64,000 nucleotides of DNA, from the NCBI RefSeq assembly GCF_020621385.1, contig NZ_JAESVA010000001.1:558001-622000 (forward strand), given 5' to 3'. The translations under genes and the position numbers were made by a program. Positions within the stretch are counted from its first letter, which is position 1, and every line of letters starts with the position of its first letter. This DNA is from Acidisoma cellulosilyticum. GTDB taxonomy: Bacteria; Pseudomonadota; Alphaproteobacteria; Acetobacterales; Acetobacteraceae. Positions 1-64,000 of this stretch are shown here, piece after piece. Under the pieces are notes generated by a model, which saw only the letters and a list, made by a program, of their open reading frames with translations, did no database searches and was not told the origin of the DNA.

Positions 1-82
1 TTTGTGCCTGGCGCAACGAATCGGATATGTCGCAGCGGCAGCTGGATATCCTACAGTCCGCCCATCAGCGAGGGAGCGTCGC

Positions 83-325
83 ATGCCTCTCTATATCAAG
101 GACAATGAGACAGCGCGGCTCGTCGCGGAACTCGCGGCGGAACGCGGCATCACTAAACAGGCGGCGGTACGGCTTGCGGTTAAGGCCGAGTTGTCGCGGA
201 CGGCTGCAAGCTTGCCGTTGCGGCAGCGGATGTCGGTCTGGCGCGCCCAGCACCCACTGCCTGCAGCGACAGGCGACAGAGCCGATAAGGCGTTTTTCGA
301 CAGCTTGGACGGCGAGGGAGAATGA
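83..325 (+). CDS. vapB: VapB-family antitoxin
   Basis: An 80-residue protein of the Rv0623/VapB antitoxin type, expected to bind and neutralise the VapC toxin encoded next and to repress the shared promoter through its N-terminal DNA-binding segment. The N-terminal half (about residues 1-40, PLYIKDNETARLV then AAERGITKQAAVRLA) looks like the short DNA-binding module of this family, and the C-terminal tail should wrap the toxin. I chose the ATG at 83 because GGAG lies 8 bases upstream, although the frame is open further 5'. The stop overlaps the toxin start by 4 bp, which is the usual coupling for this pair. Confidence 0.85.
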   Translation: MPLYIKDNETARLVAELAAERGITKQAAVRLAVKAELSRTAASLPLRQRMSVWRAQHPLPAATGDRADKAFFDSLDGEGE

Positions 326-720
326 TCTTCGTCGATGCCTCGGCCATGATCGCGCTGATCATAGGAGAGGCTGACGCCGACGATCTGGTAGACCGGCTGG
401 CGCGTGATCCGCAACGCAGCTGCTCAGCTCTTTCGGTTTGGGAAACCGTGGCAGGTCTTTGCCGCAGCCATGGCCTGGCGGTTCCGGCGGCCGATAGGCT
501 TGTGCGCAGCTTTCTGGACTTCAACGATATCGCGTTCATCGACATGGGCGAGACCCAATACGGTGCAGCCATTCAAGCATATGCCCGCTTCGGCAAAGGA
601 CGTCACCCGGCCGGCCTTAATATGGGTGATTGCTTCGCCTATGCCTGCGCCAAAACACAAGGCGCCACATTGCTGTTCAAAGGTGATGACTTCCCACAGA
701 CCGATATCCAGGCGGCCTAA
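322..720 (+). CDS. vapC: VapC-family PIN-domain toxin ribonuclease
   Basis: A 132-residue PIN-domain protein, expected to be an Mg-dependent RNase toxin. The acidic metal-binding residues are visible: Asp at position 5 in FVDAS, the Glu of SVWETVAG in the middle, and Asp in the late motif NMGDCFAYA. Length and motif order match VapC. The start overlaps vapB by 4 bp. The stop overlaps the stop of the convergent ccmI gene by 4 bp, so the module sits directly against the ccm operon with no spacer. The cellular RNA target cannot be predicted. Confidence 0.9.
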   Translation: MIFVDASAMIALIIGEADADDLVDRLARDPQRSCSALSVWETVAGLCRSHGLAVPAADRLVRSFLDFNDIAFIDMGETQYGAAIQAYARFGKGRHPAGLNMGDCFAYACAKTQGATLLFKGDDFPQTDIQAA

Positions 721-1352
721 GGGGACGCCGCACCGGACTGGGTCGACTGTTTCGCAACCGCCTCGGCCATGGCTTGCAGTTTCGCGAGCTTGGCGTCGTA
801 GCGGATGGCGAGAGCCCGGCCCCAGGCATCGGCAGCGGCCGATGCATCGCCAAGATTGGCTTCCAGATTGCCCAATAGAACGAATCCTTGCCGCGCCTGA
901 TCGCTTTTCGGGTCGAGCGTCGCGATCTTGGCCTGCAGCATGCCGAGCATGGCGCGGTCCTGCATCATCTGCGCCTGAGCCGCTTGAATACGGGGCGCCA
1001 GCGGCGCCGCCGGCAGCAGCGGCGCACCCTGCGGCAGATAAAGCGCCAGGGCCAAAATCGGGATCACCAGGACCAGCATCGCCAAGCGGCAACTGAACCC
1101 GGATCGGCCCGTGATCGTCTCCTCCGCCAGGCCGCCGGCGGCGAGCAGGCGCCGCTCGATCTCCAGCTTGGCTTCCGCCTGTTCGCGCGGCTGAAAGCGT
1201 CCCCGCGCGCCGTCCTCGGCCACATCCTTCAACTGTGCGCGATACAGGGCGAGCGCGCTTTCCCGCCGGCCAAGCATGACCGTGCCGCGCTGCGCCCAGA
1301 TGACCGGTGACAGGATGATGAGCGACAGGATCGCAAACCCGAGCCAGATCAT
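717..1352 (-). CDS. ccmI: Cytochrome c maturation protein CcmI
   Basis: A 211-residue inner-membrane protein that presents apocytochrome c to the haem lyase complex. It has the CcmI layout: a transmembrane segment at residues 1-20, a cytoplasmic charged loop, a second transmembrane segment near 94-113, then a short helical TPR-like periplasmic part. It is the last gene of the ccm operon and its ATG overlaps the ccmH stop by 4 bp. It is shorter than the roughly 400-residue enterobacterial CcmH/CycH C-terminal part, but this truncated form is common in alphaproteobacteria. Confidence 0.85.
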   Translation of the reverse strand: MIWLGFAILSLIILSPVIWAQRGTVMLGRRESALALYRAQLKDVAEDGARGRFQPREQAEAKLEIERRLLAAGGLAEETITGRSGFSCRLAMLVLVIPILALALYLPQGAPLLPAAPLAPRIQAAQAQMMQDRAMLGMLQAKIATLDPKSDQARQGFVLLGNLEANLGDASAAADAWGRALAIRYDAKLAKLQAMAEAVAKQSTQSGAASP

Positions 1353-1822
1353 GAGCGGAGCAATGCCTCAAGCCGCGCCTTTTCGGCGGGCGACAGTGGT
1401 GCCGGGGCAATCGTCGCGGCTTCCCGCCGCTGCCGACGGAAGGCCAGCAAGGCGATCATCGCCCCCAGCAATAGCGCGATGACCGGACTGCCCCACAGCA
1501 GCACCGTCAGCGGTTCGAACGGCGGCTCCAGCAGAATGAAGCTGCCGTACCGCTGCACCATATAGGCGGTGATTTGCTTGTCCGTGCGCCCAGCCACCAC
1601 CTGCTGGCGGATGATGGCGCGGATATCCCGCGCCAATCCAGCGTCGCTCGCTTCGATGCTTTCGTTCTGGCAGACGAGGCAGCGCAGATGACTGCCGATC
1701 GCTTCGGCCCGCGCCTCCATGGCCGGGTTGGAGAGAAGCTCGCTCGGGTCGCTGACCGCAAAAGCGGGCGCGACCTGAAGCAGCAGCGTCAGCAGCCCAG
1801 CGGCGAGGCGCAGGCGCTTCAC
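1349..1822 (-). CDS. ccmH: Cytochrome c maturation protein CcmH (apocytochrome thiol reductase)
   Basis: A 157-residue protein that keeps the CXXCH cysteines of apocytochrome c reduced in the periplasm. It has a signal peptide (about residues 1-22), the diagnostic LRCLVCQNES motif with Cys48 and Cys51, and a C-terminal transmembrane helix near 107-127. The frame is open upstream, but the GTG at 1822 is the sensible start because it overlaps the ccmG stop by 4 bp (GTGA) and begins a proper signal sequence (KRLRLAAGLL). The gene is sixth in the minus-strand ccm operon. Confidence 0.88.
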   Translation of the reverse strand: MKRLRLAAGLLTLLLQVAPAFAVSDPSELLSNPAMEARAEAIGSHLRCLVCQNESIEASDAGLARDIRAIIRQQVVAGRTDKQITAYMVQRYGSFILLEPPFEPLTVLLWGSPVIALLLGAMIALLAFRRQRREAATIAPAPLSPAEKARLEALLRS

Positions 1823-2400
1823 GCGCCGATCCGGCGCAGCAAAGGGGTCAAATCCTCGTCGACCACCCTCTGTGTCAGCGCACCGGCAAAGCGCCAGTGA
1901 ACGAGGCCGGCCGCGTCTATCAGATAGGTTTCCGGCACGCCATAGACGCCCCAATCGATTGCGACGCGCCCCGGCTGGTCCACTGCAATACGGGCGTAAG
2001 GATTGCCGTTCTGGCTGAGGAATCGCTGGGTATCGGCCTGCTTGTCCTTGTAGGTGATGCCCCAGATCGGCAAGCCGTTTTTGGCAAGCTTGTTGAGCAT
2101 GGGGGCGTCTTCCAGGCAGGGCACGCACCAGGAGGCGAAGAAGTTCACCAGCATCGGGCGACCCGGATTCTGCAATTCCGCCCCCGTCATCGCGACGCCG
2201 CCGTCCAGGCCCGGCAGCGAGAAATCCGGCACTTTTTTGCCGATGAGCTGGCTCGGCAGGCTATGCGGATCGAAATTGCCGCCGGCCATCCGTCGCAGCA
2301 TCAGCGCCCAGCCACCGCCGACCAAGGCCAGCACCGCCAAAGGCGCGCCGAGCAGAAGGCGTCGCCCAAGAACAGATTTTTGAGGGACCTGCGCGCTCAT
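1819..2400 (-). CDS. ccmG: Thiol:disulfide interchange protein CcmG/DsbE
   Basis: A 193-residue membrane-anchored thioredoxin-fold protein. It has an N-terminal anchor (residues about 13-33) and the active site WCVPC with Cys92 and Cys95, followed by the family signature GVYGVPETYLID. It reduces the apocytochrome c haem-binding cysteines together with CcmH. Its ATG overlaps the end of ccmF by 4 bp, and its stop overlaps ccmH. Length and motifs are standard for the family. Confidence 0.93.
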   Translation of the reverse strand: MSAQVPQKSVLGRRLLLGAPLAVLALVGGGWALMLRRMAGGNFDPHSLPSQLIGKKVPDFSLPGLDGGVAMTGAELQNPGRPMLVNFFASWCVPCLEDAPMLNKLAKNGLPIWGITYKDKQADTQRFLSQNGNPYARIAVDQPGRVAIDWGVYGVPETYLIDAAGLVHWRFAGALTQRVVDEDLTPLLRRIGA

Positions 2401-4379
2401 TCCGCGGCGACCTTCATATCGGCGGCGCGTCGTCGTGCGAGCCGGACCGGTGCGCCGATGCGCAAGCGGCGGTCGGACAGGGACAAAGCGCCGCCGAATG
2501 CCATGATGAGCGCGCCGAACCAGATCCAGGGTGCCAGCGGGTTGACGTGGATCCGCAGCACGATGCCACCGTCACGCTCGTCACCCAGCGCTGCGTAGAG
2601 GTCGCGAAAGCCATTGGTCCGAATGGCGACATCGGTCGTGGTCTGCTGCTGCAACGGGAAGGTGCGGCGCGCGGGATACATCGTCGCTATCGCCTGACCG
2701 GTGCGGGCGTCGGTCACGGCAAGCGTCGCGATGCGGGCGGTGAAGTCGCTGCCGGCCCCGCTGGTCAGTGAGACCAGCCGCCAGTCATAATTGCCGACCT
2801 TGGTCGTATCGCCGGGATGCAGCAGAACGATGCTGTGACTGGCGAGCGTCATGCCGACCATGCCGGCGACCGCGACGCCCAATCCCGCATGAGCGACGGC
2901 CGCGCCGTAGCTCGCCCGCGGCAGACCGCGCAGCCGCGCCCAGGCTGTGCCGATGGGCTGGCGGAACAGCTGCGAGCGCTCGACGATTTCGGCGAGCGCC
3001 GACAGCACCATCCACAGCGCCGCGCCAAAGCCGACGGCCGCCCAGCCGAGGCGGCCGTAGAAGCCGACCAGCACGACGATCAGAGACGCGAGCGCCGCCC
3101 ACCAAAGTCGCAATAAGGCGGGTGCGACCGCCGCGCGTTTCCACGACAAAACGGGGCCCAGGCCCATCGCCGCCATCAGCGGGGCGGCCAGCGGCACCAC
3201 GGTCGAAATGAAGAAGGGCGGCCCGACGCTGATCTGCTGATCGAAGATCAGCTGCACGAAGGGCGGATACATGGTCCCGGCCAGGACCACCGCCATGATG
3301 GAGCAGAGCAGGATATTGTTCAGCACCAGCGCGCCTTCGCGCGACAGCGGTGCGAATAGCCCGGCCGGCTGCAACACCGGCGCGCGCCAGGCGAACAGCA
3401 GCAGCGACCCGCCGATGACGAGGCCGAGCAGCGCCAGGATGAACACACCGCGCGTCGGGTCATTGGCGAAGGCATGGACGGAATTGAGCAGACCGGATCG
3501 CACCATGAAAGTGCCGGCGAGGCTGAGGGAGAAGGTCGTGATCGCGAGCAGCACGGACCAGATCTTCAGCGCCTCCCGCTTCTCGACCACGATCGCGGAA
3601 TGCAGCAGCGCCGTGCCGGTCAGCCAGGGGAGCAGAGAGGCATTCTCGACCGGGTCCCAGAACCAATAGCCGCCCCAGCCGAGCTCGTAATAGCTCCACC
3701 AGGAACCGAGCGCTATGCCGCTCGTCAGCAGGCACCAGGCGCCCAGCGTCCAGGGGCGGACCCAGCGACCCCAGGCGGCATCGACCCGGCCTTCAAGCAG
3801 GGAGGCAACGGCAAAGGCGAAGGCGACCGCGAAGCCGACATAGCCGCTGTAGAGAATGGGCGGATGGAAGGCGAGGCCAGGGTCTTGCAGCAGCGGATTG
3901 ACGCCCTGCCCTTCCGATGGCGGCGGCCAGATGCGGCCCAGCGGGTCGGAGACGGTCAGCGTAAACAGAAGAAAGCCGCAGGAGACCAGGCCCAGGACGC
4001 CGATGACGCGAGCGCGGAGCGCGGACGGAAGATTGCGCCCGAAAACGGCGACCGCCGCCCCGCAGAACGAAAGAATAAGGCACCAGAGGAGAATGGACCC
4101 CTCATGATTACCCCAGGCGCCGGTGATTTTGTACAGCAGCGGCGTCCGCGCGCTGGAATATTCCGCGACATTGATGACGGAAAAATCCGAAACGATGCCC
4201 GACCAGACCAGGGCCAGAAAGGCGAAACCCACGGCCATCGCTTGAGAGAGCGCCAGGGCCGGCGCGGCCGCGATGAAACGCGCGTCGCCGCGATGCGCGC
4301 CCCAGATGGAGATGATCGCTTGTGATAGCGCAATCACGACAGCCAGAGCGATGGCGAAATGGCCGAGTTCAGGGATCAT
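2397..4379 (-). CDS. ccmF: Haem lyase subunit CcmF
   Basis: A 660-residue polytopic membrane protein, the haem-ligation subunit of System I cytochrome c maturation. Many hydrophobic helices are evident. The tryptophan-rich motif of the haem-handling protein family is present near residue 235 (GGYWFWDPVENASLLPW), as is the conserved PPSEGQGVNPLLQDPG segment of CcmF. Full length for the family. It lies 12 bp downstream of ccmE and overlaps ccmG by 4 bp. Confidence 0.96.
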   Translation of the reverse strand: MIPELGHFAIALAVVIALSQAIISIWGAHRGDARFIAAAPALALSQAMAVGFAFLALVWSGIVSDFSVINVAEYSSARTPLLYKITGAWGNHEGSILLWCLILSFCGAAVAVFGRNLPSALRARVIGVLGLVSCGFLLFTLTVSDPLGRIWPPPSEGQGVNPLLQDPGLAFHPPILYSGYVGFAVAFAFAVASLLEGRVDAAWGRWVRPWTLGAWCLLTSGIALGSWWSYYELGWGGYWFWDPVENASLLPWLTGTALLHSAIVVEKREALKIWSVLLAITTFSLSLAGTFMVRSGLLNSVHAFANDPTRGVFILALLGLVIGGSLLLFAWRAPVLQPAGLFAPLSREGALVLNNILLCSIMAVVLAGTMYPPFVQLIFDQQISVGPPFFISTVVPLAAPLMAAMGLGPVLSWKRAAVAPALLRLWWAALASLIVVLVGFYGRLGWAAVGFGAALWMVLSALAEIVERSQLFRQPIGTAWARLRGLPRASYGAAVAHAGLGVAVAGMVGMTLASHSIVLLHPGDTTKVGNYDWRLVSLTSGAGSDFTARIATLAVTDARTGQAIATMYPARRTFPLQQQTTTDVAIRTNGFRDLYAALGDERDGGIVLRIHVNPLAPWIWFGALIMAFGGALSLSDRRLRIGAPVRLARRRAADMKVAAE

Positions 4380-4391
4380 CGCGCTATCGCC

Positions 4392-4916
4392 TCAACCACC
4401 GGCGGCCTTGGTCGCGGCAGTCCGCTCCAGGCTGCCGTTAAAGGCAGCCGCCGGCGGCGGCTGGCCGGTGGCTGGATTCCACAGCCCGTCCTTTTTCAAA
4501 GCGGCCTCCACATCCGGTGGCATATAGCTCGCGCTATGCTTGGCCAGAACCTCGCTCGCGCGGAAGGTGCCGTCCGGCGTCATGGCGCCGACGGCGACGA
4601 TGCCTTGGCCCTCCCGGAACAGATCCGGCAAGGGACCGGCGAATTCGGCCAGGACGATATGGCCGGCGCCGTCGGTGACGCCGAAGACGACACCGGGCTG
4701 TCCGTCGATCGTCCTGTCATGCAGCGTATTCTGTGCGACCAGCCCACCCAGACGAAAAACCCGACCCGGCGCGGGGTGCTTGGCCAGCACCGCGCCCGGC
4801 AGCATGAAATAGACGATATCGCCTGAAAAGGCGGAGAGCGTCAGTGCGGTGGCACTGCCGAAAGCGACAAGGCAGACGCCGACAAGCCAAAGCCGGCGGC
4901 GCTTGCGCGTCATCAT
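4392..4916 (-). CDS. ccmE: Haem chaperone CcmE
   Basis: A 174-residue periplasmic, membrane-anchored OB-fold haem chaperone. It has an N-terminal helix (residues about 8-30) and the covalent haem-binding motif LAKHSASYMPP with His127 and Tyr131. The usual motif is AKHDENYMPP, so the two residues between His and Tyr differ but the haem ligands are kept. The start overlaps the ccmD stop (ATGATGA). Confidence 0.94.
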   Translation of the reverse strand: MMTRKRRRLWLVGVCLVAFGSATALTLSAFSGDIVYFMLPGAVLAKHPAPGRVFRLGGLVAQNTLHDRTIDGQPGVVFGVTDGAGHIVLAEFAGPLPDLFREGQGIVAVGAMTPDGTFRASEVLAKHSASYMPPDVEAALKKDGLWNPATGQPPPAAAFNGSLERTAATKAAGG

Positions 4917-5071
4917 CGGGCGCGACGCCTGGCGGCGCGGGGGGATGCGGCCTCCACGGCGGCCAAGCGCCGGCGGGCGCTACCGTGGCGCATCCAGGCG
5001 CCGACCCCCAGGCCCAGCATGGCGACAAGGACAATGGCGTAGGAGGCGATGATATAGGGTGCGTCGGTCAA
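4913..5071 (-). CDS. ccmD: Haem exporter accessory protein CcmD
   Basis: A 52-codon gene lying in the gap between ccmC and ccmE. The translation has one hydrophobic helix (IIASYAIVLVAMLGLGVG) followed by a strongly basic tail (RHGSARRRLAAVE, then RRRAR), which is the classic CcmD pattern; the protein tethers holo-CcmE to the CcmABC transporter. The start is TTG at 5071, overlapping the ccmC stop by 4 bp (TTGA), and its TGA stop overlaps the ccmE ATG. Position, topology and tight overlaps on both sides make the call secure despite the rare start codon. Confidence 0.88.
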   Translation of the reverse strand: MTDAPYIIASYAIVLVAMLGLGVGAWMRHGSARRRLAAVEAASPRAARRRAR

Positions 5072-5865
5072 GCGGCTCTCTCCTCGGCCGAGCGGGCGCG
5101 GGCCGAGAGCAGGCTGCGAATGCGCCGCTCCATCACCGCCGCACGCAGGCGCGCGATGACGATCGCCGCGAATAGCAGCGTGAAGCCGAGCGCTGAAACC
5201 AGCAGCGGGTCCAGCATGGCGGCCGGCATCGTCGTCTGGCTAAAAATATGGATGCTGTCGGGCTGGTGCAGCGTATTCCACCAATCGACGCTGAACTTGA
5301 TGATCGGCAGATTGACGAGCCCGACCAAGGCCAGGATGGAGGCCGCGCGAAAACCGCGCTGCTCATTATCGAAGGCCCGGATCAGTGCGATATGGCCCAG
5401 ATACAGAAAAAACAGCACGAGAACGGAGGTCAGCCGCGCATCCCAGACCCACCAGGCGCCCCAAGTCGGCTTGCCCCACAGACTGCCGGTGATGAGGCAG
5501 ACCGCTGTGAACACCGCGCCGACCGGACCGATCTCCATGGCTGCCAGATCCGCCAGCGGATGGCGCCAGACGATGGAGAGCAAGCCGCATAGGCCCAAGG
5601 ACGCATAGCCCATGGAGGCGAGCCAGGCCGAGGGCACATGCACATACATGATGCGCACCGTATCGCCCTGCTGCCAGTCCGGCGGCGAAAAAAAGAACCC
5701 CCAGACCAGACCGACCGCTGTGACCAGAATGGCGACAGGGACCAGCCAAGGCAGTACACGACCGGAGAGCCTTAGGAATTGCCCGGGATTGGCGAAACGG
5801 TGCAGGCTGCCCCCCGCAGGCGTCCTGGGCAGCGATGTGCTGAAAGCGTCCACGGACCTCTCCAT
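5068..5865 (-). CDS. ccmC: Haem exporter protein CcmC
   Basis: A 265-residue polytopic protein that loads haem onto CcmE. The WWD-type motif WGAWWVWDARLTS is at residues 135-147, with the candidate haem-ligand His76 (YVHVPSAW) and His200 (NTLHQPDSI). The frame stays open far upstream, but that part is antisense to other genes. The ATG at 5865 gives a normal-length protein. It is the first visible gene of the ccm operon in this window; ccmA and ccmB are not next to it. Confidence 0.93.
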   Translation of the reverse strand: MERSVDAFSTSLPRTPAGGSLHRFANPGQFLRLSGRVLPWLVPVAILVTAVGLVWGFFFSPPDWQQGDTVRIMYVHVPSAWLASMGYASLGLCGLLSIVWRHPLADLAAMEIGPVGAVFTAVCLITGSLWGKPTWGAWWVWDARLTSVLVLFFLYLGHIALIRAFDNEQRGFRAASILALVGLVNLPIIKFSVDWWNTLHQPDSIHIFSQTTMPAAMLDPLLVSALGFTLLFAAIVIARLRAAVMERRIRSLLSARARSAEERAA

Positions 5866-5884
5866 AGCGAAGGCAAGCCTGGGT

Positions 5885-5912
5885 TTGAAGGCACAATCAC
5901 CTCGTCTACACT
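5885..5912 (+). promoter_or_regulatory. Candidate sigma-70 promoter for the yciI-like gene
   Basis: TTGAAG at 5885-5890 and TACACT at 5907-5912 are separated by 16 bp. The predicted transcript start lies about 25 bp before the gene at 5944, and an AGGAGA ribosome-binding site follows at 5927. Pattern match by eye only. Confidence 0.45.
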
Positions 5913-5943
5913 GGCATGCGTTACACAGGAGACGGACCAGACC

Positions 5944-6237
5944 ATGCTTTTTGCCATTAACAATCTCGACAAGCCCGATAGCTTCGCTCTGCGTGCCGCA
6001 ACGCGGGAGACGCATCTGGCCTATCTCGACGGCTTTCTGTCCCAACTCGTGATCGCGGGTCCGCTGTTGAACGCGGAAGGCCAGGCGATCGGCAGCCTTA
6101 TCGTCATCGAAGCCGACAATCAGGCGGCGGCGGAAGCCATCGCAGCCCAGGACCCCTATGCGATCGCGGGGCTGTTCCAGATCGTCACCGTGACCCCCTA
6201 TCGGGCGGTCTACAAAGATCGTGCGCGGCTCGGTTAG
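5944..6237 (+). CDS. YciI-like protein
   Basis: A 97-residue ferredoxin-like-fold protein of the YciI family. It has the conserved early His in RETHLAYLDGF (residue 24), a central GPLLNAEGQAIGSL strand-turn and a late NQAAAEAIAAQDPYAIAGLF helix, all family hallmarks. The biochemical role of stand-alone YciI proteins is not settled. The ATG at 5944 is preferred over an upstream in-frame start because of AGGAGA 11 bases before it. The EVE-domain gene follows 9 bp after the stop, so the two are probably cotranscribed. Confidence 0.85.
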   Translation: MLFAINNLDKPDSFALRAATRETHLAYLDGFLSQLVIAGPLLNAEGQAIGSLIVIEADNQAAAEAIAAQDPYAIAGLFQIVTVTPYRAVYKDRARLG

Positions 6238-6246
6238 ACCAAAGCC

Positions 6247-6663
6247 ATGACCGCTTATTGGCTGATCAAAAGCGAACCTGATGCCTTCAGCTGGGACCAG
6301 CAGGTGGTGAACCGAGTCGAACCTTGGACCGGTGTGCGCAGTCATCAGGCCCGCAATAATCTGAAAGCCATGAAGACAGGCGATTTCGCCTTCTTCTACC
6401 ACTCGAATATTGGCCGCGAGATCGTTGGAATCGTGCGGATCGCCCGCGAATACTATCCGGACGCGACGGCCGAGTCCGGCGATTGGGTCGCGGTCGATAT
6501 GGAGGCCGTCGGGCCGATGCCGCATCCGGTGACGCTCGCCACCATCAAGGCCGACCCGGCTTTGGCCGACCTCGCCCTAGTCCGCCTCTCCCGCCTGTCG
6601 GTGGCGCCCGTCAGCCCCGAACATTGGGCCTATATCTGCAAATTGGGCGGCTGGAAGGGGTGA
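6247..6663 (+). CDS. EVE-domain protein
   Basis: A 138-residue single-domain EVE protein. The opening AYWLIKSEPDAFSWDQ and the segment GVRSHQARNNLKAMKTGDFAFFYHS are diagnostic. EVE domains belong to the PUA-like superfamily and are thought to bind modified bases in nucleic acid. In alphaproteobacteria the gene often sits beside a yciI homologue, as it does here (9 bp apart), which suggests joint function, but the pathway is unknown. Confidence 0.9.
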   Translation: MTAYWLIKSEPDAFSWDQQVVNRVEPWTGVRSHQARNNLKAMKTGDFAFFYHSNIGREIVGIVRIAREYYPDATAESGDWVAVDMEAVGPMPHPVTLATIKADPALADLALVRLSRLSVAPVSPEHWAYICKLGGWKG

Positions 6664-6712
6664 CAATTTGGCGTCACCGAGCGCCCGGCTTGACGCCATC
6701 GCCTCACGAAGA

Positions 6713-6741
6713 TTGACTCGGCGTTACACACCGGGCTAACC
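6713..6741 (+). promoter_or_regulatory. Possible promoter of the fab cluster
   Basis: TTGACT at 6713-6718 and CTAACC at 6736-6741 are 17 bp apart, 95 bp before fabD. The -10 element is weak, so this is a tentative placement. Confidence 0.3.
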
Positions 6742-6800
6742 CCCCGCCGCATTACAGCGCCGTCGTCGGCCGATCATCCTGGCGTAAGCTGATCTCCGTC

Positions 6801-6816
6801 GGCCCCCTGCGGGGCC
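6801..6816 (+). repeat. GC-rich hairpin in the fabD leader
   Basis: GGCCCC, a CTGC loop and GGGGCC form a perfect 6-bp all-GC stem ending 19 bases before the fabD start codon. There is no T-run, so it is not a typical terminator. It could influence fabD leader structure. Confidence 0.5.
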
Positions 6817-6835
6817 CACTCCTCAAGGACAGTCA

Positions 6836-7798
6836 ATGGTCGTTCGCGCTTTCATCTTCCCCGGACAGGGAAGCCAGTTCGTGGGCATGGCTCAGGATCT
6901 GACCGCTGCCTTCACCACAGCGCGTGACGTGCTCGCCGAGGTCGATGAGACCCTGAAGCAGCGCCTCTCGAAGCTGATGTTCGAGGGACCGGCCGACGAG
7001 CTGACCATGACCGAGAATACCCAGCCGGCGCTGATGGCGATGTCGCTCGCTGTGCTGCGGGTGATCGAACAGGACGGCGGCGTGCAGCTGACCCAGGCGG
7101 CCGCGATGGTGGCCGGCCATTCGCTGGGCGAATACAGCGCCCTGGCGGCGGCCGGCGGCCTCTCCATCGCCGAGACCGCTCAGCTGCTGCGTCTGCGCGG
7201 CAGCGCCATGCAGCAGGCCGTGCCGCCCGGCGAAGGCGCCATGGCTGCCCTTCTCGGAACCGACCTCGATCAGGCGAACAGCATCTGTGCCGAAGCGGCG
7301 CTCGACCCCGAGACCGGCAAAAAGCAGGTCGTGCAGCCCGCCAATGACAATGGCGGCGGCCAGGTCGTGATTTCAGGCCACAAGGCCGCGGTCGAACGCG
7401 CGGTCGAAATCTCCAAAGCCCGCGGCATCAAGCGGGCCATGCTGCTGCCCGTCTCCGCGCCCTTCCATTGCGCGCTGATGGCCCCGGCGGCCGACGCCAT
7501 GGCGGACGCGCTGGCGGCGGCGACGTTGAAGGCACCGGTCTTGCCCGTCATCTCCAATATCTCCGCCGATAAGGCGACCGATCCGGCCGAAATCCGCAAA
7601 CTTCTGGTGGAACAGGTGACCGGCATGGTGCGCTGGCGCGAAAGCGTGCTCGCCATGGCCGAGATGGGCGTCACCCATTTCGTCGAGCTCGGCGCCGGCA
7701 AGGTTCTGGCCGGCCTGGTGCGGCGCATCCTGCCCGATGCGACCACGACCTCGATCGGCTCGCCAGCCGATATCGAAGCCTTCCTGAAGTCGCTCTGA
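6836..7798 (+). CDS. fabD: Malonyl-CoA:ACP transacylase
   Basis: A 320-residue FabD that transfers malonate from CoA to acyl carrier protein to start fatty-acid elongation. The GQGSQ motif is at residues 10-14, the nucleophile elbow GHSLGEY places Ser96, and His211 in SAPFHCALM completes the catalytic pair. An AAGGA site precedes the ATG by 7 bases. It is the first gene of a fabD-fabG-acpP-fabF-mltG run on the plus strand. FabH and plsX are not in the window. Confidence 0.96.
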   Translation: MVVRAFIFPGQGSQFVGMAQDLTAAFTTARDVLAEVDETLKQRLSKLMFEGPADELTMTENTQPALMAMSLAVLRVIEQDGGVQLTQAAAMVAGHSLGEYSALAAAGGLSIAETAQLLRLRGSAMQQAVPPGEGAMAALLGTDLDQANSICAEAALDPETGKKQVVQPANDNGGGQVVISGHKAAVERAVEISKARGIKRAMLLPVSAPFHCALMAPAADAMADALAAATLKAPVLPVISNISADKATDPAEIRKLLVEQVTGMVRWRESVLAMAEMGVTHFVELGAGKVLAGLVRRILPDATTTSIGSPADIEAFLKSL

Positions 7799-7833
7799 TA
7801 GCGCGGCCGAAAAAGTAAAACGGAGAAAAACCC

Positions 7834-8571
7834 GTGTTTGATCTGAGTGGAAAGACCGCGCTTGTCACCGGCGCCTCCGGCGGCATTGGCGGCGCCATTG
7901 CCCGTGCGATCCACGCCCAGGGCGGTTCGGTCGCGCTGTCCGGGACTCGCCGCGAGGCACTCGAATCCCTTGCCGCCGAGCTCGGCGAGCGGGTCGCCGT
8001 CTGCCCGGCCGACCTCCGCCAGGCTGATGCCGCCGATGCGCTGGTGACAGCGGCTGAGGGCGCGCTCGGGCCGCTATCGATCCTCGTCAATAATGCCGGC
8101 TTTACCCGCGATATGCTGGCGCTGCGCATGCAGGACGCCGACTGGCAAAGCGTGCTGGACGTCGATCTGTCTGCCCCCTTCCGCCTGATTCGCACGACCT
8201 TGCGCGGCATGCTGAAGCGCCGGGCCGGGCGCATCATCAATATCGCCAGCATCGTCGGCGTGACCGGCAATGCCGGCCAGGCCAATTATTCCGCCGCCAA
8301 GGCCGGCATGATCGGTATGACCAAATCCTTGGCCCAGGAAGTCGGCAGTCGCGGCGTGACGGTGAATGTCATCGCGCCCGGCTTCGTGCAGACGGCGATG
8401 ACCGATGTGCTGAACGATGACCAGAAGTCGAAGCTGCTTGGCTCCATCCCGCTCGGCCGCATGGGCCGGCCCGAGGATATCGCGGCCGCCGCCGTCTATC
8501 TTTCGTCCGAGGAAGCCGCCTGGGTCACCGGCGCCACGCTTCATGTCAACGGCGGAATGGCTATGATCTAG
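7834..8571 (+). CDS. fabG: 3-oxoacyl-ACP reductase
   Basis: A 245-residue short-chain dehydrogenase reducing beta-ketoacyl-ACP with NADPH. The cofactor motif TGASGGIGG begins at residue 12, followed by NNAG at 86-89 and the catalytic Ser139, Tyr152 and Lys156 (IASIVG, YSAAK). The start codon is GTG, preceded by GGAG. Its place between fabD and acpP makes the fatty-acid role far more likely than another SDR function. Confidence 0.95.
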   Translation: MFDLSGKTALVTGASGGIGGAIARAIHAQGGSVALSGTRREALESLAAELGERVAVCPADLRQADAADALVTAAEGALGPLSILVNNAGFTRDMLALRMQDADWQSVLDVDLSAPFRLIRTTLRGMLKRRAGRIINIASIVGVTGNAGQANYSAAKAGMIGMTKSLAQEVGSRGVTVNVIAPGFVQTAMTDVLNDDQKSKLLGSIPLGRMGRPEDIAAAAVYLSSEEAAWVTGATLHVNGGMAMI

Positions 8572-8797
8572 GGCGTTTCAACCCTTGCACGACGGGACAA
8601 GTTTCCCGTAACGCGTTGCCAATCCCGCCAGACTGCGGATACTTGACGCAGTGCAGTTGGCGGGTTCCGCAAAACCATGCTAAGCGCGCCGCAATCCGGG
8701 CTATAACCCTCGGGCCGGCGCGGATTATACGCCAGGCGCCCGGGCGGGCCCGGGCGGTATCGAAACCACTAGCCGTCACGCAGGAGTATCGAGGTCC

Positions 8798-9037
8798 ATG
8801 AGCGAAGTCGCCGACAAGGTGAAGAAGATCGTTGTGGAGCATTTGGGCGTGGAGGAGTCGAAGGTGACTCCCGAGGCCTCCTTCATTGACGATCTCGGCG
8901 CCGACAGCCTCGACACGGTCGAGCTTGTGATGGCTTTTGAGGAAGCCTTCAGCGTTGAGATCCCCGAAGACGCCGCTGAGAAAATCAGCACCGTCAAGGA
9001 CGCGATCGACTACATTGAGAAGCAGAAGGCCGCCTAA
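8798..9037 (+). CDS. acpP: Acyl carrier protein
   Basis: A 79-residue acidic protein with the phosphopantetheine attachment motif [10 protein letters not shown], Ser37 being the modified residue. It carries growing acyl chains between the Fab enzymes. The gap of 226 bp from fabG suggests that acpP also has its own promoter, as is common because of its high expression. I could not settle on a convincing -10/-35 pair. Confidence 0.97.
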
Positions 9038-9053
9038 GGGCGCGCTAGCTACT

Positions 9054-10340
9054 ATGACAGGTTTACGAACCACCGAGTTGCGGCGGGTCGTCGTCACGGG
9101 CATGGGCATCGCATCCCCCTTGGGGATCGGTGTCCCGCACGTTTGGCGCCGGCTGATCGAAGGCCAGTCCGGCCTCGGCGCAATCCAATCCTTCGACACC
9201 AGCGATTTGCCGGCGAAGGTTGCGGGTGAGGTCCCTATCGGCAAAAAGGCCGATGGTGCCCTTGATCTGGCCGAATGGATTCCGGTCAAAGACGTCAAGA
9301 AAATGGATCGCTTCATCCATCTTGGCATGGTCGCGGCCATCGAGGCCGTGGAGGATTCCGGCTGGGTGCCGCAGACCGACGAGGACGCCTGGGGGACCGG
9401 GGTCATGATCGGGTCCGGCATCGGCGGTCTGCAGTCGATCTATGAAGCCTCCGTGCAGGTCCATGAAGGCAAGGTGCGGCGGCTGTCGCCGTTCTTCATC
9501 CCCTCCGCCCTGATCAACCTCGTCTCGGGTCACGTCTCGATCCGTTACGGGTTCAAGGGACCCAACCACTCCGCCGTCACCGCCTGCGCCACCGGCGTTC
9601 ACGCCATCGGCGACGCGGCCCGATTGATTTCGCTTGGCGATGCCGATGTGATGGTGGCCGGCGGTGCCGAAGCGGCTGTTTGCGCCTTGGGCATCGGCGG
9701 CTTCTGCGCCTCGCGCGCATTGTCCACCGGCTTCAATGACGAGCCGACCCGCGCCTCCCGTCCCTGGGACAAGGATCGCGACGGCTTCGTCATGGGGGAA
9801 GGTGCCGGCGTTCTCGTGCTCGAAGAATACGAGCACGCGAAGAAGCGTGGCGCGAAGATCTATGCCGAAATCGGGGGCTACGGCCTCTCCGGTGACGCGC
9901 ATCATATCACGGCTCCGGCCGAGGGGCATGATGGTGCGTTCCGGGCGATGAAGGCGGCGCTGCGCAACGGCCAGGTCGATCCGTCGGAAATCCAATACGT
10001 CAATGCCCACGGCACATCGACGCCGCTGGGCGATGATCTGGAATTGGAAGCGGTCGAGCGGTTCTTCGGCGACCATGCCAAGACCATCGCCATGTCCTCC
10101 ACCAAGTCGGCGACCGGACATCTTCTGGGCGCGGCCGGCGCGATCGAGGCGGTTTTCTCGATCCTTGCCATCCGCGACAACGTGGCCCCGCCGACCTTGA
10201 ACCTGGAAGAGCCGAGCCGCGCGAGCGTCATCGATCGCGTCGCCAAGGTCGCCCAGGAACGGCCGATCAAGGTCGCGCTGTCGAACAGCTTCGGCTTCGG
10301 CGGCACGAACGCGAGCATTATTTTCCGCGAGGTCGTCTGA
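9054..10340 (+). CDS. fabF: 3-oxoacyl-ACP synthase II
   Basis: A 428-residue KAS II condensing enzyme for fatty-acid elongation. The catalytic triad is present: Cys178 in TACATG, His319 in VNAHGTSTPLGD and His356 in KSATGHLLGAAG. The frame is open into acpP upstream, but the ATG at 9054, 16 bp after the acpP stop, gives the expected N terminus (RRVVVTGMGIASPLG). The numbering is about 15 residues longer at the N terminus than in E. coli FabF, which is common in this class. Confidence 0.96.
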   Translation: MTGLRTTELRRVVVTGMGIASPLGIGVPHVWRRLIEGQSGLGAIQSFDTSDLPAKVAGEVPIGKKADGALDLAEWIPVKDVKKMDRFIHLGMVAAIEAVEDSGWVPQTDEDAWGTGVMIGSGIGGLQSIYEASVQVHEGKVRRLSPFFIPSALINLVSGHVSIRYGFKGPNHSAVTACATGVHAIGDAARLISLGDADVMVAGGAEAAVCALGIGGFCASRALSTGFNDEPTRASRPWDKDRDGFVMGEGAGVLVLEEYEHAKKRGAKIYAEIGGYGLSGDAHHITAPAEGHDGAFRAMKAALRNGQVDPSEIQYVNAHGTSTPLGDDLELEAVERFFGDHAKTIAMSSTKSATGHLLGAAGAIEAVFSILAIRDNVAPPTLNLEEPSRASVIDRVAKVAQERPIKVALSNSFGFGGTNASIIFREVV

Positions 10341-10347
10341 GCGTCGA

Positions 10348-11355
10348 GTGAAGGCTCTGCCGCTCATCTCTCGTCTCTCGCGGTGGCTTTTGCCGCTGAT
10401 TGCCCTGCTCGTCATCGCGCAAGCAGGGCGGAGTTATATCGGCCAGGTCTGGAACGGACCTGGCCCCCTCTCCCAAAACACAGCCTTTGTGGTGCCGCAC
10501 GGCAGGACCGAGATCGTCGGCCGCGCGCTGCGCGGTGCTGGTATCATCGACGGCGTCCTGGCCTTTCGCGTCGCGGAAAACCTGACCGATGACGACGGCG
10601 CTTTGCATGCCGGCGAATTCGCCTTTCCCGCCCATGCGAGCCTCGCCGACGTCTTTCGCATCCTGCGCCACGGCAAACAGGTCGAGCACCATCTGACGAT
10701 CCCCGAAGGACTGACGGCCCAGGGCATCGCGGCCCTGATCAATCAGGCGCCGGCCATGACCGGCCAGGTTAAGGTGGCTTCAGAAGGCGCTATCCTGCCC
10801 AATACCTATGACTATCTGTATGGCACGCCCCGCACATTGCTGCTGAAACGGGCGGAGCGGGCGCTGGATGTGGCGCTGGCTGCGGCCTGGCCGAACCGGG
10901 CAGCCAATCTGCCCCTCTCTTCCCCCGAAGACGCGGTGACGCTGGCGAGCATCGTGGAACGCGAGACCGCGAAGCCCGACGAGCGTCCGATGGTCGCGGC
11001 CGTCTATCTCAACCGCCTCCGCCTCGGCATGAAGCTGCAGGCGGACCCGACCGTGATCTTCGGGCTGTCGGGCGGGCTTGGCACCATGGACCGGCCGCTG
11101 GCCCATGCCGACCTGCTGACGCCCTCGGCCTATAATACCTACCTCAATACCGGCCTGCCGCCGGGGCCGATTGCGGCACCGGGGATCGCCGCCATCCTGG
11201 CCGTGCTGCATCCGGCCGATACGGACGCGCTTTATTTTGTGGCGGATGGCAGCGGCGGCCATGTCTTCAGCCATAGCTACAAGGATCAGGTGCGCAATGT
11301 GGCCAGGCTGCGCGCACTCGACGCGGACCGGCAGGACGCCGTCGAGCGTAACTAG
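10348..11355 (+). CDS. mltG: Endolytic transglycosylase MltG
   Basis: A 335-residue inner-membrane protein that cleaves nascent glycan strands and is thought to set strand length. It has an N-terminal anchor (residues about 10-25), a LysM-like region and the catalytic motif LASIVERETAKPDE with the presumed catalytic Glu204, followed by YLNRLRLGMKLQADPTV. The start is GTG, 8 bp after fabF. The gene ends in TAG, followed at once by a TIR-like hairpin described separately. Confidence 0.93.
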   Translation: MKALPLISRLSRWLLPLIALLVIAQAGRSYIGQVWNGPGPLSQNTAFVVPHGRTEIVGRALRGAGIIDGVLAFRVAENLTDDDGALHAGEFAFPAHASLADVFRILRHGKQVEHHLTIPEGLTAQGIAALINQAPAMTGQVKVASEGAILPNTYDYLYGTPRTLLLKRAERALDVALAAAWPNRAANLPLSSPEDAVTLASIVERETAKPDERPMVAAVYLNRLRLGMKLQADPTVIFGLSGGLGTMDRPLAHADLLTPSAYNTYLNTGLPPGPIAAPGIAAILAVLHPADTDALYFVADGSGGHVFSHSYKDQVRNVARLRALDADRQDAVERN

Positions 11356-11390
11356 ACGTTGTCAGGATTTTGCCAGAACCTGACAGTCAC
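11353..11390. repeat. Terminus-like inverted repeat directly after mltG
   Basis: TGTCAGG (11360-11366) and CCTGACA (11379-11385) form a perfect 7-bp inverted repeat. The left arm begins at the TAG stop codon of mltG, and the right arm reads AACCTGACAG. These arms resemble the termini of the two elements at 17785-17945 and 62017-62213. It may be an internally deleted relic, or simply a hairpin between convergent genes. Confidence 0.4.
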
Positions 11391-11396
11391 CGGCCG

Positions 11397-11732
11397 CTAT
11401 TTCGGGACCAGTGTCTGACTGCCGCCCGGACTGCCGGCGGGTGGAATAACCGGCGTTCTGGTCGGTACCTTGGGCTTGATGACCGGCATCCGGCTAATAC
11501 CGGTGGGCGGGGTAATGACCCCGTTATGCGGCGTCTGATGGGATAAAGCGGGTGGCGTCTGCACCGGGCTGGCCGGTCCTGGGGTCTGCGGCCCGGTCGG
11601 CACCATTGCCGCGACGGCCGCGGTCGGAATGCCGACCGCGGCCAGAAGCACGAGGCAGGCGATGCGACGCCCGGTCGGCGCCGCCGATGAGGACCGCCGC
11701 CCGTAAAATCTCCGACCTTTACTGTGTTTCAT
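11397..11732 (-). CDS. Secreted proline-rich protein of unknown function
   Basis: A 111-residue protein with a basic N terminus, a hydrophobic signal-like helix (ACLVLLAAVGIPTAAVAA, residues 25-42) and then a mature part dominated by Pro, Thr, Gly and Val (PTGPQTPGPASPVQTPP, later KPKVPTRTPVIPP). Nothing suggests an enzyme. The frame is open much further upstream, but the ATG at 11732 has GGGAGG 7 bases before it, and the upstream part is mostly antisense to thpR. The gene is convergent with mltG. I do not recognise a family. Confidence 0.65.
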   Translation of the reverse strand: MKHSKGRRFYGRRSSSAAPTGRRIACLVLLAAVGIPTAAVAAMVPTGPQTPGPASPVQTPPALSHQTPHNGVITPPTGISRMPVIKPKVPTRTPVIPPAGSPGGSQTLVPK

Positions 11733-11951
11733 CGCCACGCCTCCCTCTGGGGATGCTCCAAACATGGGGCCGGGAGAATATCCTTGCAGGCCAATGGTCT
11801 TCACGAAGTCCGGACGACCTTCGCCTTCATCGGACAGCATATTGACCGCAAGGGCCGCGACGGGAATGCTATCAGTGGTTGCCGTCCGCTGCCGGCCCTT
11901 CTGGTCCGATTCGGGGTTTGGTGACGACGCGCCCAGGAGAGCATTGAGCGG

Positions 11952-12485
11952 ATGAGACTTTTTGTCGCTCTCGACCTGCCCTGGCCCTTGCGCGAAAGGC
12001 TGTCGCAATTCGCCTTCGGGCTCGCTGGTGCCCGCTGGGTGCCACCCGAAAACATGCACCTCACGCTACGCTTCATCGGCGAGGTTCCGAATTGGCGGGC
12101 CGAGGAGATCGACCTCGCGCTGCATGCCATCAAAGCCCGGGTCTTCCCGCTGGTGCTGACCGGGGTCGGGGTCTTCGAAAAAGCCGGACGAGTGACCGCC
12201 CTTTGGGCCGGCATCGAACGCTCCCCCCAGCTCGACCATCTGCAGACGAAGGTCGAGACGGCGCTGCAACGGGCGGGGCTGGAGCCTGAGCGGCGGCGCT
12301 TCACGCCCCATGTCACGCTGGCAAGGCTTGATCAGCCGGCGAACGAAAAGATTACGCGCTTCATGCAGGGCAATAATCTATTCCGTGCCGAGGCTTTTTC
12401 TGTCGAGCATTTCACCTTGTTCAGCTCGCAACTGGGCAAGGAAGGCTCAGTCTATACGGCAGAGAACGACTATCGCCTGTCCTGA
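11952..12485 (+). CDS. thpR: RNA 2',3'-cyclic phosphodiesterase
   Basis: A 177-residue 2H-phosphoesterase (LigT/ThpR). The two catalytic HxTx motifs are HLTLRF (His36) and HVTLAR (His120), spaced as expected. These enzymes open 2',3'-cyclic phosphates at RNA ends to 2'-phosphates. The N terminus MRLFVALDLPWPLRERL is typical. The next gene unit starts 74 bp after the stop. Confidence 0.93.
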   Translation: MRLFVALDLPWPLRERLSQFAFGLAGARWVPPENMHLTLRFIGEVPNWRAEEIDLALHAIKARVFPLVLTGVGVFEKAGRVTALWAGIERSPQLDHLQTKVETALQRAGLEPERRRFTPHVTLARLDQPANEKITRFMQGNNLFRAEAFSVEHFTLFSSQLGKEGSVYTAENDYRLS

Positions 12486-12559
12486 AGGCTCGGCCCTCAT
12501 CCTATTGATCACGCTTTCTGACGCTTGTGTAACAGGCATCACGCTGTCTAGAAGGTTTC

Positions 12560-12655
12560 ATGGCTATCAGAGACTTCAGCCCTTTTGCATCATTGCTCTC
12601 CGCCTTCCCGGACGGACGCAAAATGCCTTTCGCCGGATGGTTTGATGAGCGGTAA
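12560..12655 (+). CDS. 31-residue leader ORF coupled to the heparinase-like gene
   Basis: ATG at 12560 opens a 31-codon frame ending TAA at 12653-12655. A strong GAAGG ribosome-binding site lies 4-5 bases before the ATG. The peptide begins MAIRDFSPFASLLSAF and ends PFAGWFDER. Its last 11 bases overlap the ATG of the next gene at 12645, which itself has no good Shine-Dalgarno site apart from sequence inside this ORF. This geometry suggests translational coupling. I recognise no family, and it could be a regulatory leader or a chance ORF. Confidence 0.5.
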   Translation: MAIRDFSPFASLLSAFPDGRKMPFAGWFDER

Positions 12656-14252
12656 GTCTCCTCGTGGTGGCTGGCTGCGCGGCGCGCGGTTGGGCCTGGC
12701 TAAACTCCCTAGTCTGCGCCTGGCCCGTGTGCCGGATGCGCCGACCTTGCCCGTGCGCGATCTATGGCCTGGCGATCCCAGCCTTGGCGCGCGCCTTTTA
12801 AAGGGCGAGCTGACCGTGGGTAATTCCGTGTTGCTTTTGCAACCGGGCGCCTGGGCGGATAGTCGCGGATCGGTGCCGTTGCGCGCGGCCGCCCATACTT
12901 TCACCTGGCTGCGCGACCTGCGTGCGCTCGGCACGGATGCCGCCCGGCAACGCGCCCGTAGCCTGGTTTCCGAATGGATTTCAGCCGCGCATAGCGACCC
13001 GGTCGCGTCGCGCCCCGATGTCGCCGGTGCGCGAATCGCGTCCTGGCTTGGGCATTACGATTTCTTCGCGGCGAGCGCGGATGACGCATTTCGCCAAAAG
13101 TTGATGGGACGTCTGGTCGCCGATGCGCGGGCACTCTCAGCCGCTCTGCCGGCCGAGGAAGGCCAGGCGCGGGCGTTGACTGCGCTGAAGGGTTTGGTCG
13201 CGGCTGCCGTTGCCCTGCCGGATCAAAACTCCTTCCTCAGCCGGGCGCTGCGTTTCCTGCCTGCGGAATTGTCCCGCCAGATTTTGCCCGACGGCAGCCA
13301 GATCGAGCGCAGCCCGGCGACGCATCTGGCGGCGCTGCAGGACCTGACCGAGGTGCGCGCGCTGCTGCAGGCGGCCCAGGCCCCGCCGCCGCCGGCACTC
13401 GGGCCGTCCATCGAAAAGCTCGCAACCGCGCTCAGGATGTTGCGGCATGGCGATGGCGGGTTGGCGCTGTTCAACGGCACCAAGGAAGAAACGTCGAGCC
13501 TGGTCGATCTCGTGCTCACCCAGGCCGGGCGGCCGACGCGCGCGCCCAGTCAGCTGGTCGATGGCGGTTTTCATCGGCTGCAGGCCGGGCGCAGCGTTCT
13601 GATCATGGATACCGGCGCGCCGCCCCCGGCGGGCCTGGATATGAACGCTCATGCCGGCACGCTCTCCTTCGAGCTTTCGGTCGGGCGTGACCGATTGATC
13701 GTGAATTGCGGCTCGGCGCCGGCAGCGATGAGCGAATGGCGCGATGCGCTGCGCGCCACGGCCGCGCATTCGACGCTGGTCATTGCCGATACCAGCTCGT
13801 CCGAGGTCAAGGCCGACGGTTTCGGCACGCGTCGACCGGATAAGGTCGAAGCTCAGCGCCAGGAGGCGAATGGCGCGCATTGGCTGGAAGCGAGCCATGA
13901 CGGCTGGCTGAAGACGCTTGGGGCCATCCATCGTCGCCGTCTCTATATGGCGGAAAGCGGCGAGGATATTCGTGGCGAGGATGCGGTGGAGGCAGAGACG
14001 CCGCGGCATTTCACGCTCAGATTCCATCTCCATCCGTCGGTTCAGGCCAGCATCCAGGGTGACGGCGAGGCGGTGCTGATGCGCCTGCCAAGCGGCCAAA
14101 GCTGGCGCTTCCGCGCCGAGGGCGCGGTGATGGCTCTGGAAGAAAGCATCTATATGGGCGGCACCGAGCCCAAGCGTACCGAGCAGATCGTCATGAGCGG
14201 CGATGAGGCCAGCGCGCAGCAGATCAAATGGGCGATCAGCAAGGTCGGCTGA
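12645..14252 (+). CDS. Heparinase II/III-family protein
   Basis: A 535-residue protein of the heparinase II/III-like type, predicted polysaccharide lyase fold: an N-terminal alpha/alpha-toroid (about residues 30-260) and a C-terminal beta-sandwich (from about 300, including the segment AHAGTLSFELSVGRDRLIVNCG and AATAAHSTLVIADTSS). In Rhodospirillales a homologue commonly lies next to purH; here a glycosyltransferase and a BrnTA module separate the two. The substrate is unknown. The ATG at 12645 overlaps the 31-codon leader ORF. Confidence 0.85.
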   Translation: MSGKSPRGGWLRGARLGLAKLPSLRLARVPDAPTLPVRDLWPGDPSLGARLLKGELTVGNSVLLLQPGAWADSRGSVPLRAAAHTFTWLRDLRALGTDAARQRARSLVSEWISAAHSDPVASRPDVAGARIASWLGHYDFFAASADDAFRQKLMGRLVADARALSAALPAEEGQARALTALKGLVAAAVALPDQNSFLSRALRFLPAELSRQILPDGSQIERSPATHLAALQDLTEVRALLQAAQAPPPPALGPSIEKLATALRMLRHGDGGLALFNGTKEETSSLVDLVLTQAGRPTRAPSQLVDGGFHRLQAGRSVLIMDTGAPPPAGLDMNAHAGTLSFELSVGRDRLIVNCGSAPAAMSEWRDALRATAAHSTLVIADTSSSEVKADGFGTRRPDKVEAQRQEANGAHWLEASHDGWLKTLGAIHRRRLYMAESGEDIRGEDAVEAETPRHFTLRFHLHPSVQASIQGDGEAVLMRLPSGQSWRFRAEGAVMALEESIYMGGTEPKRTEQIVMSGDEASAQQIKWAISKVG

Positions 14253-14280
14253 TCGCCGCTGGTCATCCGGTTCCGCGCCC

Positions 14281-15393
14281 GTGAAAATCATCGAGCTGAC
14301 CAATACCGACTTCGCGATGCGCCATTTCCTGGCGCCGCTGCTGCGGGAGGGTCGTGCCCGCGGGCATGAGATGGTGGGCGCCTGTCCGGACGGGCCCCTG
14401 CTCGTGCCCTTGCGGGCCGAAGGGTTCCGCATCACGCCGCTGCCGCTGAAGCGAAGCGCGTCGCCCATCGCGCAGTTGCAGGGATTTGCGGCCCTCGTCT
14501 CCCTGCTGCGCGCGGAGAAGCCTGATCTGGTTCATGCCCATATGCCGCTGTCGGGCTTCTGGGGACGGATGGCGGCCCGCGCCGCCGGCGTGCCGCACAT
14601 CGCCTATACCTGCCACGGCTTCCTGTTCAATCAGCCCAGCCCCTGGCCGCGCCGGGCTGCGTCCTTCGGCATGGAATGGACCGCCGGCAAGATCACAGAC
14701 CTCTATCTGACCGTTTCGCAGGAAGAAGCGCGGGACGCGCGGCGATTAGGGATTGCGCGCAAGCCGATCGCCATCGGCAATGGCCGCTCGCCCGCGATTT
14801 TTCACCCGAACCCCGTCGCGCGCGCGCGCATTCGGGACGGTCTCGGCGTGCCGGAAGACCGGGTCGTCATCGTCATCGTCTCCCGCCTCGTCCGCCACAA
14901 GGGCCATCCGGAATTGCTGGCGGCGATGGAAAGCGTCCCGAATGCGGAGCTGTGGGTGGTGGGCGAGCGCCTGCCATCCGACCATGGCGAGGATCTCGAC
15001 ACCTATTTCGCGCAATCGCGCTTGGGCGCGCGTCTGCGCCGGCTGGGCTACCGGGAGGATACGGCGGATGTGCTGGCCGCCGCCGATATTTTTGCCCTCC
15101 CGAGCCATTTCGAGGGCCTGCCGATGTCGGTGATCGAGGCCATGCTGACGGGTCTGCCTGTGGTCGCGACCGATATTCGTGGCCCGCGCGAACAGGTGGC
15201 GGAGGGCGAGACAGGTTTTCTGGTGCCGCCGCGAGAAACGGCGCCGCTGGCCGAGGCCCTGGGCAAACTGGTCGCTGATCCAGGTCTCCGCGCCAGCATG
15301 GGCGCCGCCGGCCTGGCCTATGCGCGCGACAATTTCGACGAAACGAAGATCATCGGCCGAACGCTGGATCTGCTGGAGGCGACGGCGGGTTGA
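14281..15393 (+). CDS. GT4-family glycosyltransferase
   Basis: A 370-residue GT-B retaining glycosyltransferase. The N-terminal domain begins KIIELTNTDFAMRHFLAPLLREG and has the HAHMPLSGFWGR segment. The C-terminal nucleotide-sugar domain contains VSRLVRHKGHPELL and the family motif SHFEGLPMSVIEAMLTG, with the ExxxxxxxE region FEGLPMSVIE. The start is GTG at 14281, 28 bp after the heparinase gene, so the two may be cotranscribed. The donor and acceptor sugars cannot be read from the sequence. Confidence 0.88.
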   Translation: MKIIELTNTDFAMRHFLAPLLREGRARGHEMVGACPDGPLLVPLRAEGFRITPLPLKRSASPIAQLQGFAALVSLLRAEKPDLVHAHMPLSGFWGRMAARAAGVPHIAYTCHGFLFNQPSPWPRRAASFGMEWTAGKITDLYLTVSQEEARDARRLGIARKPIAIGNGRSPAIFHPNPVARARIRDGLGVPEDRVVIVIVSRLVRHKGHPELLAAMESVPNAELWVVGERLPSDHGEDLDTYFAQSRLGARLRRLGYREDTADVLAAADIFALPSHFEGLPMSVIEAMLTGLPVVATDIRGPREQVAEGETGFLVPPRETAPLAEALGKLVADPGLRASMGAAGLAYARDNFDETKIIGRTLDLLEATAG

Positions 15394-15429
15394 ACGTCGA
15401 CGGGCGCCGAGCACAATCCACGCGAGGGA

Positions 15430-15732
15430 TCATTTTTGGGAACCGGGCATGTGCTGACGCAGCACGTCATTGATGCGCGACTGCCACCCCTTACCCTCTT
15501 GTCGAAACGCCTCCAAAACATCCGCGTCCAGCCTTAGCGTCTGGTTGACCTTCTTATCAGCTTTCACTGGTCGACCGCCCTTATTGCGCAGCAGCTCTTG
15601 CGTTGCCTTTTCCCCGATCAAGGCTGGCAATACTTCCGAAGCCGGCCGCGCAAGTTTGAAATCCGCTAATGTCCATTCCGGGTTTTCAGCGTCGGCCCGC
15701 GATGCCTGCGCCTCAGTGATCTTCTTCGTCAT
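15430..15732 (-). CDS. brnA: BrnA-family antitoxin
   Basis: A 100-residue protein whose C-terminal half carries the BrnA ribbon-helix-helix signature (KGGRPVKADKKVNQTLRLDADVLEAFR, then GWQSRINDVLRQH). It neutralises BrnT and represses the brnTA promoter. The N-terminal half (EWTLADFKLARPASEVLP) is the toxin-binding side. It overlaps brnT by 20 bp, toxin first, which is the usual brnTA order. Confidence 0.9.
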   Translation of the reverse strand: MTKKITEAQASRADAENPEWTLADFKLARPASEVLPALIGEKATQELLRNKGGRPVKADKKVNQTLRLDADVLEAFRQEGKGWQSRINDVLRQHMPGSQK

Positions 15733-15985
15733 ATCGCTTTACCTCCTTCCTGTTCGCTTTCCTCAGGCTGATGACCCGCAGGTCCTCGCCGCGTGGGGTA
15801 ACGACAATGCAGTAAAGCCGCCCCTCGATGGCCGCCCAAACCTGCACCCGCGTCTCGCCGTATTCCTTGCGGTCATCGACGATAAGCCGGGCGGTGTTCC
15901 AGTCGATCTCCGAAGCCAGCTCAAACGAAATACCGCGCTCGGCTAAATTCTTCGCGCTTTTCTTCGGATCGAAGACAATTGCCAT
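15713..15985 (-). CDS. brnT: BrnT-family ribonuclease toxin
   Basis: A 90-residue type II toxin with the RelE-like fold of BrnT. It opens FDPKKSAKNLAERGISF and continues with the conserved ETRVQVWAAIEGRLYCIVVTPRGEDLRVISLRKA region (read as separate short motifs RVQVWAAIEGRLY and RVISLRKANRKE). It blocks translation by RNA cleavage when free of BrnA. A good promoter (15994-16022) sits so close that the predicted mRNA begins almost at the ATG. Confidence 0.92.
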   Translation of the reverse strand: MAIVFDPKKSAKNLAERGISFELASEIDWNTARLIVDDRKEYGETRVQVWAAIEGRLYCIVVTPRGEDLRVISLRKANRKEVKRYDEEDH

Positions 15986-15993
15986 GTGAGTTA

Positions 15994-16022
15994 TCGCTAC
16001 AGCAAAAACCCATCAAGGTCAA
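15994..16022 (-). promoter_or_regulatory. Promoter of brnTA
   Basis: On the minus strand TTGACC (16017-16022) and TAGCGA (15994-15999) are separated by exactly 17 bp. The expected transcript start is within a few bases of the brnT ATG at 15985, implying a leaderless or nearly leaderless message. Confidence 0.55.
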
Positions 16023-16209
16023 AACATTGATGTGGGCTGGAGCGAGTATCACTCAGCATTTTCGATAGGCGGATGATGGGAACCCGTCCGCATCACTTAG
16101 CCATAACACGCGATAGGTTCTGGCCCGCGCAACTTCCATCTGCCGCACTCTGGACTGAGACGCCCCCGCGGCCCTATCTGCCTGCTTCAGTTGCCGGAGA
16201 TTATCCTTC

Positions 16210-17787
16210 ATGTCCGATCAAGCCCTTATTCCCGTCCGCCGCGCCCTTATCTCGGTCTCCGACAAGACGGGGCTCATTCCTTTCGCCCAGGCGCTGGCCG
16301 CAGCGGGCGCCGAAATCCTCTCGACCGGCGGCACGGCAAAAGCCATTCGCGAAGCGGGCATTCCGGTGAAGGACGTCTCCGACCATACCGGCTTCCCTGA
16401 GATCATGGACGGGCGCGTGAAGACCTTGGTGCCGCAGATCCACGGCGGCATCCTCGCCCGCCGTGACCTGCCCGAGCATCTGGCCGCCATGGAAGAACAC
16501 AAGATCGCGCCGATCGACCTCGTCTGCGTCAATCTCTATCCCTTCGAGGAGACGGTCGCCCGCCGCGCCGATGCCGAAACGACGATCGAGAATATCGATA
16601 TCGGCGGCCCGGCCATGATCCGCGCCGCCGCCAAGAACCATGATTTCGTCGCGATCCTGACCGACCCCGCGCAATATGCCGAAATCGAAGCGGCGCTGGC
16701 CGAAGGCGGCACCGATATCGCGCAGCGCCGCCGCCTGGCGGGCGCGGCCTATGCCCGCACCGCCGCCTATGACGCGGCGATCGCGACCTGGTTCGCGGGT
16801 GAGCGCGGCGAGGCCTTCCCCGATCGTTTTGCGGTCAGCGGCCAGCGTCGCCAGCTGCTGCGCTATGGCGAGAACCCGCATCAATCAGCCGCCTTCTACG
16901 TCACGGACAGCCGTCCCGGTGTCGCGACCGCGCGCCAGGTGCAGGGCAAGGAACTTTCCTACAACAACCTCAACGATACCGACGCCGCTTTCGAATGCGT
17001 GGCCGAATTCGAGGAACCGACCGTCGTCATCGTCAAACATGCCAATCCTTGCGGCATCGCTTCCGGCGCATCGATGGCGGAAGCCTGGGACCGCGCGCTG
17101 GCCTGCGACCCGGTCAGCGCCTTCGGCGGCATCGTGGCCCTGAACCGCACGTTGGACGAGGCGACGGCGAAGCGCATTTCCGCGATCTTCACCGAGGTCA
17201 TCGTCGCCCCCGATGCGACGCCCGAGGCCGAGGCCGTGCTATCGGCCAAGAAGAACCTCCGACTGCTGCTGACCGGCGGCCTGCCTGACCCGGCAGCGCG
17301 GATGGCCGCCTTCCGCTCGCTCGCCGGCGGCTTTCTGGTGCAGGACCGCGACGCCGGCCGCGTGACCGCCGCTGACCTTCGCGTTGTCACCAAGCGTGCG
17401 CCGACCGAACAGGAACTGACGGACTTGCTGTTTGCCTTCCGTGTCGCCAAGCACGTGAAATCCAACGCCATCATCTACGCCAAGGCGGGTGCGACGGTCG
17501 GCATCGGCGCCGGGCAGATGAGCCGCGTCGACAGCGCCCGCATCGCGGCCTGGAAGGCCGGCGAGGCCGCCAAGGCGGCCGGTCTGGCCGAGGCTTTGAC
17601 CATCGGATCGGTCGCGGCCTCCGACGCCTTCTTCCCCTTCGCGGATGGGCTGGAGACGATCATCGCGGCCGGTGCCACGGCCGTCATTCAGCCTGGCGGG
17701 TCGATGCGCGACAATGAGGTGATCGCGGCGGCGGACGCAGCCGGCATCGCCATGGTACTGACCGGGATGCGCCACTTCCGGCACTAG
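16210..17787 (+). CDS. purH: Bifunctional AICAR transformylase / IMP cyclohydrolase
   Basis: A 525-residue PurH performing the last two steps of IMP synthesis. The N-terminal IMP cyclohydrolase domain starts [21 protein letters not shown]. The C-terminal formyltransferase domain includes the catalytic Lys-His pair in [11 protein letters not shown] and the closing [14 protein letters not shown]. Full length for the family. The TAG stop at 17785-17787 is contributed by the terminus of a palindromic element; removing that element would leave a TAA stop at the same codon. Confidence 0.97.
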
Positions 17788-17945
17788 AGTTTGTCTGATT
17801 TTAACTGAAGCTTGTGCCTAATATCGTCATGCCCGGCCCCAGAGCCGGGCATCCATTCGTTGGGGCGCCCAAGGACTGGATGACCGGGTCAAGCCCGGCC
17901 ATGACGGGGCAAGGGGTCGTTTCCACGTAAACCTGACGGACTCTA
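17785..17945. mobile_element. MITE-like palindromic element A at the purH stop codon
   Basis: A 161-bp element bounded by TA on both sides. The right terminus, read inward, is TAGAGTCCGTCAGGTTTAC and continues GTGGAAACG; it matches the left terminus of element B (62017) at 27 of 28 positions. The left terminus is a diverged copy (TAGAGTTTGTCTGATTTTAA). The inside carries palindromes of the CGTCATGCCCGGC / GCCGGGCAT type that are common between alphaproteobacterial genes. There is no coding capacity. A TA duplication and short inverted ends suggest mobilisation by an IS630/Tc1-mariner-type transposase, which is not in the window. Confidence 0.7.
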
Positions 17946-17991
17946 AACCGTTCCCTCGCACCTGCCGGCGTAAGCCGGCGGGCAGGGACGA

Positions 17992-18714
17992 TCAGTCCAG
18001 GTCTTCGGTGCTGCTGCTCCAGGTGGCACTCGAAATGCCGGGCATGGCTTCCAGCTTGGCCGTGACAGCGTCCAGGTCACCGACTTCGACCGCGGTCGAA
18101 ACCAGGGTCGCCCGGACTTCCGACAGACCGTCCGGGCGGTCCATCAGGTCGATATCGCTGATCGGATAATGGGCGGCCTGCAGCAGGGCCATGACGGCCT
18201 TCCGGGCAGCGGCCGCCCCTTCCACCGTCGTCATGACGCTGATCTCGTAAATCGCTTCCGTGGCGCTGCCATGGACCGGCGCGCGGTTGATGCGGTTGAC
18301 CAGCGGCTGCAGCAGCGTATTGGCAGCGACGACGAAAATCGTCAGCGCTGCCGCCTGGGCCCCGAGATTGGCGCCGGCACAGGCGCCGACAGCCGCCGAG
18401 CACCACAGGGTCGCCGCCGTATTCAGGCCGCGCACATTCAGCCCGTCCTTCATGATGACGCCGGCGCCGAGGAAACCGATGCCGGAAACGACATAGGAGA
18501 CGACCTTCACGCCGCCATGGCCGCCGTCGAGATTCATCGCGAGATCGACGAATTCGCAGGCCCCGAGTGCGACCAGCACATTGGTGCGCAGACCCGCGCT
18601 GCGCTGCTTCCATTGCCGTTCAGCCCCGATGGCGGTGCCCAGCACGAAGGCCACCACGAGCCCGACAAGGGTGTTGAGGAAGTCCAGGCCATGGAAGGTT
18701 TGGAACATGAGCAT
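17992..18714 (-). CDS. MgtC/SapB-family membrane protein
   Basis: A 240-residue protein with four to five N-terminal transmembrane helices and a cytoplasmic C-terminal ACT-like domain (from about residue 150, EAIYEISVMTTVEG). The MgtC signature is clear in GTAIGAERQWKQRSAGLRTN and in VSGIGFLGAGVIMKDG, followed by NVRGLNTAATLW. Family members are linked to growth in low magnesium and acid stress. The start could be the ATG at 18714 or the one at 18708. It is divergent from the mbfA-like gene. Confidence 0.9.
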   Translation of the reverse strand: MLMFQTFHGLDFLNTLVGLVVAFVLGTAIGAERQWKQRSAGLRTNVLVALGACEFVDLAMNLDGGHGGVKVVSYVVSGIGFLGAGVIMKDGLNVRGLNTAATLWCSAAVGACAGANLGAQAAALTIFVVAANTLLQPLVNRINRAPVHGSATEAIYEISVMTTVEGAAAARKAVMALLQAAHYPISDIDLMDRPDGLSEVRATLVSTAVEVGDLDAVTAKLEAMPGISSATWSSSTEDLD

Positions 18715-18818
18715 GATCGCCCCTACCCGGAAACGCGGTCACAACCAAAGAGACGAATTACGAAGAAATCGAGACAATCGCGGATCGGCCATCGCCTCGA
18801 TCAAAACCCGACATCGCA

Positions 18819-18837
18819 TTTGCGAAGCAATCGCAAA
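18819..18837. promoter_or_regulatory. Perfect dyad between mgtC-like and mbfA-like genes
   Basis: TTTGCGA, five bases (AGCAA), then TCGCAAA: a perfect 7-bp inverted repeat, with further TTCGCA and TTGCGAA half-sites within the next 25 bp. It lies in the 219-bp divergent intergenic region and has the look of an operator cluster for an unidentified regulator. Confidence 0.5.
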
Positions 18838-18864
18838 CTTCGCAGTCCTGCACTTGCGAATGAA

Positions 18865-18883
18865 AATGCGAGCAATTCTCATC
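18865..18883 (+). promoter_or_regulatory. Weak Fur/Irr-like box upstream of the mbfA-like gene
   Basis: AATGCGAGCAATTCTCATC is a partial dyad about 50 bp before the ferritin-like gene. It shares the TGAGAAT core (reverse strand) seen in many Fur boxes but matches the consensus at only about half of the positions. The iron link comes mostly from the downstream gene. Confidence 0.25.
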
Positions 18884-18933
18884 ATTACGAAACCGACTTG
18901 ATCGTTACGATCCCAGACGTCAGAATTGCGCCC

Positions 18934-19890
18934 ATGCGAAACTTCTCCGAACTTACTGAAAAAGAAATCCTCGCCCTCGCGATTGCGAATGAGGAGGAAG
19001 ACGGCCGGATCTATCTCGACCTGAACGAAGGTCTGCGCGCCGATTATCCGGCGACAGCCCAAGTCCTGAAGGACATGGCGGAGGAGGAGAGCGAGCACCG
19101 CCGTTCCCTGCTCGATCTGTTTCAGGAGAAATTCGGCGACCATATTCCGCTGGTCCGGCGCCAGCATGTGCGCGGCTTCATGACGCGCAAACCGATCTGG
19201 CATCGGCAATCGGTCACGGTCGAAGCGGCCCGCGCCCTGATGCAGTCGATGGAGGCCGAGGCCGAACGCTTCTACAGCCGGGCGGCAGCACGCAGCCAGG
19301 ATACCGCCATCCGCAAACTGCTCGGCGATCTGGCCTTGGCAGAAAGCGGGCATGAACATCGGCTGGACGAGTTGGTCGAAGCCAATCTCACGCAGCGGGA
19401 ACGGGGCGCGGAGGCGGACGCCGCGCGTCGCAATCTGATGCTGCGCTATATCCAACCGGGTCTGGCCGGGCTGATGGATGGCTCGGTCTCCACCCTGGCG
19501 CCGCTATTCGCCTCGGCCTTCGCCACCGGCAGCAGCTGGCAAGCCTTTCTGGTCGGCATCTCCGCCTCGCTCGGCGCCGGCATTTCCATGGCCTTCGCGG
19601 AAGCGCTATCCGACAATGGCTCCCTCACCGGTCGCGGCTCGCCCATCGTGCGCGGTGTCACCTGCGGGCTGATGACGACGATCGGCGGGCTGGGTCACAG
19701 CCTGCCCTTCCTCATCCCCAATTTTCACCTCGCGCTGAGCATCGCCATCTGCGTCGTTCTGGTCGAACTCGCGGTGATCAGTTGGGTGCGTTGGAAGTTT
19801 ATGGATACGCCGCCGGTTTCCGCGACCCTTCAGGTCGCCTTCGGCGGCGCGCTTGTCTTTGCAACCGGCGTGCTTATCGGAAATAGTTAA
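18934..19890 (+). CDS. mbfA: Membrane-bound ferritin MbfA
   Basis: A 318-residue fusion of a ferritin-like four-helix domain (residues 1-150) and a VIT1-type membrane domain (from about 175). Iron-binding glutamates are visible in IANEEEDGRIY, MAEEESEHRRSLL, MQSMEAEAERFY and LAESGHEHRLDEL. Characterised members in Bradyrhizobium and Agrobacterium export iron and are controlled by Irr. I chose the ATG at 18934 because the long upstream extension is antisense to the mgtC-like gene. The 3' end overlaps convergent cobD by 17 bp. Confidence 0.92.
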   Translation: MRNFSELTEKEILALAIANEEEDGRIYLDLNEGLRADYPATAQVLKDMAEEESEHRRSLLDLFQEKFGDHIPLVRRQHVRGFMTRKPIWHRQSVTVEAARALMQSMEAEAERFYSRAAARSQDTAIRKLLGDLALAESGHEHRLDELVEANLTQRERGAEADAARRNLMLRYIQPGLAGLMDGSVSTLAPLFASAFATGSSWQAFLVGISASLGAGISMAFAEALSDNGSLTGRGSPIVRGVTCGLMTTIGGLGHSLPFLIPNFHLALSIAICVVLVELAVISWVRWKFMDTPPVSATLQVAFGGALVFATGVLIGNS

Positions 19891-20857
19891 GCAAGATCGC
19901 ACCGCAGGCGATGAGCGCGATCTGCACGGCGCAGGCGCCGCGATAAAGACTGAGCGCGCGGCGCAGGTCGGCGACGGTCGCATCCGGCCTGCCGTCGCCC
20001 ATCCAGCCGTCCGCGACCAAAGTCTGCCCATAGACGCGGGGGCCAGCGAGCCGGATACCGAGCGCACCGGCCATGGCTGCTTCGGGCCAGCCGGCATTGG
20101 GGGAGCGGTGATGCCCCGCATCCCGCCAGACTGCCTGCGCGCCGGCTCGCCAGTCCAGCTTCTGGAACCGGGCAGCGATGAGGATGAACGCCGCCGCCAG
20201 CCGTGAGGCTGGCAGGTTGATGAGGTCGTCGAACCGCGCCGAAGCCCAGCCGAATGCGCCGTGCTTCTCCGTCCGATGACCGATCATACTGTCGGCGGTG
20301 TTCACGACCTTATAGCCGGCCATGCCGGCGAGCCCGAGCGCTGCCCCCCAGAAGCTGGGTGCGACCACACCATCGGAGAAATTCTCGGCAAGGCTTTCGA
20401 TCGCCGCGCGGACAACCCCGGCCGCATCCAGATGCGCCGGATTGCGGCCGACGATCTGGGAAACGGCAAGACGGCCGCCGGCCAGCCCTTCGCGCTCCAA
20501 ACCGTCAGCCACCGCCGCGACATGGGCATGCAGGCTGCGCTGGGCGAGCAGGCTGGAGCCGAACACAGCGAGCACGACGAGGCCGAGCCAGCGCCCGCAG
20601 GCAACGAGAAGAATGAAATCGAGGATCAGAATCGCGCCGAAAACCACGCCCAGCAGAAACAGCAGCGCGAAAGCGCCCCGGATACGGCGATGCAGGTCCG
20701 ACAGTTCAGGCTTGTTCAGCTTGGCATCCAGCCAGCCGATCAGACCACCGATCCAGACGACGGGATGGCTGATCGCCTGGAAGACGAAGCGCGGATAGCC
20801 GATCCCTGCTTCGATCAGCAGCGCCAGCACGGCCACCAGGAAGGCAGAGCCCAGCAT
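19874..20857 (-). CDS. cobD: Adenosylcobinamide-phosphate synthase CobD/CbiB
   Basis: A 327-residue polytopic membrane protein that attaches aminopropanol phosphate to adenosylcobyric acid in cobalamin synthesis. The motifs ESLAENFSDGVVAPSFWG and YKVVNTADSMIGHRTEKHGAFGW (as the stretches NTADSMIGHR and FGWASARFDDLINLPASR) are diagnostic. No other cobalamin gene is nearby. The start abuts the end of lpxK (one shared base), so it is transcribed behind the lipid A genes. Confidence 0.93.
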   Translation of the reverse strand: MLGSAFLVAVLALLIEAGIGYPRFVFQAISHPVVWIGGLIGWLDAKLNKPELSDLHRRIRGAFALLFLLGVVFGAILILDFILLVACGRWLGLVVLAVFGSSLLAQRSLHAHVAAVADGLEREGLAGGRLAVSQIVGRNPAHLDAAGVVRAAIESLAENFSDGVVAPSFWGAALGLAGMAGYKVVNTADSMIGHRTEKHGAFGWASARFDDLINLPASRLAAAFILIAARFQKLDWRAGAQAVWRDAGHHRSPNAGWPEAAMAGALGIRLAGPRVYGQTLVADGWMGDGRPDATVADLRRALSLYRGACAVQIALIACGAILLNYFR

Positions 20858-21822
20858 CAGCGGCCCAGCGCATCACGCAGCAGCGCGTCGATCTGGCCCG
20901 GATCATCCCAGATGAGACCGACACCGCCGATCGCAATGCCGCCACGCTCTGACGCCGGCAGGCGCGCGCGATCCTTCGGCGTCGTCAACAAGACAGCGCC
21001 TGCTGCCTCTGCCTGACGGCGAAGGCCAGACAATTCGGACGCCGTATAGGGGTGATGATCGGCAAAACTCTCGGTTGCGACAAGCTGAAGCCCGGCGGTG
21101 CGCAAGCCGGCGAAAAATTTCTCCGGCCGACCGATGCCGGCGAAGGCGAGATAGCGGCCCGATGGGTCCAAATGGCCGAGTTCAGGCATCAATTGCCCGC
21201 GCAGAACAGGTAATGCGGCCGGCAATTGGCGCAAAGCGCCTTGCTCATCCCGCCCGATCAGCACGGCCGCGCGGCAGCGGCTGACAGCCGCCGCCACCGG
21301 TTCCCGCAAAGGACCCGCCGGGAGAAGGAAAGCATTGCCGAAGCCGAAACCGCCGTCGATCACCAGCAGGCTGCAGGTTTTGACGAGGCCAGGATTTTGC
21401 AGCCCGTCATCCATGACGATGGCCCCGGCGCCGGCCGCAACGGCGGCACGGCCACCGGCCGCACGATCCGCCGCGACCCAGGTAGGTGCAGCCTCGGCCA
21501 GCAACAAAGCCTCGTCACCCACCAGCGCGGCGTCGTGCTGGGCAGCGTCCACGCGCAGTGGCCCCGGCGTCTTGCCGCCATAACCGCGCAGCAGCGCATG
21601 CGGTTTGGCGCCCATCGCCGTCAGCCGATGCAGAAGATCCAGCGCCAATGTGGTCTTGCCGGACCCGCCGACGGTCGCGTTGCCGCAGCAGAAGACCGGG
21701 ACCGGCGCCTGCCAGCCGGGTTTCGCTACGCGCCGGGCGGTCAGCGATGCCGTGATCAGGCCAAAGGGTGCCAGCAGGGTCGCGGGCCAGCCGCCATCCG
21801 TCCAGAAGCCCGGCGCACGCAT
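20857..21822 (-). CDS. lpxK: Tetraacyldisaccharide 4'-kinase
   Basis: A 321-residue kinase that phosphorylates the 4' position of the lipid A disaccharide. It starts MRAPGFWTDGGWPATLL and has an N-terminal membrane-associated segment, the Walker A motif GNATVGGSGKTT at residues 47-58, and VMDDGLQNPG typical of LpxK. The frame is open further upstream, but the ATG at 21822 gives the family N terminus and overlaps the waaA stop (21830) by none, leaving a 7-bp gap. Confidence 0.94.
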   Translation of the reverse strand: MRAPGFWTDGGWPATLLAPFGLITASLTARRVAKPGWQAPVPVFCCGNATVGGSGKTTLALDLLHRLTAMGAKPHALLRGYGGKTPGPLRVDAAQHDAALVGDEALLLAEAAPTWVAADRAAGGRAAVAAGAGAIVMDDGLQNPGLVKTCSLLVIDGGFGFGNAFLLPAGPLREPVAAAVSRCRAAVLIGRDEQGALRQLPAALPVLRGQLMPELGHLDPSGRYLAFAGIGRPEKFFAGLRTAGLQLVATESFADHHPYTASELSGLRRQAEAAGAVLLTTPKDRARLPASERGGIAIGGVGLIWDDPGQIDALLRDALGR

Positions 21823-21829
21823 CGGCGCG

Positions 21830-23113
21830 TCAGCTCTCGACGGCCGCGGTGCCGCCGGCGGCAAGACGGGACAGATGACCGGCGATCTCCGCCGGCAGGC
21901 CGGCATAGGCCTGCAACAGCCTGGCCCCCTTCTCACCCATCGCCGTGGTGCCCCAGGGGTCTTTCAGCCGCGCGTCCAGCCAGTTTCCCAAAGCCTGGGC
22001 GTCGGCGACACGCGTCAGCGCCCCCCCGGCCTCAAGCAGTGCCACGGTATCCGTGAAATTCTCGGTATGCGGCCCGACTGCAACGGCACGGCCCAGCCGG
22101 GCAGGCTCGGCCGGATTCTGTCCGCCATGGCGGATCAGGCTGCCGCCCAGAAAGGCGAGCGGCGCCAGGCGATAGATGAGGCCGAGTTCGCCGACCGTAT
22201 CGGCGACCCAGATACCGCCCGACCGGGGCGGGTTCTCGCCCAGGCTGCGACGCGGTGCGCCACCGGCGGCGGCCGCCATCTCAGCCCCCCTCTCGGGGTG
22301 GCGCGGTACCATGATGGTCAGCAGGCCGGGATGGGTCGCGGACAAGCGTGCATGCGTCTCCTGGATCAGCGCGTCCTCACCCTTATGCAGGCTGGCGGCG
22401 ATCCAGACCGGGCCGCCGATCATGCTGGAAAGCTGGGACAGCAGGGCATTGTCGGCGGGCAGCGGGGGGGCAGCCAGCTTCAGATTGCCGGCCGGCAGGA
22501 TCGGCGTCTGGGCAAGCGAGGCGAACCGCTCCCCATCCATGGCACTTTGCGGGTGGATAAGGCTGAAGAAACCCAGAACCTGCCGCACCGTGCGCTCGGC
22601 CAGTTTCCAGCGCTTATGGCTGCGGACGGACAGCCGGGCATTGACCAGCATCAGCGGAATGCGCCGGCGGGCGGCGGCGGCCAGCAGATTGGGCCAGATC
22701 TCGCTTTCCACGAAACCCGCCGCATCCGGCTTCCAATGGTCCAGAAAGCGCGCGGCCCAACACGGCACGTCCAGCGGCACGAAGCGATGGATGACGCGCC
22801 CTTCCAACCCCATCTCCGGCAGGCGCTTGGCGAGCAACTTCTGAGAGGTGACGGTGCCGGTGGTCAGCAGCAGGCTGCCCGGCGCCTCGGCCAGAATGGC
22901 GAGCACGGGAAGGATGGAAATCGTCTCCCCCAGGCTCGCCGCATGCATCCAGATCAGCCGCCCGGCAGGGCGCGGCGTCGGGTCTATCGCCTCACGCTCG
23001 GGCAGACGTTCCGCGATCTCCTTGCCGCGCGCGACACGGCGGCGGAGCATGACACGCAGCGCAGGCGTGGAGACGCGGGTCAGGCCAGCCCAAAGGGCGA
23101 GCGGCAATGTCAT
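21830..23113 (-). CDS. waaA: 3-deoxy-D-manno-octulosonic acid transferase
   Basis: A 427-residue GT30 Kdo transferase that adds Kdo to lipid IVA at the inner membrane. The N-terminal HAASLGET motif contains the catalytic base Glu63, and the C-terminal domain has FLGGSLIRHGGQNPAEPA, the signature of WaaA. The frame continues upstream, but the ATG at 23113 overlaps the DUF374 gene stop by 4 bp and gives a normal N terminus. It is in an operon with DUF374 and lpxK. Confidence 0.94.
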   Translation of the reverse strand: MTLPLALWAGLTRVSTPALRVMLRRRVARGKEIAERLPEREAIDPTPRPAGRLIWMHAASLGETISILPVLAILAEAPGSLLLTTGTVTSQKLLAKRLPEMGLEGRVIHRFVPLDVPCWAARFLDHWKPDAAGFVESEIWPNLLAAAARRRIPLMLVNARLSVRSHKRWKLAERTVRQVLGFFSLIHPQSAMDGERFASLAQTPILPAGNLKLAAPPLPADNALLSQLSSMIGGPVWIAASLHKGEDALIQETHARLSATHPGLLTIMVPRHPERGAEMAAAAGGAPRRSLGENPPRSGGIWVADTVGELGLIYRLAPLAFLGGSLIRHGGQNPAEPARLGRAVAVGPHTENFTDTVALLEAGGALTRVADAQALGNWLDARLKDPWGTTAMGEKGARLLQAYAGLPAEIAGHLSRLAAGGTAAVES

Positions 23114-23907
23114 GATGGCTTGTCTGACGACGTATCTGCGGAGGGTTTGATGCCGCAGAGCCGATCCGCCTTGGCGCTCGCTTCGTTCAAGGCCGAGACG
23201 ACGGCAGGCAGATGCTCGGCCCAATTGGCACGCGGCACGGTGAAGGCAGGCTCCACCACGATCACGCCCCGGCTGAAAGGGATGGGGAATGGCAGGATCA
23301 TGCGGTCCCAGCTCGGCATCCGCATATGAAAGCGGCATTGGGCGGAGGCCGCGTAAATCGGCGCGCCGGTCGCGGCGGCGAGTTGCGCGACACCGGCGGC
23401 CGCGACCTTGGCCGGGCCGCGCGGACCGTCCGGCGTGATCGCGATATTGCTGCCTTCACGCAGCAGCAGCAGCATATTGCGCAGGCTGGTCGCGCCCCCT
23501 TTGGAGGAGGAGCCGATGACGGTGCCAAGGTTGAAGCGCCCGACGGCCTGGCCGATGAAGCGCCCGTCGTTATGGCCGCTGACAAGGACATAGGTCCGCA
23601 TCGAAGCGCCGAGCCGCTGCGCCTCGATCGCCAGCATCGACATCATCGGCAAGCGTTCGTGCCAGAAACAGACAAGGCCGGGCGTCTTCTCATGCGTCGT
23701 CGGCGCCAGATTCTCCAGCCCCACAAAATCCCACCGGGTCGTGCGATAGACCATGGCGAGATAGAAGCCGACGAATCGGGCGAAGCCGTCCTTCAGCCTG
23801 GGATGCCGCACCAGCCATTTGAACCATTTGGGCGTGCGGAATTTCCGCACCCGCTCCGGCTTCTGGCGCGATGTCTCGATTGGGTCGGGGGTAAGGCTGT
23901 CTGCCAT
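23110..23907 (-). CDS. DUF374 lysophospholipid acyltransferase-like protein
   Basis: A 265-residue protein of the DUF374 family, related to the LpxL/PlsC acyltransferases. It shows VCFWHERLPMMSM (His83), the conserved SGHNDGRFIGQAVGRFNLGTVIGSS region (as HNDGRFI and GTVIGSSSKGGA) and ITPDGPRGPA. It is usually found before waaA in alphaproteobacteria, as here, and is assumed to act on a lipid A precursor or other lipid. I used the ATG at 23907; another lies 13 codons upstream. Confidence 0.88.
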   Translation of the reverse strand: MADSLTPDPIETSRQKPERVRKFRTPKWFKWLVRHPRLKDGFARFVGFYLAMVYRTTRWDFVGLENLAPTTHEKTPGLVCFWHERLPMMSMLAIEAQRLGASMRTYVLVSGHNDGRFIGQAVGRFNLGTVIGSSSKGGATSLRNMLLLLREGSNIAITPDGPRGPAKVAAAGVAQLAAATGAPIYAASAQCRFHMRMPSWDRMILPFPIPFSRGVIVVEPAFTVPRANWAEHLPAVVSALNEASAKADRLCGIKPSADTSSDKPS

Positions 23908-24015
23908 CGCCGCGCGGTAGCACGCCCCCTGTCCGGCGGCAATCAAACGGCCCGTGCGTGGGATTTGATCATTTCATAATTGAATCGAATTGCATGGCCG
24001 GCCGATAAGGAAGGC

Positions 24016-25470
24016 ATGCGCCCATTTCCCCTGCTCTCCGTGATCGCTGCCCTGATCTTCGCCGGCCTGCTGCTGGGCTCGGCCGCTTGGTTGCGCGGCC
24101 CGGAATATGACGAGGGCTATACGGCTTTCGTGACCGGCAAAGCGCCACGGCCGGCATGGCCGACCGCGCCCTTCCGGGCCGGCGATATGCGAGGCGCCTT
24201 CACACCCGCGCCCATGCCTTGGCGGATTGCGGGCAATCTGCGGCGGACGGATGTGCATCCGCCGCTGTATTTCTGGGCGATCTGGGTCTGGCGGCGGGTC
24301 TTCGGGCCGGACCTATGGGTCAGCCGCCTGCTTTCCGTCGCTTTCAGCCTCGGCGCGCTCGCTGTCCTGGCGGCACTGGCCAGGGAAGCCGGATTTCCGG
24401 TCGTCCCTGCCCTGCTGATCACAATCGGCGCTTACGGCTTTGTCGCAACCGGCATCACCATGCGCGGTTTCGCCTTGGCGCAATGTCTGATGCTGGCCGG
24501 TCTGCTGCTGGTCCTGCGCTGCGCGCGTAAGGAGCCCGGTCAGCCGTTGGCGGCCGGCCTGCTGCTCGGCGCCGCCAGCTTCTCGAACTACCTCACGGCC
24601 TTCACGGCGACGGCAGCGTTGCTTTGGCTGGCAATGCGAAACCCCCGGCGGGCGGTCTGGCTGCTGATCGGCCTGCTGCCCTTTATCGCCGGGGACGGGT
24701 TTTTCTTTCTGGCCCAACGCGGCAGCCGCATCGGCCAGTTTCCGCCTTTCACCATCGGCGGCATGGCGGCAGCGCTCGCCCATGCCGCCGGGGGCGCCTT
24801 ATTGGGCGGACTGCCGCTCTATCTGCCTACCGGCGTCGGGCGTGTGGCGTTGACCGGGCTGCTCGGTGCGCTTCTGATCGCAATGCTCGGGCTTCCTGCG
24901 GTGTTGTGGCGCAGGATGACGCTGAAGGCCCCGGCCGCGCTGTTTGCCATGGCCGCCATCGCCCCGGTGCTGGGCCTTTGCGTGATGGGCCTCGTCGCCG
25001 GCACTATTCCCGTCGAAATCCGCTATCTGTGTTTTGCCATTCCGCCCTTTGCATTGATGCTGGCCGAGGCAGCCGTCCGGCTCTCACGGCCGATCGGCCT
25101 TTCGCTTCTGGCCGTCCTGCTGACGGTTCAGGGGAGTTCGATCGCAGGACTGCTGACACGGCCAGAGACGATGCAGCCGGAGCAAGCTGCCGCCCGCGCC
25201 GCCTGGGCGCAGGCTGGATCGACCGGGCTTGCACTGCTACCGCGCGGCAATGATGGCGTCGGTATCGTTTCAGCCTTTCTGACCGCAGCACCGGACGATC
25301 TGCATATCCTGCTGGTGACGCCGCAGACGACGGAAGCGGAACTCGCTGGTGTTTTGACCCGGGGTCAATGGCCCTGCGTGACAACCGCCATGATCGGTGC
25401 CGACCGCGACAGCCGTGCGACCCTGTCGCTCCTCGCCCGGATGCGAAACCTTAACTGCCAAATGCGTTGA
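24016..25470 (+). CDS. GT-C fold membrane glycosyltransferase
   Basis: A 484-residue protein with about ten transmembrane helices. It has the GT39/PMT-like features of a first-loop acidic motif (RGPEYDEGYTAF, residues about 39-50) and a TDVHPPLYFWAIWVW motif near residue 90. Such enzymes use polyprenyl-phosphate sugars to modify periplasmic or outer-membrane acceptors. The start at 24016 has AAGGA 5 bases upstream. The final 100 residues are a soluble periplasmic part. Substrate unknown. Confidence 0.8.
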   Translation: MRPFPLLSVIAALIFAGLLLGSAAWLRGPEYDEGYTAFVTGKAPRPAWPTAPFRAGDMRGAFTPAPMPWRIAGNLRRTDVHPPLYFWAIWVWRRVFGPDLWVSRLLSVAFSLGALAVLAALAREAGFPVVPALLITIGAYGFVATGITMRGFALAQCLMLAGLLLVLRCARKEPGQPLAAGLLLGAASFSNYLTAFTATAALLWLAMRNPRRAVWLLIGLLPFIAGDGFFFLAQRGSRIGQFPPFTIGGMAAALAHAAGGALLGGLPLYLPTGVGRVALTGLLGALLIAMLGLPAVLWRRMTLKAPAALFAMAAIAPVLGLCVMGLVAGTIPVEIRYLCFAIPPFALMLAEAAVRLSRPIGLSLLAVLLTVQGSSIAGLLTRPETMQPEQAAARAAWAQAGSTGLALLPRGNDGVGIVSAFLTAAPDDLHILLVTPQTTEAELAGVLTRGQWPCVTTAMIGADRDSRATLSLLARMRNLNCQMR

Positions 25471-25528
25471 CGCCGCTATCACTGGCCTCCTACCGTGATC
25501 ATCGATCCCTCAGGCAGGACGGAGCGAT

Positions 25529-27010
25529 TTGCGGACCGGAATTCGTTTTCTTCTCGGGACAGAAACACGCAACCTGTCGGACGTCGATCCGACCCGGACC
25601 GTCCTCGACTATCTCCGCGACGACGAAAGCCTCTGCGGCACCAAGGAAGGCTGCGCCGAGGGCGATTGCGGCGCCTGCACCGTGATGCTGGCGGACCGTG
25701 ACGGCGCAGGCGGCATCCGCTATCGCCCGGTCAATAGCTGCATCATGTTCCTGCCGGCGCTGGACGGAAAGCAGCTTGTCACGATCGAGCATCTCCGCGG
25801 CCCCGGTGGCGCGTTGCACGACGTGCAGAAGGCGATGATGGACCATCACGCTGCGCAATGCGGTTTCTGCACGCCGGGTTTTGTCATGTCGCTGGCGACG
25901 TTGCATCGCGCGGGGGTTGCCGTCGACCGCACAGAGATTGCGGATGCGCTGGCCGGCAATCTCTGCCGCTGCACGGGTTACCGTCCGATTTATGATGCCG
26001 CGCGCAGCGTCCTTGCCGTTCCGCGCGACAAGACAGACCGCGCGGCTGAAACCTCGGCCTTGGCTGCCAAGCTCGATATGCTCGATACCGAGAGCGAAAG
26101 CCTGGACATGACGGGCGCCGGCCGCCGCTTCATCGCCCCGCGCTCGCTTGGTGAATTGACCGCGCTTCTGGCCGTTCATCCCGATGCGCTGATCCTGGGC
26201 GGCGGCACCGATATCGGCCTTTGGGTGACAAAGCAGCGCCGCCATCTGCCCTTGCTGATCGCGACGGAGCAGGTGCCGGAACTGCGCCGGATCGAATCGA
26301 GCGAAACGCAGCTTTCCATCGGTGCCGCGGTCCCTTACGCCGATGCCATGGCAAGTCTCGCGGCCCTGCATCCCGCGACCGCCACGCTGCTGCGCCGCAT
26401 CGGCTCTCGCCAGATACGCGAACGCGGCACGATCGGCGGCAATATCGCCAATGGCTCGCCCATCGGCGATATGCCGCCGTTGCTGATCGCCATGGGCGCC
26501 GTGCTTGTCATCGCCTCCGCGACAGGCGAGCGGCGCTTAGCGGTCGAGGCTTTTTTTCTCGGCTACCGGCAGACGGCTCTTCAACCGGGCGAGGTGCTGG
26601 CGCGGATCGAAATCCCGAAGCCTAGCCCTGACATCCATCTTGGCATCTACAAGGTTTCAAAGCGTTTCGATCAGGATATATCCGCCGTCTGCGCCGGTTT
26701 CGCGCTGGAATTGGACAACGGCCTCGTGCGTTCCATGCGGATCGGCTATGGCGGCATGGCGGCAACGCCGGTGCGCGCGCTGGATGTGGAGACGAAACTC
26801 ATCGGCGCTGTCTGGGGACTAGCGATCGTTGAAACCGCGATGGACGCCATCGATCAGGCTTTCACGCCACTCTCGGATATGCGCGCCTCCGCCCAATACC
26901 GCCGCATGATCGCCCGCAATCTGCTGCTGAAATTCTATCTGGAGCACCCGGCGAAAGGGGAGACCGCCATCAGACTCAGGCTTGATCAACCGGAAAGCCT
27001 GACCGCATGA
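25529..27010 (+). CDS. xdhA: Xanthine dehydrogenase small subunit (2Fe-2S and FAD)
   Basis: A 493-residue subunit. The first 2Fe-2S cluster ligands are Cys42, Cys47, Cys50 and Cys71 (EGCAEGDCGACTV, NSC); the second cluster uses HAAQCGFCTPGF and NLCRCTGYRP. The FAD domain follows, with LGGGTDIGLWVT and RGTIGGNIANGSPIGDMPP (as GTIGGNIANGSPIGD). Electrons pass from the Mo subunit through these centres to NAD. The start is TTG with GGAG 4 bases upstream. The stop overlaps xdhB by 4 bp. Confidence 0.93.
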   Translation: MRTGIRFLLGTETRNLSDVDPTRTVLDYLRDDESLCGTKEGCAEGDCGACTVMLADRDGAGGIRYRPVNSCIMFLPALDGKQLVTIEHLRGPGGALHDVQKAMMDHHAAQCGFCTPGFVMSLATLHRAGVAVDRTEIADALAGNLCRCTGYRPIYDAARSVLAVPRDKTDRAAETSALAAKLDMLDTESESLDMTGAGRRFIAPRSLGELTALLAVHPDALILGGGTDIGLWVTKQRRHLPLLIATEQVPELRRIESSETQLSIGAAVPYADAMASLAALHPATATLLRRIGSRQIRERGTIGGNIANGSPIGDMPPLLIAMGAVLVIASATGERRLAVEAFFLGYRQTALQPGEVLARIEIPKPSPDIHLGIYKVSKRFDQDISAVCAGFALELDNGLVRSMRIGYGGMAATPVRALDVETKLIGAVWGLAIVETAMDAIDQAFTPLSDMRASAQYRRMIARNLLLKFYLEHPAKGETAIRLRLDQPESLTA

Positions 27011-29337
27011 CAAGCCCGATCGGTGCCTCCATCCCCCATGACAGCGCCCGGCTGCATGTCAGCGGCGAAGCGCTTTATATCGACGATATACCGGAGCCGC
27101 GCGGGCTGCTGCATGCGGCTATGGGCTTGAGCACCGAAGCGCATGCCCGCATCCTGTCACTCGATCTGACAGCGGTGCGCGCGGCACCGGGTGTCGTTGC
27201 CGTTATCGCCGCCGAGGATGTGCCCGGCATCAATGATATCGGGCCGATCTTTCCCGGCGATCCCATCTTCGCCGATGGCATCACGCAGTATCATGGCCAG
27301 GTTATCTTCGCTGTCGCCGCGCGCACGCGGGCGGAAGCGCGGGCGGCGACCGCTCTGGCAAGCATCACATACGAAAAGCTGACGCCGATCCTGACGCTGG
27401 ATGAGGCGCTGGCGCGCGAGGATGCGCGTGTCGCCCCAAGCCGGCTGATGAAACGCGGCGAGCCTGACCTCGCTCTCGCCCGTAGCCGCCACCGGTTGCA
27501 CGGCACGCTTTATGTCGGCGGTCAGGATCATTTCTATCTGGAAGGGCAGATCGCGGTCGCTCATCCCGGCGAGCAGGGCGACATGCTCATTCAAAGCTCC
27601 ACCCAGAACCCATCGGAACTGCAGCATCTGGTCGCCCACGCGCTGCATGTGCCTGATCACTCGGTCATCTGCGAGACGCGGCGCATGGGCGGCGGCTTCG
27701 GCGGCAAGGAAAGCCAGGCGGCGATCCCGGCAGCCATCGCGGCCCTGCTCGCTACCCGCACGGGTCGATCCGTCAAATGCCGGATGGACCGCGATGACGA
27801 CATGATCGTCACCGGCAAGCGGCATCCCTTCCGTATCGACTACGATGTCGGCTTCGACGATCAAGGCCTGATCGGCGGCGTTCATTTCATGCTGGCGGGT
27901 GACTGCGGCCATTCCGCTGATCTGTCAACCGGCGTCAACGACCGCGCGATGATGCATGCGGATAACTGCTATTTTCTTGAAAACGTTTCTATTCTCTCGC
28001 ACCGCTGCCGGACGAATACCGTCTCCCACACCGCTTTTCGCGGCTTCGGTGGCCCGCAAGGCATCATGGCCATCGAATATGTTCTGGACGAGATTGCGCG
28101 CCATCTGAAACGCGACCCTCTTCTTATCCGGCAGCGCAATTTTTACGGCATCACCGCGCGCAACGTCACACCCTATAACATGGTGGTCGAAGACAATATC
28201 ATCGCGGCCCTGGTGGATGAGCTTGCCCGCTCGTCAGACTACGCAGCGCGCCGCAAGGCGATCGCTGCTTTTAATCTCAACAGCCGCTGGATCAAACGCG
28301 GTATCGCATTGGTGCCGGTGAAATTCGGGATTTCCTTCACGGCGATCCATCTCAATCAGGCCGGCGCGCTAGTGCAGCTTTATACGGATGGCAGCGTCTT
28401 GCTCAATCACGGTGGAACCGAGATGGGGCAAGGGCTTTTCATCAAGGTCGCGCAAGTCGTCGCCGAGGAATTCGGCATCACGATCGACCGCGTGCGCGTC
28501 ACCGCGACCAGCACCGCGAAAGTGCCCAACACCTCGCCGACGGCTGCCTCCGCCGGTACCGACCTCAACGCCAAGGCGGCCCAGGCCGCCGCCCATACTA
28601 TCAAGCTGCGCCTGGCCCATGTGGCAGCCGAGATATTCGCCGTGCCGGCGACCGCAGTGATTTTCGCGAACGGCGAAGTTATCGCCGGACGCAATCGTCT
28701 GCCTTTCGCCGAAATGACGAAGCTTGCCCGGATGCAGCGCGTGTCGCTATCCGCTACCGGCTTCTATGCGACGCCGAAAATCCATTTCGATGCGGAGACG
28801 CAGACCGGGCGCCCCTTCTATTATTTCGCTTATGGCGCGGCCGTGACTGAAGTGGAGGTTGACGGACTGACCGGCGAATATCGCCAACGGCGTGTCGATA
28901 TTCTGCATGATTGCGGCAAGTCGCTGAATCCCGCCATCGATCTCGGCCAGATCGAGGGTGGTTTCGTACAGGGCGCGGGCTGGCTGACGTCGGAGGAATT
29001 GTGGTGGGACGATCGCGGCCAACTACGCACGCATGCGCCCTCGACCTATAAAATTCCGGCCATGGGTGATCTGGCACCCAAATTTCGGGCGCGCATTTAC
29101 GAGGCCGGCCGCAACCGGGAGAACGCGATTTTCCGCTCCAAAGCCGTCGGCGAACCGCCGCTCAACCTCGGCATCTCGGTCTTTCATGCCATCAAGGATG
29201 CGGTGGCGGCCTTCAGCGCAAACGGACTCTCGCCGCATTTGGATGCACCGGCCACGCCCGAGCGCGTGCTGATGGCGATCGAAAAGCTGCGCGCCGCGGC
29301 TAAGCCTGGCCTGGACCGCGCGAAGGCGGCCGAGTGA
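27007..29337 (+). CDS. xdhB: Xanthine dehydrogenase large (molybdopterin-binding) subunit
   Basis: A 776-residue Mo-binding subunit that hydroxylates hypoxanthine and xanthine. Visible landmarks are GGQDHFYLEGQ, RRMGGGFGGKESQ, AFRGFGGPQG, GTEMGQGLFIKV and, near the C terminus, KAVGEPPLNLG, which contains the conserved catalytic Glu region. Length is normal. It lies in a tight xdhABC operon with 4-bp and 1-bp overlaps. Purine specificity is inferred from overall similarity to XDH rather than from a unique residue. Confidence 0.93.
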   Translation: MTSPIGASIPHDSARLHVSGEALYIDDIPEPRGLLHAAMGLSTEAHARILSLDLTAVRAAPGVVAVIAAEDVPGINDIGPIFPGDPIFADGITQYHGQVIFAVAARTRAEARAATALASITYEKLTPILTLDEALAREDARVAPSRLMKRGEPDLALARSRHRLHGTLYVGGQDHFYLEGQIAVAHPGEQGDMLIQSSTQNPSELQHLVAHALHVPDHSVICETRRMGGGFGGKESQAAIPAAIAALLATRTGRSVKCRMDRDDDMIVTGKRHPFRIDYDVGFDDQGLIGGVHFMLAGDCGHSADLSTGVNDRAMMHADNCYFLENVSILSHRCRTNTVSHTAFRGFGGPQGIMAIEYVLDEIARHLKRDPLLIRQRNFYGITARNVTPYNMVVEDNIIAALVDELARSSDYAARRKAIAAFNLNSRWIKRGIALVPVKFGISFTAIHLNQAGALVQLYTDGSVLLNHGGTEMGQGLFIKVAQVVAEEFGITIDRVRVTATSTAKVPNTSPTAASAGTDLNAKAAQAAAHTIKLRLAHVAAEIFAVPATAVIFANGEVIAGRNRLPFAEMTKLARMQRVSLSATGFYATPKIHFDAETQTGRPFYYFAYGAAVTEVEVDGLTGEYRQRRVDILHDCGKSLNPAIDLGQIEGGFVQGAGWLTSEELWWDDRGQLRTHAPSTYKIPAMGDLAPKFRARIYEAGRNRENAIFRSKAVGEPPLNLGISVFHAIKDAVAAFSANGLSPHLDAPATPERVLMAIEKLRAAAKPGLDRAKAAE

Positions 29338-30215
29338 TGCCGGCCTGGTTGGACGCGCTGAGCGCGCTCGACAGCCAGGGTGAAGCCGCTGTGCTGGTCA
29401 GCATCATTCGCGCCCAGGGGTCGGCTCCGCGAGAAGCCGGGGTCAAGATGGTCGTATCGGCCAGCAGCGTCTGGGATACGATCGGCGGCGGCAATCTGGA
29501 GTTTCAGAGCATCCAGGACTCCCGAACTCTGCTGGCGAGCGGCGCCAGAACACCGGTGACGCGCGACTTTCCGCTGGGACCTGCACTCGGCCAATGCTGC
29601 GGTGGGGCAACCACGGTATTGTTCGAGCCGATCCGCCCGCCCAGCTGGACGGTGGCGATTTTTGGCGCCGGCCATGTCGGCCGCGCGGTTGCCAAATTGC
29701 TGGGCGACCTGCCTTGCCGCCTCTTGTGGTTCGACAGCCGTGCCGACGTGCTTCAGACCATGCCGGTCCCCGGCAATACGCGCGCGCGCACCACGGCCAT
29801 GGCCAGCGACATCGCTGCTCTGCCAGCCGGCACCGCCGTTTTGATCATGACGCATGATCACGGGCTTGATTTCGATCTGACCGAGGCGGCGCTGCGCCGG
29901 CCCGATCTCAGCTTCATCGGCACCATCGGGTCCGAGACGAAGCGGGCGCGCTTCGTCAGCCGTCTGCGCAAGGCAGGACTGGATGAGGCGACGCTCGGTC
30001 TGCTCTGCTGCCCGGTCGGCCTGCCCGATGTCGGTAGCAAGCTTCCTGCCGAGATCGCCATTTCCGTCGTGGCGCAGCTTCTGCAGCGACGGCCGGTGCA
30101 GACCATGCTGCCGGTCGATGATGATAAGTCACCGGCAGACCCTCCGCCGCTCCGCAATAGCGGTTGCGGCAAGGCAGGGTGCGACGCGGGGTGCGGCCCC
30201 GCTACCGCCGCCTGA
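29337..30215 (+). CDS. xdhC: Xanthine dehydrogenase accessory protein XdhC
   Basis: A 292-residue chaperone that binds and sulfurates molybdopterin and inserts it into XdhB. The N-terminal part has GSAPREAGVKMVV and the conserved LGPALGQCCGG; a Rossmann-like domain follows with AIFGAGHVGRAVAKLL. A Cys-rich tail ends the protein (SGCGKAGCDAGCGP). A GTG at 29334 directly before the ATG at 29337 is an alternative start. Its last 14 bp overlap convergent metW. Confidence 0.9.
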   Translation: MPAWLDALSALDSQGEAAVLVSIIRAQGSAPREAGVKMVVSASSVWDTIGGGNLEFQSIQDSRTLLASGARTPVTRDFPLGPALGQCCGGATTVLFEPIRPPSWTVAIFGAGHVGRAVAKLLGDLPCRLLWFDSRADVLQTMPVPGNTRARTTAMASDIAALPAGTAVLIMTHDHGLDFDLTEAALRRPDLSFIGTIGSETKRARFVSRLRKAGLDEATLGLLCCPVGLPDVGSKLPAEIAISVVAQLLQRRPVQTMLPVDDDKSPADPPPLRNSGCGKAGCDAGCGPATAA

Positions 30216-30852
30216 GAACAAACAGCCCCTGCTCGCCGAAGAGATTGGCAAGTTGCGGAAAGCGCCGCCAAGGCGCGCGATGGCCTTCGTCATCCAAAGC
30301 GAGCCATTGTTCCACGACATAGCCCTCGGCTTTGCAGAGGTCGAAGAAGTCCTGAATGGTACAAGGATGGATGTTCGGCGTCTCATACCACATCCGGTTC
30401 CAGCTCTTCGTCATCGGCATGCGGCCGCCGAGCAGAAGCTGCGCACGCAGATACCAATGGCCGAAATTCGGAAAGCTGACGATGGCGCGCGTGCTGATGC
30501 GCAGCATCTGCTGCAGCACTTCCAGCGGTCGCTCCACCGCCTGCAAGGTGCGCGTCAGCACGACATAGTCGAATGCCTGATCGGGGTAATAGACCAGATC
30601 GGTATCGGCATCGCCCTGCATCACCGGCAGGCCGTGCGCCACCGCGCGCGTCACCAGGGCCATGTCGAGTTCGAGGCCGCGCGCATCGCAGCCACGGGTA
30701 TGGAACAGATGACCGATCAAGGCCCCATCGCCGCAACCGATATCAAGCACGCGCGAGCCGGGCTTTACCAGATCGGCGATCAGTTGCAGATCGACGCGCA
30801 TATGATGCGCGGCATGGGCTTGGCGACTGGCGCGCAGGCTTCCATCCGGCAT
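30202..30852 (-). CDS. metW: Methionine biosynthesis protein MetW
   Basis: A 216-residue methyltransferase-fold protein with the SAM-like motif SRVLDIGCGDGALIGHL, typical of MetW. MetW partners with MetX and stimulates the homoserine acetyltransferase reaction. Its start shares one base with the metX stop. The N terminus [29 protein letters not shown] is longer than in some homologues, and the internal Met at residue 18 is an alternative start. Confidence 0.93.
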   Translation of the reverse strand: MPDGSLRASRQAHAAHHMRVDLQLIADLVKPGSRVLDIGCGDGALIGHLFHTRGCDARGLELDMALVTRAVAHGLPVMQGDADTDLVYYPDQAFDYVVLTRTLQAVERPLEVLQQMLRISTRAIVSFPNFGHWYLRAQLLLGGRMPMTKSWNRMWYETPNIHPCTIQDFFDLCKAEGYVVEQWLALDDEGHRAPWRRFPQLANLFGEQGLFVLRRR

Positions 30853-32009
30853 TACACGGTCTCCTTATGCGGCAGGCCGCGATGATCGGCGCAGCCGGCG
30901 ATGAAACCCGCCAGCGTGCGGTGGAAATCCGGCTCGTCGAGCAGGAAGGCGTCATGCCCTTTGTCGCTCATGATCTCGACGAAGCTGACATTGGCCGCCC
31001 CCCGGATCAATGCATTGACCACCTCTCGCGTCGCCTTCGTCGGGAATAGCCAGTCCGAGCTGAAGGAGACGAGACAGAAGCGCGTGCGGGTGCCGGCGAA
31101 GGCGCGGGACAGATCGCCGTCGCGATCGAAGGCGAGATCGAAGAAATCCATCGCGCGGGTGATGGAGAGGTAGGAATTCGCGTCAAACCGCCGCACGAAG
31201 GCGCTGCCTTGATACTGCAGGTAGCTTTCGACCTCGAACTTGTCGTCGAGCAGCGTCAGGCTGGAGGCGTCGCGCAGACGGCGGCCGAATTTCCGCGTCA
31301 GCGCGGCCTCGCTGAGATAGGTGATGTGGGCCACCATGCGCGCCACCGCCAGGCCGCGGGCCGGAATGACGCCCAGACGCCAATATTCGCCATTGTTGAA
31401 ATCGGGGTCGGCGAAGATCGCCTGCCGCCCGACCTCATTATAGGCGATGTTCTGGGCTGAGTGATGCGCGCCGGAGGCGATGGGCACGGCCGCGAAGACC
31501 GCTTCCGGATAGGTCGCGGCCCATTCCAGCACCTGCATCCCACCCATGGACCCGCCGATGACCGCAAAAAGCTGGCTGATGCCGAAGTGATCCACCAGCT
31601 TCTTCTGGGCGCGGACCATGTCGCGGATCGTCACCGGCGGGAAATCATGCCCCCAGGGCTCATGCGGCTTGTCGTCATGCGGGCTGCGCGGCCCGGTGGA
31701 ACCCATGCAGCCGCCCAGAACATTGGTGCAGATGACGAAGAAACGATCCGTGTCGATAGGCAATCCAGGCCCGACGAGATTGGCCCACCATCCCGCCCGC
31801 CCGGTTAGCGGATGCGTATCGGCCGCATATTGGTCGCCCGTCAGGGCATGGCAGATGAGGATCGCATTGCTGCGCTCGGCATTGAGGCTGCCATAGGTTC
31901 GATAGGCCACCGTCACCTGCCGCAGCATGCGCCCACAGTCCAACGCCATTCCTTCGGGAAAGACGACGGCCTGATGGGTGATCTCGGCGAAGGGCTCAAT
32001 CTGATCCAT
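30852..32009 (-). CDS. metX: Homoserine O-acetyltransferase
   Basis: A 385-residue alpha/beta-hydrolase that activates homoserine for methionine synthesis. The nucleophile elbow is in [14 protein letters not shown]. The charge-relay Asp and His are near the C terminus (SSDWLFP, and [13 protein letters not shown]). The [12 protein letters not shown] segment that discriminates MetX is also present. It forms the usual alphaproteobacterial metX-metW pair. I looked for a SAM-II riboswitch in the 193 bp upstream and could not build one. Confidence 0.95.
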
Positions 32010-32202
32010 TCGATTCTGATAGGATGCCGGATCACGGGGGGCAATGTTTCGAAGGGCGCGGCTGCCCAGAAGGATTTCGATGAAGGGTTTCGATTGATCG
32101 CGGCAAGGCTGGTATAAGAGCCGAGCCCCATGTCGCCGGTTTGCTTCCCCTGGCGGTTCAGCTATCAGTCAAACGGTTGAAATTCACCCTGGTTTGCCAT
32201 TT

Positions 32203-33108
32203 ATGTCGAGTTATGCCGAAGCCGCTCACGGCGCGGACAAAGCCTCACCAGCGTCCGCAGATCGCCTGCCTGCCCTGCGGGAGCAGTTGGACGTGCTGGA
32301 CGACCGTATTCTCGACCTGCTGATCCAGCGGGCGCGGGTTGTGGAAGACGTGGCGGACGCCAAGCGCGGCCTGGGCTCGATCCGGCCCGGCCGCGAAGCC
32401 GCGATTCTGCGCCGGCTTCTGACCCACCATCAGGGCCCGCTGCCACGCGGTGCGATCATCCGCATCTGGCGGGAGATCTTCGCCTCCTCCATCGCTCAGC
32501 AGCAAAATCTGCAGGTCGCGGTCTGCGATCCGGCCATGGATGGGCGTTTCCTGGCGGCAGCGCGCGAGCATCTGGGCGCACTAACCCCCATGCGCGTCTA
32601 TCGCAGCCCCGCCCAGGCCATCGGCGAAGTGGCGGACGGTCGCGCAAGCGTCGCCATTCTGCCGCTGCCCGGTGAGGGCACCGGCGACGGCAACGGCCCA
32701 GGCTGGTGGCCCGGATTGCTGCAGCACAATGCCAAGGGCCGCATCCATGTCGTGGCCCGCCTGCCCTTCTGGGCCAGCCGGCCCGAAGGCACCGCCAGCG
32801 TTCAGGCGCTGATCATCTCCAATACGCCGGCCGATCCCTCCGGCGAGGATATTTCCCTGATCGCGCTGGAAGTCCCGGCGCAGGTCAGCCTGGGCAGCCT
32901 ATCGAACGCCATCAACGCCGCCGGCATCAAGCCGCTGTCCATGCTAGTCCATCGGCCGTCCGGCGTGCCGGTCGCCTTTCTGCTGGTTGAGGTCGATGGC
33001 TTCGTGACCGCAGACGACCCGCGCCTCGGCCTGATCGCCGGGTTGCAGGCGCCGCCCATGATCGTCGGCGCCTATGCGGTCGCCATTGCTGAGGAGTCCG
33101 CTGCATGA
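32203..33108 (+). CDS. Chorismate mutase with a prephenate dehydratase/ACT-like tail
   Basis: A 301-residue protein. Residues about 22-100 are an AroQ-type chorismate mutase: [23 protein letters not shown] carries the first active-site arginines, and [17 protein letters not shown] the lysine and Arg/Glu pair. The rest ([30 protein letters not shown], then [17 protein letters not shown] and [11 protein letters not shown]) resembles a PDT domain plus ACT domain in order and length, but I do not see the catalytic Thr-Arg-Phe motif of active dehydratases. It starts a chorismate mutase-hisC-tyrC operon. ATG at 32203 is preferred to a TTG three codons upstream. Confidence 0.8.
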
Positions 33109-34226
33109 CCGAGACCCGCCGTCCCACGCCGCGCCCCGAAATCCTGGCCATTGCCCCCTATGTCGGCGGCGCATCGACCATTCCGGGCTTGTCGCGCATC
33201 ATCAAACTCTCGTCCAACGAAGGCGCCTTCGGCGCGCCGCCCGCGGCGCAGAAAGCCATCGCGGATGGCGCCGAAAAGATGGCCCGCTATCCGGACGGCA
33301 GTGTGCAGGGGCTGCGGGAGGCGATCGGCGCCCATTTCGGCCTCGACCCGGCGCGCATCGTCTGCGGCAATGGCTCGGACGAGGTGCTCAGCATGCTCAT
33401 CCAGGCCTATGGCGGCCCGGGTACCGAAATCCTGATGTCGCAATACGGGTTCTCGATCTATGAAATCTTCGGGACGCTGGCCGGCAGCACGGTCCGCAAA
33501 GCGCCCGAGACCGATATGACCGCCGATATCGATGCGCTGCTCGCGGCCGTGACTGAGAAGACCACCCTTGTCTTCCTCGCCAATCCCAACAACCCGACCG
33601 GCACGCTGGTGCCGATGGAGGCGTTGCAGCGTCTGCGTGACGGCCTGCCGCCGCATGTGCTGCTGGTGATCGACGCGGCCTATGCCGAATATGTCGAGCG
33701 GCCGGATTACGACGGTGGCCTCAGCCTGGTGGAAGCCGGCGAGAATACGGTGATGAGCCGCACCTTCAGCAAGATCTGGGGTCTGGGCGGCGCACGCCTT
33801 GGCTGGTGCTATGGCCCGGCCGCCATCATCGATGTGCTGAACCGCCTGCGCCCACCCTTCAACATCAATGCGACCGCTGCCGCCGCTGGAATCGCCGCGC
33901 TGTCTGAGCCCGGCTGGGAAAAGATGTCGCGCGACCACAATACCGTCGCGCGGGCACGCGTTGCAGCGGCACTGACGCAAGCCGGCATCCGCGTCTGGCC
34001 GAGCGAAGGCAATTTCGTCCTCGCCGATTTCGGCACCGCCGATCAGGCGCGCGCGGCCGATGCCGCCTTGAAGGCCGAGGGCATCATCGCCCGCATGCTG
34101 GTGTCTTATGGCCTGGCGCATTGCCTGCGCATCACCATCGGCACCGATGAGGAATGCCAGATGGTGATCGATTCCCTGGTTGCCTTCATGGCCCGCGCCA
34201 ATACACCCGCGACCACCGATGCCTGA
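33105..34226 (+). CDS. hisC: Histidinol-phosphate / aromatic aminotransferase
   Basis: A 373-residue class I/II PLP aminotransferase. The PLP-binding Lys223 lies in [16 protein letters not shown], and NPNNPTGT at 160-167 and the conserved YAEYVE after the PLP-binding Asp are present. By family it is HisC, but its location between chorismate mutase and tyrC suggests that it transaminates prephenate, 4-hydroxyphenylpyruvate or phenylpyruvate as well as, or instead of, imidazole acetol phosphate. It overlaps the upstream gene by 4 bp and tyrC by 8 bp. Confidence 0.92.
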
Positions 34227-35112
34227 GACCAGTCCTCCGATCTTTCAGCGCCTGACGCTGATCGGTCTTGGCCTCATCGGGAGTTCCGTCGCACGAGCGG
34301 CGCGAGAAAATGGAATAGCCGCCGAGATCGTCGCCAGCGACGCGAGCGAGACCGTCTGCGCGCGGGTCGCCGAACTCGGCATCGCCGATCGGGTTGAGCC
34401 GGATTTGATCCGCGCGGTGGAAGGTGCCGATTGCGTCATGCTCTGCGCGCCGGTGGGCGTGCTGGCCGATATCGCAGCCGTCATCGCGCCGCATCTGGCC
34501 CAGGGCTGCATCCTGACGGATGTCGGCTCGACCAAACTCTCCGTCGTGCGCGATGTGGGGCCCGTCGTGCCGGAGGGCGTGCATTTCGTCCCTGCCCATC
34601 CACTGGCGGGCACTGAATTTTCCGGCCCCGATGCCGGCTTTGCCGAACTTTTTCAGGGCCGCTACTGCCTAGTGGTGCCACCGGCCGGCACCAATGCGGA
34701 CGCCGTCGCGCGTATCGTGGCCCTGTGGCAGCGCATGGGCGCGACGGTCGAGGAGATGGAACCCGCGCATCATGACCGCGTGCTGGCTGTCACCAGCCAT
34801 CTGCCTCATCTGATCGCCTTTACCATCTGCGGCACGGCGGATGATCTGGCGGATGAGACCAAGGAAGAAGTGCTGCGTTTCGCGGCCTCCGGCTTTCGTG
34901 ATTTCACCCGTATTGCGGCGTCGGATCCGGTGATGTGGCGCGATATTTTCCTGAACAACCGAGAAGCGCTGCTAGAAATGCTGGCGCGTTTCACCGAGGA
35001 CGCCCAGGCCATGGCCAAGGCCATCCGCTGGGGCGACGCCGCCTATATCGAAGACAAGGTCCTGCGCGGGCGGAAAATCCGCCGCAGCCTGATCGAGATC
35101 AAGCAGGCCTAG
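34219..35112 (+). CDS. tyrC: Prephenate/arogenate dehydrogenase
   Basis: A 297-residue TyrA-family NAD(P)-dependent dehydrogenase. The dinucleotide motif is [15 protein letters not shown] (residues 14-28), [11 protein letters not shown] and [13 protein letters not shown] are family signatures, and [18 protein letters not shown] carries active-site residues. It has no ACT domain. Whether prephenate or arogenate is preferred depends on the aminotransferase order and cannot be read directly. ATG 34219 lies inside the end of hisC; the stop overlaps the convergent LysR gene by 4 bp. Confidence 0.92.
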
Positions 35113-36032
35113 CTGCCTGCGGCAGCCATCAGGGTCTGGCTCTGCGCCGCCTCGGCCTTCAGCCAATCCGCGAAAGCGCGTGCGGCGGGAACGAGGTCAC
35201 CCAGATCGGGCGCCACGATCCAATAGCCGCCGGTACCGATGGTCAGCGGAAAGGGCGCGATCAACCGCCCGGCCGCGATATCCTCCGACAGCAACGGAAT
35301 ATCGCCCAGCGCCACGCCTTGCCCGCGCATCGCCATCTGAATGACCAGCGCGTGGTCGTTGAAAACCGGCCCACGTCGCTGCGGCAGACCGCCGACGCCG
35401 GCGGCTTCCAGCCAGGTTGTCCAGCCCGCACGCTCATCATCATGCAGCAGGGTAAGCCGCAGCAGATCGGCGGGTTTGCGGATCGGCGGGCCTGACGCCA
35501 GCAGGCTGGGCGCCAAGACCGGCGTCACCCGGCTGGACATCAGCGGCTCGGCATCGACACGCGGCCAATCTGCCTCTGCCGCCTCCGGGTCATAGCGAAT
35601 CGCGAGATCGACGCGGGAGGAGCGGAATTCGATGACATGGGGATCGGCCAGAACCTCGACCTCCACATCCGGCCGGGCGGCGCGAAACCGGTCTAGCCGC
35701 GGCACCAGCCAGCAGGCGGCCAGACCGGGCTCGGCACTGACGACAAGCTCGGTCACGACCGGCACGGCGGTTGCCTCATCCACCGCGTCGGCGATGGCGT
35801 CGAAACTATCGGACAGACGGTCGAGCAGTTTGGCCCCCGGCTCGGTCAGCGTCACGGCACGATGATGGCGATGGAACAGTTTGGTGCCGAGCAGCGTTTC
35901 CAGTTCGCGGATCTGGCGGCTGATCGCGGCCTGGGTCACGAAAAGCTCGTCCGCCGCGCGGCTGAAACTCAGCAGCCGGCCCGCGCTTTCGAAGCTTCTG
36001 AGTGCCGTCAGAGGGATCCGGCCACGCCGCAT
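35109..36032 (-). CDS. LysR-family regulator, GcvA/VtlR-like
   Basis: A 307-residue LysR-type regulator with a winged helix at residues about 7-66 (LTALRSFESAGRLLSFSRAADELFVTQAAISRQIRELE as the pieces LRSFESAGRL and DELFVTQAAISRQI) and a periplasmic-binding-protein-like effector domain. The ELFVTQAAIS pattern groups it with GcvA and VtlR. It is divergent from a small ORF at 36123, and a perfect dyad lies 4 bp upstream of its own start, so autoregulation is likely. The target genes are not certain. Confidence 0.88.
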   Translation of the reverse strand: MRRGRIPLTALRSFESAGRLLSFSRAADELFVTQAAISRQIRELETLLGTKLFHRHHRAVTLTEPGAKLLDRLSDSFDAIADAVDEATAVPVVTELVVSAEPGLAACWLVPRLDRFRAARPDVEVEVLADPHVIEFRSSRVDLAIRYDPEAAEADWPRVDAEPLMSSRVTPVLAPSLLASGPPIRKPADLLRLTLLHDDERAGWTTWLEAAGVGGLPQRRGPVFNDHALVIQMAMRGQGVALGDIPLLSEDIAAGRLIAPFPLTIGTGGYWIVAPDLGDLVPAARAFADWLKAEAAQSQTLMAAAGS

Positions 36033-36035
36033 CGC

Positions 36036-36050
36036 ATAACCCTATGTTAT
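36036..36050. promoter_or_regulatory. LysR-type operator dyad
   Basis: ATAAC, CCTAT, GTTAT: a perfect 5-bp inverted repeat with LysR-like spacing, 4 bp upstream of the LysR start at 36032 and about 73 bp from the divergent small ORF at 36123. Confidence 0.5.
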
Positions 36051-36122
36051 CCGATGGCGACGATAAGCTCGTTTGAAGACAAAAGCCAATGGGTGTTCTC
36101 TGCCCCTCAAGGAGCAGTCACC

Positions 36123-36344
36123 ATGACAAACACCATGTTCAACATTCTCGGTAATTCATTCCAGGTCGCGACCTTCCAGGCCGGCACGTCGTCTCAGACC
36201 CGCCGGCCGGAAGAGGCGCGACAGGATATCAGGCAGCAGCCAAAGCCGCTTTCATCCCGTCGAGCAGCATATCCGCGTGTTCAGTGGAAAATGGCAGCGG
36301 TGGCCGGATTTTTAGGCTATTTCCCGCTTTTCCTGAAGCACTGA
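36123..36344 (+). CDS. Small ORF divergent from the LysR gene, possibly truncated
   Basis: A 73-codon ORF starting MTNTMFNILGNSFQVATFQAG and ending WKMAAVAGFLGYFPLFLKH, with AAGGAG 9 bases upstream of its ATG. It is divergent from a GcvA/VtlR-like LysR gene across an operator-like dyad. The last 116 bases are antisense to the aminotransferase gene. VtlR-type regulators control small DUF1127 proteins in Brucella. This ORF has no recognisable DUF1127 motif, so it may be a 5' remnant whose 3' part was replaced. It could also be spurious. Confidence 0.4.
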   Translation: MTNTMFNILGNSFQVATFQAGTSSQTRRPEEARQDIRQQPKPLSSRRAAYPRVQWKMAAVAGFLGYFPLFLKH

Positions 36345-37566
36345 TCAAAATACGGCGCTGACGCAACTCATTGACCACACGACCCGCCAGCGCCGCATCC
36401 GGTGTTTTAGCAACCGGGTCACTGACAAATTCCGCGGCGATGAACAAACCGTCGCCGCGGATATCGCCCATCCGCTCGAAGCTTTTGGCAAGATCGCGCA
36501 AGCCCGCGCGCATATAAGCGCCGACGGTCGCCGCGTTCTCCATCAGCTTTTCGTCGCGCAGAATATCGAGCACCGCGAGCGCCGCCGCACAACTCACCGG
36601 ATTGCCGCCGAAGGTATTGAAGTAGCGTGTGCGGCGTGCAAACTCATCGAACAGAGCCGGGCGCCCGACGACACCGGCGATGGGCGTGCCGTTGCCCATC
36701 GGCTTGCCGAGGGCAACCAGGTCAGGCTCCACGCCATGACGCGCGAAACCCCACATCGCTGTTCCCGTGCGGCCGAAACCCGGCTGCACTTCATCGGCAA
36801 TGAACAGCCCACCCGCTTCGCGGATGGCCGCGACCGCCGGTTTGATGAAGCCGATCGGGTCGGTCACCACGCCGTCGCTGGAAAAGACGGTGTCGAATAG
36901 CAAGGCCGCCGGGGCCGCGCCGTGGCGTTTCAAATCGGCGATCGCCGCCCTGACATGCGCGGCAAAGGTCTCACCCATCGTTTCCGGATCGTCGCGGAAA
37001 CTGTCGGGCGCGGGAATGGTGCGGATATGCACGCCCAGGGGCACACCGTCACCGAGGGAGGGCGAGAGTTCCGAGGCGGCGGTCGTGACACCATGATAGG
37101 CGTTCTCGGTCACGATCACGCCCATCGCACCGATATGGCTGCGCGCGATGCGAAGTGCCAGATCAATCGCCTCGCTGCCAGTGCAAGTCAGCATCACCTG
37201 AGAGAGCGATGCAGGGAATAGCGCTGTCAACCGTTCGGCATAGTCGACGACCATATCGGTCAGGTAGCGCGTATGGGTGTTGAGCCGTCCCATCTGCCGG
37301 GTCACGGCCTCGACCACACGCGGATGGCAATGGCCGACGCAGGGAACGTTGTTATAGACGTCCAAGTAAGCCGCGCCGTCCGGCCCATAGAGAAAGACGC
37401 CTTCGCCACGGTCGAGATAGACGGGATCATCGTAGAACAGACGGTAGGAGGCGCCGAGCACGCGCTCCCGCCTGCGGATCAGCGCGGCCGTCGCGTCCGG
37501 CAGATGATCAAGCTTGCCGCTGTCAAACGCATTGATCATGACAGCTTTGGGGCCGGATGCGTTCAT
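36229..37566 (-). CDS. Class-III PLP enzyme of the AGXT2L (phospho-lyase) type
   Basis: A 445-residue class-III aminotransferase-fold protein. Lys288 in LVALGKPMGNG binds PLP. Stretches such as NNVPCVGHCHPRVV, LNTHTRYLTD, IADEVQPGFGRTG, YFNTFGGNPVSCA and GDIRGDGLFIA are very close to the animal ethanolamine-phosphate and 5-phosphohydroxylysine phospho-lyases. A kinase-like gene immediately upstream (4-bp overlap) makes a kinase plus phospho-lyase pathway plausible. An ordinary omega-aminotransferase role is the alternative. ATG 37566 is used because it overlaps the kinase stop. Confidence 0.85.
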   Translation of the reverse strand: MNASGPKAVMINAFDSGKLDHLPDATAALIRRRERVLGASYRLFYDDPVYLDRGEGVFLYGPDGAAYLDVYNNVPCVGHCHPRVVEAVTRQMGRLNTHTRYLTDMVVDYAERLTALFPASLSQVMLTCTGSEAIDLALRIARSHIGAMGVIVTENAYHGVTTAASELSPSLGDGVPLGVHIRTIPAPDSFRDDPETMGETFAAHVRAAIADLKRHGAAPAALLFDTVFSSDGVVTDPIGFIKPAVAAIREAGGLFIADEVQPGFGRTGTAMWGFARHGVEPDLVALGKPMGNGTPIAGVVGRPALFDEFARRTRYFNTFGGNPVSCAAALAVLDILRDEKLMENAATVGAYMRAGLRDLAKSFERMGDIRGDGLFIAAEFVSDPVAKTPDAALAGRVVNELRQRRILISASGKAGNSLKIRPPLPFSTEHADMLLDGMKAALAAA

Positions 37567-38654
37567 GATGCTGTTTCCTGTTTCGCGCGGCCGCGTGCAG
37601 CCTGCCAAAGATCGAGAAGCCTAGCCTGACCGTCTGCCGGGTTCATCTCGGCCACGCGCTGCATGACCTGCCAGGCGCGCCCGGCATTGCGCATGAGATA
37701 GTCCCGGTTTTCCGGATAGAGCGTCGTGCGCCAGGCGGGGATGAGCGCACGCAAGGCCAGCCGCGTCGCGATAAGATCGAACAAGACGCCCGCTTCCAAC
37801 GCGCTCAGGGGCCGGACGCGCTCATAGCCCGTCAGCAGATGCAGCAGAGGCGCGAATAGGTCAGCGCCTTCGACCAGATCGAGATGATAGGAGCCGGTAA
37901 CACCGATTTCCTGCACGACCGGCGCGCTGACCAGATCGCCGAAATCCAGAATACCGGCGACGGTCTCGCCATCCATCAGCATATTGCTGCCGGTCAGATC
38001 GTTATGAATGACACCGCGTGGCAGTTGCGGCAGCACGGGCAAAACGCGCGCCTCAAACCGGTCCAGCAGGATCGAAACCCAGCCACGAGCCTGATCATCC
38101 GGGATCAGCGGCAGCAGCGGGCGCAATGACGCCGCATGCTGCATATCCCAGAGCAGCGGATGCGTTTCCGCCGCCGGATGCGAGAAGCCGGACAGGGCTT
38201 GTGCCACCCGCGCCAGCGCCTCGCCAAGCGACAAAAGCCCTTGCGGACGCAAAATCCGATGGGCGAGCAGGTCGCCTTCCAGCCAGGTGAAGAGACGCAC
38301 AGGCAGCATCCGCCCGTCCCCGCCCGCGACCCGAGCGATGAGCACAGCATCCAGCGTCGGCACGATCCGCTGGACAGGGAGCGTGGGATCGCTGCGGCCG
38401 ACGTGAACCAGGGCCTGGGTCTGAAAATCCGTGACGTCCGGATCTTCGTTGGCATTGGTGAATTTGAGGATGAAACTGTCGCCTGCCGGCGTCACCACAC
38501 GGAAATTGCGGTCGCGCTCGCTATGCAGCGGAGTGGCTGTTCCGTCCTGCCCCCAAAGGCGCCGGAAGGCTGCCTCGGCGTCCTCCGCGCTCACGTCCGG
38601 CACCGGGCTTGCCAGCACAGCGGCGGCAGCACCGATCAAGGTTTCAGGCTTCAT
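37563..38654 (-). CDS. APH/choline kinase-like phosphotransferase
   Basis: A 363-residue protein-kinase-like-fold small-molecule kinase. The catalytic loop is GVIHNDLTGSNML and the metal-binding motif is GILDFGDLV; the N-lobe Lys lies in SFILKFTNANED. The combination with an AGXT2L-type enzyme suggests a hydroxylysine kinase-like (HYKK) role, that is phosphorylation of an amino alcohol or hydroxyamino acid before phospho-lysis. The actual substrate is inferred from the neighbour. Antibiotic resistance is unlikely. It is 5 bp from chvG. Confidence 0.82.
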   Translation of the reverse strand: MKPETLIGAAAAVLASPVPDVSAEDAEAAFRRLWGQDGTATPLHSERDRNFRVVTPAGDSFILKFTNANEDPDVTDFQTQALVHVGRSDPTLPVQRIVPTLDAVLIARVAGGDGRMLPVRLFTWLEGDLLAHRILRPQGLLSLGEALARVAQALSGFSHPAAETHPLLWDMQHAASLRPLLPLIPDDQARGWVSILLDRFEARVLPVLPQLPRGVIHNDLTGSNMLMDGETVAGILDFGDLVSAPVVQEIGVTGSYHLDLVEGADLFAPLLHLLTGYERVRPLSALEAGVLFDLIATRLALRALIPAWRTTLYPENRDYLMRNAGRAWQVMQRVAEMNPADGQARLLDLWQAARGRAKQETAS

Positions 38655-38659
38655 CGTAA

Positions 38660-40357
38660 TCAGGCTTTCGGCAGGGTGATGATGAAACGCGCGCCCAGGA
38701 CGCGCCCCGCCTCATCATGCCGATTTTCGGCGCGAATGCGACCGTTCAAAGCCTCGATAATCTGCTTGCTGATGGAAAGCCCGAGGCCGGAATGCTTGCC
38801 GAAGCTCTCGCCCTGCGGCCGTTCGGAATAAAAACGCTCGAACACATCTTCAAGCTTGCCTTCCGGGATGCCAGGACCCTCGTCGGAGACGGTGATGTCC
38901 ACCATGCCCTCGGCCGTTTCCACCGCAGAAAGTTCGATCCGGCCGCTGGGCGGGCTGAAGGATCGCGCATTGCCGATAAGATTGCCCAGCACCTGCACCA
39001 GGCGGCCTTCGACGGCGGCCACGCCGAGGCCTGCCTTCATCTCGGCCGCCGTGACGATCGGCGCACCGGGCAGACGCGTTGCATCATCAATATCGGCCAG
39101 CGCGCCGAGCATGGCGACGATGTCTTGCCGCTCGGGCGCTGCGCGCGAAATTTCCGCATCAACGCGCGAGGCATCGGAAATATCGGTGATCAGACGGTCC
39201 AGCCTCAATACGTCATCGGCCATGATGGCCAGAAGATTATTGCGACTCTGGTTCGCGTCCTCGACCCTGCGCAGCGTCTCGATGGCGCTGCGGATGGAGG
39301 TCAGCGGGTTCTTGATTTCGTGGGAGACGTCGGCCGCGAAACGCTCGATCGCGTCCATCCGGCCCCACAGCGCGGTCGCGGAATCAGACAGCGCACGGGC
39401 CAGCGTGCTGATTTCATCGCCGCGTTCCAGCAGGCTGGCCGGCACCGCGCCGGTGCGGCCATGGCCCTCGCGCATTTCCTGGGCGGCGATGGCGAGCCTG
39501 AGGATCGGACGGGCGATGGTCTGCGCCAGATACCAGGACAGCAGCACCGTCAGCACCAAGGCGACGAAAAACAGGCCGAGGATGGATATCCGCACCGAGA
39601 GAACCGCCTGATCCACCCGCCGCGCATCATGGGTCAGCAAAATCATGCCGACGGTCTGATTGTCATGCGTCACCGGTTCCGCGACCGTCACCAGCAGGCG
39701 ACCGTCCGTCGTGCGGCGGATATAGGGCGGTACCTCCTGCCCCGTGTCATTGCCGCGCAGCGCGAGCACGGCCTTGAGGTCAGGCTGCCAATCCGCGCCA
39801 TCCGACTTGTCGAGCTGGCGCACGGGAATGCCACCGGCACTCGGCGCCCAGGCGAGAAGGTGATCGTAGAACCAGCTGACCAGACTGCTAAGGGCGCCAC
39901 CATTGGCCGGCGGCGGCAGCGGCTCAGTCACGATGGCACCACCGGCCCCTTCGCGCACCTGGCTATCGGCGACGATATTGCCGTCCGGTCCGAAGAGCCG
40001 GGCCTGGGCGAAAGGTGTGGGATCGGTCAGGCGATAGAGCAGCGGCCGGGCCAGATCCTGCGTCAGCACCGGATGGTCGCCGGACCCGGCCTGAACCGCG
40101 CTTTCCCCCAGCGCGCCGGCATAGATCCGCGCCTGTTCGCGGAGTGCGGAGACATCCGCATCCATCAGCCCGTTCTGATACTGGTCGAGATACAGCAGCC
40201 CGATGACGAGCAGCGCCAGCGGCAGCGCGTTGACGAGGAGGATGCGCCGCAGAAAAGGAGAGGCGAAGCGCCGCCTTGGCGGCAGAGCCGGGCCGGACGC
40301 CAGCGCACCCGCATCCGCCATGTCTGCCTGTTTGGAAAGGGCAGCGCCGTCCGGCAT
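38660..40357 (-). CDS. chvG: ChvG-type sensor histidine kinase
   Basis: A 565-residue sensor kinase with two transmembrane helices flanking a periplasmic domain (helix 1 about residues 37-57, helix 2 about 250-275), a HAMP segment, and the phospho-acceptor site FAADVSHEIKNPLTSIRS. The ATPase domain has NLIGNARSF, DEGPGIPEG and GLGLSISKQI. ChvG senses acidity and envelope stress in Agrobacterium and Sinorhizobium (as ExoS). Its ATG overlaps the chvI stop by one base. An internal ATG at codon 13 is a possible start. Confidence 0.9.
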   Translation of the reverse strand: MPDGAALSKQADMADAGALASGPALPPRRRFASPFLRRILLVNALPLALLVIGLLYLDQYQNGLMDADVSALREQARIYAGALGESAVQAGSGDHPVLTQDLARPLLYRLTDPTPFAQARLFGPDGNIVADSQVREGAGGAIVTEPLPPPANGGALSSLVSWFYDHLLAWAPSAGGIPVRQLDKSDGADWQPDLKAVLALRGNDTGQEVPPYIRRTTDGRLLVTVAEPVTHDNQTVGMILLTHDARRVDQAVLSVRISILGLFFVALVLTVLLSWYLAQTIARPILRLAIAAQEMREGHGRTGAVPASLLERGDEISTLARALSDSATALWGRMDAIERFAADVSHEIKNPLTSIRSAIETLRRVEDANQSRNNLLAIMADDVLRLDRLITDISDASRVDAEISRAAPERQDIVAMLGALADIDDATRLPGAPIVTAAEMKAGLGVAAVEGRLVQVLGNLIGNARSFSPPSGRIELSAVETAEGMVDITVSDEGPGIPEGKLEDVFERFYSERPQGESFGKHSGLGLSISKQIIEALNGRIRAENRHDEAGRVLGARFIITLPKA

Positions 40358-41061
40358 CAGTTTTCCTTGTAGCGATAGCCGATGCCGTAGAGGGTTTCGA
40401 TCTGGTCGAAACTGTCGTCCTGCACCCGGAACTTCTTGCGCACGCGCTTGATATGGCTGTCGATGGTGCGGTCATCGACATAGATATTCTCGCCATAAGC
40501 GGCGTCGATCAGCTGGTCGCGGGATTTCACCATGCCGGGACGCGCAGCCAGCGCCTTCACCAGCAGGAATTCCGTCACCGTCAGCTGAATATCGTTACCC
40601 TTCCACAGGCACTGATGCTTCGTCTCATCCAGCGTCAAATCGCTGCGGACCATGACGCCGGTGGGCGCGGCGCCCGACCCTTCGGCCCGGCTGACCTCAT
40701 TGCGGCGCAGCAGCGTGCGGATCCGTTCCAGCAGCAGACGCTGGCTGAAAGGCTTTTTGATATAATCATCCGCGCCCAGCCGCAGACCCATCAGCTCGTC
40801 CACCTCCTCGTCCTTGCTGGTGAGCAGGATCACCGGCAGGGCGCTGCGCTGGCGCAAGCGCTGCAGCAGCTCCATCCCGTCCATTCGCGGCATCTTAATA
40901 TCGAGCACGGCAAGATCGACCGGGCGGGCAATGAGGCCCTGAAGCGCGCTTTCGCCATCCGTATAGGTGCGAACCTGAAAGCCTTCCTGTTCCAGGGTCA
41001 TGGACACGCTGGCGAGAATGTTGCGGTCGTCATCCACGAGCGCGATAGTGTGCTTCATCAT
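40357..41061 (-). CDS. chvI: ChvI-type response regulator
   Basis: A 234-residue OmpR-family regulator. The receiver domain has the acidic pocket VDDDR at 10-14, the phospho-acceptor Asp54 ([10 protein letters not shown]) and Lys near 104 in [10 protein letters not shown]. The C-terminal winged helix ends with the typical [15 protein letters not shown]. With ChvG it is expected to control envelope and acid-stress genes. In many relatives the operon continues with hprK and PTS genes, but here a kinase and aminotransferase follow. Confidence 0.94.
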
Positions 41062-41125
41062 AAACAGCTTTCGCCTGTTCTTGCCTGGGGTTTTGGCCCA
41101 GGGCGGAAATGCGGTTGGCCTTGCG

Positions 41126-41220
41126 GCTGACGGGTAATCGTCAGCCCGGCCTTTCTATTATCGAGCAGAGAACCTGGTCCGTGAACCAGGTTTGTCGAGC
41201 GGGAATCGTGAAATCCCCGC
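41126..41220. repeat. Three consecutive hairpins between chvI and the nudix gene
   Basis: Stem 1: GGCTGACG / CGTCAGCC (41126-41147), followed on the plus strand by CGGCCTTTCTATT. Stem 2: AACCTGG / CCAGGTT (41171-41192). Stem 3: GCGGG / CCCGC (41199-41220). All lie in the 179-bp gap between the nudix stop and the chvI start. They could be a terminator for the tat-mtn-alkB-nudix transcript, a structured chvI leader, or both. Confidence 0.5.
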
Positions 41221-41240
41221 CATGAATCTATATCAGAACG

Positions 41241-41780
41241 CTACAAAAGACCCGAAAGACGCGCCTGGGCGAAGGCCGCAATGGTGACGGCGTCGCGAAT
41301 GACGCCGTCTCGGATCATGCGCTCGACCTCGGCAATCGGAAAGCGGCCGAGCACCATATCCTGCTCTTCCACCTCGCGCGCCGTCTCGCCCATCACCAGA
41401 TCGGTCGCAAAAAACACGCGGCCTTCCTGGTTGGAATAGCCGGCGGCCTGGACGATACGGCCGATTTCGTGAAGCTTACCGGCGACCAGCCCCGTCTCCT
41501 CCCGTAATTCGGCGGCCGCCAGCACCGTGGGTGCCACGTCCTGCCATTCCCAGGTGCCCATGGGCAATTCCCAGACGCACTGGCCGATCGGGTAGCGGAA
41601 CTGCTCGACCAGATAGATCTCGCCGTCCTGCACGGGGCAGATGACGGCGAATTCCGCCCGTTCCAGCACGGAATAGATGCCCTCGGACCCGTCCAGCCGG
41701 CGGACCTTATCCTCCCGCAGGCGCAGCCAGCGATTTTCATAGACCAGGCGGCTGGAAATCTGGGTGATGGCTTCGGTCAT
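41241..41780 (-). CDS. NUDIX hydrolase, ADP-ribose pyrophosphatase-like
   Basis: A 179-residue Nudix protein. The core of the Nudix box is AELREETGL, which retains the metal-binding glutamates, though the leading Gly-x5-Glu part is imperfect and the usual Arg is Ala. The upstream segment VWELPMGTWE and the overall length are like ADP-ribose pyrophosphatases (NudF type). The gene is the last of a tatA-mtnB-mtnD-mtnC-alkB-nudix minus-strand run, 6 bp after alkB. Confidence 0.85.
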   Translation of the reverse strand: MTEAITQISSRLVYENRWLRLREDKVRRLDGSEGIYSVLERAEFAVICPVQDGEIYLVEQFRYPIGQCVWELPMGTWEWQDVAPTVLAAAELREETGLVAGKLHEIGRIVQAAGYSNQEGRVFFATDLVMGETAREVEEQDMVLGRFPIAEVERMIRDGVIRDAVTIAAFAQARLSGLL

Positions 41781-41786
41781 CGGCCT

Positions 41787-42422
41787 CTATCTCGCGCGTC
41801 GAAACGTCAGGTTATAGCGGAACGGGCCGAAAAGCGGATCATCGCCCGGCTTCACCGGCCGGATGCCATGAAACAGCAACCTTGCCGGACCGCCGAAGAC
41901 CAGCACATCGCCACTCTCCAGCCCGACCGAAAACGGCTTTTCATCTTTCTCCATACCCCCCACGAGAAAGACGGCTGGCAAGCCCAGCGAGACGGAAACG
42001 ATGGGCTGGTCGAAATCCCGCTCGTCACCATCGCGATGCAGGCCCATGCCGGCGCGCACCGCATAGCGATTGATGAGGCAGGTATCGGGGGCGAATCCCG
42101 GAAAACCAGCCTCGGCGGCAGCCGTGTCCGCCAGAACAAGGAAGGCATCGGGCATAGCTGGCCAGGATTGGCCGGTCAGGGGATCACGGCTTTCATAACG
42201 ATAGCCCCGCGCGTCTGAGACCCAGCCGGAAGCGCCCGCGCTGGTCATGGCAGCGGCCAGCTTGCCGCCACGCCGGGTCGTCATGAAACGGAAGGGCGCC
42301 TGCTCGGCCAAAGCCTGGATGAGGGCAAGAAGGGTTGCCGGGTCAGCCCAGCGGCGCAGCAGAACCATGCCCGCCGGCAAGGCGGGAACAGGCGCCGCGA
42401 GATCGGAAAAAAGATCGCTCAG
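41787..42422 (-). CDS. alkB: Alpha-ketoglutarate-dependent DNA repair dioxygenase AlkB
   Basis: An Fe(II)/2-oxoglutarate dioxygenase that removes 1-methyladenine and 3-methylcytosine. The iron ligands are His129, Asp131 (GLHRDGDERD) and His185 (LFHGIRP); NLTFRRA binds 2-oxoglutarate. The first TTG/ATG starts (42380, 42368) would remove about 14 residues that align without a gap to E. coli AlkB (SDLFSD against LDLFAD, then PAGMVLLRR against AAGAVILRR). The only initiation-like codon at the matching position is CTG at 42422, 11 bp after mtnC, which I propose as the start. Confidence 0.88.
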   Translation of the reverse strand: MSDLFSDLAAPVPALPAGMVLLRRWADPATLLALIQALAEQAPFRFMTTRRGGKLAAAMTSAGASGWVSDARGYRYESRDPLTGQSWPAMPDAFLVLADTAAAEAGFPGFAPDTCLINRYAVRAGMGLHRDGDERDFDQPIVSVSLGLPAVFLVGGMEKDEKPFSVGLESGDVLVFGGPARLLFHGIRPVKPGDDPLFGPFRYNLTFRRAR

Positions 42423-42433
42423 GCCGAACCCAT

Positions 42434-43177
42434 TTATGCAGACTGGGGCAGCGTGAACAGCCGGGACACTTCATGCAGGTCCGGCGCGACCGGGTGGCGG
42501 GTGGAGGGCAATGTGCCGTCCGCGTCCCGCACGATCTGGCAGGTGCGGAAACCGGCGGCCGCCGCCGCATCAAGCTCCGCCTCGACGTCCGACAAGAACA
42601 GGATCAGCCCTGCCGGCAAGCCAATCTCGGTTCGAATGGCGTCATAGCTCTCGCGCTCGCGCTTCGGCCCAATGCGCGTGTCGTAGAAGCCGGAAAACAG
42701 CGGCACCAGATCGCCCGCCTGACTATGGCCGAAAATCCCGCGCTGCGCTTCCTCGGACCCCGAGGAATAGACGTAAAGCGGCAGACCCTCCCGCTTCCAG
42801 AAAGACAGCATGTCCGGGACTTCCGGGTAGAATTGGGCGATGAGATCGCCTGCCGCATAGCCTTCCCGCCAGATCAGACCCTGAATGGTTTTCAGCGGCG
42901 TCACCTTCTGATCCAGATCGCTCCAGCGCAGCAGAGCGGCAACCGGATCGGCTTCAGGCTCCAATTCGCGCGTCTGCGCCAGCACGGACTGCACCGCCGG
43001 GTCGTCCCCGTGTTCGGCGACGAAATCCACCAGACGCGCCCGCGCATAGGGAAACAAGCTGTCCCGCACGAGGCTGATCGGCGTCACCGTCCCCTCGATA
43101 TCGAGCAGCACCGCTTCCACGGGATGCGTCACGATGAGGTCGGTTTCCTCAGGCTGGCGATCGGCGATGTCGGTCAT
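42434..43177 (-). CDS. mtnC: Enolase-phosphatase E1 (methionine salvage)
   Basis: A 247-residue HAD-family enzyme converting the diketo-phosphopentane intermediate of methionine salvage to acireductone. The HAD motif is VLLDIEGTVTPIS (Asp26, Glu28), with YVYSSGSEEAQ, RIGPKRERESY (Lys) and ILFLSDVEAELDAA as motifs II-IV. I used the ATG at 43177, 7 bp after mtnD, rather than an upstream in-frame start. Confidence 0.94.
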   Translation of the reverse strand: MTDIADRQPEETDLIVTHPVEAVLLDIEGTVTPISLVRDSLFPYARARLVDFVAEHGDDPAVQSVLAQTRELEPEADPVAALLRWSDLDQKVTPLKTIQGLIWREGYAAGDLIAQFYPEVPDMLSFWKREGLPLYVYSSGSEEAQRGIFGHSQAGDLVPLFSGFYDTRIGPKRERESYDAIRTEIGLPAGLILFLSDVEAELDAAAAAGFRTCQIVRDADGTLPSTRHPVAPDLHEVSRLFTLPQSA

Positions 43178-43184
43178 GCTAGCC

Positions 43185-43724
43185 TCAGGCTGCTGGGAAA
43201 CGCTTGCTGATCTCATCCCCAGTGAAATGGGGAACCCAGCCCGAGGTGTCGGTAAACACACGGAGAGCGGTGAAGAAGGGCCGCTCACCGGCATCGAACC
43301 AATGTTTTACATTGGCCGGCACGCTGATCAGATCGCCTTCGGTGCAATGCGCGTCATAGACGCGGTCGTTGAGATGCAGGACGAAATTGCCGGAGCCATG
43401 GACGAAGAAGCGGATCTCGTCCTCGGTATGCAGATGCTCGTTGATGAACTTAGCGCGCAGCGGCGCGACCTGCGGATGATCGGCCGTCAGCTTGATGACA
43501 TCGGCCGAACCGGCGCCGGCCGTGCCCATCAGCTTGTCGAGATAGGGGCGATAGGCGGCCAGGATGGTCTCGGCGTCATCTTCCGGCGACAGCACGACCG
43601 GGCTTTCCCAACGCTCGAAACGGACGCCGATGGCGTTCAGCTCACGCGTGATGATGTCCGCATCCTCGCTACGCAGGATAGCGGTATCGGGGTTGTCGTC
43701 GGCATAGATGGTCAAGCGGCTCAT
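43185..43724 (-). CDS. mtnD: Acireductone dioxygenase
   Basis: A 179-residue cupin that oxidises acireductone to the 2-oxo acid precursor of methionine (Fe form) or diverts it (Ni form). The metal ligands His97, His99, Glu103 (NEHLHTEDEIRFF) and His141 (VKHWFDAG) are present. It overlaps mtnB by 4 bp. Which metal is used cannot be predicted from the sequence. Confidence 0.95.
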   Translation of the reverse strand: MSRLTIYADDNPDTAILRSEDADIITRELNAIGVRFERWESPVVLSPEDDAETILAAYRPYLDKLMGTAGAGSADVIKLTADHPQVAPLRAKFINEHLHTEDEIRFFVHGSGNFVLHLNDRVYDAHCTEGDLISVPANVKHWFDAGERPFFTALRVFTDTSGWVPHFTGDEISKRFPAA

Positions 43725-44407
43725 ACGAGTTTCCTCCGTTCAATTTCGGTCGCCAGAAGGAATTCTAGCGCTTCCAATCGGTAGAGGGCAGCATTCACGT
43801 CTGAACCCCAGACATAGATCCCATGCCCGCGCAGGACATAGCCGATCGGCGCCCGGCCTTGCTCCAGCAGCGGCTGCAGCCGCGCCGCAAGCCGCGGCAT
43901 GTCCTGATCATTGTCGATGATCGGCAGGGCCATGGAGACGTCATGCGTGGAAACCACATCGCTCCAGGCCTTGAGGATCTCATAACCCTCAAGATGGATC
44001 GCAGGTGAGCCCGGCAGCGCCATGGTCAGTGCCGTCGCCGGCACCGAATGACCATGCAGCACCGAGCCGATCTCGGGCCAAAGCGCGTAGATCTGGCAAT
44101 GCAACAGGGTCTCGGCACTCGGCTTCATGCCCGGCGTCAACGAGCGGCCGGACAAATCGACCTCGATGATGTCGCTTGTTTCCAGAAAACCCTTGTGGAC
44201 ACCGCTGCGCGTGATGGCGATGCGCTCGCCCGGCAGGCGGGCGCTGAGATTGCCGCTGGTGGCCGGCACCCAGCCACGACGATCCATGCGCTGACCGGCT
44301 GCGACCAGCTTCTCTGCCAATCGCAGCGGGACCGACCCCGTGGCACTCTCAGCCACAGCCGAAGGGGCAATGCCCCCGGCTGCAAGCCCATCCGCCATCA
44401 TCGCCAT
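43721..44407 (-). CDS. mtnB: Methylthioribulose-1-phosphate dehydratase
   Basis: A 228-residue class II aldolase-like dehydratase of methionine salvage. The zinc ligands are in SVLHGHSVPA (His118, His120), with the PATSGNLSARLPG phosphate-binding region and a late RGHGIYVWG carrying the third His. GAGG lies 7 bases upstream of the ATG. The rest of the pathway (mtnA, mtnK or mtnP) is not in the window. Confidence 0.94.
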   Translation of the reverse strand: MAMMADGLAAGGIAPSAVAESATGSVPLRLAEKLVAAGQRMDRRGWVPATSGNLSARLPGERIAITRSGVHKGFLETSDIIEVDLSGRSLTPGMKPSAETLLHCQIYALWPEIGSVLHGHSVPATALTMALPGSPAIHLEGYEILKAWSDVVSTHDVSMALPIIDNDQDMPRLAARLQPLLEQGRAPIGYVLRGHGIYVWGSDVNAALYRLEALEFLLATEIERRKLV

Positions 44408-44438
44408 GCTTCTACCTCAGGCAACGTCGAGCCGGGCT

Positions 44439-44687
44439 TCAGCCCTGGCTGTGAACCGACGTCGTCTCACGCTTGGCGGCCGTCGCGTCGGCCCCCGGCG
44501 CGGACAGAGTGCTCTGCTTCTTGCCGTCGGCGGCCATCGACGCATCATCATCTTCGGCCATGTTTTTCTTGAAGGACTTAATGCCCTTCGCGAAATCGCC
44601 CATCAGGTGGCTGACCTTGCCACTGCCAAAAAGCAGCAACAGGACCACGATAACGATTAGCCAATGCCAAATGCTCAGCGAGCCCAT
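44439..44687 (-). CDS. tatA: Twin-arginine translocase subunit TatA
   Basis: An 82-residue protein with one N-terminal transmembrane helix ([20 protein letters not shown]), the amphipathic helix ([20 protein letters not shown]) and an acidic, Ala-rich tail, which is the TatA architecture. The start at 44687 is preferred to an in-frame ATG 30 codons upstream. No tatB or tatC is adjacent; the gene instead heads a run of methionine-salvage genes. Confidence 0.9.
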
Positions 44688-44845
44688 TTTGCCTCCCTCG
44701 GGGATAAGCCCCCAAGCTGCATGTCTGATGTCACGGGGGCGGCAGCACGGCAAGCCGCAACCCCAGAGGATCATCATAGTCCCAATGCGTTGGTTTCACC
44801 AGTTGGCAGAGACGACGGGAGCTGACCCGGTCTGGCGATTTCGAC

Positions 44846-44854
44846 TTGTCCACA
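44846..44854 (+). promoter_or_regulatory. DnaA-box-like 9-mer upstream of gcrA
   Basis: TTGTCCACA differs from the DnaA box TTATCCACA at one position and lies 29 bp before the -35 element of the gcrA promoter. In Caulobacter DnaA activates gcrA, so the position is meaningful, though a single 9-mer could occur by chance. Confidence 0.45.
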
Positions 44855-44883
44855 GCTTTCTCGGCGCGACCCCCACTCAATCA

Positions 44884-44912
44884 TTGGCGTCTGCCGTTAA
44901 GCTCTATACATT
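44884..44912 (+). promoter_or_regulatory. Candidate gcrA promoter
   Basis: TTGGCG (44884-44889) and TACATT (44907-44912) are separated by 17 bp, with a predicted transcript start about 25 bp before the gcrA ATG at 44945. TATACA at 44905 offers an alternative -10. Confidence 0.5.
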
Positions 44913-44944
44913 ATCTAGTAGTAATTTGGGCGAGGGACCACGAG

Positions 44945-45436
44945 ATGGAGTGGAACGAGACGATCATTGCTGAGCTCAGGACGCTTTGGGCTGAGGGGCT
45001 CTCAACCGCCGAGATCGGGCGGCGCCTCGGAATTTCCAAGAATGCTGTCGTCGGCAAGGCCCATCGTCTGGATCTTTCGCCGCGTCCTTCGCCTATTCGT
45101 CGTAACGAGCGTCCGCAGGGCGTGCAGGTGCCGGCCCCGCGGGTGACAGGCCCGACCCTGGCGCCTTTGCCGTCCGGTCCGCAGGTCGTCGCCACCGGCG
45201 CGCCCCGCATCGCCGTCGCACCGGCATCTGTCAAAGTGTCGCCCCCGCGTCGTCTGGCCGCTGTCGCTCCGGCGCCGGTCGCCCGTATCTCGGCTTGTTG
45301 CTGGCCAGTGGGCGAACCCGGCAAGCCGGGCTTCCATTTCTGTGATGGCGCCGCGGTCGCCGGCAAGCCTTACTGTGCCGAACACGCGCAGCTGGCTTAC
45401 GTGAAGATCCGCGACCGTCGCGAAGACGCAGCCTGA
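44945..45436 (+). CDS. gcrA: Cell-cycle regulator GcrA
   Basis: A 163-residue GcrA. The N-terminal DNA-binding domain (EWNETIIAELRTLWAEGLSTAEIGRRLGISKNAVVGKAHRL, seen as TLWAEGLSTAEIGRRLG and SKNAVVGKAHRL) is highly characteristic. A Pro/Ala-rich linker leads to the C-terminal sigma-70-binding region with the Cys-rich patch RISACCWPVGEPGKPGFHFC and GKPYCAEHA. GcrA binds RNA polymerase at methylated GANTC promoters in Caulobacter. The ATG at 44945 is preceded by GAGGGA. Confidence 0.96.
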   Translation: MEWNETIIAELRTLWAEGLSTAEIGRRLGISKNAVVGKAHRLDLSPRPSPIRRNERPQGVQVPAPRVTGPTLAPLPSGPQVVATGAPRIAVAPASVKVSPPRRLAAVAPAPVARISACCWPVGEPGKPGFHFCDGAAVAGKPYCAEHAQLAYVKIRDRREDAA

Positions 45437-45451
45437 TCAGCAGTCCGGCAA

Positions 45452-45487
45452 GGCGATCATCGGTCGCCGGCCCGGCCTTTTTATTTT
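45452..45487 (+). terminator. Rho-independent terminator of gcrA
   Basis: GGCGA (45452-45456) pairs with TCGCC (45464-45468), extended by CCGG/CCGG pairing, then GGCC followed by TTTTTATTTTT. It is placed 15 bp after the gcrA stop. Confidence 0.75.
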
Positions 45488-45604
45488 TGCTTGCCCACTA
45501 GGGTAACGAAGTCGATAGACGTAGCATCTCCGTCGCCTTATCTCGGGACTGTCATAATCCGTCCGTAAGATGGAGAGACGTCCCAATGGTGGTGGCAAGG
45601 ATAA

Positions 45605-47125
45605 ATGGCCGACAGCCTTGACTTCCTTTGGGCCGATGAAGGGACCAGCCAAGCGCCGGTCAAGCTGCGCTGTCCCAATTGCGGCAATCTAGGCGAAAAA
45701 TCCCCCATCTGCTTCGCTCGTCCGGGCAATAGCCCGGCCTGGTCACTGCTGCTTTGCCCGGACTGCACCGCCGGATTCTACGAGAACCAGACGGTCAGCG
45801 ACTATGCCGATGAGGGAATGTCGGCTGAGTCCACCACCTATTTTCTGCAACAGGGCGCGGCTGTCAGTATTTTCGCTGATATTCTCGCTCATATCCAAAA
45901 GCCCCCCGGCGCCGTCTATGTCGAAATCGGCTGCGGCTTCGGGTTCGGCCTGGATGTCGCCCAGCATGCCATGGGCTGGCAGGCGCGCGGCATGGACCCG
46001 GCCGAGTTGTCGGCCATCGGACGCCACCTGCTCGGCGTCGATATAACGCCCGCCTATTTCGACCCGACGACGGTGCCTTCCGGCAGTTGCGACGTCGTCA
46101 TGGCGACGGAAGTGCTGGAACATCTGCCGGACCCCGCTGGCTTCCTGCGGGAAATTCGCCGCGGCCTGAAACCCGACGGAATCGCCGTGCTGACGACGCC
46201 AGACATCGCCGCGGTCAGACCGGCGATCGCAAAGCCCGTGCTGAGCGCGACCTTGACCGTAGGTTTACATCTGATCCTGCAAAGTGCCGCCAGCCTTGAA
46301 TTTCTGTTGCGGCAGGCCGGTTTCACGGATGTGCGGGTCGAAAGCGACGGCTGGAAGCTCACAGCCTTCGCCGCAACCGTCCCGCTGGCCTTGCGGGACG
46401 ACAGGCGCGCCCGGCAGGCCATCGCCATCCGCTATCTGATCGAGCGATCGGAATCTCGCGCGCAAGCGGACGATCTTTACTTCGGTTTCGCAGGACGGGC
46501 TTTTTTCGAAGCGGTCTCAGCGCAGGATCAGGCATCAGCCGCGCGGATTTGGAATAATCTTGGGCCGAGGCTGCACAATCGTTACAATATCGATCTTGAT
46601 ACGATAACGGCCAAGATCGAAGGCAAGCAGGCAGCCGATCATGGGGATATCTCGGCCCTCATGCCCCTTAATCTGGCGGCCATCATGCTCGCCCGCGCTT
46701 ACCAGAGACTGCAATCGGGGGAAGCAAGGGCCGGGCTTTTGCCACGATTCGCCGCCATTAACGCTGTCTGCGCGCCGCTCTGGGCCTGGCTGAGCCAACT
46801 GCGGATCGGCGATATGCAGACGAGGCAGATCCTTTGGGTCGCCCAGGCGGAGGTTGTCCTCTGTATCGCAGCGCAAGGACGGGGAGCGGTTTTGACGATG
46901 ATAGGGAGACTGCCCGAATCCCCGACCGGCGCCGGTCGGGACGCCATCGTCCGGCGGGCGGTCGAATTTCTCATCCACGGCGAAAGGCCAAATCTGGCAA
47001 CCCGACTTGCACGTCAGGAATCCCTTCCCCACATGCGACAAACAGGGGACATATCGACATCCGCCCTGGCAAAGTCATTCGCACGGGAAATGTTCTATCG
47101 CGCGAGGCAAAAGCTTCGTGGCTGA
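45605..47125 (+). CDS. Class I SAM-dependent methyltransferase, zinc-ribbon type
   Basis: A 506-residue protein. A four-cysteine zinc ribbon opens it (CPNCG at about 24-28 and CPDC at about 52-55), followed by a SAM-binding Rossmann domain with VYVEIGCGFGFGLDVAQ and DVVMATEVLEHLPDPAGFL, and a long helical C-terminal half with no recognised motif (from about residue 260). Such proteins are frequent in cell-surface polysaccharide clusters. The following RgpF-like gene overlaps by 8 bp. The substrate is unknown. AAGGA lies 3 bases upstream of the ATG. Confidence 0.82.
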   Translation: MADSLDFLWADEGTSQAPVKLRCPNCGNLGEKSPICFARPGNSPAWSLLLCPDCTAGFYENQTVSDYADEGMSAESTTYFLQQGAAVSIFADILAHIQKPPGAVYVEIGCGFGFGLDVAQHAMGWQARGMDPAELSAIGRHLLGVDITPAYFDPTTVPSGSCDVVMATEVLEHLPDPAGFLREIRRGLKPDGIAVLTTPDIAAVRPAIAKPVLSATLTVGLHLILQSAASLEFLLRQAGFTDVRVESDGWKLTAFAATVPLALRDDRRARQAIAIRYLIERSESRAQADDLYFGFAGRAFFEAVSAQDQASAARIWNNLGPRLHNRYNIDLDTITAKIEGKQAADHGDISALMPLNLAAIMLARAYQRLQSGEARAGLLPRFAAINAVCAPLWAWLSQLRIGDMQTRQILWVAQAEVVLCIAAQGRGAVLTMIGRLPESPTGAGRDAIVRRAVEFLIHGERPNLATRLARQESLPHMRQTGDISTSALAKSFAREMFYRARQKLRG

Positions 47126-48398
47126 GGAGACGAAGATCAGCGATCCATCGCCCCGCTACGCTCTCGGCGAACCGATAACCTGGCGCGTGCTTGTACGGAG
47201 ATTTCGCCGGTCGGATAACCGCTTGGTGGCGGCACGCAATTTGGCCCAGCATGCGATGCGCGCTCTCATTCGGCGGATTTTAGCCGCTGACGCATTGGTC
47301 GGCCGGGCTTTGGGCGTCTCATCCCCTCTGCGCGGCTTCACACGGGAAGCCTCCGTTCAGATCAGGATTGCGGCTGCCTGGCCTTTGGGTTTCCTGCATT
47401 CCACCCACCAGGTGGTCGAACGATACGACGCGCCGACCCGTCCAATCAGACAGGATGTCGCGCTTTTCGTTCATTTCGATGCCGAAGGCCGCGTTTTGCC
47501 GGCAACACGCGACTTTCTACTTGGCTTGGCGCGCACCGACCTCTCGATCGTTTTCGTGACGAATTCCGGCTTTATCCTGGACGAGGACAAGGCCTTCCTG
47601 CGGGACTATTGCAGCGCCATTCTGATCCGCCGCAATATCGGCTATGATTTTGGTGCCTGGCGCGATGCCTTGGATACGCTCGGTCTGCCGCGGGCGGAGA
47701 CGCGGGCGATCTATCTCGTCAATGACAGCGTCTATGGACCTTTCACCGATCTTGCGCCGCTGCTCGCCCCGATCGATTTCGCGAAAGCCGATATCTGGGG
47801 TGTCACCGAAAGCTGGCAGCATCGCTACCATCTCCAATCCTTCTTTCTCGCCTGTGGCGGCAAAGCCATCCGTAGTCGGGCTTGGCGGCAGTTCTGGGGC
47901 TCGGTCCGGCCGATTCCCTGTAAGGACTGGGTCATCCGCCATTGCGAAATCGGTTTCACCCGTGCGCTGGCGCAAGGCGGCATCACCACCGCCGCCCTTT
48001 TCCCGAACGAGACGCTGCTCGACCACACGGAACTTGAGCGGCTGGAGCAGGTCGTCGCGGCCGACGACCTGGCCGAGGGCCAGGACGCGAGGCTACGCGC
48101 CGAGGCCGTACATGCCGGGCGCATTTTGCACTACGCCCAGCGGGAGAGGGTGCCGCTGAACCCCTCCATCGATCTCTGGCGCCAGCTTCTGCAAGCTGGC
48201 TACCCCTTCCTGAAGCGCGAGCTATTGCTCCGAAACCCAACCAAGGTGGCGGATGTCTTCGAATGGGAAGAGGTCGTCAGCCGGTCGCTTCATGCCAACC
48301 CGCAGCCTTTGGCGGATGCAATCCGTCAGTCGCTCGGCGAGCGCCTGGGCGAAGTCTGGAATGACCCGGACAGAGAGCAGCCAAAAACCGCCGCTTGA
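47118..48398 (+). CDS. RgpF-like rhamnan/glycan synthesis protein
   Basis: A 426-residue protein matching the rhamnan synthesis F family. The core has QDVALFVHFDAEGRVLP, IVFVTNSGFI, LIRRNIGYDFGAWRDAL, YLVNDSVYGPF, DIWGVTES and YHLQSFFLACGG. RgpF-type enzymes build or modify rhamnose-containing polysaccharides. The start is GTG at 47118, overlapping the methyltransferase gene by 8 bp, so the two probably act together on a surface glycan. The C-terminal 90 residues are less conserved. Confidence 0.82.
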   Translation: MAEETKISDPSPRYALGEPITWRVLVRRFRRSDNRLVAARNLAQHAMRALIRRILAADALVGRALGVSSPLRGFTREASVQIRIAAAWPLGFLHSTHQVVERYDAPTRPIRQDVALFVHFDAEGRVLPATRDFLLGLARTDLSIVFVTNSGFILDEDKAFLRDYCSAILIRRNIGYDFGAWRDALDTLGLPRAETRAIYLVNDSVYGPFTDLAPLLAPIDFAKADIWGVTESWQHRYHLQSFFLACGGKAIRSRAWRQFWGSVRPIPCKDWVIRHCEIGFTRALAQGGITTAALFPNETLLDHTELERLEQVVAADDLAEGQDARLRAEAVHAGRILHYAQRERVPLNPSIDLWRQLLQAGYPFLKRELLLRNPTKVADVFEWEEVVSRSLHANPQPLADAIRQSLGERLGEVWNDPDREQPKTAA

Positions 48399-48414
48399 CC
48401 GCGCCTGACGAACA

Positions 48415-48873
48415 TCAGGACGATTGCCACCGTGCGGCGGCGCTGTCGTCGGCGGCCTGAGCGTCCACCCAGCGCTCCATGCCGCCGGCCAGATGCTCCT
48501 TCTTCCAGAAAGGGGCAGCGACCTTCAACCAGTCGATCAGAAAGCTGGTCGCTTCCAAAGCCGCCTTGCGGTGACCAGCCGCCGTCAGCACCAGCACGAT
48601 CTGCCCCGCAATCGGAATGCAGCCGGTGCGGTGAATGATGCGGCAGGCTGACAAGGCAAACCTCATCTCGGCCTCGGCTGCCATCCTCGCAATCGCGCGT
48701 TCCGTCATGCCGGGATAATGTTCCAGCGTCATCGCCGTGATGGGCGCGCCCGCCGCGCCACGTACAATGCCGATGAATGAGGCGACGGCGCCGATATCGC
48801 CGGCTTCGCCCCGCAACGCCGCCATCTCCTGGCCGAGATCGAAATCCTCCGGCCCGACACGGATGAAGGCCAT
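48415..48873 (-). CDS. moaE: Molybdopterin synthase catalytic subunit MoaE
   Basis: A 152-residue MoaE. It starts MAFIRVGPEDFDLGQEMAAL and contains GAVASFIGIVRG, TLEHYPGMTERAI, RIIHRTGCIPIAGQIVLV and the active-site lysine motif PFWKKEHLAGG. With MoaD it inserts the dithiolene sulfurs into molybdopterin, the cofactor of xdhB in this window. The ATG at 48873 lies 2 bp after moaD. Confidence 0.95.
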   Translation of the reverse strand: MAFIRVGPEDFDLGQEMAALRGEAGDIGAVASFIGIVRGAAGAPITAMTLEHYPGMTERAIARMAAEAEMRFALSACRIIHRTGCIPIAGQIVLVLTAAGHRKAALEATSFLIDWLKVAAPFWKKEHLAGGMERWVDAQAADDSAAARWQSS

Positions 48874-48875
48874 GA

Positions 48876-49136
48876 TCAGCCCCCGGTAATGGGAGGAAAG
48901 AACGCGATTTCGTCCCCCGCGCGGATCGGCGAGCTGTCGGACGCAAAGTCCTGGTTTACGGCGCTGCGAATGCGCGCGGTCTCCGTCAACACCTGCCGAT
49001 AGGGTTCGCCCCGCGCGCTGAGCCAACCCAGCAGGGCGCCGACCGTATCGACCCCGGCCGGTAGCGTCACCTCTTCTTCGGCGCAGCCCAGTCTTTCACG
49101 CAGCCAGGCGAAATAGAGCAGCCGCACAACCATCAC
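48876..49136 (-). CDS. moaD: Molybdopterin synthase sulfur carrier MoaD
   Basis: An 86-residue ubiquitin-fold protein ending in the required Gly-Gly (IAFFPPITGG), which becomes the thiocarboxylate sulfur donor. The N terminus VVRLLYFAWLRERLG is typical. The second Met may be the true start. It is in an operon with moaE and follows a lipoprotein gene. Confidence 0.93.
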   Translation of the reverse strand: MMVVRLLYFAWLRERLGCAEEEVTLPAGVDTVGALLGWLSARGEPYRQVLTETARIRSAVNQDFASDSSPIRAGDEIAFFPPITGG

Positions 49137-49178
49137 AAAACCTTCTCCGCGAACGGATGTGCGGCGAGTGCCCTGCCC

Positions 49179-49823
49179 TTATTTCGGGCTGGGAACGCTG
49201 CTGATGGTCCCGTTCGGCATAACGAGCGTGCTGGTACCATTGCCGTTCGGAATGAGGATCGCACCAGACTGGCCGTTGATGGGCGCCAGGGTCTGATAAT
49301 TGGCAGTACCCCCGATAATCGTTGTCGCCCCCTGCGGGGTCGTGATCTGCGTGCCGAGCTTCGGCATCGTCAGGGATGGCGGCGCGGCAGTCGCGCTCAT
49401 GCCCGACAAGGGCGCTGTCGTGCTCAGCGGATTGCCGACCGTCGGCGGACGCACCGCACCGCCCGATACCGGCGCCTGCGACGTGCCACCCTGCATGCCG
49501 GGCAGCGTGCTGAGATTCGGGATCTGGCCGGGGCTAGCAGGCACCGGTCCAAGCTGCGGTGATGCGCTGCCGCTCAAATCCATCTGCTTCTGAATATCGG
49601 CGAGCGTCGGCATCGTGGGGATGGCCGTCGGCCAGACCTGACCGGTCTGCGGCACCAGCGGCGTCACCGCGCCGGCATTGCCGTCAGCCCGCTGCATCGA
49701 CAGGCTGTCATTGCCCGTCGGCTTGTTGGGGTTGCTCGCCAGGGTATGCGTCTGGCCAATGAAATGGTCGAAGCCGGTGCAGCCAGAGAGGAGAAGGAGC
49801 CCGGTCAGAGCAATCCGCCGCAT
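49179..49823 (-). CDS. Lipoprotein of unknown function, low-complexity mature part
   Basis: A 214-residue protein with a clear lipoprotein signal: MRRIALTGLLLLSGC with the lipobox LLSGC and the acylated Cys15. The remainder is rich in Gly, Pro, Ser, Thr and Gln without a fold I recognise (PTMPTLADIQKQMDLSG, GQIPNLSTLPGMQGG) and ends IPNGNGTSTLVMPNGTISS, where the near repeats IPNGNGTS and MPNGTIS are seen. It sits between pgsA and moaD. Confidence 0.72.
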   Translation of the reverse strand: MRRIALTGLLLLSGCTGFDHFIGQTHTLASNPNKPTGNDSLSMQRADGNAGAVTPLVPQTGQVWPTAIPTMPTLADIQKQMDLSGSASPQLGPVPASPGQIPNLSTLPGMQGGTSQAPVSGGAVRPPTVGNPLSTTAPLSGMSATAAPPSLTMPKLGTQITTPQGATTIIGGTANYQTLAPINGQSGAILIPNGNGTSTLVMPNGTISSVPSPK

Positions 49824-49893
49824 GAAGGTCGCATCCTTGATCTTGCCCGAGATGGGCCGGTCGCGAGTCGGGCTGTCCCGTCACGCTTCGCCG

Positions 49894-49927
49894 CCTTGAT
49901 GGCATGGCTGAGGGGGAGCCATCAAGG
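49894..49927. repeat. Perfect 10-bp inverted repeat between pgsA and the lipoprotein gene
   Basis: CCTTGATGGC (49894-49903) and GCCATCAAGG (49918-49927) enclose a 14-base loop. There is no T-run. It lies 71 bp upstream of the lipoprotein start, between genes on the same strand, and may attenuate or process the transcript. Confidence 0.55.
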
Positions 49928-49956
49928 AAGCTGGGGAGGATAATCTTCCGCCCGCG

Positions 49957-50559
49957 TCAGCTACGCGCCTTCAAATCGTTCCGGGACGTGCCAAGCTCGG
50001 CATGGCGGATCCCCGCGGTGAGATAATCCCAACCCGTAATGATGGTTAGGGTGGCCGCAATCCAGAGCAAGACCGTGCCGATCAACCAGACAGGCAGCCA
50101 GCCGATATGCAGCAGCAGGGCCGTCCCGTTGCCGGCGATCAGGAAGCCGAGCGCACCGATCTGAAAGGTCGTCTTCCACTTGGCGAGACGGGTCACCGGC
50201 AGACCGACGCGAATTTCGGCAAGAAATTCGCGCAAGCCGCTGACCAGGATTTCACGGCACATGATGATGATGGCGGGGTACAGCCCCCAAGGGCCCAGCC
50301 GTCCGTCACCTGCCAGCATCAGCAGCACGGCGCCGACCAGAAGCTTGTCGGCGATCGGATCGAGCATGCGGCCGAGATCGGAGAATTGCTGGCGGCTGCG
50401 CGCAAGCTTGCCGTCCAGATAATCGGTGATGCCGGCGAAAGCGAAGACGAGGCAGGCGGCCAGATCCGCAGCCGGCAATCGCAGGGATGCCAGCACGATC
50501 AGCACCGGAATCGCGGCTATGCGCGAAAGGGTCAGCACATTGGGAAGGTCTGTGAGCAT
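49957..50559 (-). CDS. pgsA: CDP-diacylglycerol-glycerol-3-phosphate 3-phosphatidyltransferase
   Basis: A 200-residue membrane enzyme making phosphatidylglycerol phosphate. The CDP-alcohol phosphotransferase motif DGxxAR...GxxxDxxxD is visible: TDYLDGKLARS followed by GRMLDPIADK. The N terminus LTDLPNVLTLSRIAAIP is typical of PgsA. It follows uvrC by 29 bp, a common alphaproteobacterial order. Confidence 0.94.
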   Translation of the reverse strand: MLTDLPNVLTLSRIAAIPVLIVLASLRLPAADLAACLVFAFAGITDYLDGKLARSRQQFSDLGRMLDPIADKLLVGAVLLMLAGDGRLGPWGLYPAIIIMCREILVSGLREFLAEIRVGLPVTRLAKWKTTFQIGALGFLIAGNGTALLLHIGWLPVWLIGTVLLWIAATLTIITGWDYLTAGIRHAELGTSRNDLKARS

Positions 50560-50588
50560 GCGGACCTCAAATCAAGCAAACTGAGCCG

Positions 50589-52541
50589 TCAGGAAACGCC
50601 TTCCATCCGGACGCCGGGATGAAAATGCGCATAGACGCGCTTCGCTGTCTCCCGATTAATTCCGGGAACAGCTGCGAGATCATGCAGACCCGCCTGTTTC
50701 ACGCCGCGGGCAGAGCCGAAATGATGCAGCAGCGCGCGCTTGCGGGCGGCGCCGATGCCGGCGATCTCATCCAATTCACTCCGTGAAATCTCCCGCGACC
50801 GGCCGGAGCGATGGGTGGTAATCGCGAAGCGATGCGCCTCGTCCCGCAAGCGCTGCAGGAAATACAGCACGGGGTCGCGCGGCGGCAACTGGAAGGGCGC
50901 TTGCCCCTCCCGGTGAAACCATTCCCGCCCGGCATTGCGGTCCGGTCCCTTGGCAATGGCGACGAGGGGGATATCGCCCACGCCCATTTCCTCCATCACC
51001 GTGCGTGCGGCCGAAAGCTGGCCGGCGCCGCCGTCGATGATGACCAGATTGGGCCAGTGCGGATCGTCGCGATCCGCATGTTCCTTCAAGGCACGGCCAA
51101 AGCGGCGTTGCAGCACTTCCCGCATCATCCCGAAATCGTCGCCGGGTGCGACCGGACCCTTGATCGCGAATTTGCGGTAGGCTTGTTTCGTCAGGCCTTC
51201 GGGCCCCGCCACGACCATGACGCCATAGGCGTTGGTGCCCATGATATGGCTGTTGTCGTAGGTCTCGATCCGCTCGATCGGCGTCGGCAGGCCGAAAAGC
51301 TCGGCCGTCGCATCCAATAGCTTCCCCTGCCCCGCCGTCTCCGCCAGCTTGCGTTCCAGGCTTTCGCGGGCGTTCAACTCGGCATGGGCGACAACCGCCC
51401 GCTTCTCCCCGCGCTGTGGCACGGTGATGGTGACCGCACGACCGGCCTTGAGCGACAAGGCCTCGGCGATCAGCGCCTCCTCCTCCGGCGGATGGTTGAG
51501 CAGAAGAAGCGGCGGCGGCGGCTTGTCCTCATAGAATTGCGCGACGAAGGCTGCCAGCACCTCCCCCAACTCCTCGCCCTTGGTATGTGACGGGTAGAAG
51601 GCGCGGTTACCGTTGTTGTGTCCGCCACGCACGAAAAAGACCTGCACGCAGGTTTGCCCTGCGATCTGCCAGGCGGCGACGACATCGGCATCGTTAAGGC
51701 TGGCGGGGTTCATGATCCCCGTGCCTTGGACATGCGACAGGCCGCGAATACGATCCCGCAACGTCGCCGCACGCTCGAACTCCATGGCGACGGATGCCTG
51801 CTCCATCTCGCTCGCCAGTTGCTGCTGGATGGTCGCGGCCTTGCCGCTCAGGAAGGCCTTGGCCTGCGCGACCAGGCCCGCGTAATCCTCTTTCGAGATA
51901 TGGTCGACGCAGGGCGCGGAACAGCGCTTGATCTGGAACAGCAGGCAGGGCCGGGCGCGGTTCGCGAAAACGCTGTCGGTGCAGGAGCGCAGCAGGAACA
52001 GCCGCTCCAGCGCGGTCAGGCTTTGATTGACCGACCAGGCGGAGGCGAAGGGTCCCCAATAGGTCCCCTTCCGCGTCTGGGCACCACGATGTTTCACGAC
52101 CTGGGGAAAGTCGTGATCCTCGGTCAGCATGATCCAGGGGTAGCTCTTGTCATCGCGCAGCACGATGTTGAAGCGCGGCTTAAGACGCTTGATGAGATTG
52201 GCCTCAAGCAGCAGCGCCTCGGCCTCGGTATGGGTCGTCACGATCTCCATCGAGATCGTCTCGGCGACCATACGGCGCAGACGCTCCGGCAGCCGGGCGA
52301 TCTGGGTATAGGAATGGACACGCTTCCCCAGGCTGCGCGCCTTGCCGACATAGAGCGCATCGCCCTTGCCATCCAGCATCCGGTAGACACCGGGCACCAG
52401 CGGCATCGTCTCCAACGCGCGCTCGATGACGGCCACGCCATTGGCGATCGAGACCGGGCGCGCCGGCGCCGGCGCGGCTTCGTCGGCGGGTTCAGGCGCA
52501 GGCTCGGCGGCCGGATTTTGGGTATCGCTCATCATGGTCAT
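50589..52541 (-). CDS. uvrC: Excinuclease ABC subunit C
   Basis: A 650-residue nucleotide excision repair nuclease. The N-terminal GIY-YIG domain has [19 protein letters not shown], the middle has the Cys-rich and UvrB-binding regions ([14 protein letters not shown]), and the C-terminal RNase H-like and HhH parts include [22 protein letters not shown] and [17 protein letters not shown]. An N-terminal Glu/Pro/Ala-rich extension of about 40 residues precedes the core. The start may be the first or fourth Met codon. Confidence 0.96.
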
Positions 52542-52553
52542 CTTAACGGAAAA

Positions 52554-52655
52554 TTATCCCCCAGCCGGTGCTGACCCCTGTGGATAATGCTGTGGAGGAA
52601 TCTGCGCAGAGCGGGCTTCTGCTTGGGGTCCAAGCCTTGAGGATCCTGTGGACGG
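52554..52655 (-). promoter_or_regulatory. Cluster of DnaA-box-like sequences upstream of uvrC
   Basis: In about 100 bp there are TTATCCCCC (52554), TGTGGATAA (52579, a perfect DnaA box on the minus strand), TGTGGAGGA (52591) and TGTGGACGG (52647). An AT-rich tract with TTAAAATTAAT follows at about 52690. Only one 9-mer is exact. DnaA control of uvrC is one reading; chance in a non-coding region is another. Confidence 0.4.
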
Positions 52656-52758
52656 TTCAGAGGGCTAAACCAACAAGTCATTGAAATGGTTAAAATTAAT
52701 ACTAAAGTTCAGGTTTTTGTGAGAACAAGACTGAAACCGGAGTGTAATCTTCGGCCCA

Positions 52759-53172
52759 TCAGGCGACTGGTGGAAAAACCTGATCGCGCTCACGCAGAAT
52801 CTCGACGCCGGCGGACGCAGCGTCCGGAAAAACCGTCAATTTTTCAACGGATACCCGGGCAGAGACGACCCGCGGGTCCTGCAGAGACAGGCGCGCAATC
52901 TCCTCCGCCATCGTCTCCACCAGCTCGACATGGGCGCTGTTCACGAAGGCCCGGATGCGCTTGGCGAGGGCATCGTAATCGACCACACGCCCGACCACAT
53001 CCGGCCCGACACCGCCGGGATGATCGAGCCCGTCATCCCGCATCTCGAAGGAGATATTGATGCGCACCGGCTGGCGCCGTCCCTTCTCCGAGGCATAGAC
53101 CCCGATCCGCGCATCCAGAACCAGATCGCGGATGAAGATGCGGCGTAGATGAGACCCGGGCAGGGCGGTCAT
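52759..53172 (-). CDS. folB: Dihydroneopterin aldolase
   Basis: A 137-residue FolB-type protein for folate synthesis. It shows IFIRDLVLDARIGVYASEKGRRQPVRIN (as LVLDARIGVYASEKG), VVDYDALAKRIRAF and HVELVETMAEEIAR, with the active-site Glu of ARIGVYASEK and Lys of VEKLTVFP. The ATG at 53172 overlaps the reductase stop by 4 bp. Confidence 0.9.
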   Translation of the reverse strand: MTALPGSHLRRIFIRDLVLDARIGVYASEKGRRQPVRINISFEMRDDGLDHPGGVGPDVVGRVVDYDALAKRIRAFVNSAHVELVETMAEEIARLSLQDPRVVSARVSVEKLTVFPDAASAGVEILRERDQVFPPVA

Positions 53173-53939
53173 TCCGCGATCTCCGACGTGGCCGGCGCCC
53201 ATTGCAGATGCTGCGCGCCGTCCAGCGCGATCATCTGCCCGGTCAGCGACGGTAGAGACAGAATGGCGAGCGCAGCCTGGGCGACTTCCTGGGGCGAGGT
53301 GCCATGGCCCAGCGGCACCGAGGCCGCCTGACGATCGAAATCCGCCTGGCTCTGCCGCGGACTCGGCATCGCGGGTCCCGGCCCGATGCCGACGACGCGG
53401 ATACGCGGGGCGAGCGCCAGGGCCATCGTCTGGGTCAAGGTCCAGAGGGCAGCCTTGGAGATGGTATAGGACATGAAATGCGGGGTCAGCGACCAGACAC
53501 GCTGGTCCAGCAGGTTAATGATGACGCCCTGCGCGCCGTCGGGCAGCGTGCGCGCCATGTCCTGCATCAGCACGAAGGGCGCCCGCAGATTGGGTTCGAT
53601 ATGCCGGTCCCAGCTCTCGCGCGTCGCGTCATGCCATTCGTCACGCTCGAAGGTGCTGGCATTATTGACCAGCACGCCGATCGGCCCGAGCGCCGCTTCC
53701 GCCTGGGCGATCAGGGTTGCGACTTCGGCCTCCTGGCCCAGATCGGCCTTCAGCGTGATAGTGCGAATGCCTGTTCCGGCCAGGCTTTCCGCCAGCGCGA
53801 CCGCCTCATCGCTGCTCGTATTGTAGTGAATGGCGACCGAAAAGCCGTTGGCCGCCAGGGCTTCCGTCACGGCTCGGCCAAGCCGCTTCGCGCCCCCGGT
53901 GATAAGGGCTGCGCGCGGGATACGCGGGTCGATCGTCAT
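53169..53939 (-). CDS. Pteridine reductase-type SDR (FolM/PTR1-like)
   Basis: A 256-residue short-chain dehydrogenase. The cofactor motif is TGGAKRLG, that is TGxxxRxG, the signature that separates pteridine reductases from ordinary SDRs (TGxxxGxG). The catalytic position usually held by Ser is Asp in INLLDQRVW, followed by Tyr and Lys in SYTISKAAL. These features match PTR1/FolM, which reduce dihydropteridines or dihydrofolate. The gene lies between uvrB and folB with 4-bp overlaps on both sides, which supports a folate role. Confidence 0.82.
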
Positions 53940-56167
53940 CGCTTGGTCCGTCCTGCTCCGCGGCTGGAGGATGATTTGCCGCCGCCGCGGCTGTTACCAC
54001 GGCGCTTCTCAGGATCGTAGCCGCCACCGCCGGGGCCAAGCGGTTCAGGCATATAGTCCTTCCTCTGGCGCACGCCGCTGGCGGGCGGCGGTTCGATGCC
54101 GAGTTCCATCGCTTCCAGCCGCTTGAGTTCGTCGCGCAGCCGGGCCGCCTCCTCGAATTCCAGATCGGCCGCCGCCGCCCGCATCCGTTTCTCGATCTCG
54201 GCGATGGAGCTGCGCAGATCCTTGCCGACGAAGTCTGAGACGCCGCCACCCTTGACCGGTGCGACCGTCACATAATCCTGCTCAAAGACGGATTCGAGCA
54301 CTTCGCTGATCTGTTTGCGCACCGACATCGGCGTAATGCCGTGTGCTTGGTTCCAGTCCTGCTGCTTCTGGCGGCGCCGATCCGTCTCCCCGATCGCGGC
54401 GGTCAGACTGCGCGTCATGTGATCGGCGTAACAGATCACGCGGCCGTCCACATTGCGCGCGGCGCGGCCGATGGTCTGGATCAGGCTGGTCTGGCTGCGC
54501 AGGAAGCCTTCCTTGTCGGCGTCAAGGATCGCGACGAGCATGCATTCCGGAATATCCAAGCCTTCCCGCAGCAGGTTGATGCCGACGAGCACATCGAAAA
54601 CGCCCAGCCGCAGATTGCGGATGATCTCGATCCGCTCCAACGTATCGACGTCGGAATGCAGGTAGCGCACGCGCACGCCTTGCTCGGTCAAATATTCGGT
54701 GAGGTCTTCGGACATGCGCTTGGTCAGCGTCGTCACCAGCACACGACCGCCGCGATCGCGCACCATGCGCACTTCCGCCAGAAGATCATCGACCTGATTA
54801 GCGACAGGGCGCACTTCGACCACCGGATCGATCAGCCCGGTCGGACGGATGACCTGTTCAGCGAAGCTGCCGCCCGTGCGTTCCATCTCCCAGGGTCCGG
54901 GCGTTGCGGAGACAAAGACGGTCTGCGGGCGGAAGCGCTCCCACTCATCGAAGTTGAGCGGACGATTATCCGCGCAACTCGGCAGGCGGAAACCGAATTC
55001 GGAGAGCACGGTTTTGCGCGCGGCGTCGCCCCGCGACATGCCGCCGATCTGCGGCACGGTGACATGGCTTTCATCGACGATGAGCAGCGCATTCTCAGGC
55101 AGATATTCAAAGAAGGTCGGCGGCGGGTCGCCCGGCGCGCGACCGGTGAGGTAGCGGGAATAATTCTCGATGCCTTTGCAGGAGCCTGTCGTCTCCATCA
55201 TCTCGATATCGAAGGTCGTGCGCTGGTTGAGGCGTTCCACCTCAAGCAGCTTGCCCTGGGATTCCAGCTCGGCCAGCCGCTCCTTCAATTCCTGCTTGAT
55301 GCGGATGATGGCCTGGGTCAGCGTCGGGCGTGGCGTCACGTAATGGCTATTGGCATAGACCGTGACCTGCTCAAGCTCGCCAGTCACGGTGCCGGTCAGC
55401 GGGTCGAATTCGGAAATGCTCTCGATATCATCGCCAAACAGAGACACCCGCCAGGCGCGGTCTTCATAATGGCTGGGATAGATATCAACCACCTCGCCGC
55501 GCAGGCGGAAGGTGCCGCGGGCGAAAGCCGCGTCATTGCGGCGATACTGCAACTCGACCAGCGCCTTGGCCAGCCTGTCACGATCGATCTGGCCGCCGAC
55601 CTCAAGCTTGACCACCATCTTGGCGTAGGTCTCGACCGAGCCGATACCGTAGATGCAGGAGACCGAGGCGACGATGATAACGTCATTGCGCTCCAGAACG
55701 GCCTGGGTCGCGGAATGGCGCATGCGGTCGATCTGCTCGTTAACCTGCGCATCCTTCTCCACATAGGTGTCAGTGCGCGGAACATAGGCTTCGGGCTGGT
55801 AGTAGTCGTAATAGCTGACGAAATATTCCACCGCATTGTCAGGAAAGAAGCTTTTCATCTCGGCATAGAGCTGGGCCGCCAGCGTCTTGTTCGGCGCCAG
55901 GATCAGTGTCGGCCGCTGCACCTTCTCGATGACCTTGGCCATGGTGAAGGTCTTGCCGGACCCGGTAACGCCAAGCAGCACCTGGTCGCGCTCGGCGCCG
56001 TCCGTTCCCGCGACAAGATGGCGGATGGCGGCCGGCTGATCGCCATTCGGCTCGAATTCCGAGACGACCTTGAATGCGGTCTTGGCCGGGCGCGGCGGCT
56101 GTTTCTGCGGCATGAAGGCCACAGGGAGATTGGGAAGCACGGAGGTACGACTGGCTGCCTGGGACAT
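53936..56167 (-). CDS. uvrB: Excinuclease ABC subunit B
   Basis: A 743-residue DNA damage-recognition helicase. The Walker A motif is [13 protein letters not shown], the beta-hairpin has [12 protein letters not shown], motif II has DESHVT, and the C-terminal UvrC-binding helix is [15 protein letters not shown]. It has a Gly/Arg/Ser-rich basic tail ([19 protein letters not shown]) beyond the usual end. It heads the uvrB-reductase-folB operon. The first 20 residues are a variable extension. Confidence 0.96.
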
Positions 56168-56245
56168 AAGGGGAACATAGTCCCTGGCAGCCAGTTTATC
56201 GAGAGGGTCTTGTGCGGCGCGGTACCAGATTCATAGCAGAGCCGA

Positions 56246-56473
56246 TCAGCGGGGATTGCGCTCCCATGCCTCGATCTCGAAACCCAGCTGGGCGCGCGAC
56301 ATGCCGATATCCGAGAGCATGCGCCCATCCATGGTTGCCAGTTCGCGCTTGAGGCGGTTGGCCTTCGCCATCCGGGTGTAGCGGTCGCGGACCGTCTGCC
56401 AGACAAGGCCGGGGGAAGCGATCAAAGAACGGCTTGCGGTCTTGCGTCCAAGGGTGAGTGACATGGCCTTCAT
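56246..56473 (-). CDS. DUF1127 small protein
   Basis: A 75-residue protein with the DUF1127 (YjiS-like) C-terminal motif: RLKRELATMDGRMLSDIGMSRAQLGFEIEAWER, seen as ELATMDGRMLSDIGMSR. Such proteins take part in RNA turnover and phosphate/carbon metabolism in Agrobacterium and Rhodobacter. The start could be the ATG at 56473 or the one at 56464, the latter with AAGG close by. It is divergent from a LysR gene, the arrangement known for several LysR-regulated DUF1127 genes. Confidence 0.85.
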   Translation of the reverse strand: MKAMSLTLGRKTASRSLIASPGLVWQTVRDRYTRMAKANRLKRELATMDGRMLSDIGMSRAQLGFEIEAWERNPR

Positions 56474-56547
56474 CCCATTCGGGTTTGTGATAGGCGCACG
56501 ATGATCTTGCCACCGTAATAAGAAAAACGAATTGTTTTGATCGACAG

Positions 56548-56564
56548 GATCAATTATCTTGATC
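56548..56564. promoter_or_regulatory. LysR operator-like dyad
   Basis: GATCAA, TTATC, TTGATC: a perfect 6-bp inverted repeat ending 2 bp before the LysR ATG at 56567, so binding would also block LysR translation initiation or transcription. Additional TTGATC is at 56537-56542. Confidence 0.5.
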
Positions 56565-56566
56565 GT

Positions 56567-57463
56567 ATGATCCGTCCTGCCACGCTCGACCCTGACCTGT
56601 TGCGCGCCTTCGTGCTCATCGCCGAGGAACGCAGCTTCACGCGCGCTGCCCAACTGGTCGGCCGCACGCAATCGGCCGTTTCCATGCAGGTGCAACGCTT
56701 GGAAGGGGTTTTGGGCCAGCAGCTGTTCCACCGTGGCCGCGGCGGTCAGGTGGAGCTGACCCGACACGGCCAGTTTCTGCTGGATCGGGCCCGAGAAATG
56801 CTGGCGCTGAATGACGATATCTGGCGCACCTTCCATCAGCCATCCGTCAGCGGTGGCGTCTGCCTCGGCGTGCCGGATGATTATGCGCTGCGCTTCCTGC
56901 CGCGCGTGCTCGTGCGCTTTGCCGAAGTGCATCCGGACGTCGAAGTCGAAGTCGTCTGTGCGCCTTCGAAAGAACTCATCCCCAAGCTGCGCGCGGGGGA
57001 GCTTGATCTGGCGCTGGTCTCGGAAGGCGAATCCGCCGCCGGCATGGACGGAAAGCCGCTATGGAGCGGCCCGCTCGTCTGGATCGGCTCCGACCGGCAT
57101 GCGGCGCACCGGCTGGATCCGCTCCCCCTCGCCTTGGCCGATCCGACCTGCTGTTGGCGGCGATCAGCGATCGACGCCCTGGAAGCGACAGGTCGGCGCT
57201 ATCGCGTGGCCTATACCTCCTCGGCGCAGACCGGCACGCTGGCCCCTGTCATGGCCGGTCTGGCGATCACGATGTCCCCCGCAACCGCGCTGCCTGAAGG
57301 TGTGAGGATATTGGGGCGGGAAGACGGTCTGCCGCCCCTGCCCGACTTCCAGGTATTGATGATCACGGCGAAGGAAGCGCGGCAGCCCGTGACAGACGCG
57401 CTGGCCGATTATATCTCGGAGACCTTCGCGCGCGAGGCTGTGAAAACCAGCCAGGCCGCGTGA
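56567..57463 (+). CDS. LysR-family transcriptional regulator
   Basis: A 298-residue LysR-type regulator. The helix-turn-helix (LLRAFVLIAEERSFTRAAQLVGRTQSAVSMQVQRLE, seen as SFTRAAQLVGRTQSAVSMQV) is at residues about 8-45, and the effector domain begins near residue 90. I used the ATG at 56567; the frame opens 10 codons earlier. It is divergent from the DUF1127 gene across a 93-bp gap with a strong dyad, so this small gene and the regulator itself are the likely targets. Confidence 0.88.
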   Translation: MIRPATLDPDLLRAFVLIAEERSFTRAAQLVGRTQSAVSMQVQRLEGVLGQQLFHRGRGGQVELTRHGQFLLDRAREMLALNDDIWRTFHQPSVSGGVCLGVPDDYALRFLPRVLVRFAEVHPDVEVEVVCAPSKELIPKLRAGELDLALVSEGESAAGMDGKPLWSGPLVWIGSDRHAAHRLDPLPLALADPTCCWRRSAIDALEATGRRYRVAYTSSAQTGTLAPVMAGLAITMSPATALPEGVRILGREDGLPPLPDFQVLMITAKEARQPVTDALADYISETFAREAVKTSQAA

Positions 57464-57511
57464 CTGCGGCCGATGTCGTTAAGGACCGACTGAACCGTTT
57501 CGTCCGAGGCT

Positions 57512-57973
57512 TTATGCGGCCGTGGCGGAAATCGACTTGACCAGATCCAGCACGCGACGGCGAACCTCAGGGTCGATGATGCGGGAGAAATAGGCCAGCA
57601 ATTCGGCCTGATCCGCCGGAAGCGGTTCCGGTTCATCGGTCAAACCGACTTGCTCTTCGGCGACGGTGAAACTCAGGTCGGCTGGACCGCGCGACGGGCG
57701 CAACCTCGGCTTGGCTTCGAAATCCGTCAAACCCTCGAAAAAATAATCGGGACCAACGTCGAAGATCCGACAAAGATCATAAAGACGAGAGGCACCGACA
57801 CGGTTGACCCCACGCTCATATTTTTGAATCTGCTGAAAGGTCAACTGAAGCGCGGCGCCCAGTTTTTCCTGCGACATGCCAAGTGCCATACGACGCAACC
57901 GAATGCGGGCGCCGACATGCACATCGATCGGACTAGGCGCGGACTCACCGTCACTGCTCGCCCGCTTAACCAC
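57512..57973 (-). CDS. XRE-family helix-turn-helix regulator
   Basis: A 153-residue protein with an N-terminal Cro/C1-type HTH (residues about 18-75: GARIRLRRMALGMSQEKLGAAL, LTFQQIQKYERGVNRVGASRL, seen as MSQEKLGAALQLTFQQIQKY). The C-terminal half is helical and acidic (EPEPLPADQAELLAYFSRI, then RRRVLDLVKSISA). This architecture is widespread in alphaproteobacteria as a small global or cell-cycle regulator, but the targets here are unknown. Its promoter region contains a dyad and a direct repeat. Confidence 0.85.
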   Translation of the reverse strand: MVKRASSDGESAPSPIDVHVGARIRLRRMALGMSQEKLGAALQLTFQQIQKYERGVNRVGASRLYDLCRIFDVGPDYFFEGLTDFEAKPRLRPSRGPADLSFTVAEEQVGLTDEPEPLPADQAELLAYFSRIIDPEVRRRVLDLVKSISATAA

Positions 57974-58005
57974 GGCAGATCAGGAAGGGTCGGAAAAAGC
58001 GAGAA

Positions 58006-58019
58006 ACATATCTAAAGAT
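58006..58019. promoter_or_regulatory. Dyad upstream of the XRE regulator
   Basis: ATATCT, AA, AGATAT: a perfect 6-bp inverted repeat about 33 bp upstream of the regulator's start codon at 57973, placed where an autorepressor would bind. Confidence 0.45.
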
Positions 58020-58128
58020 ATAGCCCTGATCGCTAAAACTTAGAGAGACATCGGGTAGTGAAGCGGAACGGTTTAGGACTATCACAATAGTTCATCTCAA
58101 ACTCAAATTGTCGAAACGTTCCATTCGT

Positions 58129-58161
58129 TAATCTGGTTAACAACCCCGCTAATCTAGTTAA
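58129..58161. repeat. Paired direct repeat TAATCTRGTTAA
   Basis: TAATCTGGTTAA (58129-58140) and TAATCTAGTTAA (58150-58161) are 21 bp apart, two helical turns, in the 267-bp gap between the XRE gene and lnt. A cooperative binding site is plausible. The spacing of TTAA elements (N5) does not match a CtrA site exactly. Confidence 0.5.
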
Positions 58162-58240
58162 GACTTTTGGCGGATGTCCAGGCGATAACCTAAGGATTCA
58201 TGAAAAATCATAGTCCAAAGCGCTGATGTTATGGAAAGAT

Positions 58241-59740
58241 TTATGATCTCTCCAACCGACGCAGACGAAAAACGAGCAACAAGCCCAGCAGCGTCGTGAG
58301 GATGGCCAGCACAGCCGGTGCCCATAGGCCCCAATAGGCAAACAAAGTTGGCGGCAGGCGCCCGGGCAGCGGCGCGACGAGATTGCCCTGACGCCCGAGA
58401 CCGAGGCGCATCTCCTCCCGCCCGGACGCATCGAAAATCGCCGAAATGCCGGTATTGGCGGCACGGGCCAGCGGCAGCCCCTCCTCCACCGCGCGCATGC
58501 GTCCGGCGGCCAGATGCTGGCGTGGGCCGCTGCTATTGCCGAACCACGCATCATTGGTTGAAAGCGCGATCCAGTCCGGCCGGTCGCTCTCCTTGATGAT
58601 CTGTCCGGAGAACACGGATTCGTAGCAGATGATGGGGCCAACCGGCGGGATGCCCGGCACATGCAGCGTCGTAGGGCCAGTCCCGCGGCTGAAACCCTCG
58701 CCCGGCAAAATCTGCAGCGGCAGCCAGGCCGGCTGATATTCGCCAAAGGGCACCAGATGCCATTTGTCGTAGCTGGCCAGCAGCGGCCCCGGACCGCGCA
58801 GGACGCCCATGCTGTTGTAGATTGACTGACCATCGGCGCCGAACCGCAGCATGCCGGCGATGACCGTGACATCCGGCCCGACCGTCTCGGCAATCGCCTG
58901 GCGGGCACCGGCATCGGTCTGCAGCTGGAAGGGCGATGCGGTTTCCGGCCAAAGCAGGATGATCGGCAAATTCTTCGGGTTGTTGGCCTGCGCCTCCGCG
59001 ACGGCCTTCGCACTCAGCGCCAGATAGCGGCGGAACAGAGCCACCGCCGCCGTCCGGTCGGAGACGAATTCGGCCGTGCCGTCGCCCTGGATGACGCCGA
59101 TGATGGCGGCGGGTGCGGCCGGTTTGGCGCTCGACAGACGTAGTCCGCCGACGACCGCCCAACCGATCATGAGGACCAGCGAGGTCGCGAAACCACGCAG
59201 GCCGAGCGCCGGCAGGGAGGCGACGAAAACGATGCAAAGGGTCAGGCCCAGCACGCCGATCCAGGCGGCCGGCTGAATCAGCACTGTGCCGATCAGCCCC
59301 GGGATCGCGACATCCGTGCCCCAAAAATTCCACGGAAAACCGGTGAAGACGAATTGCAGCGCGAGATCGGCCAGCGTCCAGGTCCCGGCCAGAACCAGCA
59401 GACGCGGTAGGCCGGACGGCGCGAACCAGGCGAGTGCCGCTGGCACGGCCGTGAAAACCCCGACGGCCAGTGCCAGACCGGGCACGGCAAAGGGCACCAG
59501 CCACCAGAATTGCGCAGCCTCGATCAGAATAGGTTCCGTGATCCAATAGAGACCAACGACATTGAGACCGAAACCGAAGGTTAGGCCGATCAGGCCAGCC
59601 TGTTTCCAGCTTCCCGCCCGACCGATTAGCCAGATCAGCCCGGGCAGGCTGATCCATAGCGCCGGAAGGAGGTAGATCGGCGGCAGAGCCAGGGCCGCCA
59701 CTATCCCAAAGATCAGTGCGAGAATGAGAGTCTTGCGCAT
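58241..59740 (-). CDS. lnt: Apolipoprotein N-acyltransferase
   Basis: A 499-residue membrane enzyme that adds the third acyl chain to lipoproteins, such as the LLSGC lipoprotein in this window. About six transmembrane helices precede a nitrilase-like domain with the triad Glu (LLWPETASP), Lys (ASYDKWHLVPFGEY) and Cys (ICYESVFSG). The long upstream open frame is antisense to tsaB; ATG 59740 gives a proper membrane N terminus (MRKTLILALIFGIVAALALP). Confidence 0.95.
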   Translation of the reverse strand: MRKTLILALIFGIVAALALPPIYLLPALWISLPGLIWLIGRAGSWKQAGLIGLTFGFGLNVVGLYWITEPILIEAAQFWWLVPFAVPGLALAVGVFTAVPAALAWFAPSGLPRLLVLAGTWTLADLALQFVFTGFPWNFWGTDVAIPGLIGTVLIQPAAWIGVLGLTLCIVFVASLPALGLRGFATSLVLMIGWAVVGGLRLSSAKPAAPAAIIGVIQGDGTAEFVSDRTAAVALFRRYLALSAKAVAEAQANNPKNLPIILLWPETASPFQLQTDAGARQAIAETVGPDVTVIAGMLRFGADGQSIYNSMGVLRGPGPLLASYDKWHLVPFGEYQPAWLPLQILPGEGFSRGTGPTTLHVPGIPPVGPIICYESVFSGQIIKESDRPDWIALSTNDAWFGNSSGPRQHLAAGRMRAVEEGLPLARAANTGISAIFDASGREEMRLGLGRQGNLVAPLPGRLPPTLFAYWGLWAPAVLAILTTLLGLLLVFRLRRLERS

Positions 59741-59821
59741 GCAAAGGCGGCTATAGATGCGGATTGCGCTTGGCAAGCCGCACCCGCGTCGCTTTGTGTA
59801 ACAGCTACAGGACGTTCTGCT

Positions 59822-60541
59822 TTGACCACATCCGCTTCCCTCATCCTGGCGATCGACGCCGCCGCCAATCTGTGCTCGGCCGCCCTGTGGGAGGTCCCAG
59901 TCAGCGGGACCGACGGCCGGTTGCGCGGTCGCATTGAGCGGGAAGGACCGACCGGTGAAGCGGCCTTGCTGCCGCGCATGGTGGCAGACCTTTTGGCGGA
60001 AACCGGCCTGGCGCCCACCGCCCTCACCGCCATTGCCGTCAATGTCGGTCCCGGCAGTTTCACCGGTCTCAGGGCCAGCATCGCTTTTGCCCAAGGTCTG
60101 GCGCTCGGCCTTGGCCTGCCGGTGATCGCCGTGACCATGGCCGAAGCACTGCGCTTGGCAGCCGGGATCGATGACGAGGCAAGGCTGGTCTGGTGTGCGC
60201 TCGACGCAAGACAAGGCCGGCTGTTTCTGCATCAGGCCGGCTCACCCGCGGATTGGTCCGTCGACCAGCTTTCCAACCCACCCTTGCCCTCGGCCCCTCT
60301 GCTCATCACCGGTGACGCCGCAACGGCGCTCGGCGCCGTGCTGACGGAAGCGGGCGTCGCGGTGACGGTCAGCGACGAGACCCAGAGCCATGCCCGATGG
60401 GTCGCGCAGGCTGCGATGCTGCGGATGACGGGCCAATGGCCGCCGCTGGCCGCCGTGCCGCTCTATATCGATCCGCCGCGCGCCCTGCTGCCCCGTGGCG
60501 GGTTGCGGCCACCGCCGCAAGGGTGGAGCGTGGAGTCTTGA
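59822..60541 (+). CDS. tsaB: tRNA threonylcarbamoyladenosine complex subunit TsaB
   Basis: A 239-residue ASKHA-fold protein that supports TsaD in making t6A of ANN-decoding tRNAs. It shows LILAIDAAANLCSAALWE, LPRMVADLLAETGL and the diagnostic VNVGPGSFTGLRASIAFAQGLA (as GPGSFTGLRASIAFAQG). The start is TTG at 59822, with AGGA about 12 bases upstream. It is divergent from lnt and overlaps rimI by 4 bp. Confidence 0.92.
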   Translation: MTTSASLILAIDAAANLCSAALWEVPVSGTDGRLRGRIEREGPTGEAALLPRMVADLLAETGLAPTALTAIAVNVGPGSFTGLRASIAFAQGLALGLGLPVIAVTMAEALRLAAGIDDEARLVWCALDARQGRLFLHQAGSPADWSVDQLSNPPLPSAPLLITGDAATALGAVLTEAGVAVTVSDETQSHARWVAQAAMLRMTGQWPPLAAVPLYIDPPRALLPRGGLRPPPQGWSVES

Positions 60542-60993
60542 ACGATCTGGCAGCCTCGATCCAAAGCGTGGGGCCGACCTATGCGGCCGTCCTTGCGGCC
60601 ATCCACGCGGCTGCCTTTCCCGAAGAACCCTGGGGCGCGGCGGCCTTCCAGACGCAGTTGGAAATGCACGGGGTCGTCGGCCTGCTCGATAAGCGAGGTG
60701 GGTTGCTGGTGCTGCGCGTGACAGCGGATGAGGCTGAGATTTTGACCATCGGCGTGCTGCCCAGTCTCAGGCGACGCGGTCTCGCACGCGGCCTTTTGCA
60801 TGCGGGCCTGGCCAGGGCGAGCGGCCTCGGTGCGACGTCAATCTTCCTGGAAGTCGATATGGGCAATCGCGCGGCCCAGGCGCTTTATGCCAAGTCCGGC
60901 TTCAGCGAGGTCGGCCGCCGCAAGCGCTATTACGCCAATGGTGCGGACGCGCTGGTGCTCAGGCTGGAGCTGCCGTCTGTCTCGCCCGCGTGA
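60538..60993 (+). CDS. rimI: Ribosomal protein S18 alanine N-acetyltransferase
   Basis: A 151-residue GNAT acetyltransferase. The acetyl-CoA loop is LPSLRRRGLARGLL and the conserved C-terminal part is LEVDMGNRAAQALYAKSGFSEVGRRKRYY (as LEVDMGNRAAQALYAKSGF). The start is TTG overlapping the tsaB stop (TTGA), with GGAG 3-4 bases upstream. The tsaB-rimI pairing is the usual one. Other GNAT functions are possible but less likely. Confidence 0.9.
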   Translation: MNDLAASIQSVGPTYAAVLAAIHAAAFPEEPWGAAAFQTQLEMHGVVGLLDKRGGLLVLRVTADEAEILTIGVLPSLRRRGLARGLLHAGLARASGLGATSIFLEVDMGNRAAQALYAKSGFSEVGRRKRYYANGADALVLRLELPSVSPA

Positions 60994-61029
60994 CTTGCCT
61001 TGGCGTCAGAGTGACGCCAGTCTCCCCCC

Positions 61030-62019
61030 ATGCGCATCCATATCCAGAATAATCCGAAGCAACCCGCCGTCTTCAATGTCTCGCCCGAGCAATGGGGAGA
61101 GGCCTTGGCCCGTGCCGGCAAGGCGGAAGCCGGCTATTTCGTCAGCTTCGGCGAGAGCGACGGCGAATTCACGGCGGTCGGCCCCGATATCGACATCCTG
61201 ATCTCGGGTCCCGGCACCATCAAGCATCTGCTGCCGGATTTGCAGCCGGATCGCGCCCCCAAGTTGAAGATGATCTTTTCGGTCGCGGCCGGCATCGATG
61301 CCATCCCGGCCGATCGCGTGCCGCCCGTGCCCTATGTCAACAATCGCGGTGCGCATGCGGAAAAAGCCGGCGAATTCGTCGCCATGGCGCTTCTGATGCT
61401 GGCCGGCGGCATGCCGGAATGCATTGCCGATCAGCAGAACAAGGTTTGGGGCCAGCGCTTCACGCAAGGATTGCGCGGCCGGCGCGCGACCATCCTCGGT
61501 CTCGGCGCCATGGGCGGCGCCTCGGCCGAACAGGCCAAGCATTTCGGCATGCATGTGACGGGGTTGCGCACCCGTCCCGCGCCGCATCCCGCCTGCGACC
61601 GCGTGCTGCCGACCGATGACCTCGACGCCGTGCTGGCGGAGACGGATTTCCTGATCATCTCGGCGCCTCTGACGCCTGCGACCCGCAAGATCCTGAATAA
61701 GGACCGCATCGCCCTGATGCCGAAGGGCGCCTACGTCATCAATATCGGCCGCGGCCCGCTGATCGACCAGGACGCGCTTTGTGATGCTCTGGACGATGGC
61801 TTTCTGGCGGGCGCCGTTCTCGATGTCTTCGATCCCGAGCCGGTGCCGGCGGATGATCGCGTCTGGACCACGCGCAACATGATCATGACGCCGCATGTCT
61901 CGGTCGATGACGCAATCAGCTACGTGCCGCGCTCGCTCGACATCTTCTTCGCCAATCTCGCTGCTTTGGAGACAGGCAAACCGCTGCTGACGCCGGTCGA
62001 CTTTTCGCGGGGATATTAG
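61030..62019 (+). CDS. D-2-hydroxyacid dehydrogenase, GhrA-like
   Basis: A 329-residue NAD(P)-dependent dehydrogenase of the glyoxylate/hydroxypyruvate reductase type. The cofactor motif is ILGLGAMGGASAEQAKHFG. The catalytic Arg is in INIGRGPLID, Glu in VFDPEPVPAD and His in MTPHVSVDDA. Substrate preference cannot be assigned. The TAG stop is the first three bases of palindromic element B. Confidence 0.88.
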   Translation: MRIHIQNNPKQPAVFNVSPEQWGEALARAGKAEAGYFVSFGESDGEFTAVGPDIDILISGPGTIKHLLPDLQPDRAPKLKMIFSVAAGIDAIPADRVPPVPYVNNRGAHAEKAGEFVAMALLMLAGGMPECIADQQNKVWGQRFTQGLRGRRATILGLGAMGGASAEQAKHFGMHVTGLRTRPAPHPACDRVLPTDDLDAVLAETDFLIISAPLTPATRKILNKDRIALMPKGAYVINIGRGPLIDQDALCDALDDGFLAGAVLDVFDPEPVPADDRVWTTRNMIMTPHVSVDDAISYVPRSLDIFFANLAALETGKPLLTPVDFSRGY

Positions 62020-62213
62020 AGTCCGTCAGGTTTACTTGGAAACGCCACCAAATCTGTCGTGCGCGGGCCTAGCCGGCCGCACCCCGACCCGCGCATCTAC
62101 CCGGCGGAGCAAGCGACCGGCCGGCTGGCGCCGCGGCGGGTAGGTCCGGGGCGCGTAGCCCGCGCAACAAGTGCGCGGATGACAAATTATCTATTAAAAC
62201 CTGACAGACTCTA
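62017..62213. mobile_element. MITE-like palindromic element B at a stop codon
   Basis: A 197-bp non-coding element flanked by TA at both sides. Left end TAGAGTCCGTCAGGTTTAC (continuing TTGGAAACG), right end read inward TAGAGTCTGTCAGGTTTTAA, so the termini are inverted repeats of about 17 bp. The interior is very GC-rich and palindromic (GCGCGGGCC, GACCCGCGC). Removing the element with one TA leaves the upstream gene ending in TAG followed by GGTTTCG. See element A at 17785. Confidence 0.72.
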
Positions 62214-62245
62214 GGGTTTCGCTCGCGGCGTCAGCCAGACCGCGC

Positions 62246-62989
62246 CTACCGTCCGCCGGAGACAGTCACGACAGTCCCGGTGACATAGGACGAAGCCGGG
62301 GAGATCAGCCACAGCACCGCCTCGGCAATCTCCTCCGCCTCGCCGACACGCGCCATGGGAATGCCGGTTTTCTGCGCCTGCTCGCGCATCTCGATCGTGG
62401 TCATGTCGGTGGCCGTCATGCCCGGTGCGACGGCATTCACACGGATGCCGTCGCGCGCCACTTCATTGGCCAGACCTTTGGTCAGGCTCTCCACCGCGCC
62501 CTTGGTCGCCGCATAGGGCACGACACCGGAGAGACCGCCGAGGCGCGCCGCGACCGATGAAACATTGACGATGGAACCGCCCGCGCCGCCATGGGCTTTG
62601 GACATGCGGCGCACGGCTTCCTGCGCGCAATAGATTGTGCCGTAGACATTGACGGCGAAAAGCCGCTCGATATCGGCCTGCGGCTGGTTTTCGAGCTTTG
62701 CGTTGGCGCCGATCAGGCCGGCATTGTTGACCAGACCACCGATCGGGCCGAGTGCGGCTTCGGCGGCCACGAACATCGCCGCGACGGCTGCCGGGTCAGC
62801 CACATCACCGCCGACCGCAACCGCCTGTCCCCCAGCCGCTTTGATCTCAGCGACGATGGCCTCGGCGGCATCCGCCCGGCTCGCGTAGTTCACCGCGACG
62901 GCATAGCCCTTCGTCGCCAGAAGACGACAGATGGCGGCGCCGATGCCCCGGCTCCCCCCGGTCACAAGAACGGCTGGGAGCTGGGTCAT
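62246..62989 (-). CDS. SDR-family oxidoreductase
   Basis: A 247-residue classical short-chain dehydrogenase. The cofactor motif is VTGGSRGIGAAI (residues 9-20), with NNAG, and the catalytic Ser-Tyr-Lys in VNVSSVAARLG and VPYAATKGAVESL. It resembles glucose 1-dehydrogenase or 3-oxoacyl reductase types but is not in a fatty-acid cluster. It lies 30 bp downstream of the pyruvate kinase gene. Substrate unknown. Confidence 0.85.
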   Translation of the reverse strand: MTQLPAVLVTGGSRGIGAAICRLLATKGYAVAVNYASRADAAEAIVAEIKAAGGQAVAVGGDVADPAAVAAMFVAAEAALGPIGGLVNNAGLIGANAKLENQPQADIERLFAVNVYGTIYCAQEAVRRMSKAHGGAGGSIVNVSSVAARLGGLSGVVPYAATKGAVESLTKGLANEVARDGIRVNAVAPGMTATDMTTIEMREQAQKTGIPMARVGEAEEIAEAVLWLISPASSYVTGTVVTVSGGR

Positions 62990-63019
62990 CGGAACCTCCT
63001 TCAGAGAGACAGAGACGGA

Positions 63020-64000
<981 letters not shown>

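Follow-up and report, generated by a model that had tools for sequence, protein, structure and literature searches.

We report that copies of two short elements, A and B, lie exactly at stop codons in the host genome (G000; 6.0 Mb in 59 contigs) far more often than their target word, YTAR, is found there: 44 of 67 two-ended copies are at a stop codon, 23 are intergenic and none is inside a called gene, as compared to 64 stops among the 566 YTAR words that lie outside genes in a 400-kb background (Fisher p = 1e-21). This strong stop-codon habit is real in the host genome; as a general rule beyond that genome it is unproven. Judged from their sequences, A and B are mobile, non-autonomous MITEs of the IS630/Tc1-mariner type. 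We consider it probable that the habit results from insertion of such MITEs at YTAR combined with purifying selection against insertions elsewhere.

Elements A and B in the window

Element A, 161 bp long, occupies positions 17785-17945 of the window (the whole 64-kb stretch of DNA that was analysed) and reads TAGAGTTTGTC...GACGGACTCTA. The purH ORF (16210-17787) ends in a TAG that is at the same time the start of the element, and removal of the element together with one TA leaves CAC TAA ACC at the end of the gene. Identification of purH rests on Pfam and on NCBIfam TIGR00355, the profile being matched up to its last position. Element B, 197 bp long (62017-62213), starts on the TAG stop of the ORF at 61030-62019, and its left end equals the right end of A, read inward, at 27 of 28 bases. 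The preliminary description of this DNA had given the coordinates of A, the TAG of purH, the TAA on removal and the match to B, all of which we reproduce. The terminus pattern has three matches in the window, where none is expected by chance. The features at the two sites are as follows.

17785-17945, no strand assigned: MITE copy A, target TA written at both ends; its first TAG is the purH stop; YTAR target; empty site in congener G004
17785-17795, forward strand: left terminal inverted repeat TAGAGTTTGTC, which holds the purH stop and is predicted to base-pair with the right end on folding
17829-17852, forward strand: internal hairpin ATGCCCGGC...GCCGGGCAT, part of the REP-like core (from sequence)
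17928-17945, reverse strand: right terminus TAGAGTCCGTCAGGTTTA, read inward (terminus search)
16210-17787, forward strand: purH, ending at element A; its congener match has its stop, TAA, at that codon too
17961-17986, forward strand: host stem-loop ~15 bp past the purH stop once the element is removed (by eye, from sequence)
17992-18714, reverse strand: MgtC family gene, convergent neighbour of purH (ORF list, domain search)
62017-62213, no strand assigned: MITE copy B; its first TAG is the stop of the D-2-hydroxyacid dehydrogenase-like gene
61030-62019, forward strand: D-2-hydroxyacid dehydrogenase-like gene, ending at B (above the Pfam cut-off, below the NCBIfam cut-offs); its congener match has its stop, TGA, at that codon too and lacks the element
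62246-62989, reverse strand: short-chain dehydrogenase family gene, convergent neighbour of B (ORF list, domain search)

The ends of both elements are imperfect inverted repeats, and each whole element folds as RNA better than its shuffled versions (z -4.3 for A, z -4.2 for B); the earlier term “palindromic” is thus apt for the folding and too strong for the ends. In the predicted fold of A the purH stop codon falls inside the terminal stem, where an effect on translation termination is conceivable. The core of A (17829-17900) resembles what we take to be a REP-type palindrome, and it also matches sites that carry no MITE ends, both in the host (e.g. G000:C7:147214-147297) and in congener G004.

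The congener G004 has purH without the element: the gene ends there in ...CGC CAC TTC CGG CAC TAA CTC, and the flank matches lie 15 bp apart. The TAA that had been proposed as the ancestral purH stop is therefore seen where the element is absent. By eye, a stem-loop also follows the stop in G004, ~10 bp behind it; as both genomes have one downstream of purH, element A lies between the stop codon and the stem-loop.

Copies in the genome and target word

A whole-genome search with the terminus, allowing up to three mismatches, gives 142 end matches, as compared to 1 for a reversed control. Element A has 32 near full-length copies at 96-100% identity (mostly 97-98%), and the 161-bp copies (n = 28) differ from their consensus by 1-4 bases. 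The 42 matches listed for element B range from 71 to 100% identity, some of them partial. From copies fetched with their flanks, whose ends were listed only in part, we paired the 67 two-ended copies of 157-198 bp that are used throughout; 14 ends with at most two mismatches were left unpaired. All 67 are too short for a DDE_3 domain (model length 146 positions). One, L159 (180 bp), has a family A end and an end of the family C described below, and is probably a mosaic. Five paired copies form a local cluster inside ~10.3 kb of L137 (G000:C17:37100-53500).

With one TA removed, the base before the target TA is Y in 66 of the 67 copies and the base after it is R in all 67, so that the target word is YTAR, which is its own reverse complement; CTAG accounts for 19 of the 67 words. 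The preliminary description was right that the elements insert at TA, and the target is narrower than the “any TA” that it envisaged. Because ends were paired only where each carried a TA, the 67 copies are no test of TA duplication, which is supported independently by the single TA at the empty purH site of the congener.

The mobility of A and B, proposed earlier as that of a TA-targeting element of IS630 type, follows from their dispersed, near-identical copies and from empty sites. We find a flank match in G004 for 23 of the 67 elements (794 kb compared), and at six of these sites, purH included, both flanks lie at most 38 bp apart, too short for an element. The preliminary description had suggested a look for empty sites in relatives, and purH and the five further places provide them. 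It had also raised the case of ancestral, non-mobile sequence lying behind the genes, for which we found no support and to which we attach practically no credence: besides the empty sites, near-identical copies occur at unrelated places, and the terminus with at most one mismatch occurs 0, 0, 1 and 5 times in congeners G001-G004 as against 100 times in the host, G004 also having a separate, diverged family.

Copies at stop codons

Genes were called in frame by a home-made codon-pair scorer, trained on the fetched DNA and applied to emptied sequence, so the element's own TAG is unable to create the result. The background consists of 20 other stretches (400 kb), hand-picked by position away from the listed copies. 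Among unoccupied non-genic YTAR words at the same loci as the elements, 96 of 556 are stops, again far fewer than among the elements (Fisher p = 6e-16), and the difference persists when the comparison is confined to words lying no more than 50 bases past a stop (p = 1e-4 for the same loci, p = 5e-3 for the 400-kb background). Measured to the nearest stop, 44 elements are at it, 13 within 50 bases, 6 within 200 and 4 beyond, as compared to 64, 54, 91 and 357 background words. Called genes hold 221 of the 787 YTAR words in the background and none of the 67 elements. Among all TA words of the same 400 kb (L208-L227), YTAR makes up 221 of 5389 in called genes and 566 of 2254 outside them (stops included).

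The stop fraction is 37/55 for well-matched ends only and 37/60 when seven apparent re-entry sites are left out. It is 17/31 for the more uniform A-sized copies as against 27/36 for the more diverged B-sized ones, which does not decide between the two groups (p = 0.12). The 161-bp form of A, the most uniform family, has 15 of 28 at stops. The count against chance that the preliminary description had called for thus favours stop codons, and the converse case, most copies lying away from stops, did not occur in the host genome.

Might the ORFs only seem to end at an element by way of its terminal TAG? The caller is home-made and some called genes are short, yet such an artefact is very improbable, the calls having been made with the element removed and 35 of the 44 cases involving genes that encode 150 aa or more and have a high coding score. 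Congener G004 agrees: comparing 50 gene-element pairs at a minimum of 60% identity (5 weaker matches left out, orthology being taken as the best match), we find the same end codon in 11 of the 12 element-bearing genes with a congener match, the twelfth being one codon off. Furthermore, six elements sit on one TA common to two convergent stop codons; the element parts the two stops, and each gene gets a TAG. For five of the six pairs the proteins were searched against Pfam, and all 10 gave a match at E <= 0.001 (L199 left being below the Pfam cut-off).

Some stops appear, from the sequence that follows them, to have been entered more than once. An AG follows the emptied stop (TAGAG) in 12 of 50 gene-stop instances, as compared to 6 of 65 in the background, and in 7 of the 12, which belong to 7 of the 44 stop sites, the DNA after the emptied stop looks by eye to be another MITE terminus (4 of family C, 3 A/B-like).

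Two possible trends in codon identity were set aside. Conversion of TGA to TAG by the element was examined through the congener, which has TGA in 7 of 10 element-bearing genes and in 6 of 14 element-free genes that have TAG in the host (Fisher p = 0.2, the two window genes being scored with the element's own TAG). A bias toward TAG over TAA at occupied stops (37 to 13, as compared to 34 to 31; p = 0.02) weakens to p = 0.10 without the TAGAG sites.

Gene neighbourhood and origin of the habit

The sequence of events that we propose is as follows. A transposase acting in trans would insert the MITE at the TA within the palindromic YTAR and duplicate that TA. As the element begins with TAG and ends with CTA, the two junctions would read YTAG and CTAR. 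Read in frame, YTAR places TAA or TAG behind a codon whose last base is C or T, and in-frame insertion can therefore occur only at a stop codon; there it would swap the stop for TAG at the same codon and leave the protein unchanged. Insertions within genes, between the genes of operons or in promoters would be removed by selection, and survivors would be found chiefly in short convergent gaps, where the stop is often the sole YTAR. Since the junction again reads YTAG, the same stop would stay open to repeat entry. The safe insertion into stop codons suggested in the preliminary description agrees with what the 44 copies at stops display, a TAG restored at the same codon.

The gene arrangement around the 67 copies (44 convergent, 22 tandem, none divergent and 1 at an edge) fits this account. 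Divergent gaps hold 121 of 444 background words, and tandem gaps of at most 100 bp hold 38 background YTAR words and only 3 elements; few copies in short tandem gaps and none in divergent ones is the outcome expected from loss in operons and promoters. Where convergent genes lie no more than 100 bp apart, each of the 26 elements is at a stop, as are 12 of the 16 background words. We infer that purifying selection is the main cause of the distribution.

There is nonetheless a preference for the stop within gaps of a kind. A random pick of a YTAR word within the same gap would put 36 of the 67 elements at stops, fewer than the 44 observed (p = 6e-4), and in the 26 gaps that offer a choice between a stop and another YTAR, 17 elements occupy the stop where 8.9 are expected (p = 6e-4). 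The within-gap test is conservative, as it conditions on gaps that may have been chosen for their stops. Across six strata of gap type and size, which take in 65 of the 67 elements (the other 2 are without a gene on both sides), the common odds ratio for the stop is 4.9 (p = 3e-5). Uniform insertion followed by selection should spare the other YTAR words of convergent gaps equally, yet this is not what the odds ratio indicates; moreover, with 15 of 28 of the most uniform copies already at stops, selection would have needed to act fast. Also against insertion at YTAR with subsequent filtering are the lack of a transposase with matching ends in the host genome, the related family of Niveispirillum irakense (2/11 at stops and 2/11 scored in genes, the latter with poor ends), and the reliance on a home-made gene caller and hand-picked background stretches. 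The target word together with loss of copies elsewhere seems to explain most of the habit, with the residue, the odds ratio of 4.9, remaining.

That residue is what active targeting would account for: the transposase or a host factor would steer insertion to gene ends or stops, guided e.g. by the topology of the DNA, or by proteins bound to it, at sites of convergent transcript ends, and the exact base would be set by YTAR. The preference for the stop within a gap class and within the 26 mixed gaps speaks for it, as do the crowding of elements at the stop rather than merely near it and the six elements on a TA common to two convergent stops. We nevertheless regard steering of this sort as unlikely, for the sites carry no sequence signal beyond YTAR except a mild GC enrichment at a few positions, RNA folds no differently behind occupied stops than behind empty ones, the literature covered offers no precedent among IS630 elements, and the pattern is not replicated in N. 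irakense. A stronger form, in which IS630-type machinery actively finds the stops of convergent genes and the stop becomes a self-renewing attachment site, each insertion rebuilding YTAG and leaving it open to re-entry by the same or another family, we hold to be unlikely as well.

Positive selection offers another route, the hairpin at the stop being kept as a bidirectional terminator or as a 3'-end stabilizer between convergent genes. The 44 convergent locations, the favoured short gaps and the stable folds of A and B are what it would lead one to expect. We consider it doubtful, because the region around element A (17500-18300, the one examined) contains no terminator-like site, orientation at stops has no clear bias (9:8 for A; 14:9 for B, with 4 not assigned), and the purH copy is followed by a host stem-loop that by eye has a counterpart in the congener. 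In addition, pneumococcal repeats have the same convergent bias, which in their authors' view may reflect tolerance of parasitic elements (PMC3049150). A terminator role as the main cause was rejected on the missing site near A, the absence of a clear orientation bias and the finding that the 60 bases downstream fold alike whether the stop is occupied or empty. The benefit from a palindromic terminator behind the gene, suggested in the preliminary description, is not supported.

Candidate transposases

In the 59 contigs of the host genome, from which a copy may be missing, we did not find an IS630-type transposase with the ends of A and B. The IS630-type sequences found are confined to three contigs, C26, C31 and C29; those on C26 and C31 show other ends (TAGAGCGTTTC), and C29 has no matching terminus within five mismatches. 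The element on C26 (L193, 255-2664) is split by a second insertion that contains a 377-aa ORF, presumably an IS110-type transposase. A partner transposase in the same genome is usual for a MITE, not required.

Elements A and B do share the end TAGAGTCTGTCAGGTTTA with 1054-bp IS630-type elements, found in other genomes only, whose other end differs more. These relatives, in Sinorhizobium meliloti 4H41 and Rhizobium sp. L43, contain two overlapping ORFs, one HTH-like and one with DDE_3, in addition to the end TAGAGTCTGTCAGGTTTA. The IS630-like transposase with the same ends that the preliminary description had proposed to look for is thus absent from what we have of the host and represented, at one end, elsewhere; we infer that A and B are mobilized in trans. 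The Sinorhizobium full-length copies are mostly at contig ends and so are missing flanks. Several S. meliloti 4H41 contigs (seen at L039, L047 and L057) start or stop exactly at the 1054-bp element, an assembly break at a repeat.

Other families and genomes

The host has a second MITE family, C (105-106 bp), whose two termini, TAGAGCAGATC and TAGAGCGTTTCC, are not alike; the first 16 bases of TAGAGCGTTTCC are common to an end of the IS630-type element on contig C26. Family C has the stop-codon habit too. Among 41 matches listed, 30 have loci and 28 could be classified, the other 2 having no clear ends: 16 are at stops (including L334, whose ends are doubtful), 12 are intergenic (1 of them divergent) and none is in a gene. 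The target is YTAR in 25 of the 28 and CTAG in 16. The sites of the family are L159:7523-7628 and the 30 loci L333-L362.

In the congener G004, 31 loci were tried, and the 6 with clear ends comprise 3 at a stop and 4 with YTAR. A related 163-bp family in N. irakense yielded 11 paired copies from 18 loci tried, of which 2 are at stops, 7 are intergenic and 2 are scored in a gene. Both in-gene copies are among three pairs with a 7-8-mismatch end, and their words are not YTAR; without those three pairs, 2/8 are at stops, 8/8 have YTAR and 7/8 are convergent. A majority of copies away from stops, a possibility raised in the preliminary description, is not what the host genome shows, but it may hold for related families elsewhere. 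Across other named genomes, 3 of 28 ends are on a called stop (some being without flanks). Rhizobium oryziradicis has 39-bp near-perfect palindromes consisting of two termini back to back (L037:2396-2434, L037:7054-7092 and L051:3129-3167), which are possibly minimal elements.

Implications and comparison with known systems

The habit suggests a simple rule: a target word that amounts to a stop whenever it is read in frame, together with a terminus that restores the stop, would permit low-cost spread in a gene-dense, GC-rich genome. The general idea that gene tails tolerate small repeats becomes base-exact and countable, and selection versus targeting becomes a directly testable question. For annotation, the ends of genes in such genomes can be mobile-element sequence, and the identity of a stop codon can change through insertion, as from TAA to TAG at purH.

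Several known repeats and elements invite comparison. REP elements are single short palindromes, some tens of bases in length, that lack terminal inverted repeats and target-site duplication. Element A has a REP-like core, but at 161 bp, with terminal inverted repeats and TA at both ends, it is not a REP element by that definition. Tenzen and Ohtsubo reportedly described, in 1991, a preference of IS630 for CTAG; the word for A and B is instead YTAR, no partner transposase with the same ends was found for them in the genome, and for them the stop habit is quantified. Duplication of a TA target is documented for IS630/Tc1-mariner-type elements such as IS630 and ISY100 in the accessible part of PMC2170065, and this duplication, together with the terminal inverted repeats of these elements and their MITEs, is also seen in A and B. 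A literature search, mostly outside subscription journals, yielded no account of a stop-codon habit of IS630-type MITEs.

The preliminary description knew of no report of this habit; that needs qualifying in light of the pneumococcal BOX repeats, which supply 36 genes with their stop codon, there being no strong evidence that the genes are truncated, according to the available portion of that study (PMC3049150, BMC Genomics 2011). The same portion describes enrichment of BOX, RUP, SPRITE and IS elements between convergent genes in pneumococcus (PMC3049150), and the accessible text of another study links RUP to IS630-Spn1 and to TA (PMC2229807). As far as those texts extend, BOX, RUP and SPRITE resemble A and B in being short repeats enriched in convergent gaps, and they differ in that their accounts include neither a target word equal to a stop codon nor exact TA insertion into a stop, both of which hold for A and B. 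In Coxiella, QMITE2 exemplifies how the stop codon of a gene can be determined or shifted by a MITE lying at its 3' end (PMC5896051, in the part available); unlike A and B, what is described there is one gene, enhC, whose protein is lengthened by the insert in one strain.
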